The notes beneath the pieces were generated by a model. That model searched no databases. It was not told where the DNA came from and was given only the letters and a program-made list of their open reading frames with translations. The position numbers were made by a program, and so were the translations under genes. A stretch of DNA of 64,000 nt. Source: Pseudomonadota bacterium. GTDB lineage: Bacteria; Pseudomonadota; Alphaproteobacteria; SHVZ01. Where the stretch lies: positions 1-64,000 of the forward strand of contig JACQAG010000059.1 of assembly GCA_016195085.1 (NCBI GenBank), written 5' to 3'. This document shows, one piece after another, positions 1-64,000 of the stretch. The stretch's first letter is position 1. Each line of letters starts with the position of its first letter.

Positions 1-709
1 CCTCGAGACCGCCCTCGTAATGCAGCTCGACGACGCGCTCTTCGATGCCGCGCGCATCGGTCAAGGCCAGGGTCACGCCGGAGTTGAGGAAGGCCAGCTC
101 GCGCAGGCGATGCTCGAGGGTATCGAAATCGAAATTGGTGTTGGTGAAGGTCTGCTTGGAAGGGAGGAAGGTGACCTCGGTGCCCTTCCGCCCGCCCTGC
201 GGGCCCTTGACGGCGAGCGGCGCCTCCGGCTCGCCATGGTGGAAGCGCATGAAGTGCTCGTTGCCGTCGCGCCAGATCCTGAGCTCGAGGGTCTCGGAGA
301 GGGCGTTCACCACCGACACGCCGACGCCATGCAGCCCGCCGGAGACCTTGTAGCTGTTCTGGTCGAACTTACCGCCGGCATGCAGCTGGGTCATGATCAC
401 CTCGGCCGCCGACACCCCCTCCTCCTTGTGGATGTCGACCGGGATGCCGCGGCCATTGTCGGTGACGGTGACCGAGCCCTCGGCGTTCAAGGTGACGGTG
501 ATGCGATCGCAATGGCCGGCCAGCGACTCGTCGATGGCGTTGTCCACCACCTCGTAGACCATGTGATGCAGGCCGGAGCCGTCATCGGTGTCGCCGATAT
601 ACATGCCCGGGCGCTTGCGCACGGCATCGAGCCCGCGGAGCACCTTGATCGCTTCGGAGGTGTATTCCTCGCCCGCTTCGACGGGATTCTGTCGCGCTTG
701 GCCGGTCAT
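1..709 (-). CDS. gyrB: DNA gyrase subunit B, N-terminal part (cut by window edge)
   Basis: This is the first 236 residues of the ATPase subunit of DNA gyrase, which with GyrA introduces negative supercoils. The GHKL ATP-binding fold is clear: [10 protein letters not shown] near residues 31-40, [12 protein letters not shown] at 51-62 with the catalytic Glu53 and Mg-binding Asn57, DNGRGIP at 84-90, and the ATP-lid motif GGLHGVG at 124-130. The ATG overlaps the recF stop codon as ATGA, so the two are translationally coupled. It is the last visible member of the dnaA-dnaN-recF-gyrB block. The toprim and C-terminal regions lie outside the window. Identification is secure. Confidence 0.97.
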
Positions 710-1929
710 TGTCCTTGCGTGCCACCATGAGATAGCGGTGCCAATCGGGCATCGGCGACGCGGATGAATTGCGCGGCCCCGGCGAGATGCCGGAACAGGC
801 CCTCATCGGTGCCGGTGAGCCAGGCCTGGGATCCCAAGGCCAGGATCTCCTCGTAGAGCGCCTGTCTGCGGCCGTCGTCGAGATGGGCGGCGACCTCGTC
901 CAGGAGCAGGAGCGGCGGCTGGCCGCGATGGCCGCGGATGAGCCGGGCATTGGCGAGCGTGATGGCGATGATGAGCGCCTTCTGCTCGCCGGTCGAGGCC
1001 TGCTCGGCCGGCAGATTGCGGCTACCGAAGCTGACCTTGAGGTCGCTGCGCTGCGGTCCTTCGGCCGAGCCGCCGGTCTCGGCGTCGAGGCGCCTGAGCT
1101 CGGCGAAACGGGAGCGCAAACGCTCCTCGACCTCGAGCGCCGGCGTGGCCTCGAGGGCCGCCTCGACCGTGCCCGCCACTCTGAGGTGGGCGCGCGGGAA
1201 GGCTCCTTCGCTCTCGGCGGAGACCTCGTTCAAGCGCCTGAGCAGATCGAGCCTGGCGGCGGCGACGGCAACGCCCTGGCTGGCGAGCGTGGCCTCGAGT
1301 GCTGAGAGCCAGGTGGTGTCGATCTGGCCTTGCTTCAGCAGCCGCGAACGCTCGCTGAGCGCGTGCTCGTAGTGGGAGAGCCGGCGCGCATGCTCGGCAT
1401 CGAAGCCATAGACCAGCCGATCGAGGAAGCGCCGCCTGCCGCTCGCCGGGCCGAGGAAGAGCCCGTCCATTTGCGGGGTGAGCCAGGCGATGGCGCCGAA
1501 CGCGGCCAAGGCCGCATGGCCGCGCTGGGGCTTGCCGTCGATGCGCACCAGCCGGCGCTCCGATCCCTCGGCCGGATCGCGGCCGGTGCCGACCTCGACC
1601 GGACCCGAGCCGGTCTCCAAGGTCGCCGCCACGCCCCAGGCAACGCCGAGGGGAGCGCCGATGCGGTCGATCTCCCCCAGCCGCGCGCGGCGCAAGCCCC
1701 GTCCCGGCGCCAGGAACGAGATCGCCTCCAGGAGGTTGGTCTTGCCGGCACCGTTCGGCCCCGACAGCACCACCGGTGCTGCACCCACCGCCAGGCGCGC
1801 GCTTTCGTAGCCGCGGAAATCGGTCAAGGCCAGGCGACGAACCGCAAGACCGGACACGAGCGCGCGTTCGGCGGCGAGATGGATCGGCGCCGGCTCGCGC
1901 CGGGCGAAGGTGGTGAGAATTCCGTTCAC
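706..1929 (-). CDS. recF: DNA replication and repair protein RecF
   Basis: RecF is an SMC-like ATPase that loads RecA at single-strand gaps through RecFOR. Walker A is GPNGAGKT at residues 57-64, directly after the [12 protein letters not shown] segment typical of RecF. An ABC-type signature ([10 protein letters not shown]) and a Walker B ([13 protein letters not shown]) follow in the C-terminal third. The proposed start is GTG because it overlaps the dnaN stop as GTGA. This gives about 30 residues before the conserved core, so an internal GTG at about residue 25 (VSGLAVRRL) is an alternative. The 407-residue length is a little above the usual 360-390, which fits the extra N-terminus. It lies between dnaN and gyrB in the conserved order. 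Confidence 0.96.
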
Positions 1930-3044
1930 ACCCGCATCGGCATGAGGACGTAAAGCGCGCTCTGGTCGGCGAGGTCGCGCACCACGGTGGGTGAGGCGGC
2001 ATCGGCCATGGTGAACTGCGCCACGTCGCCTTCGATCTGTTGGGTGATGTCGAGGAGATAGCGGGAGTTGAAGCCGATCTCCATGGGCGAGGCGCTGTAC
2101 TTCACCTCGATCTCCTCGGTCGCGGTGCCGTTCTCGGGGCTGGAGGCCGAGAGCGTCAGCGAGCCGGTGGAGAGCTGCAGCTTCACCGCCCGGCTCTTCT
2201 CGGTCGAGATCGTCGCCACGCGGTCGACCGCCTCGGCGAAGTCCTTGCAGTCCACCTGCAGGACCTTGTCGTTGCCGGTCGGGATCACCCGCTCATAATC
2301 GGGGAAGGTGCCGTCGATCAGCTTGGATGTCAGCACGATGCCGTCGAAGGCGAAGCGGATCTTGGTCTCCGACAAGGAGATGCCGACGGCATCGCTGGTC
2401 TCGTCGACGAGCTTGCGGAGCTCGCCCACCGCCTTGCGGGGCACGATCACGCCGGGCATGCCATTGGCGCCTTCGGGGAGCGGCATCTCGACCCGGGCCA
2501 GGCGATGGCCGTCGGTCGCTACCGCGCGCATGACGGAGACGTCGTTCGAGCGCGTGGCATGCAGGTAGATGCCGTTCAGATAGTAGCGGGTCTCCTCGGT
2601 CGAAATCGCGAAGCGGGTGCGGTCGACCAAGGATCTGAGCTCGCCCGCCGGCAGCTCGAAGCTGTGCGCCAGGCCGTCGCCCGAGAGGGCGGGAAATTCT
2701 TCCGTCGGCAAGGTCGGCAGCGTGAAGGTCGAGCGGCCGGCCTTGAGGATCATGCGGCCGGACTCGCCGGTCGCCGACAGCTCCACCTGCGAGCCCTCGG
2801 CCAGCTTGCGCACGATGTCATGGAGGGTGTGCGCCGGACAGGTGACGGAGCCGGCGCGGCCGACTTCGGCGTCGACCGCTTCCACGATATCGATGTCCAT
2901 ATCGGTCGCAGTCACGCTCACCTTGCCGTCCCGCGCATCGATCAGCACGTTGGAAAGGATCGGGATCGTGGTGCGCCGCTCGACCACGCTTTGCACATGG
3001 GCAAGCGGTTTCAGGAGCTGGGCGCGGTCGATGATCAGCTGCAT
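1926..3044 (-). CDS. dnaN: DNA polymerase III beta subunit (sliding clamp)
   Basis: This is the ring-shaped processivity clamp that tethers DNA polymerase III to DNA. The 372-residue length matches the family. It starts MQLIIDRAQLLKPLAHVQ, carries the PILSNVLIDA segment of the first clamp domain, and ends with YVLMPMRV, the usual clamp C-terminus. The ATG start is the only sensible one. Its TGA overlaps the recF GTG by four bases, so dnaN, recF and gyrB read as one transcript. A methyltransferase gene intervenes between dnaA and dnaN, so dnaN may have its own promoter in the 270-bp gap before it. I see no clear operator there. Confidence 0.98.
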   Translation of the reverse strand: MQLIIDRAQLLKPLAHVQSVVERRTTIPILSNVLIDARDGKVSVTATDMDIDIVEAVDAEVGRAGSVTCPAHTLHDIVRKLAEGSQVELSATGESGRMILKAGRSTFTLPTLPTEEFPALSGDGLAHSFELPAGELRSLVDRTRFAISTEETRYYLNGIYLHATRSNDVSVMRAVATDGHRLARVEMPLPEGANGMPGVIVPRKAVGELRKLVDETSDAVGISLSETKIRFAFDGIVLTSKLIDGTFPDYERVIPTGNDKVLQVDCKDFAEAVDRVATISTEKSRAVKLQLSTGSLTLSASSPENGTATEEIEVKYSASPMEIGFNSRYLLDITQQIEGDVAQFTMADAASPTVVRDLADQSALYVLMPMRV

Positions 3045-3314
3045 GTCGGCCGCCGCAATCAGAGGTCAAATCTTGAGACGACGGGGCCGCCTCAGCGTTC
3101 CCGGCGAAGGCGGCCCGTTCAAGGCGTGGAACTATACCACATTGCACCGCGATGAAGGAAAAAAGCACGGCCCCGCGGGGGCTCCTCGCGGCCCGAAAAA
3201 ACCACGGTTATTCCGCAACTTAAGCGGGGCGCAACGATCCGGAAGGGGCCGTCTCCGGGGCATGCCGCCGCGTTCGCTGGAAACAGTCCGCCAGGGGCCA
3301 AAATCAAGCGGCCG

Positions 3315-4175
3315 TCAGGGTGCCTTGGGGTCGGATCGGGGGCGCTCGGCCAGGAGCGAGTAGGCCAGCGGCAGCCAGGGCTTGTCGGGCCATCGGTAGA
3401 GCCCGTCCGGGCCCTCGACCAGGCAGCCGAACATGCGCCAGGGAACCCCCTCATGCTCATGCAGCCACAGCAATCCGAGACCGGCATCGGTCAGGGCCGT
3501 GGTCACTGCGCCCAAAGGGTGCAGCCACTCGTATTTTCTCGCATTCGTGAGCCGGGCGCTCGCATCGGCGTAGTCGGTGGGATCGTCGTCGACGAGCGGC
3601 TCACCGCCGAAATAGGGCAGAAAATAGCCGGGCATGCCGTCAGCCATCGCGCGCTCGTCGTCGAAGACGGCCGCCGTTGGATGTCCTTCGGCGAAGTAGA
3701 GGCGGCCGCCGGGCTTCAGCAGGTGGGCCACGATCTCCGCCCAGCGCCTGACGTCGGGCAGCCATCCGATGGTGCCCCAGGTCACGTAGACGAGATCGAA
3801 GGAGCCGGGCTCGCCGATCGCCGCGATCGCTTCGTAGACGTCGGCTTCGACGAAGCGCGCGCGCGATTCGAGCCCGAGCTCGGTGGCCAGACGGCGCGCG
3901 GCGGCGATCGCCGGCGGGGAGAAATCGAGGCCGACCACATAGGCGCCGCGTTGCGCCAAGGTCAGGCTGTCGGCGCCGAAATGGCACTGCAGATGCGCAA
4001 CGCTGAGCCCGGCGACGGGACCGAGCTCGGCCGCCTCGATCGCATTCAAGCGGCCGCGCCCGGATCGCAAATGGGAAAGATCGTAGCCCCGCGGCCCGAG
4101 ATGGATGGGAACCCGCTCGTCCCAATTGGCGCGATTGGTCTGGCGCCATTCCGGCTCGGTCACGTGCGGCTCCAT
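3315..4175 (-). CDS. Class I SAM-dependent methyltransferase, substrate unknown
   Basis: The 286-residue protein has a class I methyltransferase fold. The SAM-binding glycine-rich segment appears as HLQCHFGADSLTLAQRGA followed by VVGLDFSPPAI with the ribose-binding Asp. Later come ARFVEADVYEAI and FDLVYVTWGTIGWLPDV, then a KPGGRLYFAE strand. This pattern, with the CHFG variant in place of the usual GCGTG, is common in a soluble family of unknown substrate. The N-terminal TNRANWDERVPIHL segment is also characteristic of that family. It sits between dnaA and dnaN on the same strand and interrupts an otherwise conserved replication block. The substrate cannot be told from sequence. Confidence 0.85.
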   Translation of the reverse strand: MEPHVTEPEWRQTNRANWDERVPIHLGPRGYDLSHLRSGRGRLNAIEAAELGPVAGLSVAHLQCHFGADSLTLAQRGAYVVGLDFSPPAIAAARRLATELGLESRARFVEADVYEAIAAIGEPGSFDLVYVTWGTIGWLPDVRRWAEIVAHLLKPGGRLYFAEGHPTAAVFDDERAMADGMPGYFLPYFGGEPLVDDDPTDYADASARLTNARKYEWLHPLGAVTTALTDAGLGLLWLHEHEGVPWRMFGCLVEGPDGLYRWPDKPWLPLAYSLLAERPRSDPKAP

Positions 4176-4190
4176 GATGAGCGGAATTTA

Positions 4191-4276
4191 CCGCAGAGAA
4201 CGCGGAGGAGCGCTAAGGACGCGGAGAAGAGATTCGTTTCCGCCGCGACCTCTGCGCTCCTCGGCGGCCTCTGCGG
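4191..4276. repeat. Imperfect long inverted repeat between dnaA and the methyltransferase gene
   Basis: A left arm at 4191-4212 and a right arm at 4255-4276 pair with few mismatches and contain variants of CCGCAGAGRMCGCSGAGG. Sequences of this CCGCAGAG-CGCGGAG kind recur as intergenic repeats in many bacterial genomes. It directly follows the dnaA stop, so it may also act as a structured transcript end for dnaA. No U-tract is present, so an intrinsic terminator is not claimed. Confidence 0.6.
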
Positions 4277-4311
4277 TTCTCGAACGACGCCGCCGGGCGC
4301 CGTTGCGATGC

Positions 4312-5709
4312 TCAGTTCTCCAGCATGCGCTTCAGGAGGTCGACGTCCTCGGCGAAGCCGGAATCGGCGGTGCGCAGCTCCTCGACCTTCTTCACCGCAT
4401 GCATGACCGTGGTGTGGTCGCGGCCGCCGAACTTGCGGCCGATCTCCGGCAGCGAGCGCTGGGTCAGCTGCTTGGCGAGATACATCGCCACCTGCCGCGG
4501 CCGGGCTACGGCGCGGGCGCGGCGGGCCGAATGCATGTCGGCGACGCGGATGTTGAAGTGCTCGGCCACCCGCTTCTGGATCTCTTCGATGGTGACCCGG
4601 CGGTCATTGGCGCGCAGCAGATCGTGCAGCACCTCCTGCGTCCCCTCGAGCGTAATCGGCCTGCCGACCAGGGTCGCGTGCGCGAGGATGCGGGTGAGGG
4701 CGCCCTCCAGCTCGCGCACATTGGAGGTGATCTTGTGGGCGAGGAACTCCAGCACCTTCGGCGGCACCTGGACGTTCTGCTGCTCGGCCTTGGATTGCAG
4801 GATGCCGAGGCGGAGCTCGTAGGTCGTGGGGTGCAGGTCGGCGACCAGACCCCAGCCGAGACGCGAGCGCAGACGCTCCTCCAAGCCCTCGAGATCGGAG
4901 GGCGATTTGTCGGCGGAGATCACGATCTGGCGGTTCTGATCGGCGAGCGCGTTGAAGGTGTGGAAGAACTCTTCCTGGGTTGAGTCCTTGCCGCTGATGA
5001 ACTGCACGTCGTCGATCATCAGCACGTCGACGGAGCGGAACTGCTCCTTGAAGGCCATCGTGTCCTTGTACCGGAGCGCGCGGATGAACTGGTACATGAA
5101 CTTCTCGGCCGAGAGATAGAGCACGCGGCGCGCCTTGTGGCGCTCCGAGATGACCCAGGCGATCGCATGCATGAGGTGGGTCTTGCCGAGACCGACGCCG
5201 CCATAGAGGAAGAGCGGGTTGAACGGCACCGCGTCCGACTCGCTCACCCGCTTGGCGGCGTGGAAGGCGAGCTCGTTCGGCTTGCCGACGACGAAATTCG
5301 CGAAGGTGAAGCGCGGATCCAAGACCGCGGTCAGATCGGCGCGCTCGACCGGCGGCGGCTCAACGCCGTCGCCCGCCTGGGGACGCTGGGGGTAAGCCGG
5401 CGCCGCAGCGATGACCGGCTTCGGTTCGGCGGCACGCGCCGGCAGGCGGCCGACGATCACCTCGATGCCGCGCACCTCGGTGTTCTCGGTCGACCACAGG
5501 GCCAAGAGCCGGTCGGTGTAGTGGCTCAGCACCCAATCGCGCATGAAGCGCGTGGGCACCGAAATGACCACGGTTCCGTCCTTCAGGCCTTGCAGCGTAA
5601 GGGGCTTCAACCAGCTGCGGAATGCCGCTTCGCCGAACTCGGCGCGGAGCCGTCCACGCACGCGCACCCATTGCCCCTGCACCGGCTCGCCGCCCTGCCC
5701 CTCGATCAT
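4312..5709 (-). CDS. dnaA: Chromosomal replication initiator protein DnaA
   Basis: DnaA binds DnaA boxes at oriC and opens the duplex. Its four domains are visible. Domain I lies at residues 1-90 (WLKPLTLQGLKDGTVVISVP). A Pro/Ala-rich linker spans about 95-130. The AAA+ domain has FTFANFVVGKPNELAF, then Walker A GGVGLGKT at 170-177 and a Walker B DVLMIDDVQFI. The C-terminal DNA-binding helix-turn-helix carries GGRDHTTVMHAVKKVEEL. The 465-residue length is normal. The ATG start is followed directly by domain I. The AT-rich gap upstream is its likely promoter and regulatory region. Confidence 0.98.
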   Translation of the reverse strand: MIEGQGGEPVQGQWVRVRGRLRAEFGEAAFRSWLKPLTLQGLKDGTVVISVPTRFMRDWVLSHYTDRLLALWSTENTEVRGIEVIVGRLPARAAEPKPVIAAAPAYPQRPQAGDGVEPPPVERADLTAVLDPRFTFANFVVGKPNELAFHAAKRVSESDAVPFNPLFLYGGVGLGKTHLMHAIAWVISERHKARRVLYLSAEKFMYQFIRALRYKDTMAFKEQFRSVDVLMIDDVQFISGKDSTQEEFFHTFNALADQNRQIVISADKSPSDLEGLEERLRSRLGWGLVADLHPTTYELRLGILQSKAEQQNVQVPPKVLEFLAHKITSNVRELEGALTRILAHATLVGRPITLEGTQEVLHDLLRANDRRVTIEEIQKRVAEHFNIRVADMHSARRARAVARPRQVAMYLAKQLTQRSLPEIGRKFGGRDHTTVMHAVKKVEELRTADSGFAEDVDLLKRMLEN

Positions 5710-6196
5710 TCCTGCCTCCGCCCCGCCTCAACCATCGCGACCGTTCAACCGCCGCGATATCGCCTAGACGCGGCCTCGGCCCCGCGTCTCCCAGATCCCC
5801 CGCAGCCCGGCTGCGGCAGTACGCTTGAAGTATAACCAGCCCCCTCCACGCGCAGAGCGCGCAGCTTACGAGAACTCCGTCCCCATGTTCAGGTCTTTCT
5901 TCACTGGATTCTTCCCGACCGAAATATTTTACTCGGGACAGTTCCAACGAAGTTGCATCATTTTACAAACGATTATTTATTATTTTGTAACATTACTTCT
6001 TTTTTTGCCTCCCCGCCACAACCCGGGAAGGAACTTTAACCGCGTCGGCTGCGGGAGGCAACGTGATCGAAATGAGAACTGATGAATTTTTTCCACCGCT
6101 CGCTCGCTCCGCCGCAACGCCAAAAACTCAACGCGCGCGCGGGCTCCGCAACGGCGACCCCGCGCGTCGGTGACGGCTTCGTTACGCTTTAGTGAT
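5710..6196. promoter_or_regulatory. AT-rich intergenic region between dnaA and rpsT (dnaA promoter, candidate oriC element)
   Basis: This 487-bp gap holds no supportable gene. About 5925-6010 is strikingly A+T-rich in an otherwise GC-rich window. It contains a 7-bp inverted repeat TTACAAA/TTTGTAA (5963-5969 and 5984-5990) around an AT-only-like loop. The position upstream of dnaA, in a dnaA-dnaN-recF-gyrB neighbourhood, makes it the likely dnaA promoter and a candidate DNA-unwinding element. I found no perfect TTATNCACA DnaA box. TTTTCCACC near 6088 is only a weak match. The origin assignment is inference. Confidence 0.45.
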
Positions 6197-6460
6197 TTAG
6201 GAGAGCGCGTTGATGTGACGGGCGAGGCGGGAGAGCTTCCGCGCAACGGTGTTGCGGTGAAGCGTGCCCTTGTTGATGCCGCCATGGAGCACGGGCTGCG
6301 CCTCTTTGAGCGCGGCAGCCGCGGCGGCCTTGTCGCCGCTGGCGACGGCCTCCTCGACTTTTCTCAGATAGCTGCGCACCCGGCTGATGCGGGTCCGGTT
6401 GATCTGGGTGCGCCGCGCAATCTTGCGCACGCGCTTTTTTGCCGAAGGGGTGTTCGCCAT
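6197..6460 (-). CDS. rpsT: 30S ribosomal protein S20
   Basis: S20 is a small basic 16S rRNA-binding protein of the 30S subunit. The chosen ATG gives 87 residues starting [17 protein letters not shown]. The family motif [16 protein letters not shown] is near the C-terminus, matching the usual 85-90 residues. An in-frame start 57 bases further upstream would add a tail unlike any S20, so it is rejected. An AGAGG Shine-Dalgarno lies just before the ATG. Its position beside dnaA is usual in alphaproteobacteria. S20 commonly represses its own translation, but no specific leader structure was recognised here. Confidence 0.97.
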
Positions 6461-6633
6461 GGTGGTCTCGCCTCTGGGAGGAGGGCGGTTATAGGCGTCG
6501 GCCCCCGCCGCAGTCAAGCGGCGATCGGGCGCTTTTGAGAGGTCTCGGCCGCACTTCTGCCGATTCGCTGCAATCGCCTGCCAGCTCCATCCACCAGGAC
6601 GCTGTTCCAGAACACTCCGAGGCGGCGGCGCTG

Positions 6634-6689
6634 GTGTCGACCGTTCCGAAGTTCGTCGGCGATGCCGACGAACTTCGGAACCGGCACAC
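6634..6689. repeat. Perfect 17-bp-arm hairpin adjoining the 119-bp element
   Basis: Arms at 6644-6660 and 6664-6680 are perfectly complementary (TTCCGAAGTTCGTCGGC) around a 3-base loop, with looser pairing outside out to GTGT/ACAC. The arm sequence is shared with the first hairpin of the adjoining 119-bp element. This looks like a partial or divergent extra unit of the same repeat family. Confidence 0.75.
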
Positions 6690-6808
6690 TAGTGTGATGA
6701 TTCCGACGTTCGTCGGCGAACTTCGGAATCTGAATCACACTGGATTCAATAGATTAGTGGCCCGCTTGTCCCTGAAGTTCGCGGACGAATTTCAGGGGCG
6801 GGACACTA
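6690..6808. repeat. 119-bp double-hairpin element, copy 1
   Basis: The element runs TAGTGTGATGATTCCGA to GGGACACTA and contains two hairpins, about 6692-6740 and 6756-6807. A second copy of exactly the same length and about 90 percent identity lies at 19359-19477. The ends form a short TAGTGT/ACACTA inverted terminus. This resembles a non-autonomous MITE or paired REP element. Its right end supplies the TAG stop codon of the secreted-protein gene ending at 6806. No transposase was found nearby. Confidence 0.75.
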
Positions 6809-7183
6809 GCGAGATTTCGGCGCGAGCGTGAACCGGACGGTGAGACCCTGCGAGTCCCGGGTGATTTCCAAGCTCAAGCGCTCCTTCTCGCGCTGGAAGC
6901 TGCGTTCGCTCAGGCGCTGCCAGCCGAGCTGGGGCAAGGTCGAGGCGTAGAAGGCGATGACCGTTTCAGGGCTGACCTGGCCCTTTGCATAGGCGACGAC
7001 GATGCGGCCCTCGGGCGCATCGAAGCTCAAGCCCGCGTCCGGGAGTGCGGCCAATCCGTCCATCAATGGCAGGTCTTCCACACCCTCGACGAATCCCGGC
7101 TCCGCCGCCACGCTAGCGGGCCAAAGCAGCAGACTCGACAAGAGCAAGGCGGACGCCAAGCTCAGAAGCGGCCCCGCTCGCAT
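6806..7183 (-). CDS. Secreted hypothetical protein downstream of mutM
   Basis: This 125-residue protein has an N-terminal signal peptide: MRAGPLLSLAS, a leucine-rich hydrophobic core, and a likely cleavage after ASVAA near residue 27. The mature part has an acidic front (EGVEDLPLMDGL) and a conserved-looking FYASTLPQLGWQR core, ending RFTLAPKSR. I recognise no named enzyme domain. The ATG lies one base after the mutM stop, so the two are co-transcribed. A longer in-frame start exists but would overlap mutM and bury the signal peptide. The last codon is TAG provided by the end of an adjoining repeat element, so the ancestral C-terminus may have been different. Confidence 0.7.
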   Translation of the reverse strand: MRAGPLLSLASALLLSSLLLWPASVAAEPGFVEGVEDLPLMDGLAALPDAGLSFDAPEGRIVVAYAKGQVSPETVIAFYASTLPQLGWQRLSERSFQREKERLSLEITRDSQGLTVRFTLAPKSR

Positions 7184-7184
7184 C

Positions 7185-8015
7185 TCAGCGCTGCCGCTTG
7201 CCGCAATAGAAGGTCGAGCGACCGGACTGCACGATCCGTCTGACGCCGACCCGGCAATTGCAGTCGGGGCAGGGCTCGCCCTCGCGGTCGTAGACCGCGA
7301 AGCGATGCTGGAAATAACCGAGCTCGCCATCCGGCCGGCGGTGGTCGCGCAAGCTGGAGCCGCCGGCCTCGATCGCCTCGGCCAGCACCGACTTGATCGC
7401 CTCCGTCAGTTTCTGGGCGCGTGCGCCCGAGACGGTTCCCGCCTTGCGCAAGGGCGAGATGCCGGCGTGAAAGAGCGCCTCGGAGACATAGATGTTGCCG
7501 AGCCCGGCCACGACGCGCTGGTCCAGGAGGGCGGCCTTGATCGGCGCCGCCTTGCCTTGAAGGCGTTTGGCGAGGCTCGGCCCATCGAAGCTGGCATCGA
7601 GCGGCTCCGGTCCGAGACCGGCGAGAAGCTTGTGGCGCCCGAGATTGGCTTCGTCGGTCAGATCCAGCATGCCGAACCGCCTGGCGTCGTTGAAGCGGAC
7701 GACATGGCCGCTGTCGTCGGCGAAGGTCACATGGTCATGGGGGTCCAGCCGGTTGGGCAATCCCGATGTCACCAGCATGCGCCCCGACATGCCGAGATGG
7801 GCGATGAGCACGCTCTGATCGTCGAACCCCATGAGGATATATTTGGCGCGGCGTCGCAGCGAGGTCACCCGGCGCCCGGTCAGCCTTTGGGCGAGATCGG
7901 GCGGCAAGGGCCAGCGCAGATCGGGCCGGCGGACCTCGACCTTGACCAGAACATGGCCGAGCAGCACGGCCGCCAGTCCCCGGCAGACGGTTTCGACTTC
8001 GGGAAGCTCAGGCAC
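7185..8015 (-). CDS. mutM: Formamidopyrimidine-DNA glycosylase (Fpg/MutM)
   Basis: MutM removes 8-oxoguanine and formamidopyrimidines, using its N-terminal proline as nucleophile. The start must be the GTG that yields (M)[13 protein letters not shown]. The ATG 183 bases upstream lies in a repeat and would bury the catalytic Pro. The 276-residue product keeps Pro2 and Glu3, and [18 protein letters not shown] of the H2TH domain. A C-terminal zinc finger follows with CPDCNCRVG (two Cys) and TFYCGKRQR. It is divergent from ubiE and runs into a small secreted-protein gene. Confidence 0.96.
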
Positions 8016-8041
8016 GTTGCGAGTGTCCGTCGCGATCGGGA

Positions 8042-8197
8042 TGCCCCCACCCCAACCCTCCCCCACCGGGGGTGGAATTTGGGAGGGGGCGGGGACCACC
8101 CCCTCCCCGACCCTCCCCGGGACGCATGGGGGAGGGAGTAGAAATGCGTTTCGACTCCCTCCCTCGCCGAAGGCGGGGGAGGGTTGGGGTGGGGGCA
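8042..8197. repeat. GC-rich element with perfect 23-bp inverted ends, copy A
   Basis: Arms at 8042-8064 and 8175-8197 are perfect reverse complements (TGCCCCCACCCCAACCCTCC and onward). The interior has further G/C runs that can pair. The same 23-bp ends bound a shorter element at 10682-10784. It occupies the divergent mutM/ubiE intergenic region, so promoters for both genes must lie within or beside it. Confidence 0.85.
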
Positions 8198-8285
8198 CGC
8201 GGCAGTTCCAAGCTCACCTGCAAAGCAACTCCTGTGGCCTGCATGTGTAGCCTAGGCCCTTGCGTTGGCGCTATGGTCCCCGCCC

Positions 8286-9050
8286 ATGGCGAAGCCCGAG
8301 CCCGGATCGGACAACGAAGCGACCGCCTCCTTCGGCTATCGCGAGGTGCCGAAGGCGGACAAGCGCGGCCTCGTGCGCGATGTCTTCGAGAGCGTCGCCG
8401 GGCGCTACGATCTGATGAACGACTTGATGAGCGCCGGCATCCATCGGCTGTGGAAGGCGGCCCTCATTCGCCTTCTCAAGCCCACGCCGAGCATGCATCT
8501 CCTCGACGTGGCCGGCGGCACCGGCGACGTGGCCCAGCGCTTCCGCCAGGCCGGCGGCGGCAGGGTGACGGTGGTCGATCTCACCCCGGAGATGCTGAGC
8601 CACGGTCGGGCCCGGGCCGTCGATGCCGGCCTCCTCGACGGCATCGACTGGGCGGCAGGCGATGCCGAGGCCTTGCCGCTGGCCGACCGCTCGGTCGATG
8701 CCTATTCGATCGCCTTCGGCTTGCGCAACGTGACCGAGCCCGAGACGGCGCTCGGCGAAGCCCACCGGGTGCTCCGGCCCGGCGGTCGTCTCGCGGTGCT
8801 GGAATTCAGCCCGGCGGTGCTGCCGGGCCTGAGCCAGGTCTATGATCTCTACTCCTTCCGCGTGCTGCCCCTCTTGGGCGGGCTCGTCGCCGGCGATGCC
8901 GGCTCCTATCGCTATCTGGCGGAGAGCATCCGCCGCTTCCCCCGACCGGAGGTCTTGGCCGAGATGATCCAACGCCAGGGCTTCGCCGGGGTGCGCTGGC
9001 AGGCGATGACCGGCGGCATCGCCGCCTTGCATTCGGGCTGGCGGGTGTGA
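8286..9050 (+). CDS. ubiE: Ubiquinone/menaquinone biosynthesis C-methyltransferase UbiE
   Basis: UbiE (COQ5) adds the C-methyl group in ubiquinone synthesis using SAM. The 254-residue product from the ATG (MAKPEPGSDNEATASFGY) has both family signatures: VFESVAGRYDLMNDLMSAG near residues 38-56 and NVTEPETALGEAHRVLRPGG further on. The SAM loop LDVAGGTGDV is intact. A TTG 21 bases upstream is a weaker start. ubiB follows 42 bases downstream on the same strand, as in many alphaproteobacteria. Length and motifs are normal. Confidence 0.96.
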   Translation: MAKPEPGSDNEATASFGYREVPKADKRGLVRDVFESVAGRYDLMNDLMSAGIHRLWKAALIRLLKPTPSMHLLDVAGGTGDVAQRFRQAGGGRVTVVDLTPEMLSHGRARAVDAGLLDGIDWAAGDAEALPLADRSVDAYSIAFGLRNVTEPETALGEAHRVLRPGGRLAVLEFSPAVLPGLSQVYDLYSFRVLPLLGGLVAGDAGSYRYLAESIRRFPRPEVLAEMIQRQGFAGVRWQAMTGGIAALHSGWRV

Positions 9051-9092
9051 GCGGCCACGCCGGCGCCAGCCTCGGCGGTGGTTAGCGCCTGA

Positions 9093-10631
9093 ATGCTCCG
9101 CGCCCTTCGCCACGCGCTCCGGCTGGTATCGATCGCGCGCACGCTCGCCCGCCACGACGCGCTTTTTGTCCTCGAGCTGGTGCCGGTCGCCCCGGCGCTG
9201 ACGGCGCTGGCTGGGCTCATGCGGCGAGAGGCGTCGGGACGTCCTGGCGAGCGATTGGCCGCGGCGCTCACCGATTTGGGGCCGAGCTTCATCAAGCTCG
9301 GACAGTTGCTCGCCACCCGGGCCGATCTCATCGGCGAGGAGATGGCCGCCGATTTGAGCCTCCTCCAGGACCGATTGGCGCCGTTTCCCGGCATCGAGGC
9401 CGGAAAGACCGTCGAGAGCGAGCTCGGCAAGCCGATCGGAGAGCTGTTCCAGAGCTTCGAGGCGGCAGCGGTCGCCGCCGCCTCGATCGCCCAGGTGCAT
9501 CTCGCGGTGACCTGCGCGGGCAAGCCGGTCGCGGTCAAGGTGCTGCGCCCCGGCATCGAGGCGGCGTTCCGCCGCGATACCGAGCTCTTCCGCTGGGTGG
9601 CCGAGCGCATCGAGGCGAGCCTCCCCGCCTTGCGCCGGCTCCGGCCGCAAGCGGTGGTCGAGACCTTCACCGAGACCGTGCGCGTGGAGATGGATCTGAG
9701 GCTGGAAGCGGCGGCTGCCTCGGAGCTTGCCGAGAACTTCGCCGGGGATCCGGATTTCCGCGTGCCGAAGGTGGACTGGGAGCGAACCGCGCGCCGGGTG
9801 CTCACCCTCGAGCGCGTCGAAGGCATTCGCATCGACGACGTGCCGGCGCTGATTGCCGCCGGCCAGGATATCGATGCGGTACTGGCGAAGTCGGCCGCCG
9901 CCTTCTTCCGGCAGGTCTTCCGCGACGGCTTCTTTCACGCCGACATGCATCCCGGCAACATGTTCGTCGCCGCGGACGGCAGCTTGGCGCCGGTGGATTT
10001 CGGCATCATGGGACGGCTCGATGTGGCGACACGGCGCTATCTGGCCGACATGCTCATCGGCTTCCTTGCCCGCGACTATCGACGCGTGGCCGAGGTGCAT
10101 TTCCAGGCGGGCTACGTGCCGGCGCACAAATCCGTCGACGCCTTCATGCAAGCCTGCCGGTCGATCGGCGAGCCGGTGCTGGGCAAGCCGCTCAACGAGA
10201 TCTCCGTCGGCCGACTCCTGGCCCAGCTCTTCCAGGTGACCGAGACCTTCGAGATGGAGACGCAGCCGCAGCTCCTCTTGCTGCAGAAGACCATGGTCGT
10301 GTCCGAGGGCGTGGGGCGCACACTCAATCCTCGAGTCAATATGTGGCAGTTGGCGCAGCCCTTGATCGAGGCATGGGTGCGTGAGCACCGCGGACCCGAG
10401 GCCAGGATCGGCGAGGCCATGGGCAGCGTTGCTCTGACGATCGAGCGGCTGCCATCTCTCGTCCGCGACACCGAACGCGCCGTCAGCGCGATCTCCGGCG
10501 GAGTCAAGCTGCACCCCGACACCATGCAGGCACTCGCCGGCGCCTTGCGCGCCGGCCAAAGCGGGTCATGGCCGCTCTGGCTGGCGATCCTGGCGCTCGC
10601 CCTTATCGTCGGCATCTACTTCCTGCGCTGA
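9093..10631 (+). CDS. ubiB: UbiB, ABC1/ADCK kinase-like ubiquinone biosynthesis protein
   Basis: UbiB is an atypical protein-kinase-like ATPase needed for ubiquinone synthesis. It was formerly described as a 2-polyprenylphenol hydroxylase. The 512-residue product shows the KxGQ-type signature GPSFIKLGQLLATRADLI, the Ala-rich loop AAASIAQVH in place of a P-loop, VAVKVLRPG with the ATP-anchoring Lys, and the catalytic FHADMHPGNMF and VDFGIMG. A single C-terminal membrane anchor follows (WPLWLAILALALIVGIYFL). It is cotranscribed with ubiE. No anomalies. Confidence 0.95.
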   Translation: MLRALRHALRLVSIARTLARHDALFVLELVPVAPALTALAGLMRREASGRPGERLAAALTDLGPSFIKLGQLLATRADLIGEEMAADLSLLQDRLAPFPGIEAGKTVESELGKPIGELFQSFEAAAVAAASIAQVHLAVTCAGKPVAVKVLRPGIEAAFRRDTELFRWVAERIEASLPALRRLRPQAVVETFTETVRVEMDLRLEAAAASELAENFAGDPDFRVPKVDWERTARRVLTLERVEGIRIDDVPALIAAGQDIDAVLAKSAAAFFRQVFRDGFFHADMHPGNMFVAADGSLAPVDFGIMGRLDVATRRYLADMLIGFLARDYRRVAEVHFQAGYVPAHKSVDAFMQACRSIGEPVLGKPLNEISVGRLLAQLFQVTETFEMETQPQLLLLQKTMVVSEGVGRTLNPRVNMWQLAQPLIEAWVREHRGPEARIGEAMGSVALTIERLPSLVRDTERAVSAISGGVKLHPDTMQALAGALRAGQSGSWPLWLAILALALIVGIYFLR

Positions 10632-10681
10632 GGCAGCACCCCTTGGAGACAGCGTCTAGATCGGTCTCTGTTCCCGTCGGA

Positions 10682-10784
10682 TGCCCCCACCCCAACCCTC
10701 CCCCAGCAATGCTGGGGGAGGGAGCCAGAGCGCATCATCACGCCCTCCCTCGCCGCTAGGCGGGGGAGGGTTGGGGTGGGGGCA
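10682..10784. repeat. GC-rich element with perfect 23-bp inverted ends, copy B
   Basis: The terminal 23 bp at 10682-10704 and 10762-10784 are the same as those of the element at 8042-8197. The interior is shorter and includes CCCCCAGCAATGCTGGGGG, a tight hairpin. It lies between the convergent ubiB and HIT genes and may end transcription from both sides. Confidence 0.85.
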
Positions 10785-10803
10785 TTCGCTGCAAGGATCC
10801 GCC

Positions 10804-11226
10804 CTACCCCAGCACTCGCAGCAGCGCCTGCGCCTGCTCGGAGATGAGCGTCGGGCCGCTGATGTCGGGAAACTTGCCCCAGTTCTTGTCGACCCATTCC
10901 ATTCCCTCGAACCGCCGTGGCGTCGCATAGCGCGGCACCACGTGAAAATGCACCAGCGGGTCCACCATCATCAGCATCAGATAGTTGATCTTGTCGTAGG
11001 CGAACGCGTCCTTGAGACGCGTTTCCACGTCCTTCACCACTTCGGCCAGGCCGGCGAACTCCTCCGGGCTCAGCTGGGAGAGCTGGATTGCTTCGCGCCT
11101 GACCGACAAGACCGAGGCGCCCAGCGTGCAATGCACCGGCCTCAGCGACCACACCCAGTCGCGATAGGATTTGACCGCGAGCTCGGCCGTGCGGAATTTC
11201 AAGGCGAATTCGGAGAGCGCAGTCAT
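10804..11226 (-). CDS. HIT-family nucleotide-binding protein
   Basis: The product has 140 residues from the ATG giving MTALSEFALKFRTAEL. Histidine-triad proteins hydrolyse or transfer nucleoside monophosphates from dinucleotides or adenylated substrates. The C-terminal segment LMMVDPLVHFHVVPRY corresponds to the HxHxHxx triad, but the first His position is Leu and only the last two His remain. The upstream strand GASVLSVRREAIQLSQL is also family-like. Because the third-position catalytic His is retained, partial activity is possible. The substrate is unknown. A TTG 18 bases upstream is an alternative start. It is convergent with ubiB and divergent from coaBC. Confidence 0.8.
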   Translation of the reverse strand: MTALSEFALKFRTAELAVKSYRDWVWSLRPVHCTLGASVLSVRREAIQLSQLSPEEFAGLAEVVKDVETRLKDAFAYDKINYLMLMMVDPLVHFHVVPRYATPRRFEGMEWVDKNWGKFPDISGPTLISEQAQALLRVLG

Positions 11227-11355
11227 CGGTTCCGGCGGAGCCAAGAATGCCGAGACGGTAGCAGCGGCCGCCTTTGCCGGCGAACGGGAATTGCACTTTG
11301 CCCGGCTGGGGCTTATTTTAACAGGCTGTCAATGTAGTTTCCGCCGGAGCCGGCC

Positions 11356-12582
11356 ATGCTCAAAGGCAAGCGGATCCTGCTGGTCATCGCCGGCAGCATC
11401 GCCGCCTACAAGACTCTCGACCTGATCCGCCGCCTGCGAGAGCAGGGTGTCGCCATCAGCGCGATCCTGACCAAGGGCGGGGCCGAGTTCGTGACTGCGC
11501 TCTCCGTCGGCTCGCTCACCGGCGAGAAGGTCTACAGCGAGCTGTTTTCGCTGACCGACGAGGCGGAGATGGGACATATCCGGCTCTCGCGGCAAGCCGA
11601 GCTGGTGGTGGTGGCGCCGGCGAGCGCCGACCTCATGGCGCGGATGGCGGCGGGCATGGCCGATGATCTGGCGACCGCCACCTTGCTCGCGACCGACAAG
11701 CCCGTACTGATCGCGCCTGCCATGAATGTGATGATGTGGCGCAATGCGGCGACGGCGGCGAACCTGGCGCTCCTCAAGAGCCGCGGCATCCTCACCGTCG
11801 GACCCAATTCCGGCGAGATGGCCGATGGCGAGTCCGGTCCCGGGCGGATGGCGGAGCCGGCGGAGATCCTGGCGGCGGTCGAGAGCTTCTTTACCGCTTC
11901 CGGGGTGCTCAAGGGACGCCGCGCCTTGGTGACCAGCGGGCCCACTCATGAGGCGATCGATCCCGTGCGCTACATCGCCAATCACTCCTCGGGCAAGCAG
12001 GGCCATGCGATCGCGGCCGCACTCCGCCGCCTCGGCGCCGAGACCACGCTGGTGACCGGCCCGTCGATGGAGCCGGACCCGCCCGGTGTCAGCGTGGTGC
12101 GCATCACCTCGGCCAGCGAGATGCTGGCGGCTTGCGAAGCGGCGCTGCCCGCCGAGATTGCGGTCTGTGCGGCGGCGGTTGCCGATTGGCGGGTCGCCGA
12201 TCCGCCGACCGCCAAGATCAAGAAGGCCGCCGGCGCGCCGCCGCCCCGGCTCGAGCTGGTGGAGAATCCGGACATCCTCGCCACGCTTGCCACGCCAGGC
12301 AAACGCCGGCCGGCGCTGGTGGTCGGATTCGCCGCCGAGACCGGCGATGTGGTGCGGCTCGCAACCGACAAGCGCCGGCGCAAGGGCTGCGATTGGATCG
12401 TCGCCAACGACGTCTCGCCCGGCACGGGCACATTTGGGGGCGATCGGAACCGGGTGCATCTCATCTCCGAATCCGGCGCCGAGGCGTGGCCGCTCCTCGG
12501 CAAAGCCGAGGTGGCGCGGCGCTTGGCCGAGCGCATCGCCCAGCATTTCTCGCCCGTGAGCAAGCATGAGGCGGCGCAATGA
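11356..12582 (+). CDS. coaBC: Bifunctional phosphopantothenoylcysteine decarboxylase / phosphopantothenate-cysteine ligase
   Basis: This enzyme catalyses two successive steps of coenzyme A synthesis. The N-terminal CoaC flavoprotein half begins [20 protein letters not shown] and holds the substrate motif APAMNVMMW near residue 118. The C-terminal CoaB half begins about residue 185 with [13 protein letters not shown] and has [12 protein letters not shown]. The 408 residues match the fused enzyme. Its TGA overlaps the dut ATG as ATGA, an arrangement (dfp-dut) common in bacteria. The ATG start sits directly before the conserved core. Confidence 0.96.
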
Positions 12583-13058
12583 GTGTCGCCGTTCCCGTGC
12601 TCCGCCTCGCCCACGCCGCGGGTCTGCCGCTGCCGGCCTATGCCACGCCGGGAAGTGCGGGCCTCGACCTCATGGCCGCGACCGATCGGCCGCTCGCCGT
12701 CGAGCCGGGCGAAAGGCTGGTGGTGCCGACCGGAATCGCGATCGCGCTGCCGCCGGGGTTCGAGGCGCAGGTGCGCCCGCGCTCCGGGCTCGCCTGGGAG
12801 CATGGCGTGACCGTGCTGAACGCGCCCGGCACCGTCGATTCCGATTATCGCGGCGAGATCCAGGTTCTGCTGATCAATCACGGCGCCAAGCGCGTGACCA
12901 TCACCCGCGGCCAGCGCATCGCCCAATTGCTGGTGGCCCCGGTCTCGCGGGTGGTCTGGCAGGAGCGCACCGAGCTGGGTGCGACCGAGCGCGGGCCTGG
13001 GGGTCACGGTTCGACCGGCAGCGCCCCCCTGCCGACGAGCCGCACCGCCACGAGCTGA
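12579..13058 (+). CDS. dut: Deoxyuridine 5'-triphosphate nucleotidohydrolase
   Basis: dUTPase converts dUTP to dUMP and pyrophosphate, keeping uracil out of DNA and supplying dTMP synthesis. All five trimeric-dUTPase motifs are present: [44 protein letters not shown] with the catalytic Asp, [15 protein letters not shown], and V near the C-terminus, [11 protein letters not shown]. The 159-residue length is standard. It is translationally coupled to coaBC, and the Rrf2 regulator begins five bases after it. Confidence 0.96.
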
Positions 13059-13062
13059 TCCC

Positions 13063-13518
13063 ATGCTGCGCCCGTCGAAAAAGCTCGTCTGCACCATCGA
13101 GGCGGTTCTCGACATCGCCTACAACGCCGCCGATCGTCCCGTGCGCGCCAAGGAGATCACCAGGCGCCAAGGGGTGCCGCCGCGCTTTCTCGAACCCGTC
13201 CTGCAGGATCTCGTGCGGGCCGGCGTGCTCGACAGCGTGCGCGGACCCCGCGGCGGCTATCGGCTGGCCCGCGAGCGCCGGCGCATCACCCTTGGCGATC
13301 TCTGCCGGGCCAGCGGCGCCTTCGAGGAAGCGAGCGAGGAGGAGATGGCGCCGAACGGCTCGATCCTCGCCGAGCAAGTCGTGCGCCCGCTCTGGGCCGA
13401 TCTTCGCTCCGAGCTCGCCACCAGGCTCGAATCCGTCACCCTCGACGATCTTTGCCAGCGGGCGCAGAGCGCCGGCATCCCGAGCCAATCCGGGGATTGC
13501 CTCGACTTCAATATTTGA
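13063..13518 (+). CDS. Rrf2-family transcriptional regulator
   Basis: The 151-residue protein starts MLRPSKKLVCTIEAVLDIAY and has the Rrf2 winged helix: a recognition region ITRRQGVPPRFLEPVLQDL and a wing VRGPRGGYRLARERRRITLGDL. The clustered Cys triad that binds the Fe-S cluster in IscR and NsrR is absent. Cysteines are isolated, so a CymR-like, cluster-free role is more likely. With cysK two genes downstream, control of cysteine synthesis is a reasonable inference. An upstream in-frame start would overlap dut by about 80 bases and is not preferred. Confidence 0.85.
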   Translation: MLRPSKKLVCTIEAVLDIAYNAADRPVRAKEITRRQGVPPRFLEPVLQDLVRAGVLDSVRGPRGGYRLARERRRITLGDLCRASGAFEEASEEEMAPNGSILAEQVVRPLWADLRSELATRLESVTLDDLCQRAQSAGIPSQSGDCLDFNI

Positions 13519-13535
13519 GCAGGCCGCCGCGGCGG

Positions 13536-14414
13536 ATGATGACTGAAGCTCACCCTGAGTTCGGCATCTGGATCGTTCGGCCGCCGGGCTTCGTGCATAG
13601 CCGCGGCTTCGAAGAGGTGGCCGAAGCGCTCCAGGCCGGGCTGGTAGCGCTCGGCCATTCCGCGGCGATCGTCGACCCGCCGGCATGGGCCGCCCGTCGG
13701 CTCATCGTGCTCGGCGGACAGCTCATCGATCCCGGATATTTCGACCGCCTGCCCGCCGATGCCGTCATCTTCAATTTGGAGCAGATCTTTCCCGGTTCGC
13801 CCTGGCTCGAGCCGCACTACGTGGAGCTTCTGCGCCGGTTCGAGGTCTGGGACTATAGCCAGCGCAACCTCGATGAGCTGCGCCGGCTCGGCATCGACAA
13901 TTGCCGGCTTTGCGGGATCGGCTACGCCTCCTGTCTCACGCGCATTCCCGAAGCCGTCGAGGACATCGACGTTCTTCACTATGGCAGCATGAACGCCCAT
14001 CGGCGCTCGGTCCTGGCCGGGCTCGTGGAGCGGGGAGCGGTCGTCCGGCACGTCTTCGGCGTCTTTGGCGAAGACCGCGATCGGCTCATCGCCCGCTCGA
14101 AGATCGTGCTCAACATGCATTTCTACGAAGGGCGCGTCTTCGAGATCGTTCGGGTCTCCTACCTCTTGGCGAACCGACGGTTCGTCGTCTGCGAATACGG
14201 GACCGACCCCGGGTTGGAGGAGCCGTTCGCCGGTGGCGTCGCCTTCGCGCCGCATGAGGAGCTGGTCGACACCTGTCTTCGCTATTTGGCCGATCCGGAC
14301 GCTCGCAAGCGCATTTCCGAGCGGGGATTCCAGCGATACAGTGCCATGCTGCAGGCCGATATGCTGCGCCGGGTGCTGAGCCAGCCCGGCGAGCGCCTCG
14401 GCTCCAATATTTGA
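13536..14414 (+). CDS. Glycosyltransferase-like protein (group 1-like C-terminal fold)
   Basis: The protein has about 292 residues from tandem ATGs (MMTEAHPEFGIWIVRPPG). The C-terminal third, KIVLNMHFYEGRVFEIVRVSYLLANRRFVV followed by an acidic loop and GVAFAP, resembles the nucleotide-sugar-binding half of CgeB-type and group 1 glycosyltransferases, where the Glu of the GRVFE segment contacts the sugar nucleotide. The N-terminal half is less typical. No signal peptide or membrane helix is present. It lies between the Rrf2 gene and cysK, 17 bases after the former, so cotranscription is likely. The acceptor is unknown and the functional link with cysteine synthesis is unclear. Confidence 0.6.
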   Translation: MMTEAHPEFGIWIVRPPGFVHSRGFEEVAEALQAGLVALGHSAAIVDPPAWAARRLIVLGGQLIDPGYFDRLPADAVIFNLEQIFPGSPWLEPHYVELLRRFEVWDYSQRNLDELRRLGIDNCRLCGIGYASCLTRIPEAVEDIDVLHYGSMNAHRRSVLAGLVERGAVVRHVFGVFGEDRDRLIARSKIVLNMHFYEGRVFEIVRVSYLLANRRFVVCEYGTDPGLEEPFAGGVAFAPHEELVDTCLRYLADPDARKRISERGFQRYSAMLQADMLRRVLSQPGERLGSNI

Positions 14415-14424
14415 GTGCCAAATC

Positions 14425-14455
14425 TATTCGATCGACAGAATTATTTGATCGACAG
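14425..14455. promoter_or_regulatory. Direct repeats upstream of cysK, candidate Rrf2-type operator
   Basis: Two near-identical 14-mers, TATTCGATCGACAG and TATTTGATCGACAG, lie 17 bases apart (start to start) in the 126-bp gap before cysK. The spacing puts them on almost the same helix face after about one and a half turns. An Rrf2 gene lies two genes upstream. Assignment as its operator is inference from position. Confidence 0.35.
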
Positions 14456-14540
14456 GATGAGTGGCCGAGCGGTGCCGACCACCCTATATTCACCGCCAGC
14501 TTGTCGAATATTCTAAATCACAGAACAAATAGGTGAAATC

Positions 14541-15521
14541 ATGACTGCCCGCCGCGCCGAACCGCAAGAGCCCGCGCCCGAATTTCGCGGCCGCATCTAT
14601 GACAGCATTCTGGAGACCGTCGGCGCCACGCCCTTGGTCAAGCTCCAGCGCTTTGCCGCGCATCACGGCGTCTCCGGCGAGCTCCTCGGCAAGCTGGAAT
14701 TCTTCAATCCGCTAGCCTCGGTCAAGGACCGCATCGGGCTCGCCATGATCGAGGCGGCCGAGCGCGAGGGAAAGGTCGGCAAGGGCACGACCTTGATCGA
14801 GCCGACCTCGGGCAATACCGGCATCGCCCTTGCCTTCGTCGCCGCATCCAAGGGCTACCGGCTCATCCTGACCATGCCCGAAAGCATGTCGGTGGAGCGG
14901 CGCCGGATGCTGAAGCTGCTGGGGGCCGAGCTCGAGCTCACACCCGCCGCCGCCGGCATGAAGGGTGCCATCCAGCGGGCCGAGGAGCTGGTCAAGAGCA
15001 CCCCCAATTCTTTCATGCCGCAGCAGTTCAAGAATCCGGCGAACCCGGCGGTACACCGGCGGACCACGGCCGAGGAGCTGTGGCGGGACACCGGCGGCAA
15101 GCTCGACGTGTTCGTCACCGGCGTCGGCACCGGCGGCACCTTGACCGGAGTCGGCGACGTCTTGAAGCCGCGCCTGCCCGGCTTGCGCATCGTCGCCGTC
15201 GAGCCGGAAGACTCAGCCGTGCTCAGCGGACGACCGCCGGGCCCACACAAGATCCAGGGAATCGGTGCCGGCTTCGTGCCCGACATTCTCGAGAAGAAGC
15301 ACATCGACGAGATCGTGCGCATCGCCAACCAGACCGCCTTCGAGGCCGCGCGGGCGCTGGCGCGGCTCGAAGGCATCCCCGTCGGCATCTCCGCCGGTGC
15401 GGCGCTGGCGGCGGCGGTCGAGGTCGGCAAGCGGCCGGAGATGAAAGGCAAACGGATCGTGGTGATCATCCCCGACTTCGCCGAGCGCTATCTCTCGACC
15501 GCGCTCTTCGACGGGCTCTGA
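14541..15521 (+). CDS. cysK: Cysteine synthase A (O-acetylserine sulfhydrylase)
   Basis: CysK is a PLP enzyme that makes cysteine from O-acetylserine and sulfide. The 326-residue product has [13 protein letters not shown] near residues 25-37 and the PLP lysine, Lys62, in [11 protein letters not shown]. The substrate loop is [11 protein letters not shown] at 87-97, and the phosphate-binding loop is [11 protein letters not shown]. Near the C-terminus, [10 protein letters not shown] matches the PLP N1-binding Ser region. An AGGTG ribosome site precedes the ATG. It has its own upstream region with direct repeats, and an Rrf2 regulator two genes upstream may control it. Confidence 0.95.
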
Positions 15522-15637
15522 GAGATTTGTTCGTCATTGCCGGGCCAGTCTTTTCCCCCGCGCGCGCAGCCGCCACGCCAACCCTGCGCGCGCTGGGATA
15601 TAGTTGCCCGGCGATCCATCGTGCTCTTGTTAGATGG

Positions 15638-15660
15638 ACCCCCGGGTCAAGCCCGGGGGT
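15638..15660. repeat. Short palindromic intergenic repeat
   Basis: ACCCCCGGG and CCCGGGGGT form a perfect 9-bp stem around a five-base loop. Repeats of this GACCCCCGGGTCAAGCCCGG kind are widespread between genes in alphaproteobacteria. It lies between cysK and the MoeB-like gene. Confidence 0.75.
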
Positions 15661-15684
15661 GACGAAAACGGAGGGGTTCGTCAG

Positions 15685-16500
15685 GTGCCCGTAGAGCTGA
15701 CCGACGCGCAATTCGAGCGCTATGCCCGCCACCTCATCCTGGATGAAGTCGGCGAAGAGGGCCAAGCGCGGCTGATGCAGGCGCGCGTGCTGGTCGTCGG
15801 CGCCGGCGGATTAGGCTCGCCGCTGTTGCTCTATCTCGCCGCCGCCGGTGTGGGCACGATCGGCATCGCCGATGATGACGAGGTGTCGCTCTCCAATCTG
15901 CAGCGCCAGATCGTGCATTCGACCCAAGCGCTCGGCGAAGCCAAGGTCAAGAGCGCCCGGCGCACGCTCGCCTCCGTCAATCCCGAGACAAGCATCGTCA
16001 TCCACGATACGCGGCTCGTTCACTCTAATGTTCTGGAGATCATCGAGGGCTACGACATCGTCGCCGATGGCAGCGACAACTTCGCCACCCGTTATCTCTT
16101 GACCGATGCCTGCTTCCAGGCGCGCAAGATATTGGTCTCGGGCTCGCTGCTGCGCTTCGAAGGGCAGCTATCGACCTTCAAACCGTGGACCGGCGGGCCT
16201 TGCTACCGCTGCCTCTTCGCCGAGGCGCCGCCGCCCGATCTGATTCCGCGCTGCGAGGAGGCGGGCATCCTGGGCTCGGTCGCCGGCGTCATCGGCACCG
16301 TGCAGGCAACCGAAATCTTGAAGGAGATCCTGGGCCTTGGACAGTCGCTCTCCGGCCGGCTGATGATCTACGACGCGCTCTCGGCCGAGTTCCGCACCAT
16401 CCGCTTCAAGCCCGATCCCAATTGCCGGCTCTGCGGGCCCAAGGCCACGATCCGCGATCTGTCGGAGCACAAAGAGAAGGCGCCGTCCGGCACCACCTGA
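15685..16500 (+). CDS. HesA/MoeB/ThiF-family adenylyltransferase
   Basis: E1-like enzymes of this family adenylate the C-terminus of a ubiquitin-like sulfur carrier (MoaD or ThiS). The product has 271 residues from a GTG giving VPVELTDAQFERYARH. An upstream ATG would start inside an intergenic repeat. The nucleotide loop VVGAGGLGSPLL is at about residues 37-48, IADDDEVSLSNLQRQ follows, and two zinc CxxC pairs occur (PCYRC and NCRLC). No rhodanese domain is fused and no moaD or thiS lies beside it, so MoeB and ThiF cannot be separated. The cysK neighbour hints at sulfur transfer. Confidence 0.88.
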   Translation: MPVELTDAQFERYARHLILDEVGEEGQARLMQARVLVVGAGGLGSPLLLYLAAAGVGTIGIADDDEVSLSNLQRQIVHSTQALGEAKVKSARRTLASVNPETSIVIHDTRLVHSNVLEIIEGYDIVADGSDNFATRYLLTDACFQARKILVSGSLLRFEGQLSTFKPWTGGPCYRCLFAEAPPPDLIPRCEEAGILGSVAGVIGTVQATEILKEILGLGQSLSGRLMIYDALSAEFRTIRFKPDPNCRLCGPKATIRDLSEHKEKAPSGTT

Positions 16501-16549
16501 GGGGTAACGGCGATCCGTAGCGCGAACCGGACGCGGCGCGGTCGGCCGC

Positions 16550-16589
16550 TTGCCGACGGCAAAAACCAGCGTATATTATGGTAATATAC
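16550..16589 (+). promoter_or_regulatory. Promoter with perfect palindrome in front of brnT
   Basis: GTATATTATGGTAATATAC (16571-16589) is a perfect inverted repeat with 8-bp arms and a 3-base centre. It overlaps a -10-like TATATT or TATTAT. A -35-like TTGCCG at 16550-16555 gives 16 or 18 bp spacing. BrnTA-type systems autorepress through the antitoxin, so this is the expected operator position. Confidence 0.6.
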
Positions 16590-16594
16590 GCGGG

Positions 16595-16897
16595 ATGATG
16601 GATTTCGACCGCATCATCGGTTTCGAATGGGATGCCGGCAACGCTCGAAAGAGCGAGGACAAGCATGGTGTTACGCAGGCAGAAGCCGAACAGGCATTCC
16701 TGAACGAGCCGCTGGTGGTTGCCGCCGACCCTGTGCACAGCGCTGCCGAGCCGCGCTTTCACGCCCTGGGTCGGACCGACGGCGAGCGGTTATTGCACAT
16801 CGTGTTCACGCTCAGATCCGAAGACACCCTCATTCGCGTGGTCTCGGCGCGAGACATGAGCCGCAAGGAGAGGATGCGCTATGAAGAGAAGAACTAG
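16595..16897 (+). CDS. brnT: BrnT-family toxin (DUF497)
   Basis: BrnT toxins are small ribonucleases with a RelE-like fold that block translation. The product has 100 residues from the first of two overlapping ATGs (MMDFDRIIGFEWD). Family marks are FEWDAGNARKSEDKHGVT at the N-terminus, the EAEQAFLNEP segment, and the C-terminal IRVVSARDMSRKERMRYEE with conserved Arg residues. The antitoxin gene begins 17 bases before the toxin stop. A perfect palindrome lies just upstream. The toxin-first order is normal for BrnTA. Confidence 0.9.
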   Translation: MMDFDRIIGFEWDAGNARKSEDKHGVTQAEAEQAFLNEPLVVAADPVHSAAEPRFHALGRTDGERLLHIVFTLRSEDTLIRVVSARDMSRKERMRYEEKN

Positions 16898-17141
16898 GGC
16901 AGCGCCGCGGTTCCGCAGCGAAGGCGAAGAGCGCGCCTATTGGGAAAGCCACGACTCCTCCAGGGCGATCGATTGGAACATGGCGGAGCGGGTCCGTTTT
17001 CCTAACCTGAAGCCTTCGACCATTTCCATTTCTTTGCGCCTGCCCGTCGGGCTTTTGGAACGGATCAAAATCGCAGCCAACAAGCGCGACGTGCCCTATC
17101 AGTCGCTCATCAAGACCTGGCTTGCGGAAAAGGTCGACTGA
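16881..17141 (+). CDS. brnA: BrnA-family antitoxin (ribbon-helix-helix)
   Basis: This 86-residue antitoxin has the C-terminal ribbon-helix-helix of BrnA and CopG-type proteins. The segment FPNLKPSTISISLRLPVGLL is followed by ERIKIAANKRDVPYQSLIK, where the ribbon binds DNA and the helices dimerise. The N-terminal RFRSEGEERAYWESHDSS is the typical toxin-binding region. It overlaps brnT by 17 bases, so the pair is translationally coupled and likely autorepressed through the palindrome at 16571-16589. Confidence 0.9.
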   Translation: MKRRTRAAPRFRSEGEERAYWESHDSSRAIDWNMAERVRFPNLKPSTISISLRLPVGLLERIKIAANKRDVPYQSLIKTWLAEKVD

Positions 17142-17217
17142 GAGGAAATGCTTCGATGAGAAATGTGGATCGACGCCACGATGTGCGCGAGGGCGTGGAG
17201 CTCGGCTCGCTTCATGC

Positions 17218-17370
17218 TCCCTCTCCCATGGGGAGAGAGGCGGCGCATGACCAATCTATGCATGCCGGCGCCGCTTCCCCTCACCCGCGCTTCGCGCGAC
17301 CTCTCCCGCGGGGAGGGTCGGGGAGGGGGTGGTCCCCACCCCCTCCCAATGTCCACCCCCGGGGAGAGGT
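17218..17370. repeat. GC-rich hairpin repeat cluster
   Basis: Between brnA and the aldolase gene lie several pairing segments. One is CCTCTCCC/GGGGAGAG near 17220-17240. Another is GGGAGGGGGTGG (17321-17332) with CCACCCCCTCCC (17336-17347) around a 3-base loop. The latter stem recurs in shortened form at 40555-40575. No gene is supported in 17142-17394. Confidence 0.65.
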
Positions 17371-17394
17371 AATGAACAATCGAGAAGCGCTTTC

Positions 17395-18237
17395 TCAGTA
17401 GGGCGAGCCCGAGGCGGCGCGGCGGCCGTTGGTCTTCTTCGGCGGTGCCTTGGCCGGTGCCGCTTTTCCCGGCGCGACCCCTTCGCGCATCTCCGCCATG
17501 GCCTGCTTGGCAGCCGCGGTCAACAGACGCGCATCGCCCATCACCGTCACCAGGTCGAAGCCGGCGGTGCGCATGCGCTTGGCGTAGGCGGGAGAGGCCG
17601 TGTGGATGCCGGCCTTGATGCCGTGCCGCTTGCAGGCCTTGAGGATGGTCATGATGACGCCCAGGCGAAAGTCATCGGTGTGGTCGGCGCCGGGCCCCTT
17701 GCCCAGCGAGATCGATAGATCCGAGGGGCCGATATAGACCCCGTCCAAGCCCTTGACCGAGAGAATCTGGTCGAGGTTCTCCAAGGCCTCCTTGGTCTCG
17801 ATCATGGCGAGCGCCACCACCACGTCGTTCGCCTTGTCGTGATAGTCCGCCCCGCCATAGAGGGTGGCGCGGATCGGCCCGGAGCTGCGATAGCCCTTCG
17901 GCGCGTAGCGGGTGGCGCCGACGAAGCGCTGGCACTCCTCGCGGCTGTTGATCATCGGGCAGATGACGCCATAGCCGCCGGCATCGAGCACTTTCATCAC
18001 CTGCCCCGGCTCGTTCCAGCTGACCCGCGCCATGGGCACGACTTGCGTGGTGGAGATCGCCTGGAACATCGAGACCATCATCTGGTAGTCGATGATGCCG
18101 TGCTGCATGTCGACGACGAGCGAATCCCAGCCGGCATGGGCCATGACCTCGGCGTTGAAGGCGCCGGGCATGTTGAGCCAGCCATTGACGACGCAGCCGC
18201 CCTTTTTCCAGATCTGCTTGACGATATTCGCGCGCAT
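17395..18237 (-). CDS. HpcH/HpaI-family class II aldolase
   Basis: These metal-dependent aldolases cleave 2-keto-4-hydroxy acids to pyruvate and an aldehyde. The 280-residue protein has VVDMQHGIIDY with the catalytic His near residue 46, PMARVSW, the metal-binding Glu in LAMIETKEAL, and GVYIGPSDLSISLG with the metal-binding Asp region. The C-terminus is an unusual Ala/Pro/Lys-rich tail (GKAAPAKAPPKKTNGRRAA), likely disordered. A 2-hydroxyacid dehydrogenase gene lies 123 bases upstream on the same strand. The two could act in one carboxylic acid pathway. The exact substrate is unknown. Confidence 0.88.
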   Translation of the reverse strand: MRANIVKQIWKKGGCVVNGWLNMPGAFNAEVMAHAGWDSLVVDMQHGIIDYQMMVSMFQAISTTQVVPMARVSWNEPGQVMKVLDAGGYGVICPMINSREECQRFVGATRYAPKGYRSSGPIRATLYGGADYHDKANDVVVALAMIETKEALENLDQILSVKGLDGVYIGPSDLSISLGKGPGADHTDDFRLGVIMTILKACKRHGIKAGIHTASPAYAKRMRTAGFDLVTVMGDARLLTAAAKQAMAEMREGVAPGKAAPAKAPPKKTNGRRAASGSPY

Positions 18238-18360
18238 GGAATCCTCCGGATGGTCTTTGGTGGGGCGGCGTCGGCCTTGGGATGGCCGCTTGAGCCAAAG
18301 GGCGAGACGCCTAGGCTGGCCCGGTCGCGGGTGAAGTGCAAGGACAACCCGTGTCGAGGC

Positions 18361-19347
18361 TCACAGCATCTGCTCGAAGACCCGATCGGGCGGCTTGTGG
18401 CCGTCGACGAAGCTCTTGATGTTGATGATCACCCGCTCGCCCATGGCAAGCCGTCCTTCGTTGGTGGCCGAGCCGATATGCGGCAGCAGCACGACGTTGT
18501 CGAGCTCGATCAGCTTCGGCGGCACGCCGGGCTCATGCTCGTAGACGTCGAGACCGGCGCCGGCGATCTCACGCCGGATCAAGGCCTGGGTCAGCGCCGC
18601 CTCGTCGATCACCTCGCCGCGCGCGGTGTTGACCAGGATCGCATCGGGCCGCAAGAGCTTGATCCGCCGGGCGGAGAGGAGATGGAACGTCGCCGGCGTG
18701 TGCGGACAGTTGACCGAGATCACGTCCATCCGGCTCAGCATCTGGTCGAGGCTCTCCCAATAGGTGACGTCGAGCTCCCCCTCCAGGTCGGGCAGAACCG
18801 GTCGGCGGTTGTGATAATGCACCTGCAGGCCGAAGCCCTTCGCCCGCCGGGCGACCGCGGCACCGATGCGTCCCATGCCGACGATGCCGAGACGCTTGCC
18901 GCTGAGCCTGATTCCCAGCATCGAGGTGGGCGCCCAGCCCGTCCACTTGCCGGCGCGCAACAGCCGCTCGCCCTCGCTCAAGCGGCGGGCGACCGCCAGG
19001 ATGAGCGCCATCACCATGTCGGCGGTGTCCTCGGTCAACACACCGGGCGTGTTGGTGACGGCGATGCGGCGCTCGCGCGCCGCCTCGAGGTCGATATGGT
19101 CGACGCCGGTGCCGAAGGAGGCGATCAGGCCGAGACTCTCGCCGGCGGCGGCAATGACGCTGCGGTCGATGCGGTCGGTCACCGTCGGCACCAGGATCGC
19201 GGCCTCGGCGGCGGCGGCGCGGAGCTCGGGCTCGCTCAGCTTCCGGTCGTCGAGATTCAACCGGGCATTGAACAGCTCCATCATCCGCGTCTCGGTGGCG
19301 GCGGGGAGCTTGCGGGTCACGATGACCAGGGGTTTGCGGCTCGGCAT
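18361..19347 (-). CDS. D-isomer-specific 2-hydroxyacid dehydrogenase (glyoxylate/hydroxypyruvate reductase type)
   Basis: The 328-residue enzyme uses NAD(P)H to reduce a 2-keto acid. The start is the ATG giving MPSRKPLVIVTRKLP. A longer open frame continues upstream, but that part is translated from the adjacent 119-bp repeat and is not native. Family marks are FGTGVDHIDLEAA, the dinucleotide loop GMGRIGAAVARRA followed by an HNRR segment that suggests NADP preference, the catalytic Arg in NTARGEVIDE, the Glu in YEHEPGVPP, and the His in LPHIGSATNEGR. It precedes the HpcH aldolase gene. Only 11 bases separate the start from the repeat, so its promoter or ribosome site may be affected by the element. 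Confidence 0.9.
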   Translation of the reverse strand: MPSRKPLVIVTRKLPAATETRMMELFNARLNLDDRKLSEPELRAAAAEAAILVPTVTDRIDRSVIAAAGESLGLIASFGTGVDHIDLEAARERRIAVTNTPGVLTEDTADMVMALILAVARRLSEGERLLRAGKWTGWAPTSMLGIRLSGKRLGIVGMGRIGAAVARRAKGFGLQVHYHNRRPVLPDLEGELDVTYWESLDQMLSRMDVISVNCPHTPATFHLLSARRIKLLRPDAILVNTARGEVIDEAALTQALIRREIAGAGLDVYEHEPGVPPKLIELDNVVLLPHIGSATNEGRLAMGERVIINIKSFVDGHKPPDRVFEQML

Positions 19348-19358
19348 CGGCGCCTCGC

Positions 19359-19477
19359 TAGTGTGATGATTCCGAAGTTCGTCGGCGAGCTTCGGAATCT
19401 GAATCACACTAGATTCGACCAATTAGTGGCCCGCTTATCCCTGAATTTCGCGGGCGAATTTCAGGGGCGGGACACTA
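19359..19477. repeat. 119-bp double-hairpin element, copy 2
   Basis: This copy matches 6690-6808 in length and in both hairpins: GTGTGATGATTCCGAAGTTC with its complement ending at 19409, and AGTGGCCCGCTTATCCCTGA with its complement ending at 19476. It lies just upstream of the 2-hydroxyacid dehydrogenase start. Pairing in the first stem is better than in copy 1. Confidence 0.75.
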
Positions 19478-19591
19478 TCGAGGCTTCCGCCTAACAGGCC
19501 GGGGCCGCAATGTCAAAAACCGGCCCGAAACGGAATCCGCGGGCTTCCCGGCCTTGACCGGCGGCGGCCTGCGCTATATTCGCCCTCCTCG

Positions 19592-20089
19592 ATGTCCGTC
19601 CGCCGCCTCGCCCTCATCATCGTTGCCCTTCTCGCTCTCGACGGCAGCGCCCTTGCCGATCGCGTCGGCCGGGTCACCGGCCTGCCGCTGCCGCGCTTCC
19701 TCAGCCTGAAGAGCCCCGAGGTCAATCTGCGCACCGGGCCCGGAACCCAATACCCCGTCGAATGGGTGTTCGTGCGCCGCCTGCTCCCGGTCGAGGTGCT
19801 GGACGAGTTCGAGAACTGGCGCAAGATCCGGGACAGCCAAGGGGCCGAGGGCTGGGTGCACCTCACGGTCCTGTGGGCCCGCCGCTCCATGCTGGTGACG
19901 GGATCGACGCGCAGCCTCCGACGCAGCAACCGCGAGGATGCCGAGACCGTCGCCATGGCCGAGGCCGGCGTCATCGGCCGGCTCTTGGAGTGCCGGGAGG
20001 CCTGGTGCCGGGTCGAGATCGCCGGCACCCGCGGCTGGCTGAAGCGCCAGGAATTCTGGGGCGTCTACGAGGATGAAGCGGTGAAGTAG
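19592..20089 (+). CDS. Secreted bacterial SH3-domain protein
   Basis: The 165-residue protein has a signal peptide (RRLALIIVALLALDGSALA, cleavage near residue 22). The first SH3-like repeat, SPEVNLRTGPGTQYPVEWV then NWRKIRDSQGAEGWVHLTV, is typical of periplasmic SH3 domains that bind peptidoglycan or partners. A degenerate second repeat near the C-terminus includes AWCRVEIAGTRGWLKRQEFWG with a pair of Cys. Such proteins commonly sit next to 2-hydroxyacid dehydrogenase genes in alphaproteobacteria, divergently as here. The specific role is unknown. Confidence 0.82.
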   Translation: MSVRRLALIIVALLALDGSALADRVGRVTGLPLPRFLSLKSPEVNLRTGPGTQYPVEWVFVRRLLPVEVLDEFENWRKIRDSQGAEGWVHLTVLWARRSMLVTGSTRSLRRSNREDAETVAMAEAGVIGRLLECREAWCRVEIAGTRGWLKRQEFWGVYEDEAVK

Positions 20090-20132
20090 ACGCGGGCGGC
20101 GCCGGGGCGCCGTTTTGCCATGCACCAACTGC

Positions 20133-20151
20133 TACCTTGCATAACAAGGTA
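20133..20151. promoter_or_regulatory. Palindromic operator in front of padR
   Basis: TACCTTGCATAACAAGGTA is a perfect inverted repeat with 7-bp arms and a 5-base centre, 55 bases before the padR start. PadR regulators usually bind such sites in their own promoters. TTGCCA at 20115-20120 could be the -35 box, with the palindrome covering the -10 region. Confidence 0.6.
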
Positions 20152-20205
20152 TCGATTGCTACTCTCCCTGGGCGCCAACGCCATCCACGGCTCCAACACC
20201 CTCGA

Positions 20206-20559
20206 ATGACCGCCGCCGCCTCACCTCCCGAAGCCCAATCGGAGCCGACCCAGGTCCAGCTGAAGAAGGGCGTGCTCGAGCTCTGCGTCTTGGCGCTGCT
20301 GGCCCGCGGCGACAACTACGCCTACGAGATCGCCAGCCGCCTGTCGCGTGCGATCGATATGGGCGAGGGCACGATCTATCCGCTCATGCGCCGCATCGAG
20401 CGCGCCGGCTTGGTTGCCACATACCTCGTCCAGTCCGACAGCGGGCCGGCCCGCAAATACTACAAGCTCACCAAAACCGGCCGCGCGCATCTCGCCGCCC
20501 TCAAGGCGGAGTGGAACAGCTTCGCCCGCGACGTCGCCGCCATCTTGGGAGACTCCTAG
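20206..20559 (+). CDS. PadR-family transcriptional regulator
   Basis: The product is 117 residues from the ATG giving MTAAASPPEAQSEPTQVQLK. The winged helix is clear: KKGVLELCVLALLARGDNYAYEI, then GEGTIYPLMRRIERAGLV and a wing SGPARKYYKLTKTGRAHLA. PadR proteins repress transcription until a ligand or stress relieves them. The stop codon abuts the ATG of the next gene, which encodes a HAAS-domain membrane protein, with a GIN-domain protein after it. That pairing is a known module in which the membrane protein is thought to relay envelope signals. A palindrome upstream suggests autorepression. Confidence 0.92.
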   Translation: MTAAASPPEAQSEPTQVQLKKGVLELCVLALLARGDNYAYEIASRLSRAIDMGEGTIYPLMRRIERAGLVATYLVQSDSGPARKYYKLTKTGRAHLAALKAEWNSFARDVAAILGDS

Positions 20560-21141
20560 ATGACTCGAATCGATTTCCTTGAAACCCTGCGTCGGGGCCT
20601 CGCGGGCCTGCCGCAAGCCGACAACGAGGACATCCTCGCCGACTACGAGGCGCATTTCACGGAAGCGATCCGCGCCGGGCGGAGCGAGGACGAGGTCGCC
20701 AGCGCCATGGGCGATCCCTCACGCCTGGCGAAGGAGCTCCGCGCCGAGGCGGGTTTCCGGCGCTGGGAGAAGGAGCGCAGCACCCGCAATCTCGCCGGTG
20801 CCATCCTGGCGCTCATCGGCCTGGCGGCGGTCGATGTCGTGCTCTTGCTGCCGCTCCTTTGCTGGTTGGCATTCTTCGTGCTGGTCATGGCCATTGTCCT
20901 GGGTGCTGCCTGCATTGTCGGCCTGGTGCTGGTGACCGGTTTCGTCGCCTGGCACCCTTTCGCGCACATCGCCGGATCCTTGTCGCGCACGCTCTTCGGC
21001 ATCGGGCTGTTGGCCGGCGGCATCGGCGGCGGCGCGGTCTTGTTCCTCATCCTGGAGTGGTTCGTCCGTCTCTTGGGCAAGTTCGCGCGGCTGCACTACC
21101 GACTGGTCAGCCCTGAAGACGACGCGCTTTCGAGGAGATGA
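20560..21141 (+). CDS. HAAS/DUF1700-domain membrane protein
   Basis: The 193-residue protein has an N-terminal HAAS (DUF1700) domain, FLETLRRGLAGLPQADNEDI then YEAHFTEAIRAGRSEDEVAS and a GDPSRLAKEL helix. It is followed by three or four hydrophobic segments between about residues 75 and 175, so it is an inner-membrane protein with the HAAS domain in the cytoplasm. HAAS proteins are usually encoded next to PadR regulators and are thought to sense membrane events. Its ATG begins immediately after the padR stop. The function is inferred from neighbours. Confidence 0.88.
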   Translation: MTRIDFLETLRRGLAGLPQADNEDILADYEAHFTEAIRAGRSEDEVASAMGDPSRLAKELRAEAGFRRWEKERSTRNLAGAILALIGLAAVDVVLLLPLLCWLAFFVLVMAIVLGAACIVGLVLVTGFVAWHPFAHIAGSLSRTLFGIGLLAGGIGGGAVLFLILEWFVRLLGKFARLHYRLVSPEDDALSRR

Positions 21142-21144
21142 CCC

Positions 21145-21879
21145 ATGATCAGACCCATCGCCATCCTCGCCATCGCCGGCCTCGCCGTCTCTGCCGTCTC
21201 GCTGTCGATCGCCGCCTCTTTGGATCGGGCTCCGTTCGTCGCCGCCTGGCCGGCGTGGGATCGGGGGATCATGCAGGACGCCTGCACCGGCGGAGCCGAG
21301 CAGCAAAGCCGCGAGCTCGCCTGGGACGGCGACGGCAGCCGCCTCGACATCGGCGTGCCGGCGGTCGCTCAGGTCGAGCCAGGAGTCGAGCGGAAGATCC
21401 ACGTGGAAGGCCCGGCCGCCGCGGTCCAGCATCTGGCGATGCAGGATGGGCAGCTCAGCTTCGATGGCTGCCTCTGGAACGGCTCGCCCGGCCAGCTCAC
21501 GATCCATGTGTCCGGCCCCTCGATCCGGCGCTTCGCCGTGAGCGGTGCGGGCCGGCTGGTGCTCGAAAGAATCGATCAGCCCGACATCGACATTGCGATC
21601 GCCGGCGCCGGATCGATCGCCGGCAAGGGCCATGCCGGCGAGGCAAAAATCAGGATCGCCGGCGCCGGCAAGGCGGAGCTGGGTGAGCTTGCGGTCGAGC
21701 GGCTGACGGTGCGGATCGCCGGCAGCGGCCGGGCGACGGTCGCGCCCAAGGACTCGGCCGATGTGAGGATCGCCGGCTCGGGCGATGTGCGGCTCGCGAC
21801 ACGGCCCGCGCATCTCACGACCCGTATCTCCGGATCCGGACGCATCCGCGAGGCGCAATCCAGCTCGACCACGCCCTGA
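21145..21879 (+). CDS. Secreted GIN-domain (DUF2807) putative adhesin-like protein
   Basis: The 244-residue protein has a signal sequence (RPIAILAIAGLAVSAVSLSI) and a right-handed beta-helix-like region of glycine-rich turns: AVSGAGRLVLERI, IAGAGSIAGKG, IAGAGKAELGEL, IAGSGRATVAPK, IAGSGDVRL and ISGSGRIREA. This is the auto-transporter adhesin head GIN domain (DUF2807). It is the third gene of the PadR-HAAS-GIN set, three bases after the HAAS gene. In other bacteria such proteins are output genes of these modules. No outer-membrane anchor is seen. Confidence 0.85.
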   Translation: MIRPIAILAIAGLAVSAVSLSIAASLDRAPFVAAWPAWDRGIMQDACTGGAEQQSRELAWDGDGSRLDIGVPAVAQVEPGVERKIHVEGPAAAVQHLAMQDGQLSFDGCLWNGSPGQLTIHVSGPSIRRFAVSGAGRLVLERIDQPDIDIAIAGAGSIAGKGHAGEAKIRIAGAGKAELGELAVERLTVRIAGSGRATVAPKDSADVRIAGSGDVRLATRPAHLTTRISGSGRIREAQSSSTTP

Positions 21880-21886
21880 GGAGCCG

Positions 21887-22885
21887 ATGATGATGCCATC
21901 GAGAGCGCTCGCAGGTGCCGTGCTGCTCGGCTTGGCGGCGGCGTCGATCGCGCTGCCGGCGGGCGCTGTCGGCTTCCAATACGTGTCCGTGCCGGACCCG
22001 GATGATCGGCCGCTCGAGGTCGGCATCTGGTATCCGAGCGATGCGCCTGCCGCGCCACAGAAGGAGGCGCTCCTGCCGCAGATCGTGGCGCCCGATGGAG
22101 CGCTTGCCGGCGAGCATCTGCCGCTGGTCGTCATTTCCCATGGCAGCGGCGGCTGGTTCGGCAGCCATGTCGACACCGCCCTGGCGCTGGCCGAAGCCGG
22201 CTATGTGGTGGTGGCGCCGACGCATACCGGCGACAATTTCCGCGACAAGAGCGACTTCGGCACCCTCAAATCCTTGCAGAGCCGGCCACGGCACGTGCAG
22301 CGCGTGCTCGACTACATGCTGGAGGCCTGGCCCGCGCATGGCCGTCTCGACCCGGCGGGCATCGGTATCTTCGGATTTTCGGCCGGAGGCTATACGGCCC
22401 TGGTGGCGATCGGCGGCGAGCCCGCTCTCGGCCGCATCAATCCCGATTGCGCCGCCGACCCCGCGGGATCCGCGTGTCGTCGCCGCGTCGCGCAGCCCAA
22501 GCCCGCCAAGCGATCGAGGCCGGTTTGGCCGCACGTGCCGCGCTTCAAGGCAGCGGTCATCGCCGCCCCCGGACTCGGCTACGCCTTCGATGCGCCGGCA
22601 CTCGCCGGAGTCCATGTTCCGGTGCAGCTCTGGGCCGGCGCCGAAGACGCGATCGTGCCGACGCTGACCAGCACCGCGTTCCTGCGCCAGGCCTTGCCGA
22701 CGGCGCCGGACTACCACCTCGTTCCCGACGCGCGGCACTACAGCTTCCTCACCCCCTGCGACGGCAGCGCGAACGAAGCCATGGACTACTGCAAAGATAA
22801 GGCCGGCTTCGATCGCCGCGCTTTTCATCGCGCGCTGAATGCCGCCATGCTCGCCTTCTTCAATATCCAGCTCCGTTCACATTGA
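21887..22885 (+). CDS. Secreted alpha/beta hydrolase (dienelactone hydrolase / PAF-acetylhydrolase-like)
   Basis: The product is 332 residues from the first of three ATGs, with a GAGGAG ribosome site seven bases before it. A signal peptide ends around ALPAGA near residue 25. The fold is shown by LPLVVISHGSGG (oxyanion region), the nucleophile elbow FGFSAGGYTAL with Ser, the acid region WAGAEDAIVPTLTS with Asp, and the catalytic His in DARHYSF. Cys pairs (CAADPAGSACRR, CDGSANEAMDYC) fit an exported protein. The substrate is unknown. It is probably the last gene of the PadR-HAAS-GIN operon, seven bases downstream. Confidence 0.82.
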   Translation: MMMPSRALAGAVLLGLAAASIALPAGAVGFQYVSVPDPDDRPLEVGIWYPSDAPAAPQKEALLPQIVAPDGALAGEHLPLVVISHGSGGWFGSHVDTALALAEAGYVVVAPTHTGDNFRDKSDFGTLKSLQSRPRHVQRVLDYMLEAWPAHGRLDPAGIGIFGFSAGGYTALVAIGGEPALGRINPDCAADPAGSACRRRVAQPKPAKRSRPVWPHVPRFKAAVIAAPGLGYAFDAPALAGVHVPVQLWAGAEDAIVPTLTSTAFLRQALPTAPDYHLVPDARHYSFLTPCDGSANEAMDYCKDKAGFDRRAFHRALNAAMLAFFNIQLRSH

Positions 22886-23060
22886 CGGTGCATCACGCTG
22901 GCACACGCAGGGCGACCTATCGAAGATCATCCCACCGGCGGCACGGTCTGGAAGGCAGCGATCGTCTACTCCGGTACGGTGGCGCTAAGCTGGAGCATGG
23001 TCGCAGCTCTCCGCCGCCCTCCTTGGATCCGGTGCACGATCTAGCGATAGGGCGTCAACG

Positions 23061-24293
23061 ATGACGGGCTCTCGAGGAACGATGGACGAAACGCAGTTCT
23101 CCGAGCTTGCGTCCTGGATCACCGAGGTGGGTTTGGCCGGCCGCGCCGAGACCTTGATGCTGACCGGGTTTTGCGAGCGCGCGGTGGTGGCCGGGCTGCC
23201 GCTGGCGAGCGGCCTCGTCATCATCGACACGCTGCACCCGACCCATGAAGGCCACGCCTTTCGCTGGCGCGAGGACGAGGCGGAGACGAAGTTCATCGAG
23301 TATGGCAGCAGCCATGAGGGGAAAGCCGCGGAGACATGGCGCCGAAGCCCGTTCTATCGGCTGCTGGAGACAGGTGACTCCGTGCTGAGGCGGCGCTGGA
23401 ATCCGGCGGCGCTGGCGGAATTTCCGTCGATCAAGGACATGGTCCCGCCGGGCTCCACCGAATACGTGGCGATGATCAGCCGCTTCGCCGCCGCCGGCGC
23501 CATCGGGGAGATGGATTGCGTCTATCTCGCCTGGACCACACGCCGCCCGGGAGGTTTCGACGACGAAGCGATGGCGGCCTTGCGGCGCCTCGTCCCCTTC
23601 CTTGCGATCGCGATGAAATGCGCGGCTCTCGCCCGAGTCGCCACCAATCTGGTCGAGACCTATCTCGGCCGCGGCGCCGGGCGGCTGGTCCTGAGCGGGC
23701 GCATCGCGCGCGGCGTGGCCGATCGGATCGAGGCCGTCTTGTGGTTCAGCGATCTTCGCGGCTACACCAAGATCTCCGACTCCTCGCCGCCGGAAGAGAT
23801 CGTCCCCCTGCTCAACGACTATGCCGAGGCGGTGATCTCCGCCATCCACGCGGAGGGCGGCGACGTCTTGAAGCTGATCGGCGATGGCGTGCTGGCGATC
23901 TTCCGGGTCGAGGACCGCAAGGCGGCGTGTCGATCGGCGATCGCGGCGGCACTCGCCGCCGATCGGGCGATCGAGGAGCTGAACCAGCGCCGCGCCGGCC
24001 GGAATGCGCCCACGACCCACATGTATCTGGGGCTCCATAGGGGCGAGGTGTATTTCGGCAATATCGGCAGCAAGGATCGGCTCGACTTCACCGTGGTGGG
24101 TCCTGCGGTGAACGAGGTGAGCCGCATCGGCGCCATGTGCCGGTCCTTGGATCAACCGGTGCTGACCTCGGCCGGCTTTGCCGAAGCGCTTGGCGATGCC
24201 AGGCCGCGGCTGGTTTCCGTCGGCCGCTACGCGCTCCGCGGCGTCGGGCGGGCGCAGGAGCTGTTCACCATCGATCCGGAGGATCGCCGGTAG
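23061..24293 (+). CDS. Class III adenylate/guanylate cyclase with N-terminal sensor-like region
   Basis: The 410-residue protein makes a cyclic nucleotide, most likely cAMP. The C-terminal cyclase domain (about 222-400) has WFSDLRGYTK with metal Asp231, EGGDVLKLIGDGVLAIF with purine-contacting Lys271 and metal Asp275, and LDFTVVGPAVNEVSRI with Asp342, Asn351 and Arg355. The Lys/Asp pair fits adenylate specificity. The first 190 residues have no membrane helix and share LHPT and RPGGF landmarks with the cyclase at 53116, so both have the same soluble sensor domain. The ATG start is the likeliest. An internal Met8 is an alternative. Confidence 0.92.
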   Translation: MTGSRGTMDETQFSELASWITEVGLAGRAETLMLTGFCERAVVAGLPLASGLVIIDTLHPTHEGHAFRWREDEAETKFIEYGSSHEGKAAETWRRSPFYRLLETGDSVLRRRWNPAALAEFPSIKDMVPPGSTEYVAMISRFAAAGAIGEMDCVYLAWTTRRPGGFDDEAMAALRRLVPFLAIAMKCAALARVATNLVETYLGRGAGRLVLSGRIARGVADRIEAVLWFSDLRGYTKISDSSPPEEIVPLLNDYAEAVISAIHAEGGDVLKLIGDGVLAIFRVEDRKAACRSAIAAALAADRAIEELNQRRAGRNAPTTHMYLGLHRGEVYFGNIGSKDRLDFTVVGPAVNEVSRIGAMCRSLDQPVLTSAGFAEALGDARPRLVSVGRYALRGVGRAQELFTIDPEDRR

Positions 24294-24297
24294 TGCT

Positions 24298-24534
24298 TTA
24301 TGTCGTCGCCGGATTCAATATTCCAAGCCGCCGCTCAACGCGCTCGATCCGCTCGCCAAGGCGGTCAATGGCAGCCTGCATTCGCGCGCTCTCCGTTCTG
24401 ACGGCCGCCAAGCCGAGCTCCACCGCCGAGAGACGATGTTTGATGTCCGTGATATCGGCGCGCATGAGACGCTGCTCGTCCAGCACTTGCTGGAGCATGC
24501 GCCCAATCAGATCGAGAGTGAAGGGCTCGGCCAC
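24298..24534 (-). CDS. Small coiled-coil hypothetical protein
   Basis: The 78-residue product from GTG is almost wholly alpha-helical with heptad spacing of Leu, Ile and Met (ELGLAAVRTESARMQAAIDR). It predicts a coiled coil and ends NPATT. Such small soluble coiled-coil proteins are common in Rhizobiales and Rhodospirillales and have no known activity. It is convergent with the cyclase gene, five bases away. Supported by codon use and reading-frame coherence only. Confidence 0.5.
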   Translation of the reverse strand: MAEPFTLDLIGRMLQQVLDEQRLMRADITDIKHRLSAVELGLAAVRTESARMQAAIDRLGERIERVERRLGILNPATT

Positions 24535-24645
24535 GGGAATAGTCTAGTTCCCTGCCATTTCGAGGTCCAGATACCAACGCTGCAACGGCCTCGTGGACTC
24601 TGCAGCATCGAGACCGGCCGAGGACGCTCTTGATGCTCGGCCGGC

Positions 24646-25236
24646 CTAGTCGAAATCCGCCGCCAGCGCCGCGCGGATCGGTTCGGGCAGCACGGTCATG
24701 TGCCCGTATTGGGGATGCTCGAAGCCGAGAAGGACGTGCTCGCCCGGGGTCTTGAAGCGGCGGATCTGGGCTTGCGTGAAGGCGAAGTGCACGAACTGCA
24801 CCGAGGAGGCCTTGCCCTCCTCGGAGGTGCGATCCTGGTCCTTCTCGGGTGCCGCATTGACCGTCTCCTCGTCGAGCCGCATGAACACCGTCTCCTCGAC
24901 GCCGCCCAATTCGGCCAGCACGGTGCGGCGGCGCTCCGGATCGTCGATCTCGAAGAAAATGGTGGCGACCAGCTCCTCGCCTTTGGGAATGAGCGGATTG
25001 TAGGCGTCGAGCTCGCCCGCCACCTGCTCGGCCCCACCCTTCTCGATGTAGAGCATCTCGTGCACCTGCAGCCACATGCTCTGATAGCTCTCGAAATGGA
25101 AGGTGGCGTAGGGCCCGACCGCCAGGCGCCGGTTGCGCTTCTGCTCGATGATCTCCCGGCGCTTCTCTTTGCGGATCGCCGCATATTCGGCCATCGGCAT
25201 GATGTCGGAAGGGGTGAGCCTGTGCTTGGCTTCCAT
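24646..25236 (-). CDS. DUF3501 family protein
   Basis: The 196-residue protein starts MEAKHRLTPSDIMPMAEYAA and contains GPYATFHFESYQSMWLQVHE, then DAYNPLIPKGEELVATIFFE and HEHPQYGHMTVL-like segments. These match DUF3501, a family found beside rubrerythrin and GlpC-like Fe-S proteins. No catalytic motif or metal site is recognised apart from scattered His. It is the last gene of a minus-strand set, 16 bases after the GlpC-like gene, and probably co-operates with it in oxygen or peroxide defence (inference). Confidence 0.8.
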   Translation of the reverse strand: MEAKHRLTPSDIMPMAEYAAIRKEKRREIIEQKRNRRLAVGPYATFHFESYQSMWLQVHEMLYIEKGGAEQVAGELDAYNPLIPKGEELVATIFFEIDDPERRRTVLAELGGVEETVFMRLDEETVNAAPEKDQDRTSEEGKASSVQFVHFAFTQAQIRRFKTPGEHVLLGFEHPQYGHMTVLPEPIRAALAADFD

Positions 25237-25252
25237 GCTCGTCGGCCTTCCC

Positions 25253-26593
25253 TCAGAGACCGAGCCCGTAGGCTTTGGCGAAGATCTCGATCGGATGCAG
25301 GCTCTCCGGCAAGGCGCCCGCCCCGTCGAGGCGCTCCAGACCCTGCAGGATGTGGCGCGCTGCCAAGGGGCATTCGGAGGCGAGATAGGGTTTCGCCTCT
25401 ATCTTGATCTGGCGCGCGACCGGTTTTCCCTGCTTCAGGGCAACCTCGAAATGCTGCTGCATGACGCCCCAGGAGCCGCCATGGCCGGAGCAGCGCTCGA
25501 CCACCGCGAGCTCGGCGCCGGGGATGAGCCGCAAGAGGTCGGCCGCCTTCTGTCCGATGTTCTGCGCTCGCGCATGGCAGGCGATGTGGAGGCCGATGCC
25601 GCCATCGAGGGCCTGAAGGCCCGGCGCCAATCCTTCCTTGCGCGCGATGTCGACGATGTACTCGCTGATGTCCCAGGTGGCGCCGGCGAGCTTCTTCACC
25701 CGCTCATCCTCCGGCAGGATCAGCGGCCACTCGAATTTGAGCATGAGCGCGCAGGAGGGAATGAGCGCGATCACGTCATAGCCCCGGTCGATCCAGGGCC
25801 CGAGCTCGGATGCGACATGGGCGGCCTTGCCGGCGACCCGCGAGAGGGCGCCATGCTCGAGCTGCGGCATGCCGCAGCAGCCGGGATAGACCACCTCGGT
25901 TTCGACCCCGTTCTTGGCGAGAACGGCCTGTGCGGCGGCTCCGATTCTGGGCTCGTTGTAGTTGACGAAGCAGGTGGCGTAGAGGACGGCCTTGCGCCCA
26001 TGGGCGGGCGCGCCGGCGTCGACTGCGGGCGGCCTCAACCGGGCACGGCGAAGGAAGGTCGAGCCTTGGAACTTCGGCAGCGCTGCCTCGCGGTGCACCT
26101 TCGCCACCCGCTCGAGGAGAGGGCGGGTCAGGCGATTGGAGGTGTCGCCGGCCCAGTTGACGATGGGTGCGGCCAGGCTCGCGAGCTTGCCGTTGCGATC
26201 GGTCTCGGTCAGCTGCCGCTCGGCGAAGGCGACCTCGCCCTTGCGTTCTGCGACCGCCCGATAGCGCAGCATCAGATGGGGAAAGTCGAGGTTGAATTCG
26301 TGCGGCGGCACATAGGGACATTTGGTCATGTAGCAGAGATCGCAGAGCGTGCAGGCATCCACGACCTGGGCGAAGTCCTCGCTCTTGACCGCGTGCATCT
26401 CCTCTGCGCCAGCGGCATCGACGAGATCGAAAAGCCGGGGAAAGCTGTCGCAGAGATTGAAGCAGCGGCGACAGCCATGGCAGATGTCGAAGACGCGCCG
26501 CAATTCGGCGTCGAGCTTGGCCTCATCCCAGAATTCGGGATTGGTCCAGTCGAGCTTGTGGCGTGTCGGCGCCTCAAGGCTGCCTTCGCGCAT
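25253..26593 (-). CDS. GlpC/HdrD-like iron-sulfur oxidoreductase subunit
   Basis: The 446-residue protein resembles GlpC and the heterodisulfide-reductase D type: a ferredoxin domain followed by two CCG domains. The N-terminal clusters are CHGCRRCFNLCDSFPR and CTLCDLCYMTKCPY, each a CxxCxxC...C [4Fe-4S] set. The CCG signatures are YPGCCGMPQLEHG and, nearer the C-terminus, CHARAQNIGQK and ERCSGHGGSWG. The chosen ATG has an AGGAG five bases upstream. The GTG two codons earlier is less likely. It lies between rubrerythrin and DUF3501. In this family the partner flavoprotein is absent, so it may pass electrons to rubrerythrin. Confidence 0.88.
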   Translation of the reverse strand: MREGSLEAPTRHKLDWTNPEFWDEAKLDAELRRVFDICHGCRRCFNLCDSFPRLFDLVDAAGAEEMHAVKSEDFAQVVDACTLCDLCYMTKCPYVPPHEFNLDFPHLMLRYRAVAERKGEVAFAERQLTETDRNGKLASLAAPIVNWAGDTSNRLTRPLLERVAKVHREAALPKFQGSTFLRRARLRPPAVDAGAPAHGRKAVLYATCFVNYNEPRIGAAAQAVLAKNGVETEVVYPGCCGMPQLEHGALSRVAGKAAHVASELGPWIDRGYDVIALIPSCALMLKFEWPLILPEDERVKKLAGATWDISEYIVDIARKEGLAPGLQALDGGIGLHIACHARAQNIGQKAADLLRLIPGAELAVVERCSGHGGSWGVMQQHFEVALKQGKPVARQIKIEAKPYLASECPLAARHILQGLERLDGAGALPESLHPIEIFAKAYGLGL

Positions 26594-26680
26594 GCCCACT
26601 CCTACGACCCCGATCCATGCTCAGCAAAAGAAAAGCGAAGGGGACCGGTTCGAGAGGCTCGGTCCCCTTACGCGAGATGA

Positions 26681-27097
26681 TTAGAGGCCGTCGAGCGCCT
26701 TCTGGAAGCGGCCGGCGTGACTCTTCTCGGCCTTGGCCAAGGTCTCGAACCAATCGGCGATCTCCTCGAAGCCCTCTTCGCGCGCCGTCTTCGCCATGCC
26801 CGGGTACATGTCGGTGTACTCGTGGGTCTCGCCGGCGATCGCGGCCTTCAGATTGAGGGCGGTGCCGCCGATCGGCTTGCCGGTCGCCGGATCGCCGACC
26901 ACCTCGAGGAACTCGAGATGGCCATGGGCGTGGCCGGTCTCGCCCTCGGCGGTGGAACGGAAGACCGCGGAGACGTCGTTGTAGCCTTCGACATCGGCCT
27001 TCTGGGCGAAATACAGATAGCGCCGGTTCGCTTGGCTCTCGCCGGCGAACGCGTCTTTCAAGTTCTTCTCGGTCTTGCTGCCTTTTAAGCCAGCCAT
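26681..27097 (-). CDS. Rubrerythrin (ferritin-like diiron protein, no rubredoxin domain)
   Basis: The 138-residue protein reduces hydrogen peroxide at a diiron site. The two helices with the iron ligands are visible: Glu20 ([10 protein letters not shown]) with ExxH at Glu53 and His56 (EGETGH), and Glu90/Glu93 (GETHEYTDM) with ExxH at Glu124 and His127 (KAEKSHAGR). The C-terminal rubredoxin domain of classical rubrerythrin is absent, as in sulerythrin and erythrin forms. An AAGGAG ribosome site six bases before the ATG supports this start over a GTG 15 bases upstream. It sits between the Irr gene and the GlpC-like gene, an arrangement consistent with iron- or peroxide-dependent control. Confidence 0.94.
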
Positions 27098-27210
27098 GAC
27101 GCTCTCCTTCACTTGGACTCAAAATCGCGCTGGGGCACCACCCGGCCTGAGCCGGCAAGGTGCCTCCTCACGGGGCTGGTATGGACCAGCCGCCGGGCGA
27201 AGTCAATACA

Positions 27211-27225
27211 TTAGAATTGATCCAA
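27211..27225. promoter_or_regulatory. Imperfect Irr-box-like site in the irr-rubrerythrin gap
   Basis: TTAGAATTGATCCAA partly fits the alphaproteobacterial iron-control element TTAGAANNNTTCTAA. The left half is complete and the right half has two mismatches. It lies in the 168-bp gap upstream of the rubrerythrin gene and downstream of irr. It is a candidate only. Confidence 0.25.
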
Positions 27226-27265
27226 GAAGCGGCGTAACTCAAGCACTTGGCGGAGTTTATGCCGC

Positions 27266-27700
27266 CTATTTCTGTGTGTGCAGACGGATCACGACATCCA
27301 CCCGATCGATGACCATGCCCGCCGGCGCGGCCGGCAGGCTGGTGACCGCCACGGCGTCATTGGCGATGTCGCGAAGCTCGCCCGTGTCGACGAACAGGAA
27401 GTGGTGGTGATCGGAGGTGTTGGTGTCGAAATAGGCGCAACCGGCCTCGACCACGACCTCGCGCAACAGCCCGGCGCGGGTGAACTGATTGAGGGTGTTG
27501 TAAACCGTGGCGAGCGAGACTGGGACCCGCGCCCGCACGGCCTCGCCATGCAGCTGCTCGGCGGTCACGTGCCGATCGGCCGCTTCGAAGAGCAGGCGTG
27601 CCAGCGCCAAACGCTGGCGGGTCGGCCTCAAGCCGGCGCGTCTCAGGCGCTCCAGGCTCTCTGCGAAGGGGCGGCTCGCGCCCCGCATCTTCTGGGTCAT
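27266..27700 (-). CDS. irr: Fur-family regulator of the Irr type (iron/heme response)
   Basis: The 144-residue protein has a Fur-like winged helix: LRPTRQRLALARLLFEA, then the DNA-recognition segment LATVYNTLNQFTRAGLL and the dimerisation region. The tract CAYFDTNTSDHHHFLFVDTG carries the triple-His motif diagnostic of Irr. Irr acts under iron limitation, senses heme synthesis and controls heme and iron-storage genes. The N-terminal GCPWHD-type heme regulatory motif of Bradyrhizobium Irr is not seen, which is common outside that genus. It lies between a nitronate monooxygenase-like gene and rubrerythrin. A second Fur-family gene lies at 49138. Confidence 0.88.
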   Translation of the reverse strand: MTQKMRGASRPFAESLERLRRAGLRPTRQRLALARLLFEAADRHVTAEQLHGEAVRARVPVSLATVYNTLNQFTRAGLLREVVVEAGCAYFDTNTSDHHHFLFVDTGELRDIANDAVAVTSLPAAPAGMVIDRVDVVIRLHTQK

Positions 27701-27759
27701 GCCGTTCGATTCCTAACCCTGCTCCCGGCCGAGACCGGCCGCGAAAGCGGATAACTCAC

Positions 27760-29157
27760 TCAGTCGCCGGTGGTCAAGCGCTGCACCAGCTGGTTCACCG
27801 TTGGAACGAAACCATTGGCATAGAACGGATCGGAGGCGAAACGATAGGCGTTGTGCCCGGCGAACATGAGCTCGTTCTCGACCTCGCTCGAATGGCTGAT
27901 GGCTTGCAGGGTTTTTTGGATGCAATAGGACCTGGGGTCGGCCTTCTTGTGGGTGGTGCCTTCCTCGTTCTGCGCCCAATTGGAGAAGAGGCAGGCGGAC
28001 AGGCAACCCATGCATTCGATCTGATCGTTCTGGATCTGGCGGGCCTTGGCCGGGGCGACGAAAATGAGGGTGGTATCGGGCGTGCGCAGCGCCTCGGTGT
28101 AGCCCTGGGCGACCCAAGCATCGGCGCGGAGCTTGTCATGGGCGGTCAAGTACACCTCGCGGCCGCGGGCGCCGACTTTGAAGGAGGTGTCATGGTCGGC
28201 CACCGGGTGGGCCTGATAGGCGACCTGGCGCTCCGCTCGCTCCTTCAGCTCCCTCAGGAAAGCGTTGGTGACAGCCGAGGAATAGAATCCGGTCGGGCTG
28301 AACCGGTTGAGCCAGACATCGCCGTCCTTGAGCGTCAGCAGCTTCCGCTTCCAGGCAGGCGAGATCGGACTTTCCTGGGTCAAGAGCGGCCGCGTGCCGA
28401 ATTGGAAGGCGACTTTGCCGATCTCGGGATTGTCGAGCCAATGCTCCCATTCCCGCATGTACCAGACCCCACCCGCCATGATGATCGGGGTCTCGCCCAG
28501 GCCGAACTCGTTCATGAGCTGGCGGAGCTCGCGCACCCGGGGATAGGGGTCCTCGGGGCGGGTCGGATCCTCGCTGTTGGAGATGCCGTTATGGCCGCCG
28601 GCAAGCCAGGGATCCTCGTAGACCACACCCCCCAGCCAATCGCGGAAGCGGTGATAGGCGCGCTTCCACAAGGCCCGGAAGGCGCGGGCCGAGGAGATGA
28701 TCGGATAGTAGTAGACCCGGTACTGGGCGGAGATCTCGGCGATGCGATAGGGCATGCCGGCCCCGCAGGTGACGCCGTTTATGAGGCCCTTGGCGCCCTC
28801 GAGGATGCCGTGCAGCGTCCGCTCCGAGGCGGCCATCTCCCACAGCACGTTCATATGGATGCGGCCCTGGCCGCTCGCCTTCTCCCAGGCGATGCGAGCC
28901 TGGGCGATGCCGCCCTTGATCGAGAGCGCGACCAGCTCCTCGTGGCGCTCGCGCCGGGTGCGGCCGTGATAGACCATGGGAATGAGCCGGCCGCTCGCAT
29001 CGAAGGCGTCGGCATTGACCCCGGAGAAGGTTCCGACCCCGCATGACGCCGCCCAGGCGCCCGAACTCTCGCCGTTGGACACGGCGATGCCTTTGCCGCC
29101 CTCGACCAGGGGCAGAACCTCGCGGCCCGACAGCATGATCGAATTCAGCGCCCGCAC
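27760..29157 (-). CDS. Nitronate monooxygenase-like flavoprotein (NPD/PfaD family)
   Basis: The 465-residue protein has the FMN-binding TIM-barrel fold of 2-nitropropane dioxygenase and PfaD proteins. The N-terminal GIAVSNGESSGAWAASCGVG, the HMNVLWEMAASERTL strand and the phosphate-binding IIMAGGVWYMREWEHWLD are characteristic, as is VAFQFGTRPLL later. A C-terminal tract ECMGCLSACLFSNW has three closely spaced Cys, which is unusual for the short nitronate monooxygenases and may bind an Fe-S cluster. The start is GTG with GAGGA just before it. It lies directly upstream of irr on the same strand and may share its promoter region. The substrate is unknown. Confidence 0.82.
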   Translation of the reverse strand: MRALNSIMLSGREVLPLVEGGKGIAVSNGESSGAWAASCGVGTFSGVNADAFDASGRLIPMVYHGRTRRERHEELVALSIKGGIAQARIAWEKASGQGRIHMNVLWEMAASERTLHGILEGAKGLINGVTCGAGMPYRIAEISAQYRVYYYPIISSARAFRALWKRAYHRFRDWLGGVVYEDPWLAGGHNGISNSEDPTRPEDPYPRVRELRQLMNEFGLGETPIIMAGGVWYMREWEHWLDNPEIGKVAFQFGTRPLLTQESPISPAWKRKLLTLKDGDVWLNRFSPTGFYSSAVTNAFLRELKERAERQVAYQAHPVADHDTSFKVGARGREVYLTAHDKLRADAWVAQGYTEALRTPDTTLIFVAPAKARQIQNDQIECMGCLSACLFSNWAQNEEGTTHKKADPRSYCIQKTLQAISHSSEVENELMFAGHNAYRFASDPFYANGFVPTVNQLVQRLTTGD

Positions 29158-29257
29158 GAACCGATCCTCCCGCTGGCCCAGCCCCCGTTTACGGGATGGT
29201 TGCTAGTCATTCTTATATACGCTTTGCGCCCAGAAAGACCACGGGCTCACGATTCGA

Positions 29258-30007
29258 TTACATTCCGCCGATGGCCGGCACCAGCAGGTCCGGGGCGTCG
29301 GTGATGACCGCATCCACGCCCAAGCCGACGAGCCGGCGCGCCTCCTCCGGGAGGTTGCAGGTCCAGGTGACCACGGCAAGGCCGGCCGCCTTGATTTCGC
29401 TCACCCATTTCGGGGTGAGGTGCTTCCAGTTGGGGTTGATCGCCCGGCAGCCCAAGGCCTCGGCTGCGGCCCGCCAGTCCCGCTCATGCCGGTCGAGGAG
29501 AAGACCCCGCGGCCATTCCGGCATCGCCTCCTGGGCCGCCGCCAGCGCCGGGCGCTTGAAGCTCGAAAAGAGCGGCGGCGGCAAATGCCCGGGCCAGCAG
29601 GCCTTGGCGGTGGCGACCGCCTCGAGTGCGGTCTCGCGCTCGCGTCCTGGGCAGGGCTTGATCTCGATGTTGACACCCATGCCGCACCCGGCGATGACCG
29701 CCAGCGCCTCGCTCAGAAGCGGCACCCGCTCGCCGGCAAAGGCCGGAGCAAAGCGGATGCCGGCATCGGCATCCGCCAGCTCCCGCCAGTCGCTGGCCTC
29801 GATCCGCCCCGTGCGGTCGGTGGTGCGATCCAAAGTCTCGTCATGGATCACCACCGGCACGCCGTCCCGGGTCAGCATGACGTCGAGCTCGACCCAGCCG
29901 GCACCGAGCTCGGCCGCTTTCCTGAAGCCGGCCAAGGTATTCTCCGGCGCGCGCAAGGCCGCACCCCGATGCCCGACGATGCGGGCGAGACCGAGCAGCA
30001 AAACCAA
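29258..30007 (-). CDS. ugpQ: Glycerophosphodiester phosphodiesterase
   Basis: The 249-residue enzyme hydrolyses glycerophosphodiesters to glycerol 3-phosphate and an alcohol. Catalytic motifs are in order: GHRGAALRAPENTLAGF (His12-Arg13 and Glu19), VELDVMLTRDGVPVVIHDE (Glu, Asp and His), then NIEIKP and the C-terminal VVTWTCN. No signal peptide is present, so it is cytoplasmic, like UgpQ. The start is a TTG immediately after the pnp TAG, so it is cotranscribed and probably translationally coupled to pnp. The symbol is a family name. The physiological substrate is not shown by the sequence. Confidence 0.88.
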   Translation of the reverse strand: MVLLLGLARIVGHRGAALRAPENTLAGFRKAAELGAGWVELDVMLTRDGVPVVIHDETLDRTTDRTGRIEASDWRELADADAGIRFAPAFAGERVPLLSEALAVIAGCGMGVNIEIKPCPGRERETALEAVATAKACWPGHLPPPLFSSFKRPALAAAQEAMPEWPRGLLLDRHERDWRAAAEALGCRAINPNWKHLTPKWVSEIKAAGLAVVTWTCNLPEEARRLVGLGVDAVITDAPDLLVPAIGGM

Positions 30008-32131
30008 CTACTCGGCGACCTGCGCCGACTGCGTGAGATCGCGCCCGGTGGCCTGGTCCACCGCCTTCATCGACAGCTTGACCTTGCCGCGATCATCGAA
30101 GCCCAGGCACTTCACCTTGACCTGGTCGCCGACCTTGACCACGTCGGCGACCTTGCCGACCCGGTGCAGCGCCAGCTCGCTGATATGCACCAGGCCGTCG
30201 CGGGCGCCCAGGAAGTTCACGAAGGCGCCGAAGTCGACGACCTTGACCACCTTGCCGGTGTAGATCGCCCCCACCTCGGGCTCGGCCACGATGTTTCGGA
30301 TCCAGTCGATCGCCGCCTTCGAGGCCTCGTTGTCGACGGCCGCGATCTTCACCGTACCGTCGTCCTCGATATCGATCTTGGCGCCGGTCACCTCGCAGAT
30401 CTCGCGGATGACCTTGCCGCCCGGGCCGATGATCTCGCGGATCTTGTCCTTAGGCACGGTCATCGTGGTGATGCGCGGCGCGTTCTGCGAGACCGCTTCC
30501 CTGGCGCTGGTGAGCGCCTTCGCCATCTCGCCCAGGATGTGGAGGCGACCCTCGCGCGCCTGGCTCAAGGCCTGCTTCATGATCGCCTCGGTGATCGAGG
30601 TGATCTTGATGTCCATCTGGAGGGCGGTCACACCGCTCTCGGAGCCGGCGACCTTGAAGTCCATGTCGCCCAGATGGTCCTCGTCTCCCAGGATGTCCGA
30701 GAGCACGGCGAACTTGGCCTCTTCCTTGATCAATCCCATGGCGATGCCGGCAACCGGACGGCCCATCGGCACGCCCGCATCCATCATCGCCAACGAGGCG
30801 CCGCAGACGCTCGCCATGGAAGACGAGCCGTTCGATTCCGTGATCTCGGAGACGATGCGGAGCGTGTAGGGAAAGTTCTCCTTGGACGGCAGCAAGGGAT
30901 GGACCGCCCGCCAGGCGAGCTTGCCGTGGCCGACCTCGCGGCGTCCGGGCGAGCCCATGCGGCCGGCCTCGCCGACCGAGTAGGGCGGGAAGTTGTAGTG
31001 CAGGAGGAAGTGCTCGCGATACTCGCCCGCTAGCGCATCGATGATCTGCTCGTCCTGGCCGGTCCCGAGGGTTGCGACCACCAGGGCCTGGGTCTCGCCG
31101 CGGGTGAAGAGGGCGCTGCCATGGGCGCGCGGCAAGACACCCACCTCGCAGACGATCGGCCTGACCGTCTTGGTGTCGCGGCCGTCGATGCGCTGACCGG
31201 TCTCCAGGATGGCGCCGCGCACGATGTCGCTCTCGAGGTCCTTGAATAGGCTCTTGACCAGCTCGGCCTCGATGCCTTCGGCCGCGAGCGTCTCAACCGC
31301 CTTCTTCTTGACCGCATCGATCTTGGAATGGCGCTGCTGCTTCACCGTCTCGCGGTAGGCCTGGATCAGCTCGGCTGTCGCCACCGCCTTCAAGCGCGCG
31401 CGCGCCGCCGGGACCGCCGAGGGCTCCTCGGGCAGAGGCCAAGGCTCCTTCGCCGCCGCTTCCGCCAGCTCGATGATGGCGCCGATCACCGGCTGGAAGC
31501 TCTTATGGCCGAACATGACCGCGCCCAGCATGATCTCCTCGGAGAGCTCCTTCGCCTCCGACTCGACCATGAGCACGCCTTCGACCGTGCCGGCCACCAC
31601 CAGGTCGAGCTGCGAGTTCGGCAGCTCGTCGCGCTGCGGGTTCAGCACATACTCGCCGCCGACATAGCCGACCCGGGCGGCAGCGATGGGCCCCAGAAAC
31701 GGGATGCCGGAGAGTGTCAGGGCCGCCGAGGTGCCGATCAAGGCGACGACGTCGGGATCGTTCTCCAGGTCATGGCTCAAGACCGTGCAGACGACCTGCG
31801 TCTCGTTGCGGAAGCCGGGCGCGAACAAGGGCCGGATCGGCCGGTCGATGAGCCGGCTGGTCAGCACTTCCTTCTCCGAGGGCCGACCCTCGCGCTTGAA
31901 GAATCCACCCGGGATCTTGCCCGCGGCGAAGGTCTTTTCCTGATAGTTGACGGTGAGCGGGAAGAAATCGATGCCGGGCTTCGGCGTCTTCATGCCGACG
32001 ACCGTGCAGAGCACCACCGTCTCTCCATAGGTGGCCAGCACGGCGGCGTCCGCCTGGCGGGCGATCTTGCCGGTCTCGAGCACGAGCCGGCGTCCGCCCC
32101 ACATCAGTTCTTTACGAAATACCTTGAACAT
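30008..32131 (-). CDS. pnp: Polyribonucleotide nucleotidyltransferase (PNPase)
   Basis: PNPase degrades RNA 3' to 5' by phosphorolysis and is part of the RNA degradosome. The 707-residue protein has two RNase PH domains: [20 protein letters not shown] and the second with [21 protein letters not shown] domain follows ([20 protein letters not shown]), then a C-terminal S1 domain ([20 protein letters not shown] and [17 protein letters not shown]). It ends with a short acidic tail. It follows rpsO, with a 317-bp repeat-rich gap between them. PNPase commonly represses its own mRNA after RNase III cleavage. I saw no definite RNase III stem apart from the GC-rich repeats. Confidence 0.97.
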
Positions 32132-32149
32132 TGGGTTGAATTCCTTTCA

Positions 32150-32245
32150 CCCCGGGGCCGCTCGGATAGGATCTTCCCCTCGGCCTCGCGCTCCGGGGAG
32201 GGACGGGGAGGGGTGATCCTCACCCCTGCCAAATCCCCACCCCGA
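32150..32245. repeat. GC-rich hairpin repeat in the rpsO-pnp gap
   Basis: The 317-bp gap 32132-32448 has no supported gene. It holds a GC-rich pairing repeat with AGGGGTGA (32209-32216) and TCACCCCT (32220-32227) around three bases. It belongs loosely to the family seen at 17218, 34131 and 40551. In pnp leaders of other bacteria a long stem is cut by RNase III, so this stem could serve that role (inference). Confidence 0.5.
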
Positions 32246-32448
32246 AAGGAGCGCGATGGGCGGACGGGAAGAACTCGGCGCATCCATGCGCCGGCGGACG
32301 GTGCCGCCTGCCGGGAATCGGCAGGAAACGGCGCCGCGAAGGGCGCGGCCCCTCTTCTTTCGCCTCTTCGTCTTTCGGTGCTTTCCATGACACGGAAGGG
32401 CCCGGTCGTCAAATTCACCGGGTCTGCCGCTTCCGGCCTGAACCCGCC

Positions 32449-32718
32449 TCAGCGGCGCAGGCCCAAACGCTGGATCAAGCCGTCGTAGCGGTCCTTGTCC
32501 TTGCGCTTCAGGAAGTCCAAGAGCCGGCGCCGCTGGCCGACCATCACCAGGAGCCCCCGGCGCGAATGCAGATCCTTCGCGTGGGTTCCCAAGTGATCGG
32601 TCAGGTGGCGGATCCGTTCGCTCAAGATCGCCACCTGGACTTCCGGCGAGCCGGTGTCGCCCGGCTTGGTGGCATATTCGGTAATGAGCGCAGCCTTGCG
32701 CTCCGGCGAGATCGACAT
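32449..32718 (-). CDS. rpsO: 30S ribosomal protein S15
   Basis: S15 binds the 16S rRNA central domain and bridges to the 50S subunit. The chosen ATG gives 89 residues, [18 protein letters not shown], with the signature [20 protein letters not shown]. The family is 89 residues long, so the upstream in-frame start (15 codons earlier) is wrong. It lies 17 bases after truB and upstream of pnp, the standard order. S15 autoregulates by binding its own leader. The short truB-rpsO gap leaves little space for a separate promoter. Confidence 0.97.
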
Positions 32719-32735
32719 CGGCCATCTCCTTATCG

Positions 32736-33683
32736 CTAGAGATTCAGCACCCGAACCGGGCAAATGCGACCTGCATCAAACCGGGCGAGCGCCACTGGCC
32801 TTCCGGCCGCCGTGGCGCAAAGCAAATCCCCGTCCTGCAAGTCGCCGAGCCTGTCGAGGTCGGACTTGCGGAACAGGGCGACCGCCTGGCCTTGACGCAG
32901 TCGATTGGCCTCGGTCCCAGTCAGGGCCAGCGCCGGGATGTCGTCCAGCGCGGTCTCGACCGGCAAGAGGTGCTCGAAAGCGGCCGGACTATGGCCCAAC
33001 AGGGTCAGTGAATCCAGCGAAATCGCGCGGGTTTCCGCGAATGGACCGACCCGGAGCCGACGGAGCTGGGCGACATGGCCGAGGCTGCCGAGGACGCGGC
33101 CCAGGTCGCGGGCGAGCGCTCGCATATAGGCGCCCTTGCCGGATACCACCTCGAAAACCGCCAGATCGGGCGCGGGCTGGGAAACCAGGCTGAAGCGCTC
33201 GATCATGACCGGGCGCGGCTCGAGATGCACCGGCAGGTCGGCCCGCGCCAGGTCATAGGCCCGTTCTCCGGCGATCTTGAGGGCGGAGTAGGCGGGCGGT
33301 GTCTGCTGAATGAGGCCGGTGAAGCGAGGCAGCGCCGCTTGGATCGCATCGGCGGTGGGTCGATGGGCGCTCACCGCCGTCACCTCTCCCTCCGCATCAT
33401 CGGTGGTGCGCGCTTCGCCCCAGCGGATGGTGAACCGATAGACCTTGGTCGCGTCCATGACGTAGGGCACGGTCTTGGTCGCCTCGCCGAACGCAATCGG
33501 CAGGACCCCCGTCGCCAAAGGATCGAGCGTGCCGCCATGGCCGGCTTTGGCCGCCTCGAAGAGGCGTCTGACCGCCCCCACGACCCGGGTCGAGGTCATC
33601 CCGCTCGGCTTGTCGATGATGAGCCAGCCGTCGACCTTGTTGCCCTTCCTTCTGCTCATAGCGGCGGGCTCATTCTTCGCCAT
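32736..33683 (-). CDS. truB: tRNA pseudouridine(55) synthase
   Basis: TruB isomerises U55 in the T-psi-C arm of tRNAs. The 315-residue protein has [20 protein letters not shown] and the catalytic [21 protein letters not shown] with Asp in the GTLDP motif. [15 protein letters not shown] and the [15 protein letters not shown] segment follow. The C-terminal PUA-like part ends [16 protein letters not shown]. The ATG overlaps the rbfA 3' end by 14 bases. A second Met eight codons on ([12 protein letters not shown]) is an alternative. It sits in the rbfA-truB-rpsO order. Confidence 0.95.
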
Positions 33684-34077
33684 CCTTGCCGGAGGCGAGG
33701 TCGCGTGCCACCGCCGGGCTTTTCAAGAGTTGCTCGATCCGGCTCGCCTCGTCGAAGCGCCGGTCGAGCTCGAAACGCAGCGCCGGGGCGAATTTGAGCC
33801 TGACCCGGTGGGCGAGCTCGCCGCGCAAATAGGCCGCCGCCCGCTTCAAGGCCTTGAGCAATGTCTCGCCGTCGCCGCCGCCGCCAAAGGGGGTGACGAA
33901 GATGGTGGCGTTGCGAAGGTCGGGGCTGACCTTGACCTCGGTCACGGTCAACTTGGCGGATGCGAGCTCGGGATCGCGCACATGACCTTCGGCAATGATG
34001 CCGACCAACGCGTGGCGGAGTTCTTCGCCGACCCTCAATTGGCGCTGCCCGGGAGCGCCGGTGGATTTGCGTGTCAT
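33670..34077 (-). CDS. rbfA: 30S ribosome-binding factor A
   Basis: RbfA is a KH-like protein that helps mature the 5' end of 16S rRNA and the 30S subunit. The 135-residue protein has QRQLRVGEELRHALVGIIAE at the start, LTVTEVKVSPDLRNATIFVT in the middle and LAHRVRLKFAPALRFELDRR near the C-terminus, all standard. The ATG start is 163 bases downstream of infB, with a GC-rich repeat between. The stop lies inside the truB coding sequence. Confidence 0.95.
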   Translation of the reverse strand: MTRKSTGAPGQRQLRVGEELRHALVGIIAEGHVRDPELASAKLTVTEVKVSPDLRNATIFVTPFGGGGDGETLLKALKRAAAYLRGELAHRVRLKFAPALRFELDRRFDEASRIEQLLKSPAVARDLASGKDGEE

Positions 34078-34130
34078 CGATTGTGTCCTGGCCCAGCGTC
34101 TCGTCGGAGCTGCGCAAATGGGCGAACCCC

Positions 34131-34190
34131 GCCCGCCCGGGGGTGGACTTTGGGAGGGGGTGGGCCCCCTCCCCGACCCTCCTCGGGCGG
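34131..34190. repeat. GC-rich hairpin repeat in the infB-rbfA gap
   Basis: CCCGCCCG (34131-34138) pairs with CGGGCGGG (34183-34190). The interior holds GGGAGGGGGTGGGCCCCCTC, which can fold on itself. It is shared in style with the other G/C-run repeats in this window. Confidence 0.65.
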
Positions 34191-34240
34191 GAAGGGATTT
34201 GGGTGAGGCTATCCTAGGAGCAGACGCGGCGACCCTCGAC

Positions 34241-36841
<2,601 letters not shown>

Positions 36842-36873
36842 CTATATCCGCCTCAACCCGCCTCGTTCACGCC

Positions 36874-37521
36874 TCAACCACGATCTCGACTAGAAGCCGC
36901 CTCCGCCTTCGAACGGAAGCCGGCGAGATGTCCCTGCAACGCCAAAAGGCGGCCGGCCAGCTTTCCCCGGTCGACCACCGCATGCACCACCGCGTCCCGC
37001 CCGAAGGCGCCTCCGAGCTCGGCGGCCGTCAGCCCATCCATCACCGGCACGCCCTGGGCAAGCCCGCTCAGCTTGCCCCGCCCGCCGGCCGCACCGTCGG
37101 ATGCCTCGATCATGAGCCCGGCGGCACCGCCGGCCAGACGCTCGCGCACCCGTTCGAACCCGCACACTGCCTGGCCCGCCCGGCGCGCGAGGCCGATCGC
37201 CTCGACCATCCGGCGCACAAGCCCCGCCGTCACCTGATCGGCCAGATCCGCCTCGGCCTTGACCCGGGTGTGGGCCGCCTTGGCAAACAAGCCGCGGGCG
37301 ACCGCCCGCTCGACCAAAGCCCGCTCCGGCGCCACATATACGCCCCGGCCCGGCAGTTTGCCATCTAAGTCCGGCACCACCCGCGCGTCCGGCCCGACGA
37401 CGAAGCGGATGAGATCGGCCTTGTCGGCGGTCCGTCCGCTCGCAATACACCGGCGGCGGGGGGCCTCCGCGGCCTCGCTCGCTGCCGGCATCCCATGCTC
37501 ACATGGTAGCGGCCGTGCCAT
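36874..37521 (-). CDS. ylxR: YlxR-family RNA-binding protein fused to an L7Ae-like domain (DUF448)
   Basis: The 215-residue protein has the YlxR/DUF448 domain near residues 20-80: [20 protein letters not shown] and [15 protein letters not shown]. An L7Ae-like part follows ([21 protein letters not shown] and [11 protein letters not shown]). This fusion is normal in alphaproteobacteria. It is thought to bind RNA and to act with NusA, between whose gene and infB it lies. YlxR of other bacteria also affects RNase P and gene regulation. No odd features. Confidence 0.88.
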
Positions 37522-37536
37522 GTCCAGCCGGATGCA

Positions 37537-39072
37537 TCACGCCGCGCTCGGCGCCGGCGCCGGCTCGTCGGCGAACCAATGGGCCCGTGCCGCCATGATC
37601 ACCTGGTTCGCCTCCTCTTCGCTAAGCGCGTCGGCGCCGACGATCTCGCGGAGCTCGTCGCTCGCCAGGTCGGCCAGGTCATCCAACGTCTTGACGCCCT
37701 TATCGCCGAGCTGGACCAGCATCTGCGGCGTCAGCCCCTCGATAGCCGCCACTTCGTCGGCCACGCCCAAGGTCTTCCGCTGCTCGGTCAGCTTCTCGTT
37801 GCGCTCGGCGATGAACGCCCGCGCCCGCTCCCTGAGCTCGGCCGCGACGTCGCGGTCGAAGCCCTCGATGCCGGCCAAATCGTCCAAGGGGACGAATGCC
37901 ACGTCCTCGACCGTGGTGAATCCTTCCGTCACCAGGAGATGGGCGATCACGTCGTCGACGTCGAGCGCCTCGATGAACATCTTCGAGCGCGAGCGGAACT
38001 CCTCGGTCCGCCGCTCGGATTCCTCGGCCTCGGTCAGGATGTCGATATCCCATCCCGTCAGCATGGATGCCAGGCGCACGTTCTGGCCGCGCCGCCCGAT
38101 GGCGAGGCTCAGCTGGTCGTCGGGAACGATTACCTCGATGCGACCCGCGTCCTCGTCCAAGACCACCTTCGCCACTTCGGCCGGCGCCAGCGCGTTCACC
38201 ACGAAGTTGGCGGGGTCCTGCGACCAGGGAATGATGTCGATCTTCTCGCCCTGCAGCTCGGCCACCACCGCCTGCACGCGGCTGCCGCGCATGCCCACGC
38301 AGGCGCCGACCGGGTCGATCGAGGAATCATTGGAGATGACCGCGATCTTGGCGCGGCTGCCGGGGTCGCGCGCCACCGCCTTGATCTCGATGATGCCGTC
38401 GTAGATCTCCGGCACCTCCTGGGCGAACAGCTTCGCCATGAATTGCGGATGGGTGCGCGACAGGAAGATCTGCGGGCCCCTGAGCTCCTCGCGCACGTCA
38501 TAGATATAGGCGCGCACCCGGTCGCCGGTGCGGAAACTCTCGCGCGGCAGGAGCTCGTCGCGCCTGAGGATCGCCTCGGCGCGGCCCAGATCCACGGTGA
38601 CATTGCCGAACTCGACCCGCTTGACCAGACCGTTGACGATCTCGCCGACCCGGTTCTTGTACTCGTTGAACTGCCGGGTGCGCTCGGCCTCGCGCACCTT
38701 CTGCACGATCACCTGCTTGGCGGTCTGCGCGGCAACCCGGCCGAAATCGATCGGCGGCAGCGGATCGACGAGGAAGTCGCCGATGGCCGCATCGGGCTTG
38801 ATCGCCTCCGCCTGGGCCAGCGTCAGTTGCGTGGCCTCGTTCTCGATGATCTCGACCACCTGACGATGGCGGGTGAGCAGGATGTCGCCGCTCACCCGAT
38901 CGATCGAGGCGCGAATGTCGTGCTCGTGGCCGTATTTGGAGCGACCCACCTTCTGGATGGCCATTTCCATGGCTTCCAGCACCTCGTCGCGCTCGATGCC
39001 CTTCTCGCGGGCGACAGCGTCGGCCACTTGCAGGAGCTCGAGTCGGTTCAATAGATATCCGCTGCTTTCCAT
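37537..39072 (-). CDS. nusA: Transcription termination/antitermination factor NusA
   Basis: NusA binds RNA polymerase and nascent RNA, modulating pausing, termination and antitermination. The chosen ATG gives 511 residues, [20 protein letters not shown], with AAGAGG six bases before it. A TTG 18 bases upstream is rejected. Domains in order are: NTD to about 130, S1 ([20 protein letters not shown]), KH1 and KH2 ([20 protein letters not shown] and [16 protein letters not shown]), and two Cys-poor acidic repeats at the C-terminus. The order rimP-nusA-ylxR-infB is standard. A promoter plus intrinsic terminator upstream of rimP may provide attenuation of the whole operon. Confidence 0.96.
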
Positions 39073-39106
39073 CGCCTCTTGGTATCCCAAATCTCGAATT
39101 AAACGC

Positions 39107-39619
39107 CTAGTGCCGCTTGGCGCCCTGGGCGAGCAGCTCGTCGGTCATGACGAGGCGCGCCTTCTGGATGATCGCGAGCGGCACATCGACCTCGCCCGAC
39201 TCTTCGACCAGCCGCACTTTGGTCCCATCGGCCAGGCCGACGAGACGGCCCTTGAAGCGCCGCCTGCCGGCGACCGCAGCCTTGGTCTCGAGCTTGGCCA
39301 CGAAGCCGGCAAACCGCGTGTAGTCCTCCGGCCTGGTGAGCGGCCGGTCGATCCCCGGCGAGCTCACCTCGAGGGTGTAGGTGCTGGCGATCAGATCCTC
39401 GACATCGAGCAAGGCCGAGACGGTCCGGCTGATGCGCGCGCAGTCCTCGACCGACATGGGCATGCCGTCGCGGCGCTCGGCCATGACCTGCAGCACCGGC
39501 CGATGCCTGCCGGAGAGCTGGATCCGCACGATCGCGTAGCCCAACGCCTCGATCGAGGGCGTCAGCATGCGTTCGATCCGATCCATCGGCCCGCCATTGG
39601 ACGGGCTTACGGGCTCCAT
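39107..39619 (-). CDS. rimP: Ribosome maturation factor RimP
   Basis: RimP is needed for 30S subunit maturation. The 170-residue protein has the N-terminal LTPSIEALGYAIVRIQLSG, then VEDCARISRTVSALLDVED and LEVSSPGIDRPLTRPEDYTR, the strongest RimP signature. It ends in a C-terminal SH3-like region (FKGRLVGLADGTKVRLVEE). The ATG gives 12 residues before the core, so an internal Met12 is possible. It leads the nusA-infB operon. A -35/-10 pair and a terminator stem precede it. Confidence 0.93.
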   Translation of the reverse strand: MEPVSPSNGGPMDRIERMLTPSIEALGYAIVRIQLSGRHRPVLQVMAERRDGMPMSVEDCARISRTVSALLDVEDLIASTYTLEVSSPGIDRPLTRPEDYTRFAGFVAKLETKAAVAGRRRFKGRLVGLADGTKVRLVEESGEVDVPLAIIQKARLVMTDELLAQGAKRH

Positions 39620-39662
39620 GCCTTCACCATCTCCTGCGAACGAAAAGGAGGCCTCTCAAACG

Positions 39663-39684
39663 AAAAAGTGGGCCCGCGGCCCAC
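39663..39684 (-). terminator. Intrinsic terminator or attenuator in the rimP leader
   Basis: Read on the minus strand, GTGGGCC-GCG-GGCCCAC is a perfect 7-bp stem with three-base loop, followed directly by TTTTT. It lies about 60 bases after a good promoter and 44 bases before rimP. It could end trmB transcripts or act as an attenuator for rimP-nusA-infB. Confidence 0.7.
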
Positions 39685-39743
39685 CTCGATCCTGATTCCC
39701 GGCAATTCGTCCAACCAGTAGGCCTTACGGGAATCGAGGCGGG

Positions 39744-39772
39744 ACTATAGCGATTTCCCCGCGTCCATCAAG
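39744..39772 (-). promoter_or_regulatory. Candidate promoter of the rimP-nusA-infB operon
   Basis: On the minus strand TTGATG (39772-39767) and TATAGT (39749-39744) are separated by 17 bases, close to a sigma-70 consensus. The -10 box overlaps the trmB stop codon. Transcription would begin near 39737, giving a leader of about 120 bases with the terminator at 39663-39684 inside it. Confidence 0.55.
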
Positions 39773-40476
39773 GGCTTTATCCCGCGCGGCATCCGCTCGA
39801 AGAGCAAGTAGTGCGGGCTCAAGCCCTTGGCAAGCGCCTTCGCCTCATAGCGGGTAGGGATCCAGCCGGGCGGCCTCAGGACGGTGTCCTCGGGCACCTG
39901 GCGCACACCCTGCCAGAGCCCGTGGCCGGTCATGGTCTCGCGCATGGCGGCCACATAGTCGGCATCGTCGCTGGCGAGCAGGAGCCGAGCCCCGTCGGAC
40001 ATGATCCGCGCCAGCTCGCCCGCGGTCTTGGGATTGACCAGGCGGCGCTTGTGGTGCCGGAGCTTGGGCCAGGGATCGGGAAACAGGATGAAGCAACGGG
40101 CGATCGAAGCCTCGGCCAAGGCCTCGATGAGGATGCGGCCGTCCTCGGGGAAGATGCGGATATTGCCGAGGCGCTCCCTCTCGATCCGGGCCAAGAGCGA
40201 GGCAATGCCGTTCAAGAACGGCTCGGCGCCGAGAAAACCGATCCCTGGATGGTCCTTGGCGGCGACGGCCAGGTGCTCGCCCCCGCCGAAGCCAAGCTCG
40301 AGCCAGACGGCCGCGGCGGGCGGCTGAAACAGCGTGCTTGGATCGAGCCCGGGTGTGGCCTCGATCCGGAGCGCCGGCAGCAGCCGGGCCAAGAGCTCGC
40401 GGCGGCCAGGGCGAAGCGGCCGACCCTGGCGGCGGCCATAGAGGACTCGGCGGGGGCGCCGGTCGGTTTCGGCCAA
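39745..40476 (-). CDS. trmB: tRNA (guanine-N7)-methyltransferase
   Basis: TrmB methylates G46 of tRNAs at N7 using SAM. The 243-residue protein starts at a TTG (MAETDRRPRRVLYGRRQGRP) and carries WLELGFGGGEHLAVAAKDHP, the SAM loop, then FPDPWPKLRHHKRRLVNP with the family-defining PDPWPK motif. It ends RYEAKALAKG with the conserved Glu region. It follows metK, separated by a 195-bp element with long inverted ends. The element also supplies the AGGGG in front of the start codon. Confidence 0.95.
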   Translation of the reverse strand: MAETDRRPRRVLYGRRQGRPLRPGRRELLARLLPALRIEATPGLDPSTLFQPPAAAVWLELGFGGGEHLAVAAKDHPGIGFLGAEPFLNGIASLLARIERERLGNIRIFPEDGRILIEALAEASIARCFILFPDPWPKLRHHKRRLVNPKTAGELARIMSDGARLLLASDDADYVAAMRETMTGHGLWQGVRQVPEDTVLRPPGWIPTRYEAKALAKGLSPHYLLFERMPRGIKPLMDAGKSL

Positions 40477-40481
40477 CAGTC

Positions 40482-40676
40482 AGCCCCTATTTCTCACCGG
40501 GATCGGGAGCAGCGTCGCGCCGCGCCAAGCCGCTCGCCGGGGGTGGGATATAGAAGGGGGTGGTCCCCACCCCCTCCTCGATCCTCCCCCAGTGCGCAGC
40601 ATTGCTCTTCGCGGCTTTCCTCGCCGGTGATCGCGTGAGCCCGTCGCTGCCCCGATCCCGGTGAGAAATAGGGGCT
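40482..40676. mobile_element. 195-bp element with 32/33-bp inverted ends between metK and trmB
   Basis: The arms at 40482-40514 and 40645-40676 are complementary over 32 bases with a single extra base. The first 20 are AGCCCCTATTTCTCACCGGG. The element starts right at the metK stop codon and ends just before the trmB start. Its interior holds a G/C-run hairpin of the kind seen elsewhere in the window (AGGGGGTGG/CCACCCCCT). It encodes no plausible protein, so it would be a non-autonomous element if mobile. Confidence 0.55.
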
Positions 40677-41866
40677 TACCGAAACGCCGCCTGCAGACCC
40701 TTCACCAGGTCGAGGCGCTCCCAGGAGAAGGCGCCATCCGGCTCGGGCTTGCGGCCGAAATGACCATAGGCGGATGTCCGCGCATAGATCGGCCGGTTGA
40801 GGCCGAGATGCTCGCGGATGCCCCGCGGGGAGAGATCCACGAGCTGCTGCAGCACCTTCGACAGCTTGGCCTCGTCCACCTGGCCGGTGCCGTGGGTGTC
40901 GACATAGACCGAGAGCGGGCGGGCGACGCCGATGGCATAGGAGAGCTGGATGGTGCAGCGCTGGGCGATGCCGGCGGCCACGACGTTCTTCGCCAGGTAG
41001 CGCGCCGCATAGGCGGCCGAGCGGTCGACCTTGGTCGGATCCTTGCCGGAAAAGGCGCCACCGCCATGGGGCGCCGCACCGCCATAGGTGTCGACGATGA
41101 TCTTGCGGCCGGTGAGGCCGGCATCCCCATCCGGCCCGCCGATGACGAAGCGGCCGGTCGGGTTCACATAGAAATGCGCCTCGTCGCACATCCAACCCTC
41201 GGGCAGGACCTTTTTCACATAGGGCCGGACGATCTCGCGCACATCGTCCTGGTCGACCTTTTCGCTGTGCTGGGTCGAGACCACGATGGCTGTGCAACCG
41301 ACGGGCTTGCCGTTGACGTAGCGAAGCGTGACCTGGCTCTTGGCGTCCGGCCCCAGCATCGGTTCCTTGCCGCTATGACGGGCCTCGGCCATGGTGCGGA
41401 GAATGTTCTGCGCGTATTGAATCGGCGCCGGCATCAGCTCCGGGGTGTCGTTGCAGGCATAGCCGAACATGATCCCCTGGTCGCCCGCGCCCTCGTCCTT
41501 ATTGCCCTTGGCGTCGACGCCCATGGCGATATCGGCCGATTGGGCGTGGAGGTAGATGGCGATTTTCGCCTTCTGCCAATGGAAACCTTTCTGCGCGTAG
41601 CCGATGTCCTTGATGGCGCGGCGGATCGGCGATTCGAGCTTCTCTTTCTTGATCTTGCCGTCCTTGGTGACGAGCGAGCGGGGTCCGCGTACCTCGCCTG
41701 CGAGCACGATGCGGTTGGTGGTGACCAAGGTCTCACAGGCGACGCGGGCAAAGGGATCCGCACCCAGGAACAGATCGACGATGGTGTCGGAAATGCGGTC
41801 GCAGACCTTGTCGGGGTGACCCTCGGCAACGGACTCGCTGGTGAAGACGTAGTCGGATTTCGCCAC
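40676..41866 (-). CDS. metK: S-adenosylmethionine synthetase
   Basis: MetK makes SAM from methionine and ATP. The 396-residue protein has [18 protein letters not shown] at the N-terminus with the catalytic His, then [12 protein letters not shown] (signature 1), [19 protein letters not shown] (signature 2) and [10 protein letters not shown]. The start is a GTG. A stem of seven pairs (41868-41874 with 41908-41914) covers the G-rich ribosome site, so translation may be controlled. It follows the PraR-type regulator, as in many alphaproteobacteria, and is upstream of trmB. Confidence 0.96.
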
Positions 41867-41867
41867 A

Positions 41868-41914
41868 GGCGCCCCCCCGTCAGCTGCGGATCTGCATTGG
41901 AATCGGCGGGCGCC
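41868..41914 (-). promoter_or_regulatory. Stem covering the metK ribosome-binding site
   Basis: GGCGCCC at 41908-41914 (minus strand) pairs perfectly with GGGCGCC at 41868-41874, which is the segment just before the GTG of metK and includes part of a run of G residues acting as Shine-Dalgarno. The 33-base loop could close it in response to a ligand. SAM-binding leaders are known upstream of metK genes, but I do not recognise a specific class here. Confidence 0.35.
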
Positions 41915-42062
41915 TCAGATGAGGAGGCAACCGATCGGTGCCGGATCGCAAAGCGCCGTGTTCTCGCAAGGTTTACGGCGACGGGTCAAGCAGTTTCCGG
42001 CGATCCGCCTCCGCGGTGCGGCGCGCTCGGCTTGTGGGCAGGATGTGGGCCGGAGAATGGGC

Positions 42063-42539
42063 CTAGGCCTGAGCCTTGCCATTCGCGTTGGCGATCGACT
42101 TCGCCAGCTCGAAGACGCGCTTGCGGACCGTGAGATCGTTGATCCGGTAATAGGCGCGCACCAGCTCCAAAGTCTCGCGCCTTGCCATCGGGTCGGCATC
42201 GAAATCGGCCGGACGCTCTTCGGCGAGCCCGGCGCTGAGCTGTCCCGGCGAGCGCGCCGCCACCTCAGAAGCCATGTCTTCGAAAAAATAGGAGACGGGA
42301 ACGTCCAGCACCCGGCTCAGATCGAACAGCCGGCTGGCGCCGATCCGGTTGGTGCCGCGCTCGTATTTCTGCACCTGCTGGAAGGTCAGGCCCAGCGCCT
42401 CGCCCAATTTTTCTTGGCTCATGCCAAGCAAGGTTCGACGCAGGCGTACGCGGCCCCCGACATGCACGTCGATGGGGTTGGGCTTACCGTCTGGGGAGCC
42501 GCGCGAGAACGCTCGACGCGTGCTTCCTCGTGGAGCCAT
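42063..42539 (-). CDS. XRE-family transcriptional regulator, PraR/PhrR-like
   Basis: The 158-residue protein has the cro/C1-type helix-turn-helix near residues 25-80: PIDVHVGGRVRLRRTLLGMS, QEKLGEALGLTFQQVQKYER and GTNRIGASRLFDLSRVLDVP. The VPVSYFFEDM tail matches the rhizobial PraR/PhrR regulators, which control quorum sensing and biofilm formation and lie next to metK. The N-terminus is longer than usual (about 20 residues, SRGSPDGKPNP), so the true start could be internal. The promoter contains a palindrome, so autorepression is likely. Confidence 0.85.
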   Translation of the reverse strand: MAPRGSTRRAFSRGSPDGKPNPIDVHVGGRVRLRRTLLGMSQEKLGEALGLTFQQVQKYERGTNRIGASRLFDLSRVLDVPVSYFFEDMASEVAARSPGQLSAGLAEERPADFDADPMARRETLELVRAYYRINDLTVRKRVFELAKSIANANGKAQA

Positions 42540-42571
42540 GGCAGCGATTTTCCAATCGGAATGTGGTTAAC

Positions 42572-42601
42572 TAATTAGGCCATACTTCCGTATGCGGTCA
42601 A
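42572..42601 (-). promoter_or_regulatory. praR-like gene promoter with palindrome in the spacer
   Basis: On the minus strand TTGACC (42601-42596) and TAATTA (42577-42572) are separated by 18 bases. The spacer contains CATACGGAAGTATG (42581-42594), five-base inverted arms around GGAA. A repressor bound there would block polymerase, consistent with autoregulation by the XRE protein. Confidence 0.55.
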
Positions 42602-42635
42602 TACGATATTGCTTAGTTGTGGCAGGACCTTGCCA

Positions 42636-44203
42636 CTATTTTTTTGTCCCACGCCGACGCTCGATGCCGGCACCGGCAAGGAGCATTCCAAGGCCCAATA
42701 GAACACACATGGTGTCGCCCCAGCGCGCATAAAGGGGGGCCGTCGCCAGCGCTCCCGGCAAGGGCGAATCAATCACCCCCTCACGGTCGAGACCGAGCCG
42801 GGCGCGCACGCGGCCATAGGCATCGACCACGCCGGAGATGCCGGTATTGGCCACGCGCACCAAGGGTAGCCCCTCCTCGATGGTGCGCATGCGGGCGATG
42901 GCGAAATGCTGGTAGGGCCCGGTCGAGCGCCCATACCAGGCATCGTTGGTGAGGTTGACGAGCCAAGCCGGGCGCGCGCCTTCATTCACCACCTGGCCCG
43001 GGAAAATCGCTTCGTAGCAAATGAGCGCGCCGGCCGGGGGCGCGCCTGGAATCAGCAGCCTCTCGAGCCCGGCGCCGGTCGAGAAATCGACCTCCCCCAC
43101 CAAGGTCCAGCTCGCCGGGAACAGACGGCGGAGCGGTTGGTATTCCCCGAAGGGCACCAGATGAACCTTGTCGTAGCCGGCAACCTGTCTTCCCTCCTCG
43201 TCGAAGACGAGAAGCCCATTCCAGACTTGCCAAGGCTGGAGACCGGGAGGAGTCACCCGGATGGCACCGGTGATGAGCGCCCCGCCGCGGGGCAGCGCCT
43301 GGCCGAGGATGGGGATCGGCCGGGGATCGCGCACGACCGGGTAGGGAAGCGCCGTCTCCGGCCAAATCACATGGGTGATCGGCGCATCGCCCGGCCGCAT
43401 CGATAGCTCGACGTAGCGGGCAAGGGTCGCCGCCTGCTGCTCGGGCACGAATTTGAGGTGTTGCGGCACATTGCCCTGAACCAGGCGCAGCCGCACGCCG
43501 GCGACGTCGGCCTCGCCGGCGCCCTCGAGGCGCAGCCAGCCCGCGCCCGCGATCAGGAAGAGGCCGGCAAGAGCGATCATCACCGCGACGCGGCCCCGCG
43601 GGCGAGCCAGGAGTGCGGGCATCGCCGCCACCGCCACGGTGATCAGGCTGAGGCCGTAGGCGCCGATGACCGAGGCCGCCTCAGCCACCCAGAGCCAGTC
43701 GGCCCAGGCATAGCCGATCAAGTTCCACGGAAAGCCGGTCAGCACATGCCCGCGCAGCCATTCGAGCGCGGTCCATGCCAGCGCCAGCGCCAGCACGCGC
43801 GCGGCACCCTGCCACCGGGTCCGCCAGACGAGCCAGAGCGCCGCACCGGTGAAGAGTCCCAGAACCGCCGGCAGCCCCGCCACCGCAAACGGCACCGCCC
43901 AGGCGAAAGTCCAACCGTCGACGATGAGCGCGTTGGCGATCCAATAGAGGCCGAGCACGAAGTAGCCGAAGCCGAACCACCAGCCGGCAAGAAAGGCGCC
44001 GGCGCTGCCGGCGGCGCCATCCAAGAGCCAGAGCAGGCCCGGAAAGGAAATGAGGAGGACCGGTGCTGCATCGAAAGGCGGCAGCGCCAGGGCGGCGAGC
44101 CCGCCCAGCCCAAACGTCGCCAGCGCGCGCGACCATCCCCGGCTTCGCGCGCATGACGCTGCGATCCGCGGCAGCCGACCCGGCGCTTGGTCCGAGATGG
44201 TGC

Positions 44204-44207
<4 letters not shown>
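42636..44207 (-). CDS. lnt: Apolipoprotein N-acyltransferase (probable CTG start)
   Basis: Lnt adds the third acyl chain to lipoproteins at the inner membrane. Multiple membrane segments occupy the first 220 residues, followed by a nitrilase-like domain with catalytic Glu284 (WPETALPYP), Lys347 (GYDKVHLVPFGEY) and Cys397 (LICYEAIFPGQV). A TTG at 44024 would give 462 residues. The frame stays open upstream and encodes the expected first helix, including SRGWSRALATFGLGGLAA. No ATG, GTG or TTG lies in that part. CTG at 44207 overlaps the corC TGA as CTGA, parallel to the preceding junctions, giving 523 residues, normal for Lnt. The CTG start is inference. Confidence 0.88.
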
Positions 44208-45132
<925 letters not shown>

Positions 45133-45136
<4 letters not shown>

Positions 45137-45672
45137 GGGCGCGCTCGCACCTCTGCCCGCGCCTCGCGCCGGCGGACGGCGGCGCTCTGGAGGCAAGCGC
45201 GGTAGGGATCGGGCACGCCCAGCTTGGCGAGGATCGTCCGCTCGAGCCTCTCCATGGCCGCCGCCTCGGCGTTCCTGGCGTGATCATGGCCGAGAAGATG
45301 CAGCACGCCATGGACGACGAGATGGCTCAAATGATCGGCAAAGGGCTTCTTTTGCTCTTTGGCTTCGCCCTGCACCGTCTCGAAGGCGAGCACCACGTCG
45401 CCGAGGAGGCGCGGCTGCCGGGCTGCACCGCTCGCCGCATCGCCGGCGAAGGAGAGCACATTGGTCGGCTTGTCCTGGCCGCGAAACTCACGGTTCAGCC
45501 GCCGCGCCAGCCGGTCGCCGGCAAGCGCGATGCTGAGCTCGACGGCTCCCTGCGCCGGTCCGCTTGCGAGCGCCGCCATCGCCGCGCGCCGGGCGACGGC
45601 GGCGCAATCCGGCAGCTTGGCGGTCCAACGCCTCGAGAGCATGGCGATCGCGATGTCAGGCTTCGCTCTCAC
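45133..45672 (-). CDS. ybeY: Endoribonuclease YbeY (16S rRNA 3'-end maturation)
   Basis: YbeY is a zinc-dependent single-strand RNase needed for 16S rRNA processing and quality control. The 179-residue protein has NREFRGQDKPTNVLSFAGD and the zinc site HLVVHGVLHLLGHDH, with three His in the H(x)3H(x)5H pattern. The GTG start overlaps the phoH stop as GTGA. The N-terminus is about 20 residues longer than the E. coli protein. It is coupled to corC by ATGA. Confidence 0.94.
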
Positions 45673-46700
45673 CGATGCTCCTCTTTGGCCTTGGCGGCAA
45701 GCAGCCTTGGATCCTTCGCGTTGTAGGCGCGTACGATCCGGGTCACCAGCGGATGGCGGACCACGTCGGCATCGGTGAACTCCGTGACGGTGACACCGGT
45801 GACCCCCTTCAGTGTCTCCAAGGCGTCGTTGAGCCCGGACCTGGCGCCGAGCGGCAGATCGATCTGGCTCGGATCGCCGGTGACCGACATGCGGCTGTTC
45901 TCGCCGAGCCGGGTCAGGAACATCTTCATCTGCGTGGGCGTGGTGTTCTGCGCCTCATCCAAGATGATGAAGGAGTTGGCGAGAGTGCGCCCGCGCATGA
46001 AGGCCAAGGGCGCGATCTCGATCTCGCCCGACTTCAAGCGACGATCCACCTGCTCGCCCGGCATCATGTCGTAGAGCGCATCGTAGAGCGGGCGGAGATA
46101 GGGGTCGATTTTCTCCTTCATGTCGCCGGGAAGGAATCCCAGGCGCTCGCCGGCCTCGACCGCCGGACGCGACAGGATGATGCGGTCGACCCGCTTCTCG
46201 CGGAGAAAGGCCACGGCCACCGCCACGGCGAGGTAGGTCTTGCCGGTGCCGGCGGGACCGAGACCGAACACCAGCTCGAAGCGCCGGAGCGCATGGATAT
46301 AGTCCGCCTGCACCGGCGAACGGGCGATGATCGGGCGCTTCCAGGTCTGCACCGCAGCACCCGCCTCCTCGAAGCCTTCGCCGTTGCCGGAGGCGGCCTC
46401 ACCCTGGCCGCCCTGCCCGGCCCAGAGAATGGCGGCATCGACCACCGAGGCCTCCAGCTCGGGCGGTGCGGCACCGCCGCGCTTGTGCTCGGCCAGACGG
46501 TCGTAGAGCGCCTTCAGGGTGGCATCGGCGGCGCGGGCCGATCCTTCCGGTCCGGTAATGGCGACGACATTGCCGCGCGATGCGATGCTGACATCGAAGC
46601 TTTGCTCGATGCGAGCGAGGTGACGGTCGTGCTCGCCGAACAGGATCGGCAGCAGGCTATTGTCACCGAACTCTCGGCGGATCGGATCCTGACGCGTCAA
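45669..46700 (-). CDS. ybeZ: PhoH-like ATPase (YbeZ)
   Basis: The 343-residue protein is a PhoH-family P-loop ATPase that interacts with YbeY and ribosomes. Walker A is [16 protein letters not shown], followed by [20 protein letters not shown] and Walker [21 protein letters not shown], then [20 protein letters not shown]. An N-terminal KH-like region precedes ([20 protein letters not shown]). The TTG start overlaps the miaB stop as TTGA. It belongs to the miaB-phoH-ybeY-corC-lnt run. Confidence 0.94.
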
Positions 46701-48064
46701 GCTTGCGTCCCCGCAGGGGCCGCCGCCGCCGGCTCGACCAGGCGAGCAGCCAGACTGTTGGCGTAGGCGCCGATCACCTCGACATCGACCAAACGGCCGA
46801 GCATCCGGCTCGGCGCCTCGAAATACACCGACTGCATGTAGGGACTCCGACCGATCAGCTGGCCTGTACGCCGGCCGCCTCGCTCGGCCAGGACGGCGAT
46901 GCGGCGGCCAAGCGCATCCCTGTTGAAGGCGCGCTGATGTTTGCCGATGGCGGCCTGCAGTTGCGCCAAGCGATCCTCCTTGACCGGTTCGGGCACTTGG
47001 CCCGCGAGCGCCGCGGCGGGGGTGCCGGGCCGCGGGCTGTATTTGAACGAGTAGGCTTGCGCGTAGGCGACACTCTCGACGAGCCCGACCGTCAGCTGGA
47101 AGTCTTCCTCGCTCTCGCCCGGAAATCCGACGATGAAATCCGAAGACAGCGCCAGATCGGCCCGCACCTTGCGAATGCGCTCGACGACCCGGAGATAGTG
47201 CTGGGCCGTATGGCGTCGGTTCATCGCCGCCAGGACGCGATCGGAGCCCGACTGCGCCGGCAGATGCAGGAAGGGCATGAGCTGCGGCACCTCGCGGTGG
47301 GCCTGAATGAGCTCGTCATCCATGTCCATGGGGTGCGAGGTCGTGTAGCGGAGCCGCTCGAGTCCGTCGATTTCGGCGAGCGCCCGGATGAGCCGACCGA
47401 GACCCCAGCCGGCACCGTCCGGCCCTTCTCCGTGATAGGCGTTGACGTTCTGGCCGAGAAGGGTGATCTCGATCGCCCCCGCCGCCACCAGGCGCCGAGC
47501 CTCGGCCAGGATCGCCTGGGCGGGCCTCGAGTATTCGGCGCCGCGGGTATAGGGGACGACGCAGAAGGTGCAGAACTTGTCGCAGCCTTCCTGCACCGAG
47601 AGGAAAGCTGAGGCGGCCGCTCTCAGGCTCGCCTCCGGCAAGTGGTCGAACTTGGGCTCGACCGGGAACTCCGTATCGAGCACGCCGCCGCCGGCACGGG
47701 TCGCCCGCGCCAACAGCTCCGGCAGCCGGTGATAGGCCTGCGGGCCCACCACCAGATCGACGAAGGGTGCCCGCTCGAGGATCTCCTGACCCTCGGCCTG
47801 GGCGACGCAGCCGGCGACCGCGATGATCATGCCCCGGCCTTGCTCCAGGCGCGCCTCCTTCAGCGGGCGCAGGCGCCCCAGCTCGGAGAAGGTCTTCTCC
47901 GCCGCCTTCTCGCGGATGTGGCAGGTATTGAGGATGATCATGTCGGCCGTCTCCGGCCGCGCCGCCGCCACAAAGCCGAGGGGCGCCAGGACATCCGCCA
48001 TCCGACCGGAGTCGTAGACGTTCATCTGGCAGCCATAGGTTTTGATATAGAGCTGCTTCGCCAA
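46697..48064 (-). CDS. miaB: tRNA-2-methylthio-N6-dimethylallyladenosine synthase
   Basis: MiaB adds the 2-methylthio group to i6A37 of tRNA, using two [4Fe-4S] clusters and SAM. The 455-residue protein starts at TTG with [17 protein letters not shown], the first of the three N-terminal cluster cysteines, and [16 protein letters not shown]. The radical-SAM motif is [20 protein letters not shown] (CxxxCxxC). The C-terminal TRAM domain ends with [11 protein letters not shown]. It follows plsC by 116 bases. Its TGA overlaps the next gene by four bases. Confidence 0.96.
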
Positions 48065-48180
48065 GCTCTTACCCGGTCGGCGCGTTGCCGGCGGCCGACG
48101 CCCTGACCGGCCGTAATGCTGCGATCCTGCGATGGGTCACTCTAAGCAAAAACATGACCATGGCTCGGGGCATCGTCAAG

Positions 48181-49032
48181 TTACGATCCGACGACGGCCG
48201 GCTCGGCCGGAACCGGTGCCGCTTCGGGGATCTGCGGCCGGGCGGCCCGGGCGCCGGCCAAGGACTCGGCGAGGCCGGCCGCCACCAGGCGATGACAATG
48301 GTGCGCCAAGGCCTTCCGCGAGCCCTGTTCATCCAAGCTGGTCGCGGGATGGAAGCGGATCTCCACCGTCGCCATGCCGAGCCCCAGCATGAACCAGGCA
48401 TGGGCAAGGAGACCCATGTCGCCGTACCAAGCATAGAGCGGTCGGAATTCGCGGCCGAGCGGCATGCCATTCAGCCGCACGAAGGCGACCGACACGGGCT
48501 GCACGACGATCGTCCGTCCCGGCCGCGGGCCCTCCGCGGCGGCAAAGAGCGCGCTCTTGAACGGCAGCACGCGGTTGCCGTCGGAAGAGGTTCCCTCCGG
48601 AAACAGAATGATGTTGTCGCCCCGCGCCAGCCGCTCGGACATCTCGTCGCGGTGCTGGGAGCTCATGCTGCGCCGACGGTTGACGAAGACCGATCGCTGC
48701 AGGCGTGCCAAGGTGCCGAACAAAGGCCAGCCGGCGATCTCGCTCTTGGCGACGAAGGAGCCGGGGATGAGCGCGCCCAGGATCGGAATGTCGAGGTAGC
48801 TCGTATGATTGCAGGCGAACAGCACCGGGCGCGCTTCAACCATCTGGCCAAGCACCCGCAAGCTGACCCCTAAGAGCGGCAGGCAGGATCGGTGATAGAA
48901 GAGCGGCAGGCGCTCCGCCAGGCGCCAGCCCGCGGCGACGGCGAGCACCTGTAGCGGCATCAGCATGAGCGTCCAGAGCACATAGGCGAGAGCCCGCCAG
49001 GCGGCCAGCGCCGTCGATCCGATATCCGGCAT
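48181..49032 (-). CDS. plsC: 1-acyl-sn-glycerol-3-phosphate acyltransferase
   Basis: PlsC acylates lysophosphatidic acid in membrane lipid synthesis. The 283-residue protein from ATG (AAGGG one base before it) has two N-terminal hydrophobic stretches, then the acyltransferase motif FACNHTSYLDIPILGALIPG (H(x)4D), and FPEGTSSDGNRVLPFKSALF further on, typical of this family. A TTG 15 bases upstream is an alternative. It lies between fur and miaB, a common alphaproteobacterial order. Confidence 0.9.
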   Translation of the reverse strand: MPDIGSTALAAWRALAYVLWTLMLMPLQVLAVAAGWRLAERLPLFYHRSCLPLLGVSLRVLGQMVEARPVLFACNHTSYLDIPILGALIPGSFVAKSEIAGWPLFGTLARLQRSVFVNRRRSMSSQHRDEMSERLARGDNIILFPEGTSSDGNRVLPFKSALFAAAEGPRPGRTIVVQPVSVAFVRLNGMPLGREFRPLYAWYGDMGLLAHAWFMLGLGMATVEIRFHPATSLDEQGSRKALAHHCHRLVAAGLAESLAGARAARPQIPEAAPVPAEPAVVGS

Positions 49033-49137
49033 TCCCTTGGGCCTCAAGCCTGCCCTCCAGCCAGGGCGATGCGGCCCAGGGAGCGCCGCCGGAGACCGAC
49101 ACGCTTGGCCGCGTGGGCGATCAGGCTGGCCGTCCGC

Positions 49138-49557
49138 CTATTCCCGCTCGCGCTTGATCGGGACGCCGAAGAGCTCCAGTCGATGGTCGACCAGACGATA
49201 GCCCAGCTTCTCGGCGATCTGGCGCTGCAGAGCCTCGATTTCCTCATTCTTGAACTCGATGACCTTCCCGCTTTCGACGTCGATCAGATGGTCGTGGTGC
49301 GCCTGGGGCACTTCCTCGTAGCGCGAGCGGCCGTCGCCGAAGTCGTGGCGCTCGAGGATGTTCGCCTCCTCGAACAGCCGAACCGTGCGATAGACCGTAG
49401 CGATGGAAATGCCGGGATCGATGTCGGCGGCACGCCGGTGCACGAGCTCCACGTCGGGATGATCGGTCGAGTCCGACAGCACGCGGGCGATGACGCGCCG
49501 CTGCTCGGTCATTCTCAGGCCTTTCTGAATGCACAAATCCTCGAGTCGAGACGGCAC
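49138..49557 (-). CDS. fur: Fur-family regulator (ferric uptake / manganese type)
   Basis: The 139-residue protein starts at GTG with SRLEDLCIQKGLRMTEQRRV. It has the DNA-reading segment SIATVYRTVRLFEEANILER, then AHHDHLIDVESGKVIEFKNE with the regulatory metal-site His residues. In several alphaproteobacteria this branch acts as a manganese sensor (Mur) while Irr handles iron. Unlike the protein at 27266 it lacks a triple-His tract. It lies between mucR and plsC. No clear Fur box was seen nearby. Confidence 0.9.
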   Translation of the reverse strand: MPSRLEDLCIQKGLRMTEQRRVIARVLSDSTDHPDVELVHRRAADIDPGISIATVYRTVRLFEEANILERHDFGDGRSRYEEVPQAHHDHLIDVESGKVIEFKNEEIEALQRQIAEKLGYRLVDHRLELFGVPIKRERE

Positions 49558-49704
49558 GGGTGCATGCTCTCCGTCTGTTGCCGCGAGGTCGGGGGATTAT
49601 AGACGACCGCCTGGCCCGAGGCTAACGGCCGAGCCCGACGCCGTCGATGCCCAACCACCGGGCACCGGCGCATGCGTTCGGCCGTGCCCGGGCGATCGCC
49701 GGTG

Positions 49705-50127
49705 TTACTTGCTGGCGCCACGCCGCCTGGCGCGGGTGCCGAGGCCGATGTCCTTGGCGAGCTTGCTCCGCTGCAAGGCATAGTTCGGCGCCACCATCGG
49801 ATAATCCGGCGGCAATCCCCAGCGTTCCCGATATTCTTCCGGAGTCATGTTGAAGGCGGTCTTCAGATGCCGCTTCAGCATCTTCAGCTTCTTGCCGTCT
49901 TCCAGGCAGATGATGTAGTCCGGCGTCACCGACTTCTTGATCGCCACGGCCGGTTGCGGCCGCTCGGCGACCGGCTGCGCCGGTTGTCCCAGCGAAGACA
50001 ACGACGCGTAGACCTGTTGGATGAGTTGCGGCAGGTCGGTAACACCGACGGTGTTGTTGGACACATGCGCGGCGACAATATCGGCCGTCAGTGTCAGCAG
50101 CTCGTTGTTATCGGTTCGGTCGGCCAT
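49705..50127 (-). CDS. mucR: MucR-family (Ros/MucR) transcriptional regulator
   Basis: The 140-residue protein has the MucR signature PDYIICLEDGKKLKMLKRHL, then NMTPEEYRERWGLPPDYPMV. MucR is a H-NS-like silencer and regulator in alphaproteobacteria. The zinc-finger region has only one Cys and the second His position is not conserved, so zinc binding may be incomplete, as is usual in many MucR proteins. The upstream 247 bp are A/T-rich and could be autoregulated. It is upstream of fur. Confidence 0.92.
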   Translation of the reverse strand: MADRTDNNELLTLTADIVAAHVSNNTVGVTDLPQLIQQVYASLSSLGQPAQPVAERPQPAVAIKKSVTPDYIICLEDGKKLKMLKRHLKTAFNMTPEEYRERWGLPPDYPMVAPNYALQRSKLAKDIGLGTRARRRGASK

Positions 50128-50374
50128 TTCTGAATTCCCCGTATCCGGAAGATTGGCGGTAATATAGTTCCCGGGTGCGACAACTTCAATCTATAATCAA
50201 GAGCCTTTATAATTCGTAAGATTTCAGCACAACATCTTGCGCATCTTCTTTGTTTGTGGAATTGCCGGCCGGCAGCGGAGGCATCGCCTGCGGCTTTTCC
50301 CGGGTGAGGGGATTGTCTGCGTGTCGTCGGCGACCCGTTACTGGCAGGATGAGGTCGAACCCGACGCCTAAGAC

Positions 50375-50866
50375 CTAAGGCCGGTGGTCAGGTTCGATGT
50401 CGCGGCGCATGGTGAGCGCCGCCACGCGCCGCCCCATCTGATCGCGGTAATAACCCGGTCGGCGTCCCACGACGACGAAGCCGAAGCTCTTATAGAGCAC
50501 CTGACCCGGCAGATTGTCCTCGGCGACTTCGAGGAACATGTGCCCGGCACCCCGTTGCCGGGCGCGGGCGCAGGATTCCGCCAAGAGCCGGCGCGCATGG
50601 CCTTCGCGGCGGCGCTCCGGCAAGACGCCGAGGGTCAACAGCTCCGCCTGCTCGCCCACCACCTGGCACACGGCAAATCCCACCGACACCCGGCCGCGTT
50701 GCAAGGTGGTGCGGCAGATGAGCGCGAAGGCGCCGGGCAAAGACAGCATCCGCCCGAAACCGACCCGGCCCCAGGGGTCGTCGAAGCATTGGCCCTGCAG
50801 CCAAGCCAAGGTCGCGGTATCGGACTGGATCGCCGCCACGATGGCGGGGTCGGTAACCGCGCTCAT
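50375..50866 (-). CDS. rimI: Ribosomal protein S18-alanine N-acetyltransferase RimI
   Basis: RimI is a GNAT acetyltransferase that modifies the N-terminal alanine of S18. The 163-residue product starts at ATG in the tsaB stop overlap (ATGA). It has AELLTLGVLPERRREGHARR with the acetyl-CoA binding R/Q-x-x-G-x-A pattern, and AEDNLPGQVLYKSFGFVVVG. The rimI/tsaB pairing is common in bacteria. The N-terminus is a little divergent. An upstream open frame is a shadow. Confidence 0.9.
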   Translation of the reverse strand: MSAVTDPAIVAAIQSDTATLAWLQGQCFDDPWGRVGFGRMLSLPGAFALICRTTLQRGRVSVGFAVCQVVGEQAELLTLGVLPERRREGHARRLLAESCARARQRGAGHMFLEVAEDNLPGQVLYKSFGFVVVGRRPGYYRDQMGRRVAALTMRRDIEPDHRP

Positions 50867-51546
50867 CGCGTCCTCGCCGCGGTCGGCATGGTCACATCGG
50901 GAGCGTGGAGATAGAGCGGCGTTCCCGGACGCGCCGCATCGCTCCCGTGGCGAAGGGCGGCGATGCGCGCGACCAGCGCCGCCTCGGGCAGGCGCACGCC
51001 TTCGGCAATGCTGAAAGCGCGGCCCCGAAGGCTCGCCGCCAGCCGGTCGGCACCGTCGCCGGCGATGAGGAGCGGGCCGGAAGGCGCCCATGCCTCGAAG
51101 CGCTCGGGTGCCACCGCCTGCGGCTCGGTCAAGGGCTGAAGTGCCGGGGTGAAGGCCTGCAGATACAAATCCCGGCGCTTGGTCTCCAGCGCCACCACCA
51201 ATGTCCGGCCCCGGCGCAGGGCAGCCTCGGTCGCCGCCGCCACCGCTTCCAGCGTGGTCACGCCGGCAACCGGCCGTTTGGCGCCCAGCGCCAAGCCATG
51301 CGCGGCAGCAAGACCGATGCGAAGCCCGGTGAACGCTCCCGGCCCGATGGTGACCGCGATCAGATCGAGTGCCGGAAAGCCGATGGTGGCCGCTGCCATG
51401 GTCGCTTCGATCATGGGTAAGAGACATTCCGCCTGTCCCCGCTCGCCGGCTTGGTGCCGCTCGGCTTTGAGCTGGCCCGCGGCGACGAGCGCGACCGAGC
51501 AACCGGAGAGCGCGGAATCCAGACCAAGCACCGTGATCGACGACAT
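50863..51546 (-). CDS. tsaB: tRNA threonylcarbamoyladenosine biosynthesis protein TsaB
   Basis: TsaB is part of the TsaB-TsaD-TsaE system that makes t6A37 in tRNA. The 227-residue product starts MSSITVLGLDSALSGCSVAL, has an ASKHA-like fold, and keeps LLPMIEATMAAATIGFPALD and GPGAFTGLRIGLAAAHGLAL. There is no metal site as in TsaD, as expected. The ATG is chosen by position. The long open frame upstream is not native. Its stop overlaps rimI. Confidence 0.9.
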   Translation of the reverse strand: MSSITVLGLDSALSGCSVALVAAGQLKAERHQAGERGQAECLLPMIEATMAAATIGFPALDLIAVTIGPGAFTGLRIGLAAAHGLALGAKRPVAGVTTLEAVAAATEAALRRGRTLVVALETKRRDLYLQAFTPALQPLTEPQAVAPERFEAWAPSGPLLIAGDGADRLAASLRGRAFSIAEGVRLPEAALVARIAALRHGSDAARPGTPLYLHAPDVTMPTAARTR

Positions 51547-51695
51547 CCGCTCCTCGCGCCAGCCTGCCCACCGGCTCTGCCGATGCGGGCGCCCCTCAAC
51601 ATAGGCGAGGGCAACATAGGCGAGGGCACGGGCTCGGTCGAGGTTGAATGGCTCTTCCACGCGCCAACCCAGCGGTTCCCGGCGGCGGGTGCGTG

Positions 51696-52283
51696 CTATT
51701 CGATTCGGCAAACCTCCTCGAAGGCGAAGCGCGGGCTGCGGGGAAAGAGACCGGCGGGATCGCCGTGGCCGAGGTTGACGAGAAAGTTCGAGCGCACCGA
51801 GCTGTTCGCAAAGAATGCGGCATCGACCTTGGCATTGTCGAATCCCGACATGGGGCCGCAATCCAAGCCCAGCATGCGCGCCGCGATGATGAAATAGGCA
51901 CCTTGCAGGGTGCCGTTGCGGAAGGCGGTCGCCTCGACATCGGGCTTGCCTTCGAACCAGGAACGGGCGGTCGGATCGTGGGGAAAGAGACGCGCCAGGT
52001 GCTCGTAGAACTTGAGGTCGTGGGCGATGATGGCGGTGACCGGAGCCGCCATGGTCTTGGCGAGGTTGCCGGAGGAAAGCGCCGGCTTCAACCGCTCCTT
52101 CGCTTGCCGCGAGCTGACGAAGACGACGCGCAGGGGCGAGCAGTTGGCGCTGGTCGGCCCCATGCAGGCGAGCTCGTAGACAGCACGCAGCCGCTCCTCG
52201 CCGATCGGCTCATTGCGCCAGGCGTTGTGGGTCCGCGCCCGGCGAAAAGCCAGGTCGAGCGCTTGATCGTCGGCTGTCGCCAT
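51696..52283 (-). CDS. Nitroreductase-family protein, RutE-like
   Basis: The 195-residue flavoprotein resembles RutE, the malonic semialdehyde reductase of the pyrimidine-degrading Rut pathway. It starts [20 protein letters not shown] and has [20 protein letters not shown], then [19 protein letters not shown] and [23 protein letters not shown] contacts are likely in the Arg-rich N-terminal and GP loops. No other rut genes are seen, so it may have a different substrate. It follows the terminator of nfu. Confidence 0.82.
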
Positions 52284-52308
52284 GGAACCTACCCCGCCCC
52301 GGAGACAT

Positions 52309-52342
52309 GAAAAGCCCGTCCAGAGCGCTACTCTGGACGGGC
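52309..52342 (-). terminator. Intrinsic terminator after the Nfu gene
   Basis: On the minus strand GCCCGTCCAGAG and CTCTGGACGGGC form a perfect 12-bp stem with a 5-base loop, followed by TTTT. It lies about 50 bases after the nfu stop codon and 26 bases before the RutE-like start. This is one of the best intrinsic terminators in the window. Confidence 0.85.
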
Positions 52343-52391
52343 ATGCCGATCGCATACAAGCCTCTGGGCCGCTTCCGGCCCACGGGCGGAC

Positions 52392-52946
52392 CTACATGAC
52401 GGCGCGCACCTCGGTCACCTCGGGGATATAGTGCTTCAGCATGTTCTCGATCCCCATCTTCAAGGTGGCGGTCGAGCTCGGGCAGCCGGAGCAGGAGCCC
52501 TGCAGGTGCAGGGACACCACGCCGTTCTCGAAGCTCTGGAAGATGATGTCGCCGCCATCCTGGGCGACCGCCGGCCGAACCCGCGTCTCCAAGAGCTCCT
52601 TGATCTGGGCCACGATCTCGCTGTCCTCGCCGGCATCGCCATCCGCCGCCGCCGCTGCTTCGGCAATCATAACGGGCTTGCCGTGCGTGAAGTGCTCCAT
52701 GATGGCGCCGAGGATGGCGGGCTTCAGCACCGCCCAGTCCTTGTCGTCGTCCTTGGTGACGGTCACGAAGTCGCTGCCGAGGAAGACGCGCTCGACGCCG
52801 GCAATGGCGAAGACGCTCTCGGCCAGGGGCGAGCGCGCCGCCGCGTCCCGATTGGCGAAATCCGCCGTGCCCTTCGCCAGCACCTCGCGGCCGGGCAGGA
52901 ACTTCAAGGTCGCCGGGTTCGGCGTATATTCGGTCTGGATGAACAT
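52392..52946 (-). CDS. nfuA: NifU/Nfu-type Fe-S cluster scaffold protein
   Basis: Nfu proteins carry and deliver [4Fe-4S] clusters to target enzymes. The 184-residue protein has the N-terminal Nfu_N domain (FIQTEYTPNPATLKFLPGRE and NRDAAARSPLAESVFAIAGV). The C-terminal NifU domain has RPAVAQDGGDIIFQSFENGV and the cluster motif GSCSGCPSSTATLKMGIENM (CxxC). It ends EVTEVRAVM. The symbol follows the family. It is monocistronic with a strong terminator. Confidence 0.93.
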   Translation of the reverse strand: MFIQTEYTPNPATLKFLPGREVLAKGTADFANRDAAARSPLAESVFAIAGVERVFLGSDFVTVTKDDDKDWAVLKPAILGAIMEHFTHGKPVMIAEAAAAADGDAGEDSEIVAQIKELLETRVRPAVAQDGGDIIFQSFENGVVSLHLQGSCSGCPSSTATLKMGIENMLKHYIPEVTEVRAVM

Positions 52947-53115
52947 CTGGAGACCCTCCGCGCGGGAATCGGCTCTTGGAGCCGCGCCGGCGCCATAGTA
53001 ACCGGTTCACTGCATAAATGGGCTATTCTTGGTGGAGGATCAACCCCGGCTCCGGGATCCGGCTGGTTCGGCCGGGGCCTAGGAGCCTGCATCCCGTGCG
53101 GTAGAAATTCCAAGC

Positions 53116-54345
53116 ATGGCGCCCGATATGGCGGTGGCAACACCTTTGGCAGCTTCCGGCCGGGCCGAACCGGCGCTCTTGGAATGGCTCCTGAGAGAGG
53201 GGCCGCGCATCGAGTCGCCGGGCGAGCTCCTGTTCGAGCTTTGCAATCGCTTGCTGGCGGCCGGCGTGCCCTTGATGCGGGCGACCTGCACCGTGCGCAC
53301 GCTGCATCCGACGCTCATCGGCACCACCATGATTTGGCGCAAGGGCGAGGACTGGCCGACGGAGATTGGGCTCCTGCATGGAATCGAAGAGACGCAGCAG
53401 TTCAAGGAAAGCCCGCTGCCGGCCATCTATGAGGGAGCGGCGGCCATTCGCCGGCGCCTCGATATCCCCGGAGCCGTGCTCGACTATCCGATCCTGGCCG
53501 ATCTCAAGGCCGAGGGTGCGACCGACTATGTGGCGCTGCCGCTGGTGTTCTCCGACGGGCTCATCAACTTCCTGACCTGGACCTCGGACAGGCCGGGCGG
53601 CTTCACCACCCAGCACCTCAAGGTACTCTACGATCTCATGCCGGTGCTGGCGCTGGTTCTGGAAACCCGCGCCCGGCAAGTCATGACCACGACCTTGCTG
53701 ACGACATATCTCGGCGGCGACGCCGGACGCCGGGTGCTCGAAGGCGCCATCCGCCGCGGCAACGGCGAGACCATCCGCGCCGTCATCTGGCTGTGCGATC
53801 TGAGGGGCTTCACCGCGATGTCGGACGCGCTGCCGCGCGACACGCTGATCGCCGTGCTCAACGACTATTTCGAGCGCATGGTGCTGGCCGTCGAAGGCCA
53901 GGGCGGCGAGGTCCTCAAGTTCATGGGCGACGGCCTGCTCGCGATCTTTCCGATCGACGGCGAGGCGAAGCATGCGGCCACCGCCGCGCTCGCCGCGGCC
54001 GCCGACGCGCAGACGCGCATGGCGCGGCTGGCCGAGGAGCGGCGCGCCAAGGGCAAGGCAGAGCTCCGCTTCGGCCTGGCGCTGCATGTCGGCGACCTAA
54101 TCTACGGCAATATCGGCAGCCGCCGCCGCCTGGATTTCACCGTGATCGGTCCCTCGGTCAACATGGCGAGCCGCATCGAGGCCCTGACCAAGGTGCTGCG
54201 GCGCGCGGTGCTGGCCTCGGCCGAGTTCGCCGAAGTCTATCAAGGCCCGCTCACCTCGCTCGGATTCCACGTGCTCCGGGGCTTCACCGAACCGGTGGAG
54301 ATCTTCACGCTGCCGGAAGACGTGCCGGAGCCGGGCTATGGTTGA
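53116..54345 (+). CDS. Class III adenylate/guanylate cyclase, paralogue of the gene at 23061
   Basis: The 409-residue protein has the same architecture as the cyclase at 23061. A soluble N-terminal region (about 1-190) holds LHPTLIGTTMIWRKGEDWP and WTSDRPGGFTTQHLKVLYDL. The catalytic domain follows: LCDLRGFTAMS with metal Asp228, GEVLKFMGDGLLAIF with Lys268 and Asp272, and LDFTVIGPSVNMASRIE. The Lys/Asp pair fits ATP as substrate. It lies beside a MurJ-like gene, 33 bases away. The function of the N-terminal domain is unknown. Confidence 0.92.
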   Translation: MAPDMAVATPLAASGRAEPALLEWLLREGPRIESPGELLFELCNRLLAAGVPLMRATCTVRTLHPTLIGTTMIWRKGEDWPTEIGLLHGIEETQQFKESPLPAIYEGAAAIRRRLDIPGAVLDYPILADLKAEGATDYVALPLVFSDGLINFLTWTSDRPGGFTTQHLKVLYDLMPVLALVLETRARQVMTTTLLTTYLGGDAGRRVLEGAIRRGNGETIRAVIWLCDLRGFTAMSDALPRDTLIAVLNDYFERMVLAVEGQGGEVLKFMGDGLLAIFPIDGEAKHAATAALAAAADAQTRMARLAEERRAKGKAELRFGLALHVGDLIYGNIGSRRRLDFTVIGPSVNMASRIEALTKVLRRAVLASAEFAEVYQGPLTSLGFHVLRGFTEPVEIFTLPEDVPEPGYG

Positions 54346-54378
54346 GCCATCCGGCATCGGCGGCGGCTAGAAGCAGTC

Positions 54379-55758
54379 ATGCGTCCTTCGGCAGCGCTTT
54401 CTTGGCTCCAGCACCAGTGGCGCCAATACCGCGCCGGTGCCATCGACCAGCGGATCGTCGGCGCCGGGCTGACGCTGGCGACGCTGTCCTTGCTGGCGAA
54501 GGCGGTTGGGCTGGCGCGCGAGGTGGTCGCAGCCGCGCTGTTCGGCACCGGCGATGCCATCGACGCCTATGTCATCGCCACCTTGGTGCCGGTGTCGCTG
54601 ACCGGAATCCTCTGCGGCGCCTTTCAATTCGCCTTCATCCCCGCCTATCGCAGAGCCCTCGATCGCTCCGGCGAAGCGGCAGCCGAGCGCTTGCTCGCCG
54701 GCGCCAGCGCCGTCGCCTTCTCGCTCCTGGTGCTGGCGACCTTGGCCATGGTGGCGACCGCACCTTTCTATCTGCCCTGGCTCACCTCGGGCTTCGATGG
54801 CCCGAAGCGCCTGCTGACGGAGAGCCTCTTGCGGTGGATGGCGCCCTACGTCGTCATCAACGGCGTCGGCTATATCTGGGCCGGCGTGCTGGTGGCCCGT
54901 CGCAGCTTCGCGCTGACCGCACTGGTTCCGGCCACGACACCGGTGGTCATGACGGTACTGCTGCTCGCTGAGGGAAGGGAGCTCGGCGTCCTCGCCCTGG
55001 TGCTGGGAGCGCTGGCGGGCATGGTCATCGAGGCGGTGCTGCTGGGTGCCGGCCTCAGGCGCCAGGGGGTGGGCCTGGTGCCGCGCTGGAGTGCCGTCGG
55101 CCCCGAGCTTGCAGCGGTCGGCAGAGAATATGCGGTGATGCTGGCCGCCTCGCTGCTGATGGGCGGCTCGCTGCTCATCGACCAGGCGATGGCCGCCAGC
55201 CTGGATGCCGGCAGCGTCGCCAGCATCGGCTATGCATCGAAGCTGGTGGCCGCCGTGCTGCATCTGGCGACGCTCGCCTTGGGCTCGGCGGCTGCACCCT
55301 ACTATGCAGGCCTGGCCGACGAGGCCGGCGCCGCCTTGATCCATCGCGTCAGGCGGCATCTCCTATGGGTCGTCGCCGCTGCCATGCCGGTGACCCTGGT
55401 GCTGATCCTCCTGTCCGAGCCGGCGGCGCGCCTCATGTTCGAGCGCGGCGCGTTCACCGCCGAGAGCACGTCCCAAGTGGCGGCGGTGCAAGCCGCCTAC
55501 TTCGCGCAGCTTCCCGCCTTCGCGGCCACCGTGCTGCTGGTTCGCCTGGCGGCTTCCCTCTCGCTGGCACGGCTCATCCTCGCCATGGCGGCGCTTAATC
55601 TCGCCCTCAAGCTCGCCCTCAATTATTGGCTGATGCAGAAGCTGGGCGCGGTCGGCATCGCGGCGGCGACCCTGCCGGCAACCGCGATCTGCGCCGGCTT
55701 CCTTTATGGCTGCATGCGACGGACCGAACGGCCGGACGCGGCACCGGAGATCGCCTAG
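54379..55758 (+). CDS. MurJ/MviN-like MOP-family flippase, second copy
   Basis: The 459-residue protein has about 12 hydrophobic segments and resembles MurJ/MviN and O-antigen flippases. The N-terminal FGTGDAIDAYVIATLVPVSL and PYYAGLADEAGAALIHRVRR are typical of the MviN family. A true murJ lies at 62666, so this is likely a paralogue for another lipid-linked substrate. Its divergent N-terminus and position next to a cyclase rather than cell-wall genes argue against peptidoglycan as the main role. The ATG start fits. Confidence 0.82.
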   Translation: MRPSAALSWLQHQWRQYRAGAIDQRIVGAGLTLATLSLLAKAVGLAREVVAAALFGTGDAIDAYVIATLVPVSLTGILCGAFQFAFIPAYRRALDRSGEAAAERLLAGASAVAFSLLVLATLAMVATAPFYLPWLTSGFDGPKRLLTESLLRWMAPYVVINGVGYIWAGVLVARRSFALTALVPATTPVVMTVLLLAEGRELGVLALVLGALAGMVIEAVLLGAGLRRQGVGLVPRWSAVGPELAAVGREYAVMLAASLLMGGSLLIDQAMAASLDAGSVASIGYASKLVAAVLHLATLALGSAAAPYYAGLADEAGAALIHRVRRHLLWVVAAAMPVTLVLILLSEPAARLMFERGAFTAESTSQVAAVQAAYFAQLPAFAATVLLVRLAASLSLARLILAMAALNLALKLALNYWLMQKLGAVGIAAATLPATAICAGFLYGCMRRTERPDAAPEIA

Positions 55759-55808
55759 CCGATCTCCCGCGGTGGCAAAAAACCAAACGCGCAGCCTAGG
55801 AGGTGCGG

Positions 55809-56117
55809 ATGTTGGAGCTGAGGCCGAACTGCGAATACTGCGACAAGGATTTGCCGCCGGAAGCGACCGATGCCCGGATCTGCAGCTATGAATGCACCTT
55901 CTGCGTCGCTTGCGTCGACACCGTGCTCAGCAATGTCTGCCCCAACTGCGGCGGCGGGTTCGTTCCGAGACCGATCCGGCCGGCGAGCGAGCGGCGCAAG
56001 GGCGTCAGCCGGAGCCAGCACAAGGCCTCGACGAAGCGGGTCCATCTCAAATGGGACCGCGCAGAGCTGGGGCTTTTCGTAGACGGCATTCGCGACATTC
56101 CGCCGGAACGCCGCTAG
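55809..56117 (+). CDS. DUF1272 zinc-ribbon-like protein
   Basis: The 102-residue protein starts MLELRPNCEYCDKDLPPEAT with an AGGAGGT ribosome site five bases before the ATG. It contains many Cys: CEYC, CSYECTFCVAC and CPNCGGGFVPRPIRP. This matches the DUF1272 family, with likely zinc sites, and function unknown. A 30-base copy of its 3' end (IRDIPPERR and stop) lies at 58792-58821, next to a transposase remnant. Confidence 0.88.
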   Translation: MLELRPNCEYCDKDLPPEATDARICSYECTFCVACVDTVLSNVCPNCGGGFVPRPIRPASERRKGVSRSQHKASTKRVHLKWDRAELGLFVDGIRDIPPERR

Positions 56118-56214
56118 AAGACATTCATGTAATGTTCATATGGAACTTGCTACAAAATGCGCGGTCCTAGCTCTCTCGCGCACACGTCACGGGGGACGGT
56201 GAATTCGCGCCGGC

Positions 56215-56877
56215 ATGTCCGCCTCGCCATCAAGGCCCGATCGCCCGCAGCGTGCACCACGGCGCACAGGTGATCCGCGCGCGCTCGATTGGGAGAGGAT
56301 CGAGTTTTGGACGGCAAAGGTTGTCGAGAAAGACCTTCTGTCGATCGGCGATGTCTTCATCGCGGCGGGCGCGGATTTGCCCGAGGTCGTTTGGAGCCCT
56401 AAGGCCCATGATCTCGCTGCGCCACCTCTGAGCTTTCTTTCGGGACATTGGTCGAGCCTCTCCGACGGCGGCCTTCCGCACATCAGGCAGATCGATCCCC
56501 TCGAGCTGCGTCCAGCGCTCGGCTATGTCATGCTGCTCGACGCGGTCGACGGCGGCCGCGATTTCCGCTACCGGCTCTATGGCAGCAAGATCGCGCAGAT
56601 CTCGAACCTCGACATGACCGGCCGGCTGCTCTCCGAGCATCCCGCCAGCACCTACGTCGCCGAATTCGGGATCGCGGTCTATCGGGCGGCACTCATCCGA
56701 CGCGAGTCCATCTACACGACCCGTAAGCCGACGATGGCGGAGTTCACCGCATGTTGGCAGCGGCTTGCGATGCCGCTTGTCGATGACAGCGGTGCCGTGG
56801 TGCGTCTGCTGGCAGCTACGGTCGCCATCGGGGGCGACGGGGTAATGATCCGGAGCGGATCCGGGGCGTTCGCCTAG
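56215..56877 (+). CDS. PAS-domain protein, likely sensor without an output domain
   Basis: The 220-residue protein has a PAS_5-type domain, with LRPALGYVMLLDAVDGGRDF and FRYRLYGSKIAQISNLDMTG, then LSEHPASTYVAEFGIAVYRA. No kinase or HTH domain is fused, so it may act through partner proteins. This PAS_5 family is common in Rhodospirillales. The ATG start is approximate. It is downstream of DUF1272. Confidence 0.75.
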   Translation: MSASPSRPDRPQRAPRRTGDPRALDWERIEFWTAKVVEKDLLSIGDVFIAAGADLPEVVWSPKAHDLAAPPLSFLSGHWSSLSDGGLPHIRQIDPLELRPALGYVMLLDAVDGGRDFRYRLYGSKIAQISNLDMTGRLLSEHPASTYVAEFGIAVYRAALIRRESIYTTRKPTMAEFTACWQRLAMPLVDDSGAVVRLLAATVAIGGDGVMIRSGSGAFA

Positions 56878-57027
56878 CTAGGGGCTGTAACTTTCACAAG
56901 AGGACGTTCCCCGAGGTCCTTGGTCGGCCGGATTTCGACATTGGAGCGCTGCTTGCAGCAGAGAACCTAGTTGATCACCGATAGCTGGGAGTATCCTGCC
57001 TCTCAGTTTGTCGCTTGCTGCTTAGTG

Positions 57028-57057
57028 GTGTCCGACACGATCCAATCTTTATTGGAT
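57028..57057. promoter_or_regulatory. Two palindromes upstream of the ornithine cyclodeaminase gene
   Basis: GTGTCCGACAC (57028-57038) is a perfect palindrome with a single central base. ATCCAAT/ATTGGAT (57040-57046 and 57051-57057) is a second, with a 4-base loop. They lie 25-54 bases before the start codon and could be operators of an unlinked regulator. The 204-bp gap 56878-57081 holds no gene. Confidence 0.4.
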
Positions 57058-57081
57058 GGTGGTTGTCGCGGCTGAGAGGTC

Positions 57082-58029
57082 ATGGTTCTATCGCCCTTTC
57101 CCATACTCCGCGATGATGACGTGCTCGCCCTCGCCAACATGAGCGAGGTCATCGCCGTCATCGAAAAGTGCCTTCGCGCGAAACAGGCTGGGCGCTTGAT
57201 CGCGCCGCCACGACACTCCATCTCCTTCGGTAGTAGCGGGAGCCTTGTATTCACTATCGGCGGCATATCCGATATGGGTAGCGGTGGCGTCGCGGGATTC
57301 CGCGCATATGAAACGTTTACCGGCGCCGGCATTCAGCGCGCCCAGTTCGTGGCCGCTTGGGACACCGTCAGCGGGAATTTTCTCGGAGTCGTTATTGGAG
57401 ATATGCTTGGCGCGTTGCGCACTGGCGCGATCGGAGGAGTAGCAGTCAAGCACCTCTCGCGTGTAGACGCCTCAATATGTGCCGTCATCGGCAGCGGTCG
57501 ACAAGCAGAGACGCAGCTTCTCGCGGCTGCCGCGGTTCGCCGGCTCGCTCTCGTTCGAGTCTACAGTCGTAACCCCGCAAAGCGTGACGCCTTCGTCCGG
57601 CGTGTGGCCGCCAAGGTAAATCTCCGCGTGGAACCCGCGTCCGAAGCGCGCGAGGCAGTCAAGGACGCCGATATCGTGTTGTGCGCGACAGACAGTGCGA
57701 CGCCCGTCATTGACACCGGGTGGTTGTCGCCCGGAGCGCATGTCAATACCGTTGGACCCAAGCTATCGAGCCGCCACGAAATGCCCCTCGAGATTGGATC
57801 CCTAGCAGCGCTCATCGCGACGGACGCCCCTGAGCAGATGCGCTCTCTGTCGGAGCCATTTTTCCTTGAGAAGACTCCAGGCTGGAACGATGTGCGGGAT
57901 CTCGCCAACATCGTAGGTGGCGGACAATATGGCCGAGAGGACAGGGATATTAGTTTGTTCTGCTCTGTCGGACTCGCAGGCACTGAGGTCGTTGTCGCAG
58001 AGCATTTGCTGCGACGAGCAGCGACGTAA
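57082..58029 (+). CDS. Ornithine cyclodeaminase / mu-crystallin family protein
   Basis: The 315-residue protein is of the family that converts ornithine to proline, or reduces cyclic imines and related amino acids. It has ILRDDDVLALANMSEVIAVI, then GSGRQAETQLLAAAAVRRLA (NAD(P)-binding Rossmann), VYSRNPAKRDAFVRRV and DIVLCATDSATPVIDTGWLS. By eye its codon use is less GC-biased than its neighbours. It lies next to transposase remnants, so horizontal acquisition is likely. Exact activity is not known. Confidence 0.82.
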   Translation: MVLSPFPILRDDDVLALANMSEVIAVIEKCLRAKQAGRLIAPPRHSISFGSSGSLVFTIGGISDMGSGGVAGFRAYETFTGAGIQRAQFVAAWDTVSGNFLGVVIGDMLGALRTGAIGGVAVKHLSRVDASICAVIGSGRQAETQLLAAAAVRRLALVRVYSRNPAKRDAFVRRVAAKVNLRVEPASEAREAVKDADIVLCATDSATPVIDTGWLSPGAHVNTVGPKLSSRHEMPLEIGSLAALIATDAPEQMRSLSEPFFLEKTPGWNDVRDLANIVGGGQYGREDRDISLFCSVGLAGTEVVVAEHLLRRAAT

Positions 58030-58290
58030 ACATCTCGCTGAGCTTGTCGAAATTCATCGTTGAACAAGTACATTCCACAACCGCTTACCTGCCAATGCCT
58101 CGGTGGTGGCGACCCGGCTCGCGTTAATCGGCCCGGAAATTTGCACCATGCGCTTGTATTTGGGCTCAGGTCGTTACTTTCTAGAGTCGTCTGTGAAGAA
58201 TGCGACCCGAGCCTGATTTAGGTGCGGGGCCGGTTGAGGCGCATCCGGGTCAGACGGATTGGGAGCACTTGAGCGGCTGGTGAATGCGAG

Positions 58291-58802
58291 CTAGAACCAG
58301 GCACACAAGAGCTCCGCCAGCCAGCGCAAAAGCAGGCGGAAGTTGAAGCCGACGGCGGCGAGGAGCGCATTGATGCGGTCGCCGTCGCGGCCCTTGAGGT
58401 GATTGCGGCCCATCCCTTGATCGGCCTTGAGGTGGCCAATCACGGGCTCGGCGGCGGCGCGACGCAGCATCTCGCGGCGAATGGCACGGGAGACGCGGCG
58501 AACCTGGCCCGAGATCCAGCTCCTGAAGCGGTTGGGATGGTTGTGGCCGCGATAGCCCCCCGCCTTCGCAGGGGCAGGCTCTTGTCGACATGGATGCGGT
58601 GAGCCTCAACGCCAATGAGCCGTTCCATGTCGGCGACCATAGGGCCCAGAGTGTGGCCGTCGAACGGGTTGCCATACAGCGCCTTCACATGCAGCACGAA
58701 CTGGCCGCCCCAGAGCGTGCCGAAGGAGGGCTTGGTGACCGGCGTGGCGACGGAGACCTTGCAGCCGAACTCGTAGGGGCGAGAGCTGTCAATTCGCGAC
58801 AT
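58291..58802 (-). pseudogene. IS5-family transposase remnant (5' part missing, frame broken)
   Basis: The C-terminal part of an IS5-type transposase is recognisable in two frames: PYEFGCKVSVATPVTK, GGQFVLHVKALYGNPFDGHT and HRIHVDK, then in another frame GYRGHNHPNRFRSWISGQVR, EPVIGHLKADQGMGRNHLKG and FNFRLLLRWLAELLCAWF plus stop. Between HVDK and GYRGHN there are 23 extra bases with a palindromic core (GCCTGCCCC...GGCGGGGGC) that break the frame. The N-terminal half is absent. This is a dead element. Confidence 0.8.
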
Positions 58803-58821
58803 TCCCCCGGAACGTCGCTAG
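58792..58821 (+). pseudogene. Short fragment of a DUF1272 gene 3' end
   Basis: The 30 bases encode IRDIPPERR and a TAG stop and match the 3' end of the DUF1272 gene (56088-56117) with two substitutions, one of them silent (cgt for cgc). It abuts the transposase remnant, so a duplicated or related DUF1272 gene was probably cut by the element. Confidence 0.6.
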
Positions 58822-58988
58822 CCGCACGTATTCGCCACGGCGCGTCACGAACGGGCTTGTAATCGGTTCACAGTGCTTCGACCGCTGTTTTCCGTGGCAC
58901 CCCCATAAGGATGCGGTGAGGTCGGTTTCCTTGTGATGGTTTGAGGTTGAAGGTCGCTGGTTTGGTCGGGGGCACTTCGCCCCTTCGA

Positions 58989-60168
58989 TCACGGTCCGGC
59001 TGCGGCGAAGCGACCAGCGAACAACCGGAAGATTGAGGCTTCGGGGTAAGCCGTCGGCAGCCAGACGCGGATGCGGGCGGCGCTCTCTACCACACGGGCG
59101 GCTACTTTGATCAGCCGAAGCCGCAGCATGGTGAACTCAGCGGTCTTCCAGCATGAGCGCCTGGGAGAGGCGGCGCGCAGCGTGTGCAATAGCCAGTAGG
59201 CCGCGGTGTGCAGGATGAGGCGGAATTGGTTGGCGCGTGGGCGGCGGCAGGATGTGCGATCCGAGGCAAGCTGGGCCTTGTGCAGCTTGATGAAGTTCTC
59301 GGCCTGGCCGCGTCCGCAGTAGACAGTCTCATAGAGGTGCTCGGGCGAACCGGCGAGGGTGGTGACGACGTAGCGCACATCGAAGCCCTTTGCGGTGGCT
59401 TCGAGGCGGGCAATGACGCGGCGCGGCTTGGTCCAGCTCTTCGCCCCATAGCCGAAGGTCGTCCACGTTCGGCTCCTGGCGTCCCCGGCCTCGGCGCGGC
59501 GCACGTAGAGGTCGTCGGCGACGGCCCGGACCTGGGCATGCAGAATGTCGTTGCCGGCGAGCCCGAAGATGTAATCGACGCCGTTCGCCTCGCACCACGC
59601 CGTCGCTTCAGGCCGGGCGTAATGGCTGTCGCCGCGCCAGCAGATGCGGGTATCGGGCCATTGGCGGCGGATACGGCGGACGACGTGCTTGATGATGGTG
59701 CGGACCTCTGTTCCTGCGGGCGTCTTGCCGGGCCGCAGGATGACGACCACAGGCTTGCCGGTCGTCGCCTCGTAGATGTGGATCGGCAGGAAGCAGCGCT
59801 CGTCGTAATGGGCATTGAAGAGCGAGAGCTGCTGGTGCCCATGGACCCGATCGAGCGTATCGTCGATGTCGAGGGTGATCGCCTCGGGTGAGCGCTTCCA
59901 TGTGGCGCAGAACAGATCGACCATCGCCGCCATCATCCGCGCGATCTCGATCTTCGAGGGCGCATTCTCCAGGCGTGACATGGTCGGTTGCGAGCACAGC
60001 CCTGAGCCGGTTTCAGGCAGTCGCCCAACCGCCATCTTGAATACCGGGTCCGCACGCAAGGTGTCGCAGTCGTCCGCGTCCTCGTAGCCCGCCGCCATCG
60101 AAGGCTGCTGTCACCTTCTTGCGCGCTACCGCTGGCAGGTCAAAGGGGAGAAGACTATCATCGGCCAT
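58989..60168 (-). pseudogene. IS1380-family transposase with internal deletion
   Basis: The N-terminal start MADDSLLPFDLPAVARKKVT (from the ATG at 60168) and AAFDGG are in one frame. The remainder starting AAGYEDADDCDTLRADPVFK is in another. An IS1380 transposase runs about 440 residues. Here some 50-60 residues between these parts are missing and the frame shifts, leaving a 369-residue open frame from an internal ATG. Conserved catalytic-region segments (TLDIDDTLDRVHGHQQ, GDSHYARPEA and YVVTTLAGSPEHLYETVYC) are intact, but the protein is unlikely to be active. No terminal inverted repeats were identified. Confidence 0.82.
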
Positions 60169-60316
60169 GGTGGTGAGGTGCTCCCTTGATCAATGCGTGC
60201 ATCCTCCTGCAGCACCGGAATCATGTCGCACATTCACGGTCGGAGCTACTGCTGCCACCTAGCTTCTTCGTCGTCTGGGGAGATGACGATATGCAGGGTG
60301 CCGACGAGGTAATCGA

Positions 60317-61312
60317 GTGAGGCGGCGGGAATTTATCACTGTTGCCGCCGCCGGCACGCTCGCGCGCCCGCGTGTCGGGCTCGCTCAACAAGCGGTGCCG
60401 GCTCAACGCATCGGCGTCTTCATTCCGTTCGCCGAAAGTGATCGCACCCAGCAGCAATATTATCTCGGCTTCAAGGAGAAGCTGAGGCACCTGGGCTGGG
60501 TCGAAGGCCGGACGGTCGAGTTCATCGAGCGCTGGCGCCCCGGCGCGTCGATCGCCGATTTCCAATCCACAGCCGCAGAGCTGGTCAACCAAGGTCCGGA
60601 TCTGATCTTCTTGGTCAGCACGCCGGCGCTCAAAGCGGTGGCGGCGGCGACCGGCTTGATCCCGATCGTCTTCGTCGGCGTCTCCGACCCGGTGGGACAG
60701 GGCCTGATCTCGAATCTGGCCCGTCCCGGCCGCAACCTCACCGGATTCACCTTCTTCGACCCAGAGATGGGCGGCAAATGGCTGGGATTGTTGAAGGAAA
60801 TGGCTCCTCGGGTGGTGCGGGTCCGGGTCGTTTTCAACCCCAACACGGCGCCGCAGGCAAAGCTGTTCCTCGATTCGATCGAGGCGGCGGCAGCGTCATT
60901 CGGCGTCGTCGCCAATGCCGCTCCCGTGCACGACGCGGCGGAGATCGAGGCGACACTCGGCGCGCTGGAGCGCGAAGCCAATGGCGGCCTGTTTTTCCCC
61001 TCCGACACTTTCACCATCAACCATCGCGCCCTCGTCCTCGGTCTGACGACGCGCTATCGTCTGCCGGCGCTCTATGCGCACGACTTCTTCACACGTGAGG
61101 GCGGCTTGGCCTCCTACAGCGTCGCGGTCGCCGCGCAATACGTGCAGGCGGCCGAATATGCCGACGTCATCCTCAAGGGCGCCTTTGCGGGCGATCTGCC
61201 GGTGCAGCAGCCGACGAAGTTCGAGTTGGTCATCAATCTCAAGACCGCGAAGGCGCTCGGCCTCGGCGTGCCACAGTCGCTGCTCGCGCTCGCCGACGAG
61301 GTGATCGAATAA
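60317..61312 (+). CDS. ABC transporter substrate-binding protein (TrpX-like)
   Basis: The 331-residue periplasmic binding protein starts at GTG with RRREFITVAAAGTLARP, a twin-arginine-like signal. It contains the ABC_sub_bind fold with NQGPDLIFLVSTPALKAVAA, PIVFVGVSDPVGQGLISNLA and RPGRNLTGFTFFDPEMGGKW. No permease or ATPase gene lies nearby, so it is an orphan. The ligand is unknown. TrpX-type proteins have been linked to aromatic amino acid uptake. It is convergent with trpS. Confidence 0.85.
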   Translation: MRRREFITVAAAGTLARPRVGLAQQAVPAQRIGVFIPFAESDRTQQQYYLGFKEKLRHLGWVEGRTVEFIERWRPGASIADFQSTAAELVNQGPDLIFLVSTPALKAVAAATGLIPIVFVGVSDPVGQGLISNLARPGRNLTGFTFFDPEMGGKWLGLLKEMAPRVVRVRVVFNPNTAPQAKLFLDSIEAAAASFGVVANAAPVHDAAEIEATLGALEREANGGLFFPSDTFTINHRALVLGLTTRYRLPALYAHDFFTREGGLASYSVAVAAQYVQAAEYADVILKGAFAGDLPVQQPTKFELVINLKTAKALGLGVPQSLLALADEVIE

Positions 61313-61470
61313 GCGACGGCCATGCCGTGAGCGAGTCTCGCCATGCGTGGCAGCCCGCGACCCCATCGTCTAGCTCAATTTAGAACCGCTGATGTTGAGT
61401 CCGATCAATGGACTCGGCGCTGTCACCCGCCCGATTTACCGCTCCGTCACGAATAATCCAGGCTAGTCCT

Positions 61471-62469
61471 CTAAGGCCTGAGGAAGCCGACGATGTCGTG
61501 GGTCTTCCTCAGGATCGGCGCGGCGCTTTCCCGCGCCCGCTCCGCGCCGTCGCGCAGCACGCTATCGACGTAGCCCGGATCCGCTTTCAGCCTTTGCATC
61601 TCCGCGTTGATCGGGCCCAGGACCGAGACCGCGAGCTCGGCCAGCGCGCTCTTGAACTCGGAGAACTGCTTGCCGGCGAAGCGCCTCAAGGCATCGGCGC
61701 TGTCGATGTCGGCGAGCCCGGCATAGATGCCGATGAGATTCGCCGCCTCCGGCCGCTTCTCCAGCTCCGCCAGCGAGTCCGGCAAGGGATGGGGATCGGT
61801 TTTCGCCCGGCGGATCTTGTTGGCGATGGCGTCGCGATCGTCGGTCAGGTTGATCCGGCTCATGTCGGAGGCATCCGATTTGCTCATCTTCTTGGTGCCG
61901 TCGCGAAGGCTCATGATGCGCGCACCCGGACCCAGGATCAGCGGTTCCGGCAACGGGAAGAACTCGATGTTGAACATGCTGTTGAAAGCCTTGGCGATGT
62001 CGCGGGTGAGCTCGACATGCTGCTTCTGGTCATCACCCACCGGCACCGCATCGGCGTGATGCACGAGAATGTCGGCGGCCATCAGGTTGGGATAGACGTA
62101 GAGTCCCGTGGTGACGTTCTCTTGGTTCTTTCCGGCCTTGTCCTTGAACTGCGTCATCCGGTTGAGCCAGCCTAGCCGCGCCACGCAGTTGAAGATCCAG
62201 CCGAGCTCGGCGTGCTCGTGCACCTGGCTCTGGTTAAAGAGGATATGAGTCTTGGCATCGATGCCGGCCGCCATGTAGGCGGCCGCCACCTCGCGGGTGG
62301 CCGCGCGCAGCTCGGCCGGGTCCTGCGGGATGGTGATGGCATGCAGATCGACGACACAGAAGATGCAGCGGGCGCGGTCCTGCAGCTTCACCCAGTTCCT
62401 GAGCGCGCCGAGATAGTTGCCGAGGTGCAGATTCCCGGTTGGCTGCATGCCGGAGAAGATGAGGTTCAT
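61471..62469 (-). CDS. trpS: Tryptophanyl-tRNA synthetase
   Basis: TrpS charges tRNA-Trp. The chosen ATG gives 332 residues, [20 protein letters not shown], with GGAGGAG nine bases upstream. The class I signatures are GNLHLGNYL (HIGH-like) and [46 protein letters not shown] and [17 protein letters not shown] are standard. A longer in-frame start exists 36 bases upstream. A leader with adjacent Trp codons and an intrinsic terminator lies in the 196-bp gap upstream, so trpS is likely controlled by tryptophan or tRNA charging. It is downstream of murJ. Confidence 0.96.
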
Positions 62470-62508
62470 CGTTGTTGCTCCTCCACGCGGATCCCCTGAG
62501 CGCATAAC

Positions 62509-62541
62509 AAAAGACCCACCGAGAGATCGTCCAGGTGGGCC
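62509..62541 (-). terminator. Intrinsic terminator in the trpS leader (attenuator candidate)
   Basis: On the minus strand GGCCCACC (62541-62534) pairs with GGTGGGTC (62520-62513), eight pairs with one G-U, around a 13-base loop, followed by TTTTGTT. It lies 40 bases before the trpS start. Its 5' arm contains CACCTG, which can pair with CAGGTG at 62585-62580 in the leader coding part, giving a possible antiterminator. Confidence 0.8.
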
Positions 62542-62569
62542 GGTTACCAGCGACGAAGATGGACTCGGA

Positions 62570-62656
62570 TCAGCCCTCGCACCTGCCCAAAGAGCGCCGC
62601 CACCAGCGAAGGGCGGAGCGGAAGGCGACGGCCAAGGCGGGACGGGTCGCGGACAT
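62570..62656 (-). CDS. Candidate trp leader peptide with tandem Trp codons
   Basis: A 28-codon frame starts ATG at 62656, immediately downstream of the murJ stop, and ends TGA at 62570. Codons 18 and 19 are both TGG (62605-62600), in the context ALRWWRRSL. It ends before an antiterminator segment and a terminator stem that precede trpS. An AGAGG lies before the ATG, but a promoter placed so that transcription starts at the ATG (62663-62692) would make it leaderless, as described for the rhizobial trp leader. A ribosome stalled at the Trp codons would leave 62585-62580 free; one at the stop codon would cover it. Confidence 0.6.
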
Positions 62657-62662
62657 GGCCTC

Positions 62663-62692
62663 TCTTTAGCCGTCTTGGCTCGGCTCCGTCAA
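62663..62692 (-). promoter_or_regulatory. Candidate promoter of the trp leader and trpS
   Basis: TTGACG (minus strand, 62692-62687) is a near-consensus -35. TAAAGA (62668-62663) is a poor but possible -10 with 18 bp spacing. The position puts the predicted start of transcription at about 62656, the A of the leader ATG. This lies within the murJ 3' end, so trpS could also be read from the murJ transcript. Confidence 0.4.
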
Positions 62693-64000
62693 CCGCGGGG
62701 AGCGGCTGAGGAAGCTGCGGAGTTCGGCCGGCCGCGCGGCACCGGTGGCCAGCACCAGAAGCGCAAAGGCGAGGCCGCCGGCGCCGATCAGGAGTACCAG
62801 CGCCCCGATGCTCTCCAGCCCGTGCCCCATCAGCATGGGCTCGGCCAAGCCCGCGGCCCACCAGACGAAGCCGCCCATGCCGAGGGCGGCCAGAGCCAGC
62901 CGCGGCAGCCGCCTTGTCGCTTCGGCGTCCAGGTGGAACTGGCCGCGACGGGCGAGCCCGGCCCAGAGCAGGCCCGCATTCAGCCAGGCGGCGATCGAGG
63001 TGCCGATGGCGATGCCGACATGGGCGAGATAGGGCATGAGGGCGAGAATGATCGCGAGGTTGGCGGCAATCGCCACGGCCGCGATCTTGACCGGCGTCGC
63101 CGTGTCGTGGCGCGCGAGGTAGCCCGGCGTCATCACCTTGATGAGCACGAAGGCCGGCAGACCCATGGCGAAGGCGGCGAGAGCGCGTGCGGTCAGGATC
63201 GCGTCCTCGGCGGAGAAGGCGCGGTGCTCGAACAGCACATGCACGATCGGCAGTGCCAAGGCGATGAGCCCTGCCGCGGCCGGCAAGGTGGCAAGGGCCG
63301 CCACCTCGAGCGCGCGGTTCTGGGTGGTGTTCGCCGCTTCGGGCTCGCGCGCGAGCTGCTGGGTCAGCAAGGGCAGGAGTGCGGTGCCGACGGAGTAGCC
63401 GACCACGCCCAGAGGCAGCTGCGCCACCCGATCGGCGTAATAAAGGTAGGCGACCGAACCGCCCGGCAGCAGGGTGGCCATCACCGTGCTGATGACCAGG
63501 CTCACCTGGGTCACGCCGGCCCCGAGCGTGGCCGGGACCATCAGCTTCAGCATCCGGCGGACATTGGGCGTGAGACGCGGCCTGACCAGCCGCAAGCGGA
63601 CGCCGGCGCGTTTGGCGGCGTAGACGAGGTGGATGAACTGCGCGATGCCGGCCAGTGCCACGCCGTAGGAGAGCGCATGGGCGACGGTGGGCACGAAGGG
63701 GGTGATGGCGAAGAGGGCGGCGATCTGCACGAGGTTGAACAGGTTCGGCGCCGAGGCCATGGCGGCAAAGCGCCCGAGCGCGTTCAAGATGCTGCCGAGG
63801 AAGGCGACCAAGGTGATGAGCAGGAGGTAGGGAAACATCACCCGCCCGAACAGCAGCGCCGTGGCGACCTGCTCCCCATCCCCGGTGAAGCCCGGCGCGA
63901 TCACGCTCAAGACCCAGGGCATCGCCCCTTCGACGGCCAGCACGAAAAGGCCGAGCACGGCGATGAGAACCGCCAGAGTCTCCTCGGCGAAGCTGAGCGC
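62666..64000 (-). CDS. murJ: Lipid II flippase MurJ, C-terminal part (cut by window edge)
   Basis: The visible 444 residues lack about the first 80. MurJ flips lipid II to the periplasmic side for peptidoglycan synthesis. Segments include [60 protein letters not shown] (with [20 protein letters not shown]) and [20 protein letters not shown] with typical MurJ charged loops. The order murJ-trpS is known in alphaproteobacteria. A second MviN-like gene at 54379 is more divergent. The TAA stop precedes the trp leader by nine bases. Confidence 0.92.

What the first reader, a model, noticed from the sequence alone, without database searches (positions are those of the whole stretch)
6634..6808. 119-bp double-hairpin element plus an extra hairpin
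Two copies (here and at 19359-19477) have identical length, the same pair of inverted repeats and TAGTGT/ACACTA ends. The extra hairpin at 6634-6689 shares a 17-bp arm with the first unit. The arms are complementary, and substitutions in one arm are partly compensated, suggesting folding is selected or recently generated. It could be a MITE-like or REP-type unit driven in trans by an unknown transposase.
Basis: seen in the sequence. Interest (0 to 1): 0.6.

Follow-up and report, generated by a model that had tools for sequence, protein, structure and literature searches.

The report
Double-hairpin MITE with IS630-like ends
A short non-coding jumping-DNA element made of two hairpins is scattered in dozens of copies between genes of this bacterium, and longer relatives occur in many alphaproteobacteria; its ends match those of a known transposon family (IS630), which suggests how such repeats spread.

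Summary
A covariance model finds at least 95 hairpin units in 58 clusters, 35 of them clean pairs. Outer edges are sharp, mostly CTAG...CTAG, in unrelated flanks. The "extra hairpin" is a solo half of a second subfamily.

A longer relative (about 162-166 bp) with the same plan (hairpin, 13-14-nt linker, hairpin) occurs in Hyphomicrobiales, Caulobacterales and other alphaproteobacteria.

Outer ends of the long form match ends of one IS630 subgroup at 18-21 of 24 bases (best of 8,144 control 24-mers: 15). One site is empty in relatives, where two genes overlap. All 45 sites checked are intergenic, 18 flush with a stop codon.

Best reading: a non-autonomous IS630-type (Tc1/mariner) MITE, mobilised in trans, inserting at TA inside CTAG. 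No cognate transposase was found in this genome, and movement itself is inferred. Closest described kind: CIR repeats of Caulobacter. New variant of a known kind.

The parts
6690..6808 (+). 119-bp double hairpin, copy 1 (edges CTAG at 6689-6692, CTAG at 6806-6809)
6690..6742 (+). hairpin A of copy 1, outer arm TAGTGTGATGATTCCG
6743..6754 (+). 12-nt linker of copy 1
6755..6808 (+). hairpin B of copy 1
6631..6692 (+). extra hairpin: solo D-type half of a second (C-D) subfamily, sharing CTAG 6689-6692 with copy 1
   Evidence: 85% match to the second hairpin of the C-D doublet of G002
19359..19477 (+). 119-bp double hairpin, copy 2 (left edge CTAG, right edge CTAT)
19412..19423 (+). 12-nt linker of copy 2 (divergent from copy 1)
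6806..7330 (-). neighbouring ORF without a Pfam match; its TAG stop codon is formed by the right edge of copy 1
6197..6460 (-). rpsT (ribosomal protein S20), left neighbour of the extra hairpin
7185..8015 (-). formamidopyrimidine-DNA glycosylase (mutM-like)

Best explanation
The element is a non-autonomous miniature transposon (MITE) of the IS630/Tc1-mariner type. Its outer ends (TAGTGT...) are the sites that an IS630-type transposase binds and cuts; the element is excised and pasted into TA inside a CTAG, leaving TA on both sides. Each end is followed by an inverted, slightly bulged copy of itself, so the whole can fold as two hairpins joined by a linker. CTAG is scarce inside genes here and frequent at amber stop codons preceded by C, which helps to explain why copies lie between genes and often abut a stop codon that the element edge re-forms. 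Shown: copy number, sharp boundaries, CTAG context, end similarity of the long form to IS630, homology of the 119-bp form to the long form in plan and in hairpin A, one empty site in relatives. Inferred: binding and movement by an IS630 transposase, the TA duplication, any role of the hairpins in movement.
For: At least 40 places in the genome and 95 hairpin units; similarity stops at the same edges in 30 of 30 aligned copies; C before the left edge in 29/30, G after the right edge in 26/30. Long-form outer ends against IS630 ends: Bradyrhizobium CB82 21 and 20 of 24, B. guangxiense 20 and 19, B. barranii 20 (left) and 20 (right, to the right-end form), Roseomonas gilardii 18 and 21, G072 20; control maximum 15 of 24 among 8,144 TA-starting 24-mers. 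IS630 and the long form share the C|TA...TA|G context: 16 and 15 of 17 IS630, 68 and 62 of 71 doublets. Empty site at C3:83960. IS630-type transposition into TA with TA duplication is published for ISY100 (PMC2170065, abstract and passages).
Against: No IS630 gene with matching ends in the own assembly; only 9 of 18 other element-bearing genomes have any DDE_3 match. The end comparison used the long form; the 119-bp form is tied to it by plan, linker and hairpin A. No TA duplication was read directly. Within the window no copy shows recent movement (119-bp copies are 85-99% identical, median 92%).
Confidence: 0.75

Rival explanations
1. REP/REPIN-type element: hairpins moved as single-stranded DNA by a Y1 (RAYT) transposase.
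For: Palindromic, paired, intergenic, many copies.
Against: 0 of 7 genomes (own and six of the family) have a PF01797 match, while the control search rings in 5 of 14 well-known genomes. Edges are TA in CTAG and match DDE-type ends.
Confidence: 0.05
2. Fossil MITE: the family arose through IS630 but is no longer mobile in this species; copies now persist by descent and slowly lose hairpins.
For: No cognate transposase in the assembly; copies 85-99% identical, median 92%; several copies have lost part of a hairpin.
Against: Some pairs are 99.2% identical; none of the compared sites in relatives carries a copy, so the spread is not older than the split from genus g2 at those sites; the assembly is 95.9% complete and could lack an IS.
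Confidence: 0.4
3. Selected regulatory structure (RNA hairpins that protect or end transcripts, or GANTC methylation platforms), with mobility incidental.
For: Strong folds; two-sided changes in 5 of 46 pairs; 2-4 GANTC sites per copy against 0.25 expected from the window; 18 of 45 sites at a stop codon.
Against: No Rfam match at gathering score in the window; no terminator-like site at 6400-7000; stop-codon placement is about what CTAG placement gives (14 of 54 CTAG at stops); palindromes can be kept by arm-to-arm copying without selection (inference).
Confidence: 0.15

Closest known systems
CIR, Caulobacter CcrM-associated intergenic repeats (Chen and Shapiro 2003; the paper was not held, known here through section 7 of the review PMC2229807 and passages of PMC10969869)
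   Same: Alphaproteobacterial, about 110 bp, two long inverted repeats joined by a linker, intergenic, rich in GANTC
   Different: The review places GANTC at a terminal loop of one arm; here GANTC lies in arms and linker, the 4-nt loops being too short to hold it. CIR sequences could not be compared. The review says the mechanism of mobility is not ascertained; here the ends of the long form match IS630.
IS630/Tc1-mariner family insertion sequences
   Same: TA edges in CTAG; terminal repeats 18-21 of 24 identical to long-form element ends in one subgroup
   Different: The element has no gene and carries inverted copies of its ends inside
Brucella Bru-RS1/Bru-RS2 (passages of PMC2266754, PMC10800456 and PMC2267715 seen)
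   Same: Alphaproteobacterial palindromic intergenic repeats of 103-106 bp
   Different: Sequences not compared here; reported as insertion hot spots of IS711
REP/REPIN (passages of PMC3733652 seen)
   Same: Palindromic, intergenic, often paired
   Different: Units of 20-40 bp with GTAG or CGTC tags; no Y1 transposase here

Membership tests
IS630-type MITE | Terminal repeats like those of an IS630 | tested here: met
   Long form 18-21 of 24 to one IS630 subgroup, control maximum 15; the 119-bp form linked by plan and hairpin A
IS630-type MITE | TA on both edges as target duplication | tested here: inconclusive
   TA edges with C before and G after in most copies; duplication not read directly
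IS630-type MITE | Short, no coding capacity, many dispersed copies | tested here: met
   119 bp, at least 40 places
IS630-type MITE | Autonomous partner in the same genome | tested here: not met
   One DDE_3 gene only, ends differ. Not required by definition; assembly 95.9% complete
IS630-type MITE | Trans-mobilisation by the transposase | not testable with these tools
   needs an experiment
CIR repeats | Two inverted repeats joined by a linker, about 110 bp, in alphaproteobacteria | tested here: met
   119 bp, two hairpins plus 12-nt linker; the genome's class is inferred
CIR repeats | Intergenic, with GANTC sites | tested here: met
   45 of 45 sites intergenic; 2-4 GANTC per copy in 30 copies
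CIR repeats | GANTC at or in a terminal loop | tested here: not met
   Loops are 4 nt in the 119-bp form
CIR repeats | Sequence match to CIR1-4 | not testable with these tools
   Paper and C. crescentus sequences not at hand
REP/REPIN | Associated Y1 (RAYT) transposase | tested here: not met
   0 of 7 genomes

The most novel reading that the evidence does not exclude
One ancient, class-wide superfamily of double-hairpin MITEs, of which CIR and Bru-RS may be local forms, rides on IS630 transposases in alphaproteobacteria: both transposon ends are kept as cruciform-capable hairpins that preserve the end sequence by arm-to-arm copying, and the preference for CTAG makes amber stop codons safe landing sites.
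Probability: 0.3. Interest if true: 0.6.

Novelty: new variant of a known kind. Interest (0 to 1): 0.45.

Why it matters
Double-arm intergenic repeats of alphaproteobacteria have been described since 2003, and the review I could read calls their mechanism of mobility not ascertained (PMC2229807, section 7). Matching the ends of such an element to one IS630 subgroup gives a named, testable transposase, a target rule (TA in CTAG), and an explanation of why copies sit between genes and at stop codons. The copies also carry several GANTC (CcrM-type) sites into intergenic DNA, which could affect regulation.

Tried and rejected
REP/RAYT origin: rejected for lack of a Y1 transposase. Known RNA family: no Rfam match in the window at gathering score. 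Terminator: no terminator-like or promoter-like site at 6400-7000. The genome's own IS630 as mover: its ends differ. Plasmid searches with two long forms gave only partial, distant matches. Plain BLAST of the 119-bp form found nothing in 40 other genomes; the covariance model was needed. IS ends: of 21 plasmid IS630 loci, 17 gave a terminal repeat of at least 15/24; L288, L290, L298 and L299 did not and were dropped. Of 117 loci from the pattern scan, 71 doublets passed my end filter; the rest were dropped. Literature: one search returned no paper; one search listed ten papers, none of whose titles or abstract openings (all I saw of them, except passages of PMC3733652) ties such repeats to IS630; one search returned only the review PMC2229807. 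This is not proof of absence from print.

Full report
OBSERVATION. The two window copies are both 119 bp and 109/119 identical; each folds into two hairpins (A and B) separated by 12 nt. Across 30 copies 97.9% of pair cells are paired and 5 pairs show two-sided changes.

COPIES. BLAST of the 122-bp copy finds 40 places in the own genome (the tool scored only 40 of 68 candidates, so this is a lower bound). I read 14 of the stretches around apparent single units (13 scored as singles, plus C1:50615): nearly all are doublets whose second half the model missed or that lost part of a hairpin. A second subfamily (hairpins C and D, with a linker containing TATTGAA or its complement in most copies) appears there. 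The window's extra hairpin is a solo D unit; relative G002 has one C-D doublet. The G000 linker, read from B to A, is ATCTATTGAATC in many copies.

BOUNDARIES AND TARGET. In 30 copies the similarity stops at the same edges. The base before the left edge is C in 29/30 and the base after the right edge is G in 26/30; the background next to TA in the window is 25% C and 40% G. In four stretches totalling 102,603 bases, CTAG outside element edges lies between genes 33 times, at a stop codon 14 times and inside a gene 7 times of 54 (home-made gene caller, not checked against an annotation). Of 45 element sites, 45 are intergenic and 18 abut a stop codon (same caller). Target choice can therefore explain much of the placement.

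DISTRIBUTION. R1 matches 20 of 385 genomes of the class, the own genome included (17 of 276 genera, strict filters, few candidates scored per genome). Of the 80 listed titles most are alphaproteobacterial (Hyphomicrobiales, Xanthobacteraceae, Bradyrhizobium, Nitrobacter, Hyphomicrobium, Caulobacter, Phenylobacterium, Acetobacteraceae); three say only Proteobacteria and one Conexibacter. In those 80 loci, 74 of 83 matches have the partner arm nearby with at most 2 mismatches. 71 doublets that passed my filter in all 117 loci are mostly 162-166 bp, with linkers of 13-14 nt in 59 of 65 parsed. Their left and right outer ends agree with each other at 70.5% over 24 bases and still 44.8% over the next 14 (shuffled 26.5%), so the long form has extended terminal repeats. 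The Hyphomicrobium form shares hairpin A's TAGTGTGATTCAGAT with its bulge. That the window's genome is an alphaproteobacterium is inferred from these relatives; it is unnamed.

ENDS AND TRANSPOSASE. The own genome has one DDE_3 match, in an IS with ends CTAGAGC. Genome G072, which carries long doublets, has an IS630 with an end TAGTGTCCTGAACCGGAAGTTCGC (its other end is cut by the contig). tblastn on plasmids gave IS630 copies; 21 were fetched and 17 gave a usable terminal repeat, with C before it in 16 and G after it in 15. The ends of four near relatives of the G072 protein match the element ends at 18-21 of 24 (L279, L289, L293, L294); a fifth near relative (L290) gave no usable repeat. More distant IS630 match less (ISPsy32 13-14, one Streptomyces IS 3-5). 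Among 8,144 TA-starting 24-mers of control loci the maximum is 15. IS630-family transposition into TA with TA duplication was shown for ISY100 (PMC2170065, abstract and passages); CTAG preference of IS630 is known here from a title in that paper's reference list.

SYNTENY. Six genomes of the family were compared. At C3:83960 the aligned gene blocks are separated by 203, 203, 194 and 200 bases here against 64, 74, 47 and 53 in G001, G003, G002 and G004, and by 408 against 279 in G006 (coordinates as listed there). In G001, G002, G003 and G006 the RbsD-like gene's stop overlaps the next gene's start (G004 did not match my search expression, and no block pair for G005 was listed). Here the RbsD-like gene ends at the same residue position with a TAG formed by the element edge. 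R1 finds no unit in the compared stretches of relatives except the known G002 doublet elsewhere. At C48:26834 four relatives (G001, G002, G004, G006) are shorter by 233-263 bp, more than one element, so this site is supportive but not clean. At the window's first copy the five relatives with an unbroken stretch (G001-G004, G006) have an enoyl-CoA hydratase gene between the rpsT side and the mutM-like gene; in G005 it lies at a contig start beside the mutM-like gene; here that gene is on contig C3. At the second copy synteny ends on the right side.

KNOWN KINDS. The plan matches CIR repeats as reviewed in PMC2229807 (section 7 read), but the loop placement of GANTC is not met and CIR sequences were not at hand, so I do not file it as CIR. 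It is filed as an IS630-type MITE with the reservations given. Two points remain inference: that the hairpins matter for movement, and that arm-to-arm copying keeps them paired (bulged and perfect forms of hairpins A and B coexist).

Noticed in passing
window 6460-7185; L330 (G000:C3:72500-86500) 7962-8738: An enoyl-CoA hydratase gene that relatives keep between rpsT and the mutM-like gene is missing at the window's first copy and lies on contig C3 among three elements: a gene-order change at an element site.
   Followed up: partly
L164, L190, L200, L210, L211: Solo hairpins that join the left outer arm of the long element to a right-type outer arm, with the inside deleted: possible recombination products or minimal elements.
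   Followed up: no
window 8041-8200, 10678-10788, 17294-17363, 34125-34192, 40525-40590: G-rich/C-rich repeats (GGGAGGGGGTGGTCCCC type, and CCCCCACCCCAACCCTCCCCC inverted pairs) recur in the window and in relatives.
   Followed up: no
window 40479-40507 and 40651-40679: 29-nt inverted repeat, 97% complementary, arms 143 nt apart.
   Followed up: no
G004 contig ends (L060, L062, L064-L085): 24 matches to the same DDE_3 fragment sit at contig ends in G004, which suggests a multi-copy IS630 collapsed by assembly.
   Followed up: no
L198 (Conexibacter MAG): A hairpin with the same 23-base end in a MAG titled as an actinobacterium: transfer or a mis-binned contig.
   Followed up: no

Follow-up and report, generated by a model that had tools for sequence, protein, structure and literature searches.

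The sole gene for tryptophanyl-tRNA synthetase (trpS) found in this alphaproteobacterial genome is probably controlled by ribosome-mediated transcription attenuation that responds to the charging of tRNA-Trp. The gene lies in a stretch of 64,000 nucleotides (the window), where the order on the minus strand is murJ, leader, trpS. A PF00579 search identified one further protein in the genome, and this is TyrS. The attenuator reading is built on the sequence elements listed below, on the improbability of their joint occurrence, on a promoter upstream of the leader and on the lack of one downstream of it.

62687..62692, minus strand: -35 element TTGACG of the presumed trpS promoter, a class-type motif and the best of the region
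62666..64000, minus strand: murJ (3' part), the gene 5' of the leader (TIGR01695, 309 bits, NCBIfam)
62663..62670, minus strand: -10 region GCTAAAGA (GCTAAA / CTAAAG / TAAAGA), overlapping the murJ stop codon TAA (62668-62666)
62570..62656, minus strand: predicted leader frame of 28 codons, ATG at 62656 to TGA at 62570, its start approximately at +1
62600..62605, minus strand: adjacent Trp codons TGG TGG, codons 18-19 (sequence reading)
62575..62624, minus strand: protector hairpin (1:2) over the Trp codons, minimum free energy -21.1 kcal/mol
62581..62589, minus strand: segment 2, UGGGCAGGU, candidate 5' arm of the antiterminator (folding)
62536..62544, minus strand: segment 3, ACCGGCCCA, candidate 3' arm of the antiterminator, overlapping the terminator 5' arm (folding)
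62506..62541, minus strand: intrinsic terminator, 8-bp stem and TTTTGTT, -17.2 kcal/mol
62534..62541, minus strand: terminator 5' arm GGCCCACC (sequence reading)
62513..62520, minus strand: terminator 3' arm GGTGGGTC (sequence reading)
62506..62512, minus strand: U tract TTTTGTT (sequence reading)
62478..62484, minus strand: Shine-Dalgarno sequence of trpS, GGAGGAG (sequence reading)
62469, minus strand: trpS start codon ATG, downstream of the Shine-Dalgarno sequence
61471..62469, minus strand: trpS, tryptophanyl-tRNA synthetase (TIGR00233, 322 bits, NCBIfam)

A preliminary description of this DNA had reported the 28-codon frame with its TGG TGG pair and TGA, the terminator before trpS, the complementary CAGGTG and CACCTG and the TTGACG/TAAAGA pair (62692-62687 and 62668-62663), and every one of these elements lies exactly where it was placed. 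The leader ATG sits 9 nt past the murJ stop codon, the terminator is found approximately 125 nt downstream of that stop codon, and a gap of 36 nt lies between the U tract and the trpS ATG. The leader peptide has no NCBIfam match, and the genome holds no paralogous copy of the leader DNA. Convergent with trpS is a gene for an ABC transporter substrate-binding protein (60317-61312, plus strand), the top NCBIfam match of which is TrpX (tryptophan), at 118 of 390 bits and thus far below the cut-off. An IS1380-family transposase (58989-60098, minus strand, 351 bits) is located two genes away from trpS; the model matched it only from position 58 onward, and its N terminus is apparently short.

In many members of the class, trpS is served by a promoter of its own, TTGAC-N16-18-[CG]ATAA, which usually lies approximately 77 nt upstream of the conserved FSG codons and, where murJ adjoins, is placed at or just behind the murJ end. 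The window has a promoter at the corresponding place, TTGACGG...GCTAAAGA, but 229 nt before the conserved trpS codons as against the class median of approximately 77, so that the leader represents about 150 nt that relatives lack. This presumed trpS promoter has the top score in the region, a score equalled or exceeded in 2.3% of 294-nt windows drawn at random from the genome. Its -10 element is weak, as noted before: the promoter scores 9.7 against a median of 22 in relatives, whose scores are flattered by a matrix built from sites picked for the TTGAC...[CG]ATAA motif. Both promoter and terminator were located by scripted scans, a stock promoter and terminator scan having missed them. From the leader stop codon to trpS no promoter stands out: the best score there is -6.1, and 92% of random windows exceed it. 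The terminator hairpin is overlapped by a weak pair, TGGACG-N19-GTTATG. Placed behind the promoter and ahead of an essential gene of which no second copy was found, the terminator must be either leaky or regulated.

The leader ATG follows TAAAGA by 7 nt, a spacing that fits a transcript starting at the leader start codon, as in Sinorhizobium meliloti trpL, where the start codon is at the RNA 5' end (PMC7298713). With the murJ stop codon only 9 nt upstream, ribosomes arriving from murJ could also re-initiate at the leader ATG on read-through RNA, in which case the switch could work on both transcripts.

The coincidence of a Trp-Trp frame and a terminator is rare by chance. When the 190-nt leader was shuffled 4,000 times with its dinucleotides preserved, a terminator of comparable quality appeared 174 times, a Trp-Trp frame 49 times, and both in this order once. 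The genome sequence searched (464 kb, both strands, thus 928 kb of strand) contains 82 terminator-like sites; a Trp-Trp frame is present in the 80 nt upstream of only two of them, the one in the window leader and one other. An accident is unlikely because the coincidence falls on the gene of tryptophanyl-tRNA synthetase.

These figures also bear on the likeliest alternative, namely that the hairpin serves to end the murJ transcript, that an unrecognised promoter located in or behind the hairpin drives trpS, and that the Trp-Trp frame is coincidental. The position of the hairpin, some 125 nt behind the murJ stop, agrees with such a role, as do the weak promoter-like pair overlapping it and the fact that the leader is common to no relative read. 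It is nevertheless unlikely: the best promoter candidate behind the leader stop and before trpS scores below most random windows, the class-type promoter precedes the leader, and only 36 nt are available between the U tract and the trpS ATG. Relatives have their trpS promoter at the murJ end, as a rule with no terminator behind it, and a Trp-Trp frame would occur by chance at approximately 1 in 80 terminator-like sites.

For attenuation of trpS, we infer a start site, translation of the leader, ribosome stalling, antitermination and a response to tryptophan. RNA polymerase would start at the class-type promoter at the murJ end, or read through from murJ, and would transcribe the leader frame with its two adjacent Trp codons first. 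With ample charged tRNA-Trp, the ribosome would clear the Trp codons, and the terminator (62541-62506) would fold and stop transcription before trpS. With uncharged tRNA-Trp, the ribosome would stall at codons 18-19 and open the protector hairpin (62624-62575), so that segment 2 (62589-62581) would become available for pairing with the terminator 5' arm, and trpS would be transcribed. The pairing of segments 2 and 3 could form before the terminator 3' arm is made.

Folding predictions are in partial agreement with this scheme. The fold without a ribosome consists of the protector hairpin (-21.1 kcal/mol), in which GCCC upstream of the Trp codons pairs with GGGC downstream, and the terminator (-17.2 kcal/mol); the protector hairpin is also seen in the fold of the full leader. 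The antiterminator had been described as limited to the six pairs of CAGGTG (62585-62580) with CACCTG (62537-62532). That complementarity exists and shows up as a later folding intermediate, but the strongest antiterminator pairing is that of UGGGCAGGU (62589-62581) with ACCGGCCCA (62544-62536), at -20.7 kcal/mol.

In a scan of ribosome positions, the model had the terminator 5' arm sequestered at 0.62 and 0.45 with Trp codons 18 and 19, respectively, in the A site, as against 0.02-0.05 just past the Trp codons and 0.05 without a ribosome. Sequestration also reached approximately 0.7-0.86 at several earlier positions and 0.78 at one later position. For a stall at the Trp codons, the model agrees in direction with the attenuation geometry put forward in the preliminary description; for a ribosome at the stop codon, which in that description covers CAGGTG, the value is 0.39 rather than near zero. 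The stalling model has the right direction and an imperfect contrast.

The antiterminator is no independent evidence, since 488 of 1000 shuffles of the segment behind the Trp codons pair equally well. The energy of the whole-leader fold is ordinary in comparison with shuffles (z -0.14). Equilibrium folds favour the finished terminator even with a stalled ribosome, so that the scheme would depend on kinetics. The shuffle result and the equilibrium folds would also suit a premature terminator that is constitutive and leaky, holding trpS at a low level or yielding a small RNA of approximately 150 nt without sensing tryptophan, and the attenuator of S. meliloti does give a trans-acting small RNA in addition (PMC7298713). 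Such a terminator leaves unexplained two adjacent Trp codons before trpS, the joint chance of which was one in 4,000 shuffles, and it is improbable, more so than termination of the murJ transcript. Least probable by far is direct sensing of tryptophan or tRNA-Trp by a T-box, a riboswitch or a protein-binding leader: T-boxes regulate trpS in Firmicutes but are not known to be typical of Alphaproteobacteria, the frame takes up most of the leader, and in 61400-64000 no Rfam covariance model of a cis-regulatory RNA (T-box, Trp leader or other) gave more than a match far below its curated cut-off.

The case for attenuation is as follows. A Trp-Trp frame and a terminator precede the only gene whose product charges tRNA-Trp, the scans place a class-type promoter ahead of the leader and no further one in the interval from leader to trpS, and an unconditional terminator would silence an essential single-copy gene. 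The three-part hairpin geometry and the direction of the modelled sequestration support it further, as do precedents in Streptomyces trpS (PMC1262725; PMC8079986). It is weakened by a leader unconserved in the relatives read, an antiterminator like that of shuffles, a weak -10 and an ordinary fold energy.

The pheM-pheST attenuator of Escherichia coli and its relatives controls a synthetase operon through a leader peptide with cognate codons. The window leader, if it acts as proposed, resembles it in placing an aminoacyl-tRNA synthetase gene under a cognate-codon leader; pheM-pheST differs in responding to phenylalanine and in belonging to Gammaproteobacteria. PMC1262725 cites pheST as a case of synthetase attenuation, and hisS leaders have been reported in bacilli (PMC2965389).

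Streptomyces has published attenuators of trpS itself, predicted or supported by RNA-seq (PMC1262725; PMC8079986), and for Caulobacter a leader coding sequence on the trpS mRNA is on record (PMC4117421); trpS attenuation, of which the preliminary description knew no case, is thus not without precedent. The Streptomyces systems, trpL2-trpS of S. lividans (SLIV_21112) and S. avermitilis trpS2 (PMC8079986; PMC1262725), share with the window a Trp-coding leader frame before trpS and a proposed premature termination. They belong to a different phylum, and no sequence likeness to the window was seen. The S. lividans trpL2 transcript begins at the leader start codon (leaderless), a start that the window leader may share; unlike the window leader, trpL2 has one Trp codon (MMTRTCTQLWRAA) and no reported U tract (PMC8079986). 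In Caulobacter crescentus, ribosome profiling identified a small leader coding sequence on the trpS mRNA (Schrader et al., PMC4117421, Fig. 2B). This small frame is translated and, like the candidate leader of the window, precedes trpS in an alphaproteobacterium; the paper text does not give its sequence or Trp content.

Experimentally known Trp attenuation in Alphaproteobacteria centres on trpE. The trpL-trpE(G) system of S. meliloti (rnTrpL/peTrpL; PMC7298713) is alike in being alphaproteobacterial and in having consecutive Trp codons and a transcription terminator; it differs in controlling anthranilate synthase rather than trpS. The trpE of the window's own genome (L197) begins 17 nt past the stop codon of the preceding gene and has no Trp leader. 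That preceding gene looks ppiD-like by eye.

The mechanism and the target gene are therefore already known, and the instance in this alphaproteobacterial lineage is new. It adds a testable alphaproteobacterial case of a synthetase gene governed by the charging of its own tRNA through a leader peptide. If the reading is true, tRNA charging is controlled at the charging enzyme itself.

Conservation of the Trp codons or terminator in relatives had been proposed as a check, and none was found in the six same-family genomes, all of one other genus (g2), or in the outgroups read. The leader is absent from all six of the former, from the nearest outgroups and from every other outgroup read. In genus g2 (L004-L009), trpS retains a TTGACC...GATAAA promoter and lacks the leader. 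At L004, the one g2 locus checked for its neighbour, a divergent gene rather than murJ lies upstream of trpS. A search for similar leader DNA in 385 genomes of the class gave six partial matches, 31-68 nt long; the best falls within a stretch of long genes at a distance from trpS, and the other five are shorter still. The window leader has apparently arisen independently, and its absence from the close relatives examined suggests that such switches can arise fast between a conserved promoter and its gene.

Among 339 distinct trpS upstream regions of the class, the window and a single clade of family f5 are the only convincing cases of a Trp frame with a terminator or hairpin. Joint matches at L166, L176 and L216 were judged to be chance frames. 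The f5 clade comprises five genomes of genus g6 (L276, L222, L277, L278, L279) with a Trp-rich small frame, which has two or three Trp codons close to its end, and a GC hairpin 70-150 nt before trpS, and shows that the architecture exists elsewhere in the class. Their frames end in SRRWWRA, QRWWRA, LWRGWRRA, LWLPGLWRRA and RWRGWWRA, and the hairpin, GGCGCG...CGCGCC or a variant, sits at the stop codon, 70-80 nt upstream of trpS. Like the window leader, they have two or more Trp codons right before the hairpin; unlike it, they end in ..WRA* or ..WRRA*, their hairpin and stop codon overlap, only some of them have a U tract, and they bear no sequence likeness to it. The f5 leader is kept in the five genomes closest in TrpS and absent from the rest of genus g6 read.

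These comparisons raise the possibility, offered tentatively, that attenuation of trpS by Trp leader peptides arose more than once in Alphaproteobacteria, in the window lineage and in f5, with different hairpin layouts, and that in the window species the synthetase gene rather than trpE carries the leader. The f5 clade supplies complete genomes for testing a conserved trpS leader. At another locus, L387 (G409), a strong hairpin ACCCCGG...CCGGGGT followed by TTTTTGG lies approximately 70-47 nt before the conserved trpS codons, without a Trp-rich frame, and is possibly another premature trpS terminator.
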